This document shows positions 1 through 25,592 of a DNA stretch of 25,592 bases, piece after piece. Position 1 is the stretch's first letter. Every line of letters starts with the position of its first letter. This DNA comes from a virus. A program made the position numbers and the translations under genes. The notes below the pieces were generated by a model that saw only the letters and a list, made by a program, of their open reading frames with translations, ran no database searches and was not told where the DNA came from. The stretch is from the IMG/VR virus record IMGVR_UViG_3300022752_000353, positions 1-25,592 of that record; one strand, given 5' to 3'.

Positions 1-84
1 ACCAGGATTTATTCTTGCTTTGGTCAGGGCTTCGGCGTAGAACCTAGCACAGTCGGATTAACAATTTTCACTTAGGAGGCAGCA

Positions 85-504
85 ATGTCTGACCAAACAA
101 ACTTGTCGGTGGATCGTAACCGTCTTAGCGAGGATCTTGAAACACTCCCGCAGGACATCCTGCTATGGAATCGCGCTGCGACCGAGGACGCAACAGCGGC
201 CCTCGTTGCCGAAAACCACCTGAAACTCGTCGAAGCTAAACTCAGCATCGACATCAGGCAAAACCCCATCAACTATGGCGTTACAAAGACGACTGAGGAT
301 ACGATCAAGGCATTGATCCTCATTCAGCCGAGTTACACCGAAGCCCAGCAGGCAGTAGTTGCCGCTAAGGCTAAGCTGTCCGAGAGCCGCGCGGTTTGCG
401 ATGCTCTCGACGCAAAGCGTTCGAGTTTGAAGTATCTGACCGAGTTGTCCATCGCTGGCTTCCTCGGTTCCACCACCATCCAACCAAAGGGAGTGAAGAA
501 CTAA
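85..504 (+). CDS. Hypothetical protein, possible UvsY-like recombination mediator
   Basis: A 139-residue, mostly helical protein with no membrane segment. AGGAGG lies about 6 bases upstream of the ATG, which supports this start. The sequence has the look of a small helical phage protein: an acidic N-terminus, a long central helix rich in Ala, Glu and Leu, then a conserved-looking stretch around residues 50-80 (an IR..P motif, then K.TE..IK) and a C-terminal helix. The role is inferred: T4 UvsY is about the same length (137 residues), and this gene lies directly before a gp32-like SSB and a few genes before a RecA/UvsX-like ATPase, which are UvsY's partners. No specific catalytic motif is visible, so a generic hypothetical protein is an equally valid label. 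Confidence 0.75.
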   Translation: MSDQTNLSVDRNRLSEDLETLPQDILLWNRAATEDATAALVAENHLKLVEAKLSIDIRQNPINYGVTKTTEDTIKALILIQPSYTEAQQAVVAAKAKLSESRAVCDALDAKRSSLKYLTELSIAGFLGSTTIQPKGVKN

Positions 505-505
505 C

Positions 506-1639
506 ATGGCGTTGTCATCAAAGAAAACCCGAGATAAAGCAGCAGAAGGTCGTGGCGGCGGTGTCCTGAGGATTCCTCAGGGCGAAAAGCCGCTCAAGAT
601 CGACAAGGCAGGTACGATCAAGATGGTGATCTTGCCGTACACTGTGCCTCAGGGTGCGAAGCACCCTGTCGCAAAGGACGGCGAGTTGCACTATGCTCGC
701 GACTACTACGTCCACAACAACATGGGTTCAGACGGCAAAGGTTATGCCATCTGCCCTAAGTTGACCAAGGGCGGTAAATGCCCAATCTGTGACGGCATCA
801 GTGCCGCCATTGATTCGGGGGAACTGACCAAGGAGACGGCCAAGAAGTTCTGCGCCAAGCAACGCACACTGTACACAGTGTGGTTGCCTGAGCAGAACCA
901 AGTCGTGCTGTTTGACCACAGCTATCACCTGTTCTCCAAGCAGTTGAACATGACCGTCTCGGCCAAGGTCGCGATCCCCGGTCGCGAGTGGATTGACTAC
1001 TTCGCTGATCCAGTCGAAGGTGCGTATATCTACGTCACCTTCGCCGAGAAGCCGCTTCCTGGCAATAAGTGCTACGAAGCCGTATCGTTCGATTTCGACC
1101 GACACGGCGGCGTTCCCGATGCGATCTTGGCCCAAGCTCGGCAACTCGATAACCTGTTGGTTATCGAGAGTGCAGAAACCTTGAAGGCCAAGTTCGACGA
1201 CGAAGATCCGGATGATCTTTCGGCTGTCCCTGCTGAAACCGAGGCTCCCGCCACGGTTTCGGCTGAGATGAAACCAGTTCCGGCTCCAAAGCCGTTGGAT
1301 ATTCCGAAACCTGCTGTTCCTGAGTCAAAGGTGCAAAGACCCACGGTCACGACGACCCAACCACCAGCACCGGCGACTACGACGGCAGATTCCTGGCCTG
1401 CCAAGGGTTCGGTGGTTTACCACCGAACCTTGGGCCAAGTGACAGTCCACAAGAACGCCGGAGGGGTCATCAGCGTCTTTGACAAAGAGGATGAACCCCA
1501 CAAGGTAAACTTGGCAGACTTGTCGCGAGAGCCTGTGGCACAAGCGACAGAAACCACGCCTGCGGCATCGCCGGAACCAGTACCAGCTTCCGCTGGTTCG
1601 GGTGATAGCGAAGCGTGGGATTCGGATTGGCCTGAGTAA
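506..1639 (+). CDS. gp32-like single-stranded DNA-binding protein
   Basis: A 377-residue protein. His70, Cys83, Cys92 and Cys95 reproduce the zinc-binding arrangement of T4 gp32 (His64, Cys77, Cys87, Cys90), with 12 residues between His and the first Cys and a final CPIC. The surrounding aromatic-rich core (residues 40-230) fits the gp32 OB fold. A Pro/Thr/Ala-rich linker (about 235-295) leads to a small beta-rich segment (about 297-341: GSVVYH...GQVTV...VNLADL) that looks like an SH3/Tudor-type barrel. The protein ends in an acidic tail (SGDSEAWDSDWPE), the usual partner-binding feature of phage and bacterial SSBs. It begins one base after the preceding stop, so the two genes are probably co-translated. 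Its stop codon lies in the loop of a 9-bp hairpin. SSB is the best reading; the extra barrel is unusual. Confidence 0.85.
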   Translation: MALSSKKTRDKAAEGRGGGVLRIPQGEKPLKIDKAGTIKMVILPYTVPQGAKHPVAKDGELHYARDYYVHNNMGSDGKGYAICPKLTKGGKCPICDGISAAIDSGELTKETAKKFCAKQRTLYTVWLPEQNQVVLFDHSYHLFSKQLNMTVSAKVAIPGREWIDYFADPVEGAYIYVTFAEKPLPGNKCYEAVSFDFDRHGGVPDAILAQARQLDNLLVIESAETLKAKFDDEDPDDLSAVPAETEAPATVSAEMKPVPAPKPLDIPKPAVPESKVQRPTVTTTQPPAPATTTADSWPAKGSVVYHRTLGQVTVHKNAGGVISVFDKEDEPHKVNLADLSREPVAQATETTPAASPEPVPASAGSGDSEAWDSDWPE

Positions 1640-1649
1640 AACTCAGGCC
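1629..1649 (+). other. 9-bp perfect hairpin enclosing the SSB stop codon
   Basis: The arms 1629-1637 and 1641-1649 are perfectly complementary with an AAA loop; the TAA stop begins on the last base of the left arm. No T-tract follows, so it is not a normal intrinsic terminator. It belongs to the widespread set of short inverted repeats seen in this window. Confidence 0.6.
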
Positions 1650-1650
1650 C

Positions 1651-1770
1651 AGGATCGGCGGCGTGGTGGGACACGCAACCCCGTCTATTGGTTGGCAACT
1701 CACTGGCGAAATGCGTGACGGCGATGATGGTGATGTATGCTGACGCAGGTTCAAATCCTGCCCGATCCTT
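1651..1770 (+). ncRNA. tRNA-like RNA element, non-canonical
   Basis: The 3' end looks like a tRNA: a T-arm with stem 1745-1749/1757-1761 around a TTCAAAT loop, then an acceptor half (1762-1769) that pairs over 8 bp with 1651-1658. A D-arm-like hairpin (1661-1664/1673-1676) and a CAACC/GGTTG hairpin (1676-1680/1690-1694) lie in tRNA order. It does not fold as a normal tRNA. The anticodon loop would have 9 bases, or 7 with G instead of U at position 33 (then reading UCU, Arg). About 50 bases separate it from the T-arm, and no CCA is encoded. It could be a degenerate tRNA, an intron-bearing tRNA or a tRNA mimic. A strong terminator follows at once. Confidence 0.5.
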
Positions 1771-1772
1771 TT

Positions 1773-1803
1773 GTCGGGACTTGTAAACAAGTCCCGACGT
1801 TTT
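1773..1803 (+). terminator. Intrinsic terminator after the tRNA-like element
   Basis: An 11-bp perfect stem (1773-1783 and 1788-1798) with a TAAA loop is followed by GTTTTC. It lies directly behind the tRNA-like element and would end the transcript of the SSB operon. Confidence 0.75.
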
Positions 1804-1812
1804 CGCTACAAT
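1781..1812 (+). promoter_or_regulatory. Possible promoter for the 1857 gene
   Basis: TACAAT at 1807-1812 is a good -10 match, and TTGTAA at 1781-1786 could serve as -35, but the 20-base spacer is long and the -35 lies inside the terminator hairpin. The call is supported mainly by the need to restart transcription after the terminator. Confidence 0.2.
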
Positions 1813-1856
1813 AGGGTTTTGGCCCGTTTTGCAACACTAGGCAATAGGAGAAACCC

Positions 1857-2012
1857 ATGCCACTGAAAAAAGGTTACAGTCAAAAGACGATCTCGGAAAA
1901 TATCCGCAGAGAGAAGAAAAAGCATCCAGAAATGAGCAACAAGCAGGCGGCTGCGATTGCTTACTCGGTTGCTGAAAAAGCCAAGGCGAAAGCCAAGGGC
2001 AAGAAGAAATAA
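1857..2012 (+). CDS. Small basic phage protein (51 aa)
   Basis: The reading frame starts at ATG 1857 with AGGAG about 8 bases upstream and ends at TAA 2010-2012. The product starts [16 protein letters not shown], continues with a helical stretch containing [11 protein letters not shown], and ends in a Lys-rich tail. This matches the plan of a small protein common in tailed-phage genomes (SKKTISKNI-like start, KQAVAIA helix). Its function is not known to me. The very high lysine content suggests nucleic acid binding, but this is inference. It sits alone between two terminators, so it may be its own transcription unit. Confidence 0.8.
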
Positions 2013-2152
2013 CGGTTGGCCTGCCGCGCGGATTCTGATTTCTCCGCAAGATAGGCTGGTGCGAGGTAAGTGCCGGGCTTCATCTGTCCCATAACTACCT
2101 AGTTCGTGTGGCAAGTGACCCAAAACCTCCAACTTGCGCACCGGACAAATAC
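2013..2152 (+). ncRNA. Candidate structured leader RNA upstream of the nucleotidase gene
   Basis: This stretch has no reading frame but can fold into a compact three-way junction. An outer helix 2056-2063/2137-2144 (8 bp, one G-U) stacks directly on hairpin 2064-2068/2096-2100 and hairpin 2112-2116/2132-2136. A further hairpin (GCGGA/TCCGC) lies upstream near 2035-2047. A terminator hairpin follows at 2153-2193 and the next start codon at 2217, the order of a transcription-attenuating leader. I recognise no known riboswitch family. The individual helices are short, so the fold is a hypothesis. Confidence 0.3.
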
Positions 2153-2193
2153 ACCACCCACCGCTTACTGAGTCAGGCGGTGGGTGGTTTTTT
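2153..2193 (+). terminator. Intrinsic terminator just upstream of the nucleotidase gene
   Basis: A 12-bp stem, 2153-2164 with 2177-2188, with a 12-base loop is followed by a run of six T. It lies only 23 bases before the ATG at 2217, which leaves no room for a full promoter between them, so the downstream genes depend on read-through, antitermination or a promoter overlapping the terminator. Confidence 0.8.
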
Positions 2194-2216
2194 CATGTTT
2201 TTACAAGGGCAAAATG

Positions 2217-2747
2217 ATGGTTGTTTACGTTGATTGCGATGGAGTTTTGGGTGATTGGGTTAAGCAGGTGCATCTATGGGCCGATAAGCCTCTCAAGCCT
2301 TGGAAGGCTTGGGACGGCTTCTCGGAATACGGTATAACCCAAGACCAGCTTGACGACATGATGTCGTTCGTATCGTTTTGGGATTCGATGGAACTCTTGC
2401 CAGGGGCCAAGAAGCTCTGGGCCGAAGTCGGCAAACTTGCCGACTCGGTATACATCTGCACTCGACCGTTCCCACATCCGAATTGCTTGTACGGCAGGGC
2501 CGTATGGTTACAAAGGGAGTTGGGCATCAGCATCCGGCAGACGATCTACATGCACGACAAGTACGAACTGGCTCGCCCAGGGGCGATCCTGATCGACGAT
2601 AATGTCGATAATTGTCGGCTTTTTGAGGCGGAAGGCGGTCGCGCAATCTTGTATCCTCAATCGTACAACAGTACGATTGAGATGAAAGACAAAACAGAGT
2701 TCGTCCTCGGTCAACTTCGTACCATCAAGGAGATCCTCAATGGCTAA
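2217..2747 (+). CDS. HAD-family 5'(3')-deoxyribonucleotidase-like phosphatase
   Basis: A 176-residue protein that would remove phosphate from (deoxy)nucleoside monophosphates in the cytoplasm. All four HAD motifs are present: DCDGVL (nucleophile Asp6, acid Asp8), Thr82 in YICTRP, Lys115 in MHDKYELA and Asp127-Asp128 in LIDDNVDN. The length fits the NT5C-type deoxyribonucleotidases found in phages. AAGGG at 2205-2209 stands 7 bases from the ATG at 2217; an in-frame ATG at 2214 and a GTG at 2184 inside the terminator are less likely starts. The gene overlaps the next one by 8 bases. A polynucleotide phosphatase role cannot be excluded. Confidence 0.85.
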   Translation: MVVYVDCDGVLGDWVKQVHLWADKPLKPWKAWDGFSEYGITQDQLDDMMSFVSFWDSMELLPGAKKLWAEVGKLADSVYICTRPFPHPNCLYGRAVWLQRELGISIRQTIYMHDKYELARPGAILIDDNVDNCRLFEAEGGRAILYPQSYNSTIEMKDKTEFVLGQLRTIKEILNG

Positions 2748-3810
2748 AAAGAAACCACTCGAAATCCTCGAAGAAGCAGCAACCACCAAGCGAAAGGAAC
2801 AGAAGTTCCTTTCGCTTGGATGCCCCTTGCTGAACCTCGCCGTATCCGGCGATTGGCGTAAGGGAATCATGACAGGAACCTACGTTTTCTACGTCGGCGA
2901 TTCGTCCAGCGGCAAGACGCTGGCGACCTTGACGTTGTTGGCCGAAGCGGCCAACAACCCTGATTTCGACGATTACGAACTGTGGCATATCGATGCCGAA
3001 GTGGGCAACCACTTCGACTTCGAGAAGTTCTTCGGGTCGAAGGCGGCCAAGCGGATTCAAGTTCGTAGACCGTCACCAGGAAAGCCGATGCTATTAGAGG
3101 AAGTCTACGATTGGCTAGAGTCTTTGAGTAAGGCTGGGAAGAAGTACGTCGCAGTAATCGACTCGATGGACTCCCTTTCCACAGAAGCCAAAGAGAAACA
3201 AATCGCAGACAACGCCAAACTACGAGCCGAAGGCAAAGAAACCAAAGGTAGCTACGGCGATGCTAAAGCTAAGCTCAATAGCCAATACTTGTCGCGAGTC
3301 CTGGCGCAGATCGCTGATTCCGGCTCCATTCTTCTGAGCATCTCGCAGACTCGGGACAACATCAATGCAAGCCCCTACGAACCCCAACAAACGCGAGGCG
3401 GCGGCCACGCGATCAAATTCAACGGCTCTGTTGAAATTTGGACGTATCCAGGGAGTGCCATGACGAAAGAGGTCAATGGAACCAAACGGAACATCGGAAT
3501 GATTCCGATATTCAAAGTGGAGAAGAATCGAGTGAACGGCAGGAAGCGAGTTGTTCGCATCCCAATCATGCCGGACTTTGGTATTGATGCCACAGGCGCG
3601 GCGGTAGACTTTTTGGTGACAGAGAAGGCGTGGACAGCCGACAACGGTAGGATCACTTCCACACTGTACGACAAGACCTACAACCGAGAGCAACTCATTC
3701 GCAAGATCGAAGATGATGGCCGAGAACAAGAGTTGTTCGAGGCGATGCAGGCTTGTTGGGACTCTATCGAGTCCCAACTGACAGTAACCCGTAAGAAAAG
3801 GTACGAATAA
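2740..3810 (+). CDS. RecA/UvsX-like recombination ATPase
   Basis: A 356-residue protein expected to form filaments on single-stranded DNA and drive strand exchange. The Walker A motif GDSSSGKT lies at residues 53-60, a candidate catalytic glutamate in HIDAEVG near residue 87, and Walker B YVAVIDS at 136-142. The DNA-binding L2-like stretch (QTRDNIN, then GGGHAIKF at about 202-227) is typical of RecA/UvsX rather than of DnaB-type helicases. Length agrees with UvsX and RecA. The start overlaps the nucleotidase end by 8 bases. The gene carries the longest perfect hairpin inside a gene here (15 bp, 2786-2819) near its 5' end. Confidence 0.85.
   Translation: MAKKKPLEILEEAATTKRKEQKFLSLGCPLLNLAVSGDWRKGIMTGTYVFYVGDSSSGKTLATLTLLAEAANNPDFDDYELWHIDAEVGNHFDFEKFFGSKAAKRIQVRRPSPGKPMLLEEVYDWLESLSKAGKKYVAVIDSMDSLSTEAKEKQIADNAKLRAEGKETKGSYGDAKAKLNSQYLSRVLAQIADSGSILLSISQTRDNINASPYEPQQTRGGGHAIKFNGSVEIWTYPGSAMTKEVNGTKRNIGMIPIFKVEKNRVNGRKRVVRIPIMPDFGIDATGAAVDFLVTEKAWTADNGRITSTLYDKTYNREQLIRKIEDDGREQELFEAMQACWDSIESQLTVTRKKRYE
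2786..2819 (+). other. 15-bp perfect inverted repeat inside the recA-like gene
   Basis: The arms 2786-2800 and 2805-2819 are perfectly complementary around an AGAA loop. It is the longest uninterrupted stem I found inside a gene. There is no T-tract, and it lies 16 codons into the gene, so it is not a terminator. Confidence 0.85.
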
Positions 3811-3811
3811 G

Positions 3812-4027
3812 ATGGACGAACTGATTGAGCAGATCCGATCTGCGGCAATGAACGTAGAGCAAAAGGTCTTAGTTGGGGATGCCCTGACAGCCGACGAAAA
3901 GACTGAGTTGTTGGTCAAGGTCAAGACTGATCTCGCAAACCTGCGAGATCAGTTCTATGAGATCGGACATCAACTCGAAGGCATCGCCATCACCCGCGCA
4001 GCGTTGGCAGAAGCTCGGAGGCAATGA
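3812..4027 (+). CDS. Hypothetical small helical protein (71 aa)
   Basis: No family recognised. The sequence is acidic and Leu/Ala-rich with heptad-like spacing, so a short coiled coil is likely. It starts one base after the recA-like stop and its own stop overlaps the next start (TGATG), placing it in the recombination operon. An exact 12-bp hairpin (3926-3953) lies in its middle. There are no Cys residues, membrane segment or catalytic motif. Confidence 0.7.
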   Translation: MDELIEQIRSAAMNVEQKVLVGDALTADEKTELLVKVKTDLANLRDQFYEIGHQLEGIAITRAALAEARRQ

Positions 4028-4359
4028 TGACCCAAACACCATACAAACTAACCGACGAGTACCGCAAATTGCTCGGTCGGTTCGTGGCTAAGTTGGTGGA
4101 ATACCTTGAAGCCAACATCGCTTACGACAAGAACGAATACTATGAGATTCACCCGCGATACCTTGGTGGTCATGCTGTGCGTGTCAGTTTATTTGTCGTT
4201 GGTCTTAAAGGTCTGTATCGTCTTGACGTAGCCTTTGCAATGGAAGATTGTGTTTCAGAGGATGAAGCCAGAGCCGAAATCGGAATCAAGGTCATGTTGG
4301 AAAAAGCCTTGTACGGCCTTAGGAAACGACCGCTGCCCACTCCGGAGACTATGCGATGA
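4027..4359 (+). CDS. Hypothetical protein (110 aa)
   Basis: No family recognised. GGAGG at 4017-4021 stands 5 bases before ATG 4027; ATG 4024 is in frame but almost touches the ribosome site. The N-terminal half is helical (EYRKLLGRFVAKLVEYLEA) and the middle has beta character (HAVRVSLFVVGLKGLYRLDVAF). It lies between the recA-like and exonuclease genes, overlapping both neighbours by a few bases, so a role in DNA metabolism is possible but unsupported by motifs. Confidence 0.7.
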   Translation: MTQTPYKLTDEYRKLLGRFVAKLVEYLEANIAYDKNEYYEIHPRYLGGHAVRVSLFVVGLKGLYRLDVAFAMEDCVSEDEARAEIGIKVMLEKALYGLRKRPLPTPETMR

Positions 4360-5204
4360 CCGACGATGCTCGCTACGCGATCATCGACGTAAGCAACCTC
4401 GCTTACGCTCGGTGGCACACCATCCCGCCTCAGTTTTGGCGGGATGATCCAGGTACGCTGTTCAAGGCGTTGCATCAGTCCTGCAACAAGTTGCAGGACG
4501 ATCTGTGCGTAGACACCCTGATTTTCTGCTTTGACGGCGGGTACGATTTTCGCAAGAAAATCGACCCTGCGTACAAGCAACCTCGCAAAGAGGCGAGGTT
4601 GCAAGCACCCGAGGATGAAAAGGAACTCAGGCAGATCCTATTTGACCAGATTGCAGCGTTTCGTGAGATTCACCTACCAACCATCGGGGCCAGGAATATC
4701 TTCTGGGCCAAGGGGTTCGAGGCTGACGATCTGATTGCATCCTGCGTATTAAATCTGCCAAAGGCTCGAAAGGTCTACATCGTCAGCAATGACGAGGATC
4801 TCTACCAGATGATCGAGGGCAGTCGGGTGGTAGTCTACCGCCCGACTTCCAAAACGATTGTCAACGAGGAGGATTTCCGAAGGAAACACTCCGAGATGCC
4901 TCCATGCCTGTACGCTTCCGCAAAGGCGTGGGCAGGCTGTTCGTCCGACAATGTTGTCGGACTAACAGGCATCGGTATGGCTAAGGCCGCAAAATTTTTA
5001 ATGGGAAAAGGCAACCCAGAGTTCCGAAAACGCTTCACCGACAGCGTAGAAGTGTACAACAAGAACATTCAGCTTACGAAACTCCCAGCACCGCAAACCC
5101 CAGCGTGCCGTCCTGTTCCACAGGACGTTCCGCTGGATTGGTCAGTGATGGGCCGAGTGTTCGACAGCATCCCTCAACGAACCCCGAAAGGCATAAAGAA
5201 ATGA
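4356..5204 (+). CDS. FEN-type 5'-3' exonuclease (T4 RNase H / T5 exonuclease-like)
   Basis: A 282-residue PIN/FEN-fold nuclease that would remove RNA primers and flaps. The acidic metal-binding residues are in order: Asp11 in YAIIDVSN, Asp60 in FCFDGG, the FEADDLIA cluster (residues 121-128), SNDEDLY (144-150) and GCSSDNVVG (194-202). The last runs into a helix-three-turn-helix DNA-binding loop (VGLTGIGMAKA). A basic arch follows the second acidic motif (KKIDPAYKQPRKEAR). The start codon overlaps the previous stop as ATGA, and the stop overlaps the next start the same way. Family assignment is firm; whether it is primarily an RNase H or a repair exonuclease is not. Confidence 0.9.
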   Translation: MTDDARYAIIDVSNLAYARWHTIPPQFWRDDPGTLFKALHQSCNKLQDDLCVDTLIFCFDGGYDFRKKIDPAYKQPRKEARLQAPEDEKELRQILFDQIAAFREIHLPTIGARNIFWAKGFEADDLIASCVLNLPKARKVYIVSNDEDLYQMIEGSRVVVYRPTSKTIVNEEDFRRKHSEMPPCLYASAKAWAGCSSDNVVGLTGIGMAKAAKFLMGKGNPEFRKRFTDSVEVYNKNIQLTKLPAPQTPACRPVPQDVPLDWSVMGRVFDSIPQRTPKGIKK

Positions 5205-5446
5205 GCATCCGATTCACCAGGAAACAGTGGCTAGACTCCAACGAAAAGCCGGAAGATCGGCGAACCGCCGAGGAGAAAAAGGCTGACAAGCAGAAGAACA
5301 GGACAACCCAACTGCGTAAGCACCCTCGACGAGTTCGCTTCCGCGAACTCGTCCAGGCCGTCGAGAATAAGTGGCCTGGATATCAACACATCAAGGACGA
5401 GCGAGTGCTGCAAGCAGTCGCGAGGAGGGCAGGCAATAATGGATAG
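5201..5446 (+). CDS. Hypothetical basic protein (81 aa)
   Basis: The ATG at 5201 overlaps the exonuclease stop (ATGA); an open frame continues upstream to 5105, but that part would lie inside the exonuclease in another frame. The product starts MSIRFTRKQWLDSNEKPEDR and is rich in Lys, Arg and Glu, with a charged helix in the middle. Nucleic acid binding is plausible from charge only. No family recognised. It overlaps the next gene by 8 bases. Confidence 0.7.
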   Translation: MSIRFTRKQWLDSNEKPEDRRTAEEKKADKQKNRTTQLRKHPRRVRFRELVQAVENKWPGYQHIKDERVLQAVARRAGNNG

Positions 5447-5801
5447 CACAACACCTGCCTTCATCACGGGGAGTAAGGCTTTGGCATCGGATTCGGGAGA
5501 ATCCGATGTTGATTTGGTTGTCCTCGTAGATCAAGAAACCAAAGAAAAGTTGATCGGACTATCCGACCTCGGAAAACTTCCATGTAGGTACGGTGGAAAG
5601 ACTGGCTTGAATCTGATACTCTGCACCAGCAGTTTTGAATACGTTGTTTGGAGGGGGGCCTTGCGAGTGTGTGCAGACACACAGAACGACCTTGGCAGGA
5701 AACTAACCAAGCTTGAACGACTTGCGATTTATGTCAAAGTCTTTGCTGATTTTGGATTCCAAGACTACTTTGAGGGGCCAGAACCCTCATGCAAACCATA
5801 G
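5439..5801 (+). CDS. Minimal nucleotidyltransferase-fold protein
   Basis: A 120-residue protein with the signature of the DNA polymerase beta-type nucleotidyltransferase fold: GS at residues 11-12 (FITGSKAL), then DVD at 23-25 (SGESDVDLVVLVD), the two metal-binding aspartates. The size fits the minimal (MNT) group, whose members include tRNA or protein nucleotidyl/AMP-transferases and antitoxins of HEPN toxins. No HEPN partner is seen next to it. The third acidic residue is not obvious; the CTSSFEYVVWRG segment may contribute it. The substrate is unknown. Overlap with the gene before it indicates co-translation. Confidence 0.7.
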   Translation: MDSTTPAFITGSKALASDSGESDVDLVVLVDQETKEKLIGLSDLGKLPCRYGGKTGLNLILCTSSFEYVVWRGALRVCADTQNDLGRKLTKLERLAIYVKVFADFGFQDYFEGPEPSCKP

Positions 5802-5812
5802 GAGGTCGAATA

Positions 5813-6007
5813 ATGGATAGTAATGAACTCACGACGGATGCCGTCATATTGTTTTTGGAGCGAGAGATTGCCCAAGTTGAGAATTCTCGGTACGGTGAGG
5901 ACGAGCGGCGATCCCCAGGGATTACGGCTTATTTATACCAAGCACTCGAAAGAAGAAAAAAAGAAATCGCACACCAACCGGTTCCATCGGAGGCGAACAA
6001 TGCCTAA
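5813..6007 (+). CDS. Hypothetical small protein (64 aa)
   Basis: GGAGG at 5801-5805 lies 7 bases before ATG 5813, preferred over the in-frame ATG 5789, which overlaps the previous gene. The product is acidic at its N-terminus and helical (FLEREIAQVENSRYG, then YLYQALERRKKEI). No family recognised. Its end contains the ribosome site of the next gene and overlaps it by 8 bases. Confidence 0.65.
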   Translation: MDSNELTTDAVILFLEREIAQVENSRYGEDERRSPGITAYLYQALERRKKEIAHQPVPSEANNA

Positions 6008-6596
6008 GAAATCAACCGCACCTATTACCCCTAAAAAGAAACGCAAGGGCGATCCGAAGAAAGGCTCCGCTTTCGAGCGAGAGTTCGCTCGAAAGCTATC
6101 CTTGTGGTGGAGTGAAGGAAAAGCCGACGATTGGTTCTGGCGGCTTGGTGGCTCGGGTGGCCGAGCCACCAACCGGGCCAAGTCGGGTAGGAACACAGCC
6201 AACGGCTATGGGGACATTGCAGCGCAATGTCCCGAAGCGCAGAAGTTGTTGAACATCGTCACTTTTGAACTTAAACGAGGGTATTCAAGCACGACCATCC
6301 AAGACCTGCTTGATAAGCCCAAAGGGCCGAATCAGATGCGGGACTTCATCGAGCAAGCGAAGCGTTCCGCTTCGCTTGCGGGTACTCCGTATTGGATTCT
6401 GGTTCTCAAGCGAGACAAGCGGGAAGAACTGATCGTAACCAATATGACTGGGAGTTATGACGCTTCGCGTTGTTGCCTTATGCGGTACGAAGGTTGCGAT
6501 GGGTTAGTTCTAGCCCGAACCGGATCGGAGTTTTGGAGTGATGATCGACGAAAAGCATTACAGGATTCGGTGAGACAATATGAAAATCCAGCGTAA
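6000..6596 (+). CDS. PD-(D/E)XK-like nuclease, possible Holliday-junction resolvase type
   Basis: A 198-residue protein. ATG 6000 has GGAGG 6 bases upstream; an upstream extension in the same frame lies over another gene and is rejected. After a Lys-rich N-terminus come GSAFEREFARKLSLWW (Glu26 or Glu28 as first acidic residue), then GDI (Asp72) and FELKRG (Glu90, Lys92), the spacing of a PD-(D/E)XK nuclease core. The layout resembles Hjc-type resolvases and RecB-like phage nucleases, which would fit the recombination genes around it. Four hairpins of 10-12 bp are packed within 310 bases of this gene. The nuclease fold is well supported; the substrate is inferred. Confidence 0.75.
   Translation: MPKKSTAPITPKKKRKGDPKKGSAFEREFARKLSLWWSEGKADDWFWRLGGSGGRATNRAKSGRNTANGYGDIAAQCPEAQKLLNIVTFELKRGYSSTTIQDLLDKPKGPNQMRDFIEQAKRSASLAGTPYWILVLKRDKREELIVTNMTGSYDASRCCLMRYEGCDGLVLARTGSEFWSDDRRKALQDSVRQYENPA
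6069..6379 (+). other. Cluster of four perfect hairpins inside the nuclease gene
   Basis: Stems: 6069-6080/6085-6096 (12 bp, 4-base loop), 6145-6156/6161-6172 (12 bp, GTGG loop), 6211-6220/6224-6233 (10 bp, 3-base loop) and 6353-6364/6368-6379 (12 bp, TTC loop). All are in coding sequence, all differ in sequence, and none has a T-tract. Confidence 0.85.
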
Positions 6597-7587
6597 AGAA
6601 TTCCTTCGTCACCTAGAGTCCTGCGCCCCTGGCTTGTCCTCTACCGAGAACATTGAGCAGTCTGACTGCTTTCTGTTCTCCAACGGGAAGGTCTACACCT
6701 TCAACGACGAGGTACTCTGCCAACAGGATACCATTGTCAATTTCCGCTGCGCGGCTCCTGCGAAGCCGCTTTTGGAAACCCTGCGTAAGCTCACCGAGGA
6801 TGAGATCGACGTTGAGTACAAAGACGACCGATTGGTAATCAAGTGTGCCAACGTCCGTCAGATCAAACTCAATGTTCACCCCGAAGTCATCCCCCACTAT
6901 GAAGCGGTGGATGCCGCAGGCGAGTGGGCAGACGTTCCACCGGTGTTCGCAGACGCATTGGCGATGGCCGCCGATTCGGCGGCCAAAGACTCCGAAGCAT
7001 GGGAACTGACCTGCGTTGAACTCAGCCCCCGTGGCCTACAGGCCACGGATGCGTTCCAGGCAATCCGCTACAAGCTGGATTGCCCAATCAGCAAGCCGAC
7101 GCTTATCAAGCGTTCGGCTTGCGGTGCGGTAAACGGCCTGGGCGTTGCCGCCCTGGCCGAATCGGAAGGTTGGTTGCATTTCAAAACGTATACCGGACTG
7201 CAAGTTGCAGTCCGGACGTACAACGGATCGTTGCCGGATCTTTCGGATGCGTTTCGATCAGAATCGGAGGCTAGCGTTAGGCTACCCTCTTGCCTACTCG
7301 ACGCATTGCAGAAGGCAACTGCGTTCCTCGCTGACACCGGAACTGGGAAGCAAGCCCAGTTCCGGCTCAAGCCTGGGAAAATTATGGTGCGTGGACAGAA
7401 CGAAAGTGGGATTTATGAGGAAGTCCGAGACGTACAATACGATGGGCCTGCCAGAGCGTTTGGGATCAACCCAAAGTATGTCCAAACGCTTCTCAAGCAT
7501 GACTATCCGGTTTCGCTGACGCAGACTGCTTTGCGTATTCGTGGCGAATCCTTTGTGTTCCTTACTTCGATGGAGACGGTGGTATGA
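6580..7587 (+). CDS. DNA polymerase III beta-like sliding clamp
   Basis: A 335-residue protein resembling the bacterial beta clamp (three tandem beta-alpha-beta repeats) more than the T4 gp45 clamp. Cues are LSSTENIEQSDCFLF near the N-terminus, the FADALAMAADSAAKDS helix and the ELSPRGLQATDAFQAIRYKLD strand pair in the central third, and the C-terminal FGINPKYVQTLLKH followed by LRIRGESFVFLTSMETVV, which imitates the end of a beta clamp. Length is slightly short of the usual 360-380. It would encircle DNA and tether a polymerase. It overlaps the nuclease by 17 bases and the next gene by ATGA. Strand-level homology needs a structure search, but the overall call is comfortable. Confidence 0.7.
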   Translation: MKIQRKEFLRHLESCAPGLSSTENIEQSDCFLFSNGKVYTFNDEVLCQQDTIVNFRCAAPAKPLLETLRKLTEDEIDVEYKDDRLVIKCANVRQIKLNVHPEVIPHYEAVDAAGEWADVPPVFADALAMAADSAAKDSEAWELTCVELSPRGLQATDAFQAIRYKLDCPISKPTLIKRSACGAVNGLGVAALAESEGWLHFKTYTGLQVAVRTYNGSLPDLSDAFRSESEASVRLPSCLLDALQKATAFLADTGTGKQAQFRLKPGKIMVRGQNESGIYEEVRDVQYDGPARAFGINPKYVQTLLKHDYPVSLTQTALRIRGESFVFLTSMETVV

Positions 7588-8333
7588 GCGAGTTCAAAGT
7601 TGGCGACGAGGTTTGGGTTAAATGCAAGGTAACAGAAGGTTGGTCAGGTATGGTTCCGCTTATTTACGGAGCCGTGGCCTTTCGGGCTGATCCGGACGAC
7701 TGCAAGCTCGTCGAGCCCGAGGCGGTTGAGCAACCCGTAAAGAAAGAACCGACTGAGGCGCAGAAGATCGCAGAGCGAACCCTGAAAGCGATTTGGGCAA
7801 CTCAAGATCAGCCGAAGCCCGAGCCAGATCCGCAGAGGCCATTTCAGGTCGGTGACTTAGTAGAAGTGTGCAACCCCCATTTAGGCACACACGGCCACCG
7901 TGGGGTCGTTACAGAGGTTCTGGCCGGATTAGAGGGCGTTAAAGTAAATATCAATAATTGCTGGTTCGTATTATCGCACAAGAGCCTTCGGCTAGCCAAA
8001 CCTGAACCAGATCCAGTTGTCGAGCAACCCTCGACAACTGAACCCGAAGCCAAGCGACCCGAGACTACCACCACACACTACGGCCCAGACATCAGCAAAG
8101 TCAGTTTTGAGTTTACCCAAGAACCCAATACCCTCGGCACGACCGATGCCTCGGGTTGCGGATCTGAGGATCTGACCGTCGAGTGCGAATACCAACTCCC
8201 CGGAGAGGAGCCGTTCTTCGTCATCCGATCCACTTCGGGTTGGTCTTTCGACGAACCCGAAACATTACTTGCCCTACTGAACTCTGTAAAGGATGCTGAG
8301 AAGAAATGCCGCTGTTCGCTTCCGCAAAGCTAA
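7584..8333 (+). CDS. Hypothetical protein with two SH3/KOW-like barrels
   Basis: A 249-residue protein built from two similar modules joined by Pro/Glu linkers. The first is at residues 2-45 (FKVGDEVWVKC...GAVAFRADPDDCKLV). The second is at about 89-135 (FQVGDLVEVCN...RGVVTEV...NNCWFVLSHKSLRL). The F.VGD.V pattern and short strands suggest SH3-like or KOW-type barrels. A third region (about 165-249) has FEFTQEP and FFVIRSTSGWSF segments and no known match. The start overlaps the clamp stop by ATGA and the end overlaps the UDG-exonuclease by 28 bases, so it may be an adaptor in the replication complex; that is inference from position. Confidence 0.65.
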   Translation: MSEFKVGDEVWVKCKVTEGWSGMVPLIYGAVAFRADPDDCKLVEPEAVEQPVKKEPTEAQKIAERTLKAIWATQDQPKPEPDPQRPFQVGDLVEVCNPHLGTHGHRGVVTEVLAGLEGVKVNINNCWFVLSHKSLRLAKPEPDPVVEQPSTTEPEAKRPETTTTHYGPDISKVSFEFTQEPNTLGTTDASGCGSEDLTVECEYQLPGEEPFFVIRSTSGWSFDEPETLLALLNSVKDAEKKCRCSLPQS

Positions 8334-9526
8334 CCAAGTCTTTGCCCGTCGTCCCGCTTTGCGGGACGTGCAAGGCAGACCGAAATTGCCAGCATCCAAA
8401 GCAGACTTGGCCGGGTAAACCGGCCAAAGTCGTCTTTGTGGTCGATAAAGCCGGTGACGACGCGCCGGATGCCCTCCTAAACGGCCAATTTGGCCGTTTA
8501 GGGACAGTTTGCAGTCGGGTTGGCGTAACTCTCGATGCTTACCCTAAAGTGCCCGCAGCGGCCTGCCCAGGGGCCTCAAACGAGGCGTGGAGGCATTGCC
8601 AACCGCTTGTGGCGAGCGAACTCGCTCGCCTCAACCCCGAAATCGTCATTCCCTACGGGCCAAGAGCCACGCAGTCGGTCATTGGCCGGTATTGGCAACA
8701 GCCTGCCGAGCTTTACGACCGGTGGTACGGCGCGGTGATCCCTTGCAGGGATCTCAACGCCTGGATCTGCCCGGTGGGCCTAATGGGCGAACACAAACGG
8801 ATGCTCGACGTGTCGAGCATGTTTGAGTACAAGTACCTACGGGATGCGATGCGAATATCGGGCCGCCCGTGGCCCGATGGGTGCGTACCGCTAGACAGTC
8901 GAATTCGGCAGGTCTACCACGCCCAAGAGATCATCGCCGAACTGGACAAGATCACCAAGACGGCCAAGATTGCGGCGTTCGACTACGAAACCACCGGGCT
9001 AAAGCCTGAGTGGGACAACCAGTTAATCGTGTCGATGGCGGTGGCATACGTCGCCGAAGGCGACGTACATTGTATATCATTCCCGGTATTCGCCGATACG
9101 CAGGATGCGATTCGGCGATTCCTGGTATCAGACATCCAAAAGATTGCTGCGAACATGAAGTTCGAGGATCGGTGGAGCCGATCCAAGCTGGGGGTTCAGG
9201 TTCGCCGGTGGTGGTGGGATACGATGCAGGCCGCGCATTGGGAGAATCCCAATAGCGGCATCACGGGCTTGGAGTTTCAGGCGTTTGCGAAGTTGGGCGT
9301 GCCCTACTTCGCTGATGACGTAGATTCGTTCTTCGAGTCCGAGGAAAATTCTCAGCGAAACAAGATATTCTCGATTCCCACGCCAAAGCTCCTGACGTAT
9401 AACGGGATGGATGCCATAGTCGAATTACTGCTGGCTTCGATGCAGATGGTCGAGAATGGCATCATCAAGGAACACTTCGTACCTAGTAAGTACCTACCAG
9501 CAAAATGCTCACAGAAATCCACCTGA
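8306..9526 (+). CDS. Family-4-like uracil-DNA glycosylase fused to a DnaQ/PolA-type 3'-5' exonuclease
   Basis: A 406-residue two-domain protein. Residues 1-185 resemble an iron-sulfur uracil-DNA glycosylase: CGTC (Cys19, Cys22) with Cys87 and Cys98 as likely cluster ligands, VVFVVDKAGDDAP as the substrate loop, and IVIPYGPRATQSVIG as the Rossmann-like strand after the last Cys. Residues 220-385 form a 3'-5' exonuclease: FDYETTG (Asp226, Glu228), ANMKFEDRW (Asn283, Asp288) and LLTYNGMDA (Tyr365, Asp369). This matches the N-terminal part of some phage family A polymerases (SPO1 type), but the protein stops where the polymerase domain should begin. It overlaps the Rad50-like start by 22 bases. 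The usual HPSP motif of UDG is not evident, so glycosylase activity is uncertain. Confidence 0.8.
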   Translation: MPLFASAKLTKSLPVVPLCGTCKADRNCQHPKQTWPGKPAKVVFVVDKAGDDAPDALLNGQFGRLGTVCSRVGVTLDAYPKVPAAACPGASNEAWRHCQPLVASELARLNPEIVIPYGPRATQSVIGRYWQQPAELYDRWYGAVIPCRDLNAWICPVGLMGEHKRMLDVSSMFEYKYLRDAMRISGRPWPDGCVPLDSRIRQVYHAQEIIAELDKITKTAKIAAFDYETTGLKPEWDNQLIVSMAVAYVAEGDVHCISFPVFADTQDAIRRFLVSDIQKIAANMKFEDRWSRSKLGVQVRRWWWDTMQAAHWENPNSGITGLEFQAFAKLGVPYFADDVDSFFESEENSQRNKIFSIPTPKLLTYNGMDAIVELLLASMQMVENGIIKEHFVPSKYLPAKCSQKST

Positions 9527-10635
9527 CCAATTTCCAGGCCCACCGCGACCGACACTTGACGTTCGTTCCGAACGTCAATGTCATTGTTGGCCCCACAAAC
9601 GCAGGTAAGTCGTCCGTCTTTCGTGCAATCCGGTGGCTTGTGGAACACAAGCCGATCACCGGATTGCAGACGTTTGACGAGCCTCATACCGAAGTGACCA
9701 TCGCCTCCGAGAGAGGCGAGGCCACTCGATTCAAGCACCCGTCCGAAGGGTATGGCTACAAGGTTGGAGACGCAATCTTCGTGGCGTGCGCCACGAAGCA
9801 ACCATCCGAAGTCCAAGCTACGCTTGGACTCTCGGAAATAAACCTGCAAGGCCAACACGATGCTCCGTTTCTGCTGACGCTATCCCCCGGCCAGATGGCA
9901 AAGGAACTCAATCGCATTGTGGACTTGTCGATCATCGACAAGGCTAATTCTATAGCCGCGAGCAATGCCACCAGAACCAAGGGCGAACTCTCGGCGATGG
10001 AAACCATCGCCGAGAAACAGAAAGCCGAACTTGACCAGATCGCCTGGATTCCAGGCGTTCTGGCTCAGCATGAATCATTAGTAGTATTTATGCAAGAGTT
10101 GCAGTATAAGCAAAATCGATACACGCAGTTATCTGACAAGTCGCAGGTAATCGACGATCTATCCAAATCTCTGCTAGCATTAGAAAGCCTGATACTAGGC
10201 TTGCAAGCCTTGGCCGATCAGGCCAAGGCTCTCGCCGACAAGCAGAATCGCCGCAAGGCGATTCTGACGACAGTTGCACCTTTGGCCGACGTGTCGGCCA
10301 AAATCAGTTTAGTTAATACTGTTGGATCAGGATTAGCAAAACTGAAAAAGCAGGGCGAGCAGATTGCCGCTAAGCAATCCCGATTCGTTGTATTGCAATC
10401 TGCAATACAACGCCTCGCATCGACTAAAGAGATCCACGGCGACGTGGATCTCCTGCTAGAAGCAAGCAAGCGACTCGCAGAGTCGCGAGCGAAGCAAACA
10501 AAGCTGATGCGATTGTTGGAGAGCATAGCAGATTGGCAGGGGACTTACAGAGTAGCTTGTCAATCTGTCACCGAGTTAGAAACCAAAATCAAATTAGTGA
10601 GAGAAGTATGTCCGACGTGCAAAAGGCCCCTTTAG
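9505..10635 (+). CDS. Rad50/SbcC-like ATPase, N-terminal half ending at the zinc hook
   Basis: A 376-residue protein. It begins with the ABC-type ATPase N-lobe: IHLTNFQAHRDRHLTF, Walker A GPTNAGKSS (29-37) and a Q-loop-like LQGQHDAPFLL near residue 118. From about 130 to 365 it is a long coiled coil, and the last residues are VCPTCKRPL, with Cys369 and Cys372 forming a CxxC zinc hook four residues before the stop. No signature motif or Walker B is present; these are in a separate gene downstream (11871-12434). The two halves would meet to form a working ATPase, clamped at the hook, and act with the Mre11-like nuclease encoded between them. The gene is dense with perfect hairpins. The phage-type QAH...NVIVGP start resembles known phage SbcC-like N-lobes. 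Confidence 0.85.
   Translation: MLTEIHLTNFQAHRDRHLTFVPNVNVIVGPTNAGKSSVFRAIRWLVEHKPITGLQTFDEPHTEVTIASERGEATRFKHPSEGYGYKVGDAIFVACATKQPSEVQATLGLSEINLQGQHDAPFLLTLSPGQMAKELNRIVDLSIIDKANSIAASNATRTKGELSAMETIAEKQKAELDQIAWIPGVLAQHESLVVFMQELQYKQNRYTQLSDKSQVIDDLSKSLLALESLILGLQALADQAKALADKQNRRKAILTTVAPLADVSAKISLVNTVGSGLAKLKKQGEQIAAKQSRFVVLQSAIQRLASTKEIHGDVDLLLEASKRLAESRAKQTKLMRLLESIADWQGTYRVACQSVTELETKIKLVREVCPTCKRPL
9625..9667 (+). other. Nested two-stem inverted repeat inside the Rad50-like gene
   Basis: Outer stem 9625-9634/9658-9667 (10 bp) encloses inner stem 9635-9642/9646-9653 (8 bp) with a GAA loop; only GATC (9654-9657) is unpaired. The whole can form an 18-bp interrupted hairpin within a gene, just after the Walker A coding segment. 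Confidence 0.8.
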
Positions 10636-11519
10636 CCATCCTGTGTTCGGATCTCCACTTGCGGGAGACTACTCCGAGTGCCAGGGCCGAAAAGGACTGG
10701 TACGAGGTCATGGAGAACCATCTCAACGCCTTAGGGCAGGCATCTTGTCGATGGAGTTCCCCGATCATCTGCGCAGGTGACGTGTTCGACCGATGGAATC
10801 CATCGAGCGAACTCGTCCGATTCGCCATCCAGAAGCTACCCCGAATGGCGGCTATTCCAGGCCAACACGACCTTCGTTACCACGACTATGAAAGTAGGCT
10901 CCGAGGAGCCTACGGATGTTTGGTTGCCGCTGAGGTCATATACGATCTACCCGCAGGCCAATGGGACGGAGTTCCTGCCGAGGGCTTGCAAGTGTGGGCA
11001 ATGCCTTGGGGTCGGTGGGAACCGCCGACCGAGGCTGACAATCTCCCCTTCTATGGAATCAAGCTGGGAGTCCTGCACAAATACGCATGGAGCAACCAGT
11101 TCAACTGCCACGCCAAAGCCGACGAGTCGTCTCGTTTCGAGCGACTCTACCCCAACCTCGATGCCATGATTATCGGGGACAACCACATCCCTTGGATGCT
11201 ACCCAACGTGATGAACCACGGTGGGTTCATCCCGCAAAACGCCGATCAGAAATCCCTAGTGCCCCACTACGGAGTCCTGATGTCAGACGGCTCCATTGAG
11301 AAGCATCCCTACGACGTGCCTGAGCCTGTTTGGGCAGAATCATGGCAACCTGAGATCGAGGATGCCAAGGTGGCATCCGAGGTCATCCAAGAGTTGCTGG
11401 ATCTCCAACACACCGGCGATTCATTCCTAGAAACCTTGGAGCGTTCCGTAGATGCCGTTCCGCCACGGACTGCTCACATCCTTAGGCAAATGCTTGCGGA
11501 TCTGAAACAAGATGGCTGA
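10608..11519 (+). CDS. SbcD/Mre11-like nuclease
   Basis: A 303-residue calcineurin-like phosphoesterase that would work with the Rad50-like halves to cut DNA ends and hairpins. Motifs: SDLHL (Asp15, His17), AGDVFDRW (Asp58, Asp61), PGQHDLRYH (Gln86, His87, Asp88) and IIGDNHIPW. The usual GNHD motif is GQHD here; the Asn-to-Gln change also appears in phage relatives I know of. ATG 10608 is preferred over an upstream in-frame ATG at 10533 because the extra residues do not look like the fold and would lie inside the Rad50-like gene. The gene overlaps the hook-coding end of the N-half by 28 bases. Confidence 0.85.
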   Translation: MSDVQKAPLAILCSDLHLRETTPSARAEKDWYEVMENHLNALGQASCRWSSPIICAGDVFDRWNPSSELVRFAIQKLPRMAAIPGQHDLRYHDYESRLRGAYGCLVAAEVIYDLPAGQWDGVPAEGLQVWAMPWGRWEPPTEADNLPFYGIKLGVLHKYAWSNQFNCHAKADESSRFERLYPNLDAMIIGDNHIPWMLPNVMNHGGFIPQNADQKSLVPHYGVLMSDGSIEKHPYDVPEPVWAESWQPEIEDAKVASEVIQELLDLQHTGDSFLETLERSVDAVPPRTAHILRQMLADLKQDG

Positions 11520-11772
11520 TTTTGTTTGCGTAATCTGCAAAAACTTGGTCTATCGTATTCCAGAAGTACCTAGCCCAGACGTACAATACATCGCCTGCCC
11601 CTATGGTGGGGCAGGCGATAAACCATGCACACTCAAAGCCAGGAGAACTGATTGTGGACTATGCGGAAATTCAAAAGAGATTAGAGTCAGCCAAGACTCA
11701 GCGAACGAGATTGGAGGGACAGAAGGAGCAACTACTTCGCAACCTCAAGGATCTCGGACACGAGACGATTGA
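11512..11772 (+). CDS. Putative small zinc-binding protein (86 aa), overlapping the next gene
   Basis: The frame opens at ATG 11512, overlapping the Mre11-like stop by 8 bases. The first 55 residues hold CVIC, CPYG and KPC, which could bind zinc; a later CGLC pair lies in the part that overlaps the GTG-started gene at 11654 by 119 bases in another frame. The C-terminal 40 residues look like a by-product of that frame. It may be a real short zinc ribbon with an untidy end, or partly spurious. A 12-bp hairpin lies at 11590-11619. Confidence 0.45.
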   Translation: MADFVCVICKNLVYRIPEVPSPDVQYIACPYGGAGDKPCTLKARRTDCGLCGNSKEIRVSQDSANEIGGTEGATTSQPQGSRTRDD

Positions 11773-11902
11773 GTCAGCGCAGGCGGAAATCAAGGAACTC
11801 GAACAGTACATTGAAACCCATGAACCATCTTTCAACCAACAGTGTGACGAATTTTTTGCTGCTAACCAAGATGCAATCAACGCTCTCGGCAGCCTCAAAT
11901 AA
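11654..11902 (+). CDS. Coiled-coil protein, likely the descending coil of the split Rad50
   Basis: An 82-residue protein starting at GTG 11654, with AGGAG 8 bases upstream. It is a near-continuous charged heptad coil (IQKRLESAKTQRTRLEGQK, then IKELEQYIETHEPSF). It lies between the Mre11-like nuclease and the Rad50-like C-lobe and overlaps the latter by 32 bases in another frame, so it could supply the coil that leads back from the hook. The stop codon sits in a hairpin (11893-11910). A frameshift joining it to the C-lobe cannot be excluded. Confidence 0.7.
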   Translation: MDYAEIQKRLESAKTQRTRLEGQKEQLLRNLKDLGHETIESAQAEIKELEQYIETHEPSFNQQCDEFFAANQDAINALGSLK

Positions 11903-12434
11903 ATTTGAGGTTGCCTTGAAATCTGTCGAGAACAGCAAGTCGTCCATAGACGACTTGCGAGATCAGTATGAGGCCGCCTTGGCGGCCAAAGAGATTGTCC
12001 AACAGATCAGCATGGAGTGCCAAGAGGCTTGCCAGAAACGCATCGGGTACGTTGTTACCCGATGCTTGCAGGCAGTCTTTGGCGACCAAGCATTGAAGTT
12101 TCTGCTCGTTTTCGAGCGGAAACGGGGACAGACAGAAGTGCGCGGCGTACTTGTCGATGCGGAAGGTCACGAGCTTGACCCCCTCCAATCGTGCGGCGGC
12201 GGAATTTTAGACGTAGCAGCTTTCGGCTTGCGGCTCGCTTGCCTCATGCTGCAACGTCCTCAACCTGCCAGGGTTTTGATTCTGGACGAACCGTTCCGGT
12301 TCGTCTCGTCGCACTACCGCAGCAACGTCCGGGCACTTCTGTCTGAGCTTTCACAAGAGATGGGTGTGCAGATTATCATGGTGACGCACATCGAGGAATT
12401 TATGGACTTTGAAAACAGATTGGAGATCGAGTGA
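11871..12434 (+). CDS. Rad50/SbcC-like ATPase, C-terminal half
   Basis: A 187-residue protein holding the missing second half of the Rad50 ATPase: a short coil (residues 8-60), the ABC-type signature region SCGGGILDVAAFGLRL (107-122), Walker B VLILDEPF (135-142, Asp139 and Glu140), the D-loop area RFVSSHYRSN and the switch histidine in VTHIEEF (His173). ATG 11871 is chosen because the frame upstream of it reads across the coiled-coil gene and looks non-native. Without the N-lobe this protein has no Walker A, so it must pair with the product of the 9505 gene. The phage-type QSCGGG...DV..F.LRL motif is known from phage SbcC-like proteins. Confidence 0.85.
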   Translation: MQSTLSAASNKFEVALKSVENSKSSIDDLRDQYEAALAAKEIVQQISMECQEACQKRIGYVVTRCLQAVFGDQALKFLLVFERKRGQTEVRGVLVDAEGHELDPLQSCGGGILDVAAFGLRLACLMLQRPQPARVLILDEPFRFVSSHYRSNVRALLSELSQEMGVQIIMVTHIEEFMDFENRLEIE

Positions 12435-12664
12435 TGAACGGTGATGATTTAGCGCATCCGGTAAAATACTTGCGAGACGAGGATTTTTTCTTCCTTGGTG
12501 GCTTTACCAAACGCGAGAAGATTGCGGCAATGATGTTGCAGGGGATCTTGGCCAAACCCGAAGAAGGAAGGCAATTCCCGATTCATATCAACGTAGCAGA
12601 AGCAATTGAATACGCAGACGAATTGATTCGGCAATTATCGAAGAAGGTTCAAGATGCCAACTAA
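12434..12664 (+). CDS. Small phage protein (76 aa)
   Basis: Starts at ATG 12434, one base overlapping the Rad50 C-half stop; a GTG at 12431 is possible. The central FTKREKIAAMMLQGILA segment matches a motif that recurs in small proteins of many tailed phages (R...AAM.LQGLLA). The function of those proteins is unknown to me. The end overlaps the next start by 11 bases. Confidence 0.7.
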   Translation: MNGDDLAHPVKYLRDEDFFFLGGFTKREKIAAMMLQGILAKPEEGRQFPIHINVAEAIEYADELIRQLSKKVQDAN

Positions 12665-12914
12665 AGAACCAGTTCCACCACCACCACCAACCGGCGACGT
12701 AATCCCACCCTTAACCGACGACCAACGGCTCGAACTTGCGGCCTGTTATGCCGAACTGTGCGGTGTAGATCCCGAGGATAGGGAAGATTGGCGAACTGAA
12801 ATGGTTTCCGCTAAAGAGTGGGTTCGAGACTTGATGGCGGTTTGGGCTAGGCGAGCTAGAAAAAGAAAAACAAGCAACATACCGACATCACCGCCACCGC
12901 CACGAAAGCGATAA
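12654..12914 (+). CDS. Hypothetical proline-rich protein (86 aa)
   Basis: Begins with a Pro-rich stretch (PVPPPPPTGDVIPP), followed by a helical acidic centre (DDQRLELAACYAELCGV) and a basic, Pro-rich end (WARRARKRK, SPPPPRKR). No family recognised. It overlaps the preceding gene by 11 bases and ends 2 bases before the next start, consistent with the operon. Confidence 0.55.
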   Translation: MPTKEPVPPPPPTGDVIPPLTDDQRLELAACYAELCGVDPEDREDWRTEMVSAKEWVRDLMAVWARRARKRKTSNIPTSPPPPRKR

Positions 12915-12916
12915 AA

Positions 12917-13150
12917 ATGACCAGTGACCGATTCGAGTATGTCCTAAGGTACGGCAACACCCCAATCGACGACGACGTGGCACAAGCCATGTTCGTCGGA
13001 ACGGACGCGCCTGCTGGGTCTGCTGAAAAAATCGAAGTGATGCGCAAACGTGCAGAACTCGGCCAACCCATTTTCCATGAAAACGACCGATCCGATTGGC
13101 AAGGGATTGGCCTTACCTTTATCAAACCGAACCATGAGCAAGAATTGTAA
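12917..13150 (+). CDS. Hypothetical small protein (77 aa)
   Basis: No family recognised. Acidic, with YVLRYGNTPIDDDVAQAMF near the N-terminus and no membrane or metal motif. The start is 2 bases after the previous stop and the end overlaps the glycosyltransferase gene by 17 bases. Confidence 0.6.
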   Translation: MTSDRFEYVLRYGNTPIDDDVAQAMFVGTDAPAGSAEKIEVMRKRAELGQPIFHENDRSDWQGIGLTFIKPNHEQEL

Positions 13151-13964
13151 GAACCGACCGCATTTTCTGTGCTTGATGCCGGTGTGGAACCACCGGCACG
13201 AAACGATCCAAAACGCACTCAAATGCTTTTTGGATCAAACCTATATGAACGCTACGTTGGCGATCATTGATGATCGCCCGAAAGATGCGAGATGCTCGCC
13301 GACCCAAGAACAGTGGCAAGAATGGAAAAGTCGTAACGTCTATCTACTTAGGCCACAAAACGGCGAGAAGTTCCGCAGCATTGCGGCGAAGTACAACTTC
13401 GCCTTGGAGTACATGGGGCCTCACTTCACCCACGTCGCTATCTGGGATGACGACGATGGGTTCACCGAGAATCACCTGGAACATGCAGCATGGCACTATG
13501 GGACTGGGGCCTTGTGGACGTATCCCGACAAGGTGTTCAGCACCTTCGGCGGATCTCTCAACATAGAACCGACCGAAGGTCGGTTCTGGTCAAGCATCAC
13601 GTTTGATCGACGATGCCTAGATCCTTGGGGCGGTCTGTTCCCAGACCGCAAGAACGTAGGCCAGGATCAGATGTTCCTCGGTGAACTCAAGACTCGTTTC
13701 GCAGATAGCAGAGCCACCCCAACGCTCCCCACCTATGTCTATAGGTGGGGGCGAGAAGGCGAGCAACATTGGTCAGGGATCTCGCAGGGATTCAACTGCG
13801 AATCGTCCTGGGATGCTTGCCCGTACAGCGTGTCGAGCAAGCCTTTAGAAGCTGTCTATGACGAGTTCTACCTACAGACTCGGCAAGAGATCGAGGCGTA
13901 CTACAGGAATAACATATCTGCTACTACGCCTCCACCACCGAGGCTTACAGCCTCGGTGGATTAA
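13134..13964 (+). CDS. GT2-like (GT-A fold) glycosyltransferase
   Basis: A 276-residue protein. The N-terminus gives the expected GT-A start (FLCLMPVWNHRHETIQNAL, then LAIIDD), and IWDDDDGFTENHLEHA near residues 104-120 provides the DxD-type metal-binding motif with the downstream helix of family 2 enzymes. ATG 13134 is chosen since an upstream in-frame ATG (13050) lies inside the preceding gene. It would transfer a sugar from a nucleotide sugar to an unknown acceptor. It is the last gene on this strand; its TAA overlaps the stop of the opposite gene, and a 10-bp hairpin (13935-13959) lies just before the stop without a T-tract. Confidence 0.75.
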   Translation: MSKNCKNRPHFLCLMPVWNHRHETIQNALKCFLDQTYMNATLAIIDDRPKDARCSPTQEQWQEWKSRNVYLLRPQNGEKFRSIAAKYNFALEYMGPHFTHVAIWDDDDGFTENHLEHAAWHYGTGALWTYPDKVFSTFGGSLNIEPTEGRFWSSITFDRRCLDPWGGLFPDRKNVGQDQMFLGELKTRFADSRATPTLPTYVYRWGREGEQHWSGISQGFNCESSWDACPYSVSSKPLEAVYDEFYLQTRQEIEAYYRNNISATTPPPPRLTASVD

Positions 13965-15979
13965 CCACACAGGCCATTCGCCTCGTCTTTCTCGGCTTTG
14001 GCAATTGCTCTTTGGACGACCAGCTTGACAGCCGGTCGGAAGAACAAGCTACCAAGACTTCTCTTGGTAGCTTCTTCGTTTAGCCAGTCCAAGATCGTCT
14101 CGATATTGTCCTTATTCCATTGCACGCCCATGCTGTCCATCACCTTTGCTCTTGCGTTGCAAGAGCAATTCGGAGTCGCTTCGATACCGATTTTCTTGAG
14201 CCAAGCCTTGAGGTTGGTTCCACAACCGCAAGGCTTGCCTTCCTTGTCAGTCTTAGGCCAAGGCTTCGTCTCGTCCTTGGGACGATCCTCAGGAACACGA
14301 CTCAGTACGGTCATACCGTACTGAGCATCGTTGTGTTCGGCTACGAACCATTCTAAATTCTCGGCCAAGAATGACTTGATGGCCCACCAGAGTCCCTTGG
14401 TGTTACCGTCACCTATAACCCCATATAATGCCGTGTCGTGTACCATGATCCGCTTGCGGATCATGGGCGAATACAGGTTCAATTCGGTGAGCAATCGCTC
14501 ACCGGTATGGCGAGTATCGAGGAACAGGAAATCCGCTTCGGGGATTTCCTGAACAGGCTCGGTCAAATCCGCCATCGTAACGGTGTAGGACAGTGGACGA
14601 CCTTCATGGATCTTGACATGCTCCTGCAAAATACCAAGGAGCGTATCTCCTTCTTCCTGCCAAGAGTACAGTTCGGCAGTCTGCTTGCACTGCGACTTGT
14701 CGCAGGATTCTCTGTTGCACTTGCCTTGGCACGCCTTGCGGCCAAGAGCAGCGAGCAAGAAAGCGGTGCTTTCTCGCCTCTTGGTGATCTCGACTGCGGT
14801 ATCGCAGTCGAGAGTCCATCGCATGAAGGCGTTGATATGCTGATCCAAGTCTCGGGGATTCTTGAGCAGAAACTCGGCCACTTGGCCGAGGTTCTGCGCC
14901 GATACCGGCAAAGGATGTCCGAGGTTTGAGGTTCCGATGGCATCGACTTGTGGTTGCTTCGGCGCGACGTAGGGGGTGAAGTTGACCGGATCGGCAGCGA
15001 TCATGTCGTACCGCTGTTGCGGTACTTTGATCTCGTCTACGAAGTGCTTGCGGATAGGCTCAGGATCGAGCCCTAATTCCCTGTACCCGAGAATGTAGTT
15101 CCGGACTTTGCCTTCCATCGTCAGAGGGTATTTAGGCCCACCGACTCTGCCGAATCGGTGTACCCACTTCAAAAACGGCAGGCAAAGTGCCTGCCGTCCT
15201 GCGGCGCGGTACTTGCGGTGGATGTAACACTCCTCGCCCCCGAACATTCGGAAGTCTGGATTAAAGCCCAACCAGTGTTCCTTGGACGAGCAGAAAAGCC
15301 CGAGTCCTTGAGCTGGGATCTCGAACGGCGGGTCGTTCGAGTCCATCCCGGCCACCTTGTAGCCGCGATCCATCAGAGCCTTTTCGTGGCCCGGCCACGA
15401 AATGTCGGTAGCCACCCAATCCCCTAGCCCCTCAGGATGTAGAGGACGCATCTGGACGGTTCCTTGGGGAGATTGGGATGTAACTACCAGCGTACCGTCT
15501 GGATGCTTCCAGGCGGTCGCCCAGGCCCCTTCCATTTGATCTCGGAATAAGCACTCGAAGTGTGTGGCGACGTAGTTCATACCGTCGTAGAGCAGAGGGC
15601 CAGTGAACAGATTCTTCTGCATTTCGGGGTCGGAGTTCCGTAGGAACTCCTTGAGTCGGTGCAAGCCGTTGGCTTGCACCAGGACGTGCGGATCTGTGAC
15701 CAGGACGTACTGGCCTTCGGCTTCCTTGAAAAGCCGTTCTCGGGTCTGGGTAGTACCCTTGGATTCGGTAAATGGAATGTACCGAATCCGTTCATTGTGT
15801 GCGATTCCTTGGATGAACTCTCGGGTGGTCTTGCCGTGTTCGCTGTCTGGGTTGTTATCCAAGACGATGAACTCGCAGTCGGAACTGTCCTGCAAAAGTC
15901 GGTGGGCTTGGATCGAAAAGTAAACGCCGTCGAAGTCGTCGTAGGTCGCCATTGCGACCGTCAGAAATGGTTTGGTCAT
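13961..15979 (-). CDS. Glycosyltransferase / methyltransferase-like fusion with Cys-rich C-terminal domain
   Basis: A 672-residue, three-part protein. Residues 1-320 are a GT2-like domain: FLTVAMATYDDFDGVYFSI, CEFIVLDNNP and VTDPHVLV (metal-binding DPH), then EECYIHRKYRAAG. Residues about 388-562 resemble a class I methyltransferase or CmcI-type Rossmann domain, with ADFLFLDTRHTGERL, IMVHDTALYG and GLWWAIKSFLAENLEW; a 4-Cys insert (Cys417, 421, 426, 431) interrupts it. Residues 583-672 hold CGCG, CSCNARAK and DNIETILDWLNEEA, a domain I associate with planctomycete glycosyltransferase-like proteins. The glycine-rich SAM-binding loop is not obvious, so methyl transfer is uncertain. GGGG sits 4 bases before the ATG, and a terminator stands 16 bases upstream of it. 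It may decorate the tail proteins encoded next to it. Confidence 0.75.
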   Translation of the reverse strand: MTKPFLTVAMATYDDFDGVYFSIQAHRLLQDSSDCEFIVLDNNPDSEHGKTTREFIQGIAHNERIRYIPFTESKGTTQTRERLFKEAEGQYVLVTDPHVLVQANGLHRLKEFLRNSDPEMQKNLFTGPLLYDGMNYVATHFECLFRDQMEGAWATAWKHPDGTLVVTSQSPQGTVQMRPLHPEGLGDWVATDISWPGHEKALMDRGYKVAGMDSNDPPFEIPAQGLGLFCSSKEHWLGFNPDFRMFGGEECYIHRKYRAAGRQALCLPFLKWVHRFGRVGGPKYPLTMEGKVRNYILGYRELGLDPEPIRKHFVDEIKVPQQRYDMIAADPVNFTPYVAPKQPQVDAIGTSNLGHPLPVSAQNLGQVAEFLLKNPRDLDQHINAFMRWTLDCDTAVEITKRRESTAFLLAALGRKACQGKCNRESCDKSQCKQTAELYSWQEEGDTLLGILQEHVKIHEGRPLSYTVTMADLTEPVQEIPEADFLFLDTRHTGERLLTELNLYSPMIRKRIMVHDTALYGVIGDGNTKGLWWAIKSFLAENLEWFVAEHNDAQYGMTVLSRVPEDRPKDETKPWPKTDKEGKPCGCGTNLKAWLKKIGIEATPNCSCNARAKVMDSMGVQWNKDNIETILDWLNEEATKRSLGSLFFRPAVKLVVQRAIAKAEKDEANGLCG
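14202..14237 (-). other. Extended interrupted hairpin inside the fusion gene
   Basis: Outer arms 14202-14210/14229-14237 (9 bp) and inner arms 14212-14216/14223-14227 (5 bp) are separated by a single mismatched pair, leaving a 6-base loop. Another interrupted stem of the same kind lies at 14866-14897 (6 bp, mismatch, 8 bp, 2-base loop). Confidence 0.7.
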
Positions 15980-15988
15980 TGTTTCCCC

Positions 15989-16029
15989 GCTAGAAAAAGA
16001 GACACCCTGATTCTACAGGGTGTCTCTTT
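15989..16029 (-). terminator. Intrinsic terminator after the Thr/Cys-rich gene
   Basis: A 14-bp perfect stem, 15996-16009 with 16016-16029, closes a 6-base loop. Read on the minus strand it runs into CTTTTTC. It lies 19 bases behind the stop of the 1036-residue gene and only 16 bases upstream of the next gene's start at 15979, leaving no room for a separate promoter. Confidence 0.85.
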
Positions 16030-16047
16030 GGGTGCAAATTTTAGAAG

Positions 16048-19000
16048 CTAGCTAACACAATTGAGGGTGATTTCATCGCCCTCAAATGCGGGTGGTCTTG
16101 ACGGACTCGGACAATTACAAGGCGACAAGCAAGCAGATACTAGCGTCCATATTATTCCAAATGCTGAATCTTGAGCTATATAAGAACAAGTAGATCCAGA
16201 ACAAGGAGAAGAAGTGGTTGGGGCCACCGTGACTGTAGTTGTCGTGGTGGTCGTCGTGGTCGTGGTTGGACAACCTGCGGAGCAGGTTTGTCCTTGTGCC
16301 CATTCAGCCGACCAACCTGCACCAAAACCAGTAGCACTACACGAAGCCTGAGTGATGCTATCGGCACACCATTGGAATATGCCGTTGAAGTAGAAGCAGC
16401 ATCGCCCCACAGGCGATGCTGTGGTCGTCGGAATACAATTGGCTTGGGCACAAGTCTGACCTGAGTGCCAAGTTCTAGGGCCATCACTTTGAACGTAATC
16501 ACACCAAGACCTAGATACGCCCGGTTGGCAGAACGCCTGTCCGTTCAGGCTGTAGCAACACGCTCCGTACTGCTGAGTCGTAGTTGGGGCAGGTGTAGTT
16601 GGGCACGATACGGAGGCGCAGGTTACACCTGCGCCTTGGAACGTACCACCAAAGTTCTGACACCATTGGTAGGGGATGAACTCGCATCCACCGCCGAAGC
16701 AGCAAGCCCCAGGGCCAGGGGTTGTCGTTGTCGTCGAGGTTGTTGGGCTTGCGGTTGTGGTCGGAACGACCGAACCGCAAGCGTAGCGACGAAGATCGCA
16801 ATCCGATTGGCTAGCCGTAGGTGGGTAGGCTGGACATGGGCAGGTAGTTGGACAAGGATCGTCGATCTTTGTCCAACCGCCGGTTCCGTTGCCTTTGAAC
16901 GAACAATACTTATCGCAGGCTTGTGTTGTGCAGCATTGACACTCAGTTGGAGATTTGTAGATACAAGGAGTCTCAGTCAAATCACAAATGCTTCGTGGGG
17001 GAGTATCCGGAGCTTTACAGCCGCAGCAGCATCTTTCAAAATCATTACTTTGGCAATAATACAAACTATCACCCAGCCCCGTACCCCAATTAAAGGTTCC
17101 AGCAGGGCATTGACATTGGGTACTCCCATCGGCTTTTGTAGGTTTGCAGGCTGATGTCCCGCTAACGTCAAACCATTTGTAACCACCAGTAGCAGAGTCG
17201 TATGTACTGGCCCATTTACAAGTACCTCGGCATGACGTACATGGAGGACTGGTAGTACCAGACACATTAGGTTTGCAAGTACCTTGTTGAATAGTTCCGC
17301 AAGAGGGCACAAACCCCAAAGATGGTGTGGTAGTAGTAGGATATTCACAAAAGCAAGACGGCCCGCAAGTTGTTACTCCGTAAGCAGGATCTTCTCTCCA
17401 TCCACCTAGATTCGGTAGGTAGATCCGACTACACCCGCCGCCGTTGCACGACGGCGTGGTGGTAGGAGCCGCCGTTGTGGTAGTCGTACTACCACAAACG
17501 CATATTTTGAGGTTAGCGGCATCCCAACATTGGTTTGGCCCAGTAGTCGTCGTTGGGCACGCAGGCGTGCCCAACGCCGCCCCTCCGGGTCGGCATTGAG
17601 TGCGAACGCACTCATTTGCCACGCTTGGGCAAAACGTAGGAGGCTCGCAACCGCAGGGCGGTTGCGTAGTTGTTGGCCGAGGCGTAGGCGAAGCCGTCGT
17701 ACTTGTTGTCGTGCCTAACAAATCCCCGACGTGTGCGAGTTCGCACACGTCGCAAGGTGGCCCGGCAACGCAGGATGTTTCATACAGATACATCCCGTCA
17801 GTCTGACTCAACGAAACGCCGTTTTGATTCTCCGAAGAATCGTAGAACAACCACGGAGAAGGCGGGTTTGCGGGACGCAAACCCGGCCCGCATTGCTGGC
17901 AAACTCGCCAGTTTGCTAGCCATTTTTCATCATCGTACTGGATGATCTGATCCGAATCAGTCTTATTGCCCCAGAACCATTGTTGGTCTGACAGCGAGAA
18001 CGCCCGGTAGATCGCCTTGCCTTGGGTGTAGACCGTGGAATTCATCCCACAGGGATCTCTACCGCAAGGGCTATCGTGGACTACAACCTGTCCATTAGGA
18101 TCGGGATCAATCGAGTCGATTGACCCACGAGGGAACAATGGGAAATCTCCATTGGGGCAGTCTTGGCAGATGATCCAACCCGCCGCATAGCCTTTGACAG
18201 TCGCAGTACGGTAAGTTCCCGCAGCGGGAACTCCGAGTAGGTTGTTGGCGATGTTGCACGTTTGCGGGCCGTCAATCGGCCCGCCTGTGGTCGTAGTGGT
18301 CGTCGGCCCTGGTGTCGTCGTTACTGTGTAAACGCACCGACTTTCGATTTCCCCGTTTAGCAGGTAGCAAGGATCTCCTGCTCCGAAGCAGTTGCAAGGA
18401 GCGTTGCAAGCCGTTCCGATTACTTGGTAGATGTATCCTGTACTCGGAGCAGGGGGCCACGATGTCGTCCCCCCTGGGGGCGATGTCGTGGTCGCGGCCA
18501 CGCATCGAAGCATACACTTTGTCGATTCACACGGCGCAGCCGTTGTGGTAGTTGTGGATGTTGTAGTAGAGGTTGTGGTTGTAGTAGTGGATGTAACCGT
18601 AGTCGTAGTAGTTGTGGTTGTGTTCGCACAACCACCAACTACGGGCTTCCAAGCGACTCCGCCCGCAACTATACCACCAATCCAAATACACTCCCCTTGG
18701 CATCGAGGGTTGACAGTCGAGATGCTATCGGGCGAGGCTGTGGTGGTAGTCGCCGTGGATTCGGCGACTACCTCGGGGCGTTCGTTTGTCCAAGTACCAT
18801 TCTTGTGTCGCCATACCTGAACGTAGTCGTTTGCGACTCGGAAATAGTGGTTCCGAACTTCAATACGAAACGGTATGCCAGAAGGGTCTAAGACAGGAAC
18901 GAGTTTGTCCAAATCGTCATCCGATCTGTACAAACAACACCGGGCAACGCCCGGTCGAACAGACCCGTCCGATAGACGGGTTGCCGCAGGCAACCCGGTT

Positions 19001-19158
19001 TCGCAAGGAGGCAATGCCCAGTACACATCCGGCGCAGACAGATACGTCCCCAAAGCCGGAGGGAGCATGGCAGGCGGTGGTGCGGATTTGTCCTCTGAGT
19101 GGAGCTTATCGAGAACCCGGCGATCTCGTTCCGAGAGGACGTAATGTTTGCTGTCCAT
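16048..19158 (-). CDS. Large Thr-linker, Cys-rich tail-region protein (1036 aa)
   Basis: An N-terminal domain of about 135 residues has no Thr runs (starts MDSKHYVLSERDRRVL; includes DVYWALPPCETGLPAATRL). The rest is a string of small Cys-rich modules joined by runs of Thr, in places nine or more. Near the end, three repeats share a G.CC..........C pattern (GACCFGGGCEF, GACCYSLNGQAFC, GRCCFYFNGIFQWC), each followed by a PTTT-type linker. Others follow a C.G.C.W....W....C pattern. Two modules end in CNC. Such modules and Thr linkers are typical of planctomycete extracellular proteins, in my knowledge. There is no signal peptide. Position next to the tail genes suggests a tail fibre or tip decoration that binds the host; this is inference. 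The Thr residues are candidate sites for O-glycosylation by the neighbouring transferases. Confidence 0.8.
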   Translation of the reverse strand: MDSKHYVLSERDRRVLDKLHSEDKSAPPPAMLPPALGTYLSAPDVYWALPPCETGLPAATRLSDGSVRPGVARCCLYRSDDDLDKLVPVLDPSGIPFRIEVRNHYFRVANDYVQVWRHKNGTWTNERPEVVAESTATTTTASPDSISTVNPRCQGECIWIGGIVAGGVAWKPVVGGCANTTTTTTTTVTSTTTTTTSTTTSTTTTTAAPCESTKCMLRCVAATTTSPPGGTTSWPPAPSTGYIYQVIGTACNAPCNCFGAGDPCYLLNGEIESRCVYTVTTTPGPTTTTTTGGPIDGPQTCNIANNLLGVPAAGTYRTATVKGYAAGWIICQDCPNGDFPLFPRGSIDSIDPDPNGQVVVHDSPCGRDPCGMNSTVYTQGKAIYRAFSLSDQQWFWGNKTDSDQIIQYDDEKWLANWRVCQQCGPGLRPANPPSPWLFYDSSENQNGVSLSQTDGMYLYETSCVAGPPCDVCELAHVGDLLGTTTSTTASPTPRPTTTQPPCGCEPPTFCPSVANECVRTQCRPGGAALGTPACPTTTTGPNQCWDAANLKICVCGSTTTTTAAPTTTPSCNGGGCSRIYLPNLGGWREDPAYGVTTCGPSCFCEYPTTTTPSLGFVPSCGTIQQGTCKPNVSGTTSPPCTSCRGTCKWASTYDSATGGYKWFDVSGTSACKPTKADGSTQCQCPAGTFNWGTGLGDSLYYCQSNDFERCCCGCKAPDTPPRSICDLTETPCIYKSPTECQCCTTQACDKYCSFKGNGTGGWTKIDDPCPTTCPCPAYPPTASQSDCDLRRYACGSVVPTTTASPTTSTTTTTPGPGACCFGGGCEFIPYQWCQNFGGTFQGAGVTCASVSCPTTPAPTTTQQYGACCYSLNGQAFCQPGVSRSWCDYVQSDGPRTWHSGQTCAQANCIPTTTASPVGRCCFYFNGIFQWCADSITQASCSATGFGAGWSAEWAQGQTCSAGCPTTTTTTTTTTTVTVAPTTSSPCSGSTCSYIAQDSAFGIIWTLVSACLSPCNCPSPSRPPAFEGDEITLNCVS
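17551..17752 (-). other. Run of perfect hairpins in the Thr/Cys-rich gene
   Basis: Stems 17551-17562/17565-17576 (12 bp), 17597-17604/17607-17614 (8 bp), 17646-17654/17658-17666 (9 bp) and 17727-17738/17741-17752 (12 bp) lie within 200 bases, with 2-3 base loops. Further ones are at 17863-17885 (10 bp) and 16397-16421 (10 bp). Confidence 0.8.
18541..18623 (-). repeat. Threonine-codon microsatellite-like tract
   Basis: A stretch made almost entirely of ACN codons on the minus strand (with a few Val and Ser codons), mixing ACA, ACC, ACG and ACT. Similar shorter tracts are at about 16228-16270 and elsewhere in the same gene. The mixed codons suggest selection for Thr at the protein level, more than simple slippage. 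Confidence 0.7.
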
Positions 19159-19625
19159 TAGATAGGGGCCACTGTGATGTGTAAAAGGGCTGTAGTTCTA
19201 GTACATTGCGCGAACAATGGGCCTTTGAATTGGCCGAACATCATTCTATCGGGGCCGATGATTCCTATCTGCTTTTCAGAATCCCATATTTCGATCTCGT
19301 TGAGTTTCTGCTCCTTCGCCAAGGTTTCTGCTAGCTCGGCATTGGACGTAAGCTGGGGCATTTTATGCCCCAGCACGATTTCGCATTTATCGACATCCGT
19401 ATTCGGGATCTGGATGGCGATCTTATTTCCTGGTTGGACTCGAATCGTATTCTGGTAACTAGATCCCTTGCCAGTAGGAATTAGCCGGTCGTAGGCCCAT
19501 CGGATGTCGGTTGTCGCGCCGGTGTCCCATTCTAGATAGTGCGTATGCAAGACGACCGTGAAACGGTCGTCTGCTTTAGGCGAGCCTACGGTACGGAATA
19601 CTTGTTCTTCGTGTTTGTTGCCCAT
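19158..19625 (-). CDS. Hypothetical tail-region protein (155 aa)
   Basis: No family recognised. The middle is beta-rich (RFTVVLHTHYLEWD, NTIRVQPGNKIAIQIP) and the C-terminus has KQIGIIGPDRMMFGQF, so a small jelly-roll-like or beta-sandwich tail component is possible. The stop overlaps the following gene's start by one base (TAATG) and it begins 2 bases after the preceding stop, tying it to the tail operon. An exact 10-bp hairpin lies at 19352-19374 and a 9-bp GAA-loop hairpin at 19551-19571. Confidence 0.7.
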   Translation of the reverse strand: MGNKHEEQVFRTVGSPKADDRFTVVLHTHYLEWDTGATTDIRWAYDRLIPTGKGSSYQNTIRVQPGNKIAIQIPNTDVDKCEIVLGHKMPQLTSNAELAETLAKEQKLNEIEIWDSEKQIGIIGPDRMMFGQFKGPLFAQCTRTTALLHITVAPI

Positions 19626-19626
19626 G

Positions 19627-20592
19627 TTAGTTGATTGAGGTTGGAATACCGAGTAGTAACAAATTCGCTTCCTCAGCGATTTCCCGCTTCTGGATCAGAG
19701 GCCCATCGAGGCTACCTTGGCCTGGATTTAGATTGTTGCCTTCGCCATCTATGATATACGGCGGTTTGTTTGGGTCAGCTTTTGCACCAATTCGATTGAG
19801 TACGACTGGCCCTTCGTTCTCACCGAGTACGTCTTTTTGAACGGCGTAACTACCAGGGAGAAACGGCATGGATCTAGGCAACAGGGTTTTTGTGCCGACT
19901 GCCGGTATAAACTTGTCGAAGGTTTCAAGGTTCGTCTCAAACGAATAGGTGAGTTTGTAATAGTAGAAACACACCCCATACAAAACCCGTTCCCACTTAG
20001 CATCTGTGAACCGAACGCATCGCTTTGGGAATCCCCAAAGCGGTGCGTCGTTGACCTTGTTGAGTACCATCGTAATGAGACTCAGTGGCAATATCGAGGA
20101 GTTGAAAGAGATGGATACTGTTGGGTAACTGATCTTTTCCTCGACTTCGGGGCCGAGCATTTGTTCAAAGTTGACATGCAAAAGCGGCTTGCCGAACCGG
20201 TCGGTTTTCATCTCTCGACTGACGTGTGTGAAATCGCCAGAGATGTTGTACGGCTCTAAAAGCGGGTTGTCTATCTGAACGGTATTGCACCTAAACATAG
20301 GCTTGGTTGTGAACTTATTGGTCACAATCCAATGCTGACAAGGCTCGCCTTCTTCTAGGTCTTGGTGGACTGATATGGACATATCAGGCGTGCAAAATGC
20401 CCACGGATCGTAGTCGTTGTCCAAGGCGTAGGCAGAGCCTACGGGAAAGAGCAGATTGACAGTCTGCAAGACTGTCTCAGGGCCGTCTAGGTGACTATCC
20501 GTTCTGAGTAGCCAAGACAGATTGTATGTACGATGACCCTCCTCGTCTCGGGTCATCGACTGACTTCGTAAACCAACGAGTGTAGTTGCCAT
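19627..20592 (-). CDS. Hypothetical tail-region protein (321 aa)
   Basis: No family recognised. Located just downstream of the tape measure gene, where distal-tail or baseplate proteins are usual. The sequence is rich in beta structure and aromatic residues (YNLSWLLRTDSH, FYYYKLTYSFET, LLPRSMPFLPGSY). No peptidase, lyase or other catalytic motif was seen. The start overlaps the tape measure stop by one base (TAATG). It carries a 15-bp stem with one G-U pair at 20015-20048. Distal tail protein is a reasonable but unproven label. Confidence 0.65.
   Translation of the reverse strand: MATTLVGLRSQSMTRDEEGHRTYNLSWLLRTDSHLDGPETVLQTVNLLFPVGSAYALDNDYDPWAFCTPDMSISVHQDLEEGEPCQHWIVTNKFTTKPMFRCNTVQIDNPLLEPYNISGDFTHVSREMKTDRFGKPLLHVNFEQMLGPEVEEKISYPTVSISFNSSILPLSLITMVLNKVNDAPLWGFPKRCVRFTDAKWERVLYGVCFYYYKLTYSFETNLETFDKFIPAVGTKTLLPRSMPFLPGSYAVQKDVLGENEGPVVLNRIGAKADPNKPPYIIDGEGNNLNPGQGSLDGPLIQKREIAEEANLLLLGIPTSIN
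20015..20048 (-). other. 15-bp hairpin with one wobble pair
   Basis: Arms 20015-20029 and 20034-20048 pair throughout, with a single T-G at 20020/20043, around a 4-base loop. It lies inside the hypothetical tail gene. Confidence 0.75.
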
Positions 20593-23522
20593 TACGGTAC
20601 TGCTCCTTGTCCTGCTACGCCTGCTGGCTGTAGATTAACTTGGGGTGCGCCCTTGAGGGCGTTGTAAATCAAACCAAGAAGGTTGTTGGTTTGTTGCTGT
20701 GCAGCTAGTTGTGGGTTGGCTTTCGATGTAGCCATGCGAGCAGACTGCTCTGCGAGCAGTTTGTTGTAGTCTGCTCCTGTTGCAGACATAGCTTCTGTGG
20801 CTTTGAAAGCCTTGTCGCCGCCTGCGCCTAGACCTGCGAATCCAGGGCCAGTATACTTACCAGCGTCAGGCAATTCTGGTGCTTTTGGCGGGGGAGGCAT
20901 GGTAGGTATATCAAACTTCAAGCCAGTCAGTTCTGGCGTACTGGCTTGGAAGCCTTCCAAGCCGGTAGATAGATTACCGTATTCGCTTTCGATTACGCCT
21001 TTGATCCCCTCAAACAACCCTTTATCAAGGGTTGTTTGGATGTCCTGTGTCATCTTATTGGCAGTGGCATCAATCCCCATACCTTCACTAAGTATGTCGT
21101 AGAGTGCGCCTGGGTCGAACAAGTTCTCCCAGACCTTCGACATAAAATTCGCAAAGGCTTTCCACTTGTCCTCAAGCCAAGTAAAAATCTTGATGAAGCC
21201 TGAAACCATAGCTTCATAAACGCGACCATCAAACAGCGAATACCAAGTATCGACGAGCCATGTCGTGAATACAACCATAAGCCTAGCCACAGTCCGGAAT
21301 CCAACCTGTGCGTTGTTAATCATCGCGCCGAAGAACCGCATAGTCAGATCCATCATGTCGGGGATGATGGTAGCCCAGTTGTCCAGCAACCACTTGCTGA
21401 TGACCGTCCAGTTGTGTCCGAAGTTGTACAAGAATCCCGTGGTAGAGCTAAAGAACCACAAGACAGTGTTGTACAAATTCAGGAAAGCATCATAAACAGA
21501 GTTCGGCCCCCAAATTTGAGAAGCGACATAAGCAACTGCAAGCCCTGCTGCGATTGCTCCGGCTACGATCAATGCGAATGGGCTAGTGACTATGCTGACC
21601 AAAAGCGAGATCCCCGTAGCTAACGCTCGAAATACGAATACGATTCTATTCAGCATGGAGAACACGGATTGGCTCCACCACATCAGACTAGCCATCGCAA
21701 AGCCTATGGCGTGGAAAGCAACCGCCGCAATAAATACGTTCTTGGCGATCTCAACCATTCGGATAGCCATTGCTTTTCCAGCAGGCGTTTGTAAATACTG
21801 CTCGAACAATTTGAGGTAGCCAATCACTGTTTTCATGGCATATACGAGATCCTTCTCAATAGCCGCAATGAATCCCATCTTGAGGTTCTGTGCAGTTTCT
21901 TTGAGTTGGTTCCTAACACCCGGTAGGGTTTGAGCCATTTGCTTTTGCATGTTGGCGAATCTTCCGCCTGCGGAAGTTTCGATCTTCAAAGCCTCTGTGA
22001 CGTGATCGGCTGAGATGGCTCCGGCTTCCATCATCTTACGCAGTTCGAGCATAGACCTGCCCGTGACGCGACTCATGGTTTCCAAAGGATTGAAGCCTTG
22101 CTCGGTAAGCTGGCGCAGTTCATTTCCTTGTAGCCTGCCGTTGGCTGTGATCTGAGACATAGCAAACGACAGTCGCTCGAAGCGAAGTTCACTACCACCT
22201 GCAACGTCACCTAACATCTTCATGTGTTCTAGGGCGTTTTTGGCAGACAAGCCGTAGGACATCATGTTTCGAGTCGCCTCGGCTAGTCCGAGGCGAGTGA
22301 ATGATGTTTTCTCCGCATGGTCTTTTATGTCTGCCATTACAACAGATGCGGCTTGCGCACTTCCGGTAAACGCTCGTATGCCAGACTCAGCGAGTTGTAG
22401 ATTGCCGTACATATCCAGCAAACCCTGACCGGACGAGATTAACGCCCGCATCGCATTTGCGTGCATGTAAATATCTGCACGAGCCGTCAATCCACCACCA
22501 AGACCGCCACCTACACCCGCAAACATCGGAGAAGGCGCAGCGGTTCGGGCCACTCTCTGCGGCGCAGGTGGTTGCGTCGTATAGAACCTACTACGCATAC
22601 GCTTTTGGTGGATCTCATCTTCTATGCGTAATTTCTGCCTGTGGGCTTCTTCATCTCTCGCCATTTCCCATCGCAGCTTGCGTTCCTTGAGCAAGTGCAT
22701 AGATGCGTCTTGATTGGCCTTGCGTTGCATGTCAACAAGCTGTTGCTGCATTTTCAGCAAGTCTTGAGCGTGCTTGGCCGCCTTTTGTTGTCCTGCTGCT
22801 TGCACATTGCTCGCTCTGGAATACGAAGCGATCAACTGTTGATCCATAATCAACATTCTCTGAGCATGGATAGCAGCAGCATTGTTCATCTGCTGCTTTA
22901 TTTTCCCCAGCTTTGCCGCCTCTTGTAGCTGCTTTTGTGCAAAGAGTTGGTTGTCGTTGTTTATCTTGTTGTAGATTCTCTGTAAATCCGCAGTTCCTTT
23001 GTTCTGTAGATTGATTACTCGCTGAGCAGAGAGAGCGTTTTGATTTTTGATGGTGTTCTGCGCGCGTAGTCGATCTAAGTCGGCTTTTCCTTGTATCCTC
23101 CTAATCTCTGCATTGGCCTTGCGAGAATCGTCATTGATCGCCGTATTCAGTCGTCTTTGTTCCAGCTTCGCTAACTTATCGTCGTTAGCGATTTTGTTCT
23201 GTACTCGCTGGTATTCGGCTTGGCTCCGCTTATCAATAGCATCCATCTCTTTTCGAGCTTTGGATACTAGAGCTTTGTTGGCTAAAGCGTTTTGTTGCTC
23301 AAGCCCCTGCATACGGATTTTATGCTTTTCATCGGCCCGCCTTTGCGCAGCCTTTGCGTTTTCCTCGGCTCTTGCCGAAGTGTCAACAGCGGTAGATGTG
23401 GCGGTCTTGATCTTCTTTTGCAGATCCGCTAGTTTTGCAGAGATGGTGTCAAGTGCTTTGTCGAACTCGTCCGTAATTCCGACGATGCGAACACGGATTG
23501 GTGGTAGTTCTCTTTCGGCCAT
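20592..23522 (-). CDS. Tape measure protein
   Basis: A 976-residue protein. The first 320 residues are a long Lys/Gln/Ala-rich coiled coil. Residues about 355-580 match the tape measure domain of siphoviruses (LQLAESGIRAFTG, then NMMSYGLSAKNALEHM, ELRQLTEQGFNPLETMSRVTG and MQKQMAQTLPGVRNQLKETA). A stretch of hydrophobic helices follows (FIAAVAFHAIGFAMASLMWW and PFALIVAGAIAAGLAVAYVA), probably for passage through the host membrane. ATG 23522 follows AGGAG by 8 bases and shares an A with the stop of the chaperone gene; a GTG at 23525 is less likely. At about 0.15 nm per residue the tail would be near 145 nm, an inference from the usual ruler relation. Internal hairpins are sparser here, mainly near 20943-21038 and 22270. 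Confidence 0.9.
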   Translation of the reverse strand: MAERELPPIRVRIVGITDEFDKALDTISAKLADLQKKIKTATSTAVDTSARAEENAKAAQRRADEKHKIRMQGLEQQNALANKALVSKARKEMDAIDKRSQAEYQRVQNKIANDDKLAKLEQRRLNTAINDDSRKANAEIRRIQGKADLDRLRAQNTIKNQNALSAQRVINLQNKGTADLQRIYNKINNDNQLFAQKQLQEAAKLGKIKQQMNNAAAIHAQRMLIMDQQLIASYSRASNVQAAGQQKAAKHAQDLLKMQQQLVDMQRKANQDASMHLLKERKLRWEMARDEEAHRQKLRIEDEIHQKRMRSRFYTTQPPAPQRVARTAAPSPMFAGVGGGLGGGLTARADIYMHANAMRALISSGQGLLDMYGNLQLAESGIRAFTGSAQAASVVMADIKDHAEKTSFTRLGLAEATRNMMSYGLSAKNALEHMKMLGDVAGGSELRFERLSFAMSQITANGRLQGNELRQLTEQGFNPLETMSRVTGRSMLELRKMMEAGAISADHVTEALKIETSAGGRFANMQKQMAQTLPGVRNQLKETAQNLKMGFIAAIEKDLVYAMKTVIGYLKLFEQYLQTPAGKAMAIRMVEIAKNVFIAAVAFHAIGFAMASLMWWSQSVFSMLNRIVFVFRALATGISLLVSIVTSPFALIVAGAIAAGLAVAYVASQIWGPNSVYDAFLNLYNTVLWFFSSTTGFLYNFGHNWTVISKWLLDNWATIIPDMMDLTMRFFGAMINNAQVGFRTVARLMVVFTTWLVDTWYSLFDGRVYEAMVSGFIKIFTWLEDKWKAFANFMSKVWENLFDPGALYDILSEGMGIDATANKMTQDIQTTLDKGLFEGIKGVIESEYGNLSTGLEGFQASTPELTGLKFDIPTMPPPPKAPELPDAGKYTGPGFAGLGAGGDKAFKATEAMSATGADYNKLLAEQSARMATSKANPQLAAQQQTNNLLGLIYNALKGAPQVNLQPAGVAGQGAVP
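21011..21038 (-). other. 12-bp perfect hairpin in the tape measure gene
   Basis: Arms 21011-21022 and 21027-21038 with a TATC loop. It is one of few long hairpins in this gene. Confidence 0.75.
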
Positions 23523-24198
23523 CACTCTGTCTCCTGCTTAACACCCAATGCCCGAAGCCAAAGGCTTCGGGAATCCTGATCTTCGTCTTGGTCTGGTTTT
23601 TTGAAGTCCAACAAAAAGTCGTTTATGTTTCGGGACACTTTCGCTCCCTGGGAAGCGAAAATGGCCCGTATCGTCGCCGCAGCGTAGTAATCCGATTTGT
23701 CGTTGTACGACATGCGTTGTTCAAAATACGCTTGCCATTCATCGAACTCGGACACCGTGGTAAACTGCTTAACCAGCGATACGGGCCATCCAATTTCATG
23801 CGCCAGTTTGTACCAAAGGTACTGTTCTGGCGTTAGGGTCAGTTTTTTTCGTCGTCTCCCTTATCTCCCTTGAGCCCGTTGAGATCGCGAGCGATCTCAA
23901 ACAGTGCCTTCTGGGCCGTATCGGGCCATTCCTGAATCTTGGATTCTGGAATGGGTTTGCCGTCTGCGTCGTAGACGCAGAACGACAGCAAAGTGCTGTA
24001 CAGTCCCTTATAGTCCTTCATCCCAATCACTTCACCATTCGCATCGCGAGTAGTTCGTTGGGCTGTCTTGTTGAAGTATTCATCCCGCTGCGCGCCGGTC
24101 ATTTCCTTGACGGCATATCGAACGACATCGCCTTCGGCGACTTCGAGTTCGACTGGTTGGGACTTACGGAGAACCGAAATTCGTACTGCGTCTGACAT
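23522..24198 (-). CDS. Tail assembly chaperone, -1 frameshift product (gpGT-like)
   Basis: Reading the upstream chaperone to its last sense codon and slipping back one base at A AAA AAC (23842-23848) gives a continuous frame of about 225 residues. The part after the slip begins LTLTPEQYLWYKLAHEIGW and runs into FDEWQAYFEQRMSYND, which looks like the second chaperone domain of the G/GT system. The frame for this part is open through the first gene's stop, and its only internal start option is GTG 23755. The product would bind the tape measure and prevent its aggregation during tail assembly. It ends by overlapping the tape measure start. The heptamer is a canonical -1 slippery site. Confidence 0.85.
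23839..24198 (-). CDS. Tail assembly chaperone, unshifted product (gpG-like)
   Basis: A 119-residue acidic protein (MSDAVRISVLRKSQPVELEV start, YAVKEMTGAQRDEYFNKTAQR in the middle, acidic Lys/Asp-rich tail). It lies directly between tail tube and tape measure genes, the universal position for the G protein. Its last codons run through the A-rich slippery sequence, followed at once by TGA. A ribosome site (AGAAGG) stands about 10 bases before the ATG, and a terminator stands 23 bases upstream of the gene. Confidence 0.85.
   Translation of the reverse strand: MSDAVRISVLRKSQPVELEVAEGDVVRYAVKEMTGAQRDEYFNKTAQRTTRDANGEVIGMKDYKGLYSTLLSFCVYDADGKPIPESKIQEWPDTAQKALFEIARDLNGLKGDKGDDEKN
23842..23848 (-). 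promoter_or_regulatory. -1 ribosomal frameshift slippery site
   Basis: On the minus strand the last codons of the first chaperone gene read GAA AAA AAC TGA, giving the heptamer A AAA AAC directly before the stop. Slipping by one base opens the second chaperone frame. Confidence 0.85.
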
Positions 24199-24220
24199 AA
24201 TCTTTTCACCCTTCTGCTAC

Positions 24221-24247
24221 AAAAAAGGCGAACACAAGTGTTCGCCT
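24221..24247 (-). terminator. Intrinsic terminator after the tail tube gene
   Basis: A 10-bp stem, 24226-24235 with 24238-24247, has a 2-base loop and is followed on the minus strand by six T (24221-24226). It separates the tube gene from the chaperone gene and may lower expression of the latter relative to the abundant tube protein. Confidence 0.8.
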
Positions 24248-24273
24248 GGAAACTGACAAGTGCTTGATAACGC

Positions 24274-24738
24274 TTACGGAGCAAGCGTTGTGGTGGTCGT
24301 GGTTGCCGTGGTTCCAGTCGCAAACACTGGTGCGACTTCGACTGGGGTTGCGGCGGTGGACAGGTTGCTTGGAATGAGTTCCAAAGTAGCCTGAGGACGC
24401 TCGCCTTCCTTGAGGGCATCCGGCGTGAACTTGTTCACGACGGCGTAGAAGCTCAAAGTGGCTCCGTCTGGGAAAGTAATGACAATGTGGCGGTTTTGGC
24501 CGAGGATGTTGTGCATTTGGCCGATGACCGCAGGGTCATAGGCCACGACGACCGAGACTGGCCCAAGGGTAATGAGTTTCTTACCGAGGTTGGTTCGATA
24601 ACGACCGTTTCGCATCGTGGTCTGGTCGATAACGCCGTTTGCATCCAACTCGGGTGGCGTTACTTCGATTTCCTCGAAAAGCGCGGTAATCCCGGTGATC
24701 GCAATGAGTGTCTTGAATCCGTCAGGTAGTTTTGGCAT
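24274..24738 (-). CDS. Major tail tube protein
   Basis: A 154-residue protein in the usual place, two genes after the gp10-like neck protein and just before the chaperones. The beta-rich core (LITLGPVSVVVAYDP, HIVITFPDGATLSFYAVVNKF, then ATLELIPSN) is typical of the tube fold of siphovirus major tail proteins. The C-terminus ends in a Thr run (TGTTATTTTTTLAP), echoing the Thr linkers of the 1036-residue protein. A strong terminator follows, fitting high expression. Confidence 0.8.
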   Translation of the reverse strand: MPKLPDGFKTLIAITGITALFEEIEVTPPELDANGVIDQTTMRNGRYRTNLGKKLITLGPVSVVVAYDPAVIGQMHNILGQNRHIVITFPDGATLSFYAVVNKFTPDALKEGERPQATLELIPSNLSTAATPVEVAPVFATGTTATTTTTTLAP

Positions 24739-24741
24739 CGT

Positions 24742-25134
24742 CTACTCCGAAATGGTGAGCAGGAATTGTTGTGCGTAGTGGTATCGCCGGGTCTGTTGCT
24801 CTTGCCCTGCGAATCCTATTGTATTAGATTTGGTAATGACTAGCAATTTTTGGCCGCTGGTCAACGGGAAGCCGTAAACGGCTTCCGTCATGTCCGAAAT
24901 TTGCCTCAGGATTCCGCCTGTGGCGGAATCCACGCCCCGAACCCGAACTTCAACGCGAGGATGCTCCTCGCGTTTGCCGGATCGGTGGTTCCTGGGTTCG
25001 AGTCGGCCCCTGCCGATCTCGTAAACCAGGATGGCATTGTCTGGCTCGTCGGGGACGTGGTCGATGAAAATCGAGTACCCCAGATTGGGGAGATTCGTTT
25101 CTATTACTTCTGCTAATGCTTCTGCACCGGTCAT
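24742..25134 (-). CDS. Tail terminator-like protein
   Basis: A 130-residue protein between a gp10-like neck protein and the tube gene, the normal place of the tail terminator. The sequence fits that fold: N-terminal helix (GAEALAEVIETNL), strands YSIFIDHVP and NAILVYEIG, VEVRVRGVDSATGGILRQI, then a long final strand (YHYAQQFLLTISE). The start overlaps the upstream stop by ATGA, and 3 bases separate it from the tube gene. It would cap the tail tube. Similar phage proteins are also annotated as minor capsid proteins. Confidence 0.7.
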   Translation of the reverse strand: MTGAEALAEVIETNLPNLGYSIFIDHVPDEPDNAILVYEIGRGRLEPRNHRSGKREEHPRVEVRVRGVDSATGGILRQISDMTEAVYGFPLTSGQKLLVITKSNTIGFAGQEQQTRRYHYAQQFLLTISE

Positions 25135-25562
25135 ACTCTGGACATCTCCTCGACAATTAGGCCGACCATGATGCTCTGGAACATATCAACCCCGTGTTCC
25201 ATCCACTTCCATCGGGTTCCTGCGGTTCTGGCCCCCTCAATGTCGTCATGCTGCCTTGCAGCATACTTTTCCGGCTCCTGCGGTTCGTTTCGGTATGACC
25301 CATCGGGATTTTGCCGATAGAATGGGAACTCTGGGGTTGCTCCGTACCCAATGATGGTTTCCGTCCGGAAACCATTATTTTCCTGAAACCAAATCCCAGA
25401 GGCTCGCAGAGCCCCGGTTTCATACTTGACGAATACATCGGTACTGTGCAGGAAAGTGTCGGCAGCATCCTCGCAGCCTTTTGCAAAGGCTGCCCCGAGA
25501 GCCTTGACATACCTGCCAAGGGCCTTGTCGAGTTCCTTGATGCCTTCTACCTTGACCTTCAT
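25131..25562 (-). CDS. HK97 gp10-like neck protein
   Basis: A 143-residue protein. The MKVKVEGIKELDKALGRY start, followed by a helix (AFAKGCEDAADTFLHST), then ETGALRASG and later HGVDMFQSIMVG near the C-terminus, matches the HK97 gp10 family, which joins head and tail. ATG 25562 is chosen because it shares an A with the stop of an upstream gene (TGATG); an in-frame GTG at 25571 is less likely. The stop overlaps the next start by 4 bases. Confidence 0.8.
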   Translation of the reverse strand: MKVKVEGIKELDKALGRYVKALGAAFAKGCEDAADTFLHSTDVFVKYETGALRASGIWFQENNGFRTETIIGYGATPEFPFYRQNPDGSYRNEPQEPEKYAARQHDDIEGARTAGTRWKWMEHGVDMFQSIMVGLIVEEMSRV

Positions 25563-25592
25563 CAGCCGCACGCCTCGTACAGAGTCTCGGTG
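25562..25592 (-). CDS. 3' end of an upstream neck or connector gene (partial)
   Basis: Only the last nine codons are in the window (TETLYEACG then TGA). The stop overlaps the gp10-like start as TGATG, as with many neighbours here, which supports a real gene. By position it is likely another head-tail connector. Confidence 0.4.
   Translation of the reverse strand, partial: TETLYEACG

Follow-up and report, generated by a model that had tools for sequence, protein, structure and literature searches.

Gene Layout of the Locus

The window analyzed here (25,592 bases) comprises an entire IMG/VR virus record, probably a genome fragment. Four separate genes, all on the + strand like every other feature of the locus listed below, encode a Rad50 N-lobe protein (hereafter the N subunit), a Mre11-like protein, a small two-helix protein (T subunit), and a Rad50 C-lobe protein (C subunit). 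Neighboring genes of the window encode a RecA-like protein (positions 2740–3810), a 5′–3′ exonuclease (4356–5204), and a sliding-clamp-like protein (6580–7587).

The N subunit gene (9505–10635) encodes a protein of 376 aa that consists of the Rad50 N-lobe, a helical arm, and a C-terminal CPTC zinc hook and matches Pfam AAA_23 (2.9e-13). The Walker A motif GPTNAGKSS is encoded at 9589–9615, with invariant G29, G34, and K35; the protein also carries the Q-loop QGQHD and ends with CPTCKRPL. The distal part of the arm (10108–10608) is built of tandem repeats of ~44 aa, which have KQxR anchors at residues 202, 246, 290, and 330, and the CPTC codons (10609–10620) are located 8 residues from the end of the protein. 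The start codon of the Mre11-like gene, ATG 10608, overlaps the hook codons. This gene (10608–11519) encodes a Mre11/SbcD-like phosphoesterase of 303 aa, in which D15, H17, D58, H87, D88, H157, D191, and H193 are invariant. A small putative Cys-rich ORF of 86 aa (11512–11772), the fifth ORF of the locus, is situated between the Mre11-like gene and T and overlaps the latter; outside the overlap, its variation falls in third codon positions.

The T subunit gene (11654–11902) has a GTG start with the Shine–Dalgarno-like sequence AGGAGAA upstream of it (11641–11647) and encodes 82 aa. The C subunit gene (11871–12434; 187 aa) encodes the Rad50 C-lobe with a short N-terminal coil, including the CGGG signature, the Walker B motif ILDEP, and the H-loop; the Walker B codons VLILDEPF occupy 12273–12296, and D139, E140, P141, and F142 are invariant. 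The initial annotation had described an N-lobe ORF ending four residues after a CPTC hook, a Mre11-like ORF, a piece opening with GTG 11654, and a C-lobe ORF with its motifs, and all of them were found as described. The signature, Walker B, and switch His of the C-lobe gene stand as well, and only its beginning has to be corrected: the ORF opens with TTG 11769, and its likely start is ATG 11871, the start codon being uncertain.

Codon positions were compared in 12 close relatives (923 nt aligned, no indels). The variable sites of the T-only stretch are distributed over codon positions 1/2/3 of the T frame as 8/2/12, and those over C as 16/17/73 in the C frame. No start codon precedes GTG 11654 in the T frame of L030. 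T and C each vary by codon position as a translated frame does, and this pattern, the AGGAGAA sequence, the L030 start, and the recurring gene order considered below indicate that the layout is more than a chance arrangement.

Similarity of the Subunits to Rad50 and Mre11

The best PDB match of the N profile, built from 57 proteins, is the Rad50 of M. jannaschii (3aux, 6.4e-16, chain residues 5–221), and the best match of the C profile, built from 55 proteins, is the same 3aux chain (residues 172–368, 6.1e-14). The two profiles thus match successive parts of one solved protein. The C proteins contain a CGGG (or GGG) signature, an ILDEP Walker B, a D-loop, and a switch His; in the window, the last of these belongs to the sequence MVTH and Walker B reads ILDEPF. 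The active site is divided: N has Walker A, which C lacks, whereas the signature, Walker B, and switch His are all confined to C. Of the features by which Rad50 is recognized, the N-lobe has Walker A and the Q-loop, the C-lobe has the signature, Walker B, D-loop, and switch His, and a Mre11/SbcD partner is encoded nearby; the union of both lobes in one chain via a coil–hook–coil is absent, the lobes being encoded by separate genes in every complete locus.

The N arm terminates in the CxxC motif, whose cysteines, C369 and C372, are invariant in the 57-row alignment, and the hook is positioned no more than 15 residues from the C-terminus of the N protein in 114 of 134 cases. Such a hook would stand at the apex of the folded arm and would be expected to dimerize through zinc.

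A profile built from 12 Mre11-like proteins matched Mre11/SbcD chains in the PDB. The phosphoesterase motifs DxH, GD, GxHD, H, and GDxH are invariant in these proteins, and two departures can be noted, mostly GQHD in place of GNHD, and GD in place of GH in the last motif. When capping or Rad50-binding helices were looked for, the C-terminal tail appeared helical, as judged from sequence only.

Taken at the level of sequence, the profile comparisons show the homology of N, C, and the Mre11-like protein, the separateness and conservation of the four genes, and the terminal position of the hook in the N protein. The system is derived from Rad50, whose motifs it retains without the single chain, and would be expected to work like Rad50.

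Conservation across Phages

A scan of IMG/VR with a single C-lobe sequence revealed 76 loci, and a scan with a C-lobe alignment revealed 403 matching stretches; in bacterial genomes, only four matches were found. In total, 146 loci were surveyed by iterated profiles. The gene order N–Mre11–T–C was observed in 125 of them and the order N–T–C–Mre11 in one, and most of the remainder are truncated where the contig ends. Among the loci apparently lacking T, at least four contain a diverged T-like ORF. No ORF in the 146 loci was matched by two of the families. The distance matrices of the four genes correlate with each other (rho 0.43–0.75), and none of 200 permutations gave values as high. T is therefore a conserved subunit and not an extra of one phage. 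The initial annotation had proposed that Rad50 is split at its hook, that Mre11 is encoded between the two halves, and that a third piece is present; the profile searches and the 125 loci bear this out. The same annotation sought novelty in the gene order and the third piece and suggested that the order be compared in related phages; both features are real, but the order turned out to be the norm of the family rather than a peculiarity of this phage.

Among 50,697 deposited phage records, only four contain the system, which is unrecognized there. In the Bacillus phage vB_BboS-125, gp32, gp34, and gp35 correspond to N, T, and C, and an unannotated Mre11 ORF is also present. The Microcystis phage Mvi-JY20 is another deposited phage carrying the system. 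In the Microbacterium phage Magritte, the genes are scattered: N is located at 93.8 kb and C at 0.3 kb of the 133-kb record, and T is encoded at the other end from C in this record, which is deposited as linear. One huge uncultured phage carries the system as well, T not being found there. Plasmid p3 of Bacillus velezensis has the order N–T–C–hypothetical–Mre11. A full-length Rad50 elsewhere in the genome would have spoken against the split; neither a full-length nor a second Rad50 was detected in the 41–61 kb records of close relatives, each of which has one N-lobe and one C-lobe match.

Arm Lengths

The distance from the Q-loop to the hook falls into separate classes, nearly all values being 170–173, 211–227, 251–261, and 298 (class averages 171, 215, 255, and 298), with steps of ~41 aa; the window belongs to the 254 class. 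The sum of the T length and the distance from the C start to the signature is ~184–193 in every arm class (slope 0.001 ± 0.05), and the lengths of T and C remain constant while the N arm varies. In T4 gp46, the Q-loop-to-hook distance is 154 and the hook-to-signature distance is 183; the latter is close to the T + C value found here, whereas the N arm is ~60 to 145 aa longer in most members than that of gp46. T and C together have, roughly, the length of the T4 returning half and roughly fit the shortest arm class.

In most members, and in the window as well, the N arm exceeds the length that T and C can pair with by a multiple of ~41 aa. A two-stranded arm of matching length is approached only in the shortest class, and the N strand is in surplus in the others. 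The extra units map to the distal arm half, their position being blurred by the internal repeats. Possibly, the length classes reflect few independent insertion events. In the window, none of 200 shuffles that kept the heptad register reached the self-similarity observed for the tandem 44-aa repeats; the same shuffle test indicated tandem repeats in phage vB_BboS-125 and not in the locus L039. The surplus units may be either self-contained or bound by extra copies of T. The view that a cut at the hook preserves the coiled-coil hairpin of Rad50 is thus right as to the place of the cut, just past the hook, but an intact simple hairpin is too simple a picture given the surplus of the N arm.

The T Subunit and the Co-Fold Model

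T forms a family of its own, whose members are ~82 aa in length and have a near-invariant Gly22 and the consensus LK..FG...EEA between two helices. Searches with T against the PDB, PHROGs, and deposited phage genomes gave only coiled-coil noise and no significant match to Rad50, and no convincing PHROG match was obtained for the T proteins of the window group. The weak matches are nevertheless similarly placed. In phrog_77, T falls on residues 655–730, where N reaches 637 and C begins at 891; in T4 gp46, T falls without significance on residues 304–326 and then 354–375, just past the hook at 288. In full-length relatives, these weak matches place T after the hook region and before the C-lobe, which is the position on the arm that T would be expected to occupy.

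The co-fold was made for the locus L148, where N, T, and C are encoded in one frame, and this stretch was modeled as a single read-through chain with stops replaced by Gly. In this chain, ~310 out-of-frame residues connect N to T and a further linker connects T to C, with ~360 out-of-frame linker residues in all. The model has a pTM of 0.51 and disordered linkers; pLDDT values are mostly 84–97 in the N-lobe blocks, 86–98 in the C-lobe, and near 90 in the T helices. T is modeled as helices 661–696 and 701–734 (pLDDT ~90), each of ~35 aa, joined by a 4-residue turn. If the linkers count for almost nothing, N alone (348 of 986 residues) would give a pTM of no more than ~0.4 and N with T ~0.46; therefore, by our estimate, which draws on this one number, a pTM of 0.51 would need N and C to be placed together.

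In a Foldseek search against viral models, full-length Rad50 proteins were matched along the entire chain, the TM reaching 0.53 for a target of 571 aa, a value too high to be explained by one lobe alone. The two best viral matches are A0A516LLJ5, which is N-sized, and A0A516LLJ2, which is C-sized; their near-consecutive accessions suggest that they come from one phage. Against the PDB, mostly one lobe was matched at a time. The initial annotation had recommended co-folding the three pieces with the Mre11-like protein. The model, a read-through N–T–C chain, indirectly supports the N and C lobes forming one Rad50 head; predicted structures that fail to pair, which the same annotation had named as contrary to the split, were thus not observed.

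Proposed Mechanism and Alternative Readings

Our interpretation, with a probability of about 0.78, is that the locus encodes Mre11-Rad50, a nuclease of the SbcCD type that processes DNA ends, and that its Rad50 consists of three polypeptides. According to this reading, Walker A, the Q-loop, and the zinc hook would come from the N subunit together with the outgoing arm; the C subunit would contribute the signature, Walker B, and the switch His and would form the returning coil near the head, with T replacing the hook-proximal (distal) part of that coil. A single ABC head would be formed by the N and C lobes; a pair of these heads would close on ATP and dimerize through zinc bound by two C-terminal CPxC hooks, and Mre11 would bind at the head and cut. 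The probable role is like that of T4 gp46/gp47, namely, to resect or cut DNA ends for phage recombination and replication, beside the RecA-like protein, the sliding clamp, and the 5′–3′ exonuclease encoded upstream.

Alternatively, T may be an additional subunit folded as a hairpin and bound to the ~41-aa units along the N arm, with perhaps one copy on each unit, as light chains are bound to a lever arm. This would account for an N arm quantized in steps of ~41 aa without changes in T or C, for the 44-aa repeats of the window, and for the modeled pair of short helices, as well as for those genomes in which T is encoded beside N or Mre11, away from C. However, the weak collinear matches of T to the post-hook coil of full-length Rad50 fit the simpler reading, as does, roughly, the shortest arm class, and we consider the docking role unlikely. 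Its fuller form, a modular Rad50 in which every one of the variable ~41-aa units is clasped by its own copy of the T hairpin and there is no full returning coil, seems more doubtful still; if true, arm length and stiffness would be set by counting units.

The three-polypeptide Rad50 has also to be weighed against an SMC-like ATPase of the defense or anti-defense type (Lamassu, Gabija, PARIS), since the N-lobe matches LmuB, Old, AriA, and GajA models with E-values down to 2e-10. These matches cover mainly the Walker A stretch, approximately residues 1–70 of N; no partner gene of Lamassu, Gabija, PARIS, or Septu-type systems was matched, Mre11 having no defense match and T giving only coiled-coil noise. 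With Rad50 as the best PDB match of both lobes and a Mre11-type nuclease as the constant neighbor, a defense ATPase is very improbable. A further alternative is that N and C, which can be as far apart in the genome as in Magritte, act separately as two half-ATPases with different partners; each, however, has only one half of the ABC active site, and the pair co-occurs and has diverged in parallel, which makes such a division hard to credit. Finally, the 32-nt overlap of T and C in different frames in the window could point to one gene read by programmed frameshifting or broken by an assembly or sequencing error, but the chance of this is negligible, since 12 contigs share the layout without indels, the relative frame varies (+1 in 76 loci, +2 in 38, and 0 with an intervening stop in 19), and over 400 nt separate T from C in 17 loci (3.8–4.1 kb in L044 and L057), such distant T genes, including that of Magritte, ruling out frameshift, sequencing error, and fusion as a general account.

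Comparison with Known Systems

Rad50 and SMC proteins are pictured as one polypeptide each, in which a long folded-back arm ties the two lobes together. The phage T4 pair gp46/gp47 has the same lobes, a CPTC hook, a Mre11-type partner, and a phage setting in common with the three-polypeptide system, but gp46 is one chain of 560 aa, whereas three genes are found here. The archaeal Rad50-Mre11 complexes (M. jannaschii 3aux/3av0, P. furiosus 1f2t/3qkr) are the best solved relatives of both lobes. Rad50 N and C segments made separately are among the PDB matches (chains A and B of the two-chain crystals 1f2t, 1ii8, and 3qkr); these separate chains are engineered, whereas the natural archaeal protein is a single chain and has no T-like subunit.

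Fusion proteins of Mre11 and Rad50 are described for mimivirus (R555) and others, and that of the Bacillus phage 0305phi8-36 is mentioned as lacking one P-loop segment (PMC3175470). They are likewise virus-borne rearrangements of the same pair, but the two proteins are joined there, while Rad50 is cut here. In SMC proteins, coiled-coil lengths are multimodal, with steps of ~100 aa, measured as the mean of two matching strands (PMC5344682); preferred arm lengths are common to both cases, but only the N strand changes here, in steps of ~41. A survey of jumbo phages reported split polymerases and RNA polymerases, with SbcC as a single ABC ATPase (PMC7824862). No description of a split SbcC/Rad50 was found in the open-access papers covered, which does not imply its absence elsewhere. 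PHROG 16465 (N, “exonuclease”), 15167 (C, “ATPase”), and 18563 (T, no function given) correspond to vB_BboS-125 gp32, gp35, and gp34, although they are catalogued as unrelated families.

The observation made here is a three-piece Rad50 that is conserved together with Mre11 in well over a hundred environmental phage contigs. It gives names to phage genes that are annotated as hypothetical or misnamed, C as ParA or a chromosome segregation protein and N as an exonuclease. If Rad50 occurs naturally in three conserved pieces, the arm connection tying the lobes would be shown to be dispensable. Such a Rad50 would also provide a ready means of exchanging arm, hook, and lobes as individual subunits, and the part of the arm in DNA-end processing would become directly testable.

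Gene Order and Neighbouring Genes

On plasmid p3 of Bacillus velezensis LBY-1, which is possibly a phage-plasmid, the genes of the split Rad50 encoding the N-lobe with its zinc hook (N), the two-helix piece (T) and the C-lobe (C) occur in the order N–T–C–hypothetical gene–Mre11 (NZ_CP079100, 38921–42622), with C annotated as ParA. In the genome of Microbacterium phage Magritte (OR553905), N, T and C are dispersed, being located at 93.8 kb, 127.2 kb and 0.3 kb, respectively, and C is annotated as “exonuclease”. At locus L150, a C-lobe gene (around 5164–6549) adjoins a queC-like gene, and no N, T or Mre11 can be recognised in its neighbourhood.

Immediately upstream of N in the window lies a gene (8306–9526) whose C-terminal half matches DNA_pol_A 3'-5' exonuclease and whose Cys-rich N-terminal half looks, on visual inspection, uracil-DNA-glycosylase-like. 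Between Mre11 and T, the close clade has a short Cys-rich ORF with CxxC motifs (11512–11772 in the window; equivalent position in loci L036, L040 and L041), and comparable short CxxC ORFs are also found there in more distant relatives.

Protein Motifs

The end of N varies in loci L036–L038, L096, L074 and L068: some N proteins extend beyond the hook, and in L068 the hook is degenerate (CPFYNVICPL). In the Mre11 family (window gene 10608–11519), GNHD is replaced by GQHD in most members and the last motif, GHxH, by GDxH, the Asp of which is invariant in the 12 diverse members compared. Both substitutions are changes at metal-ligand positions.
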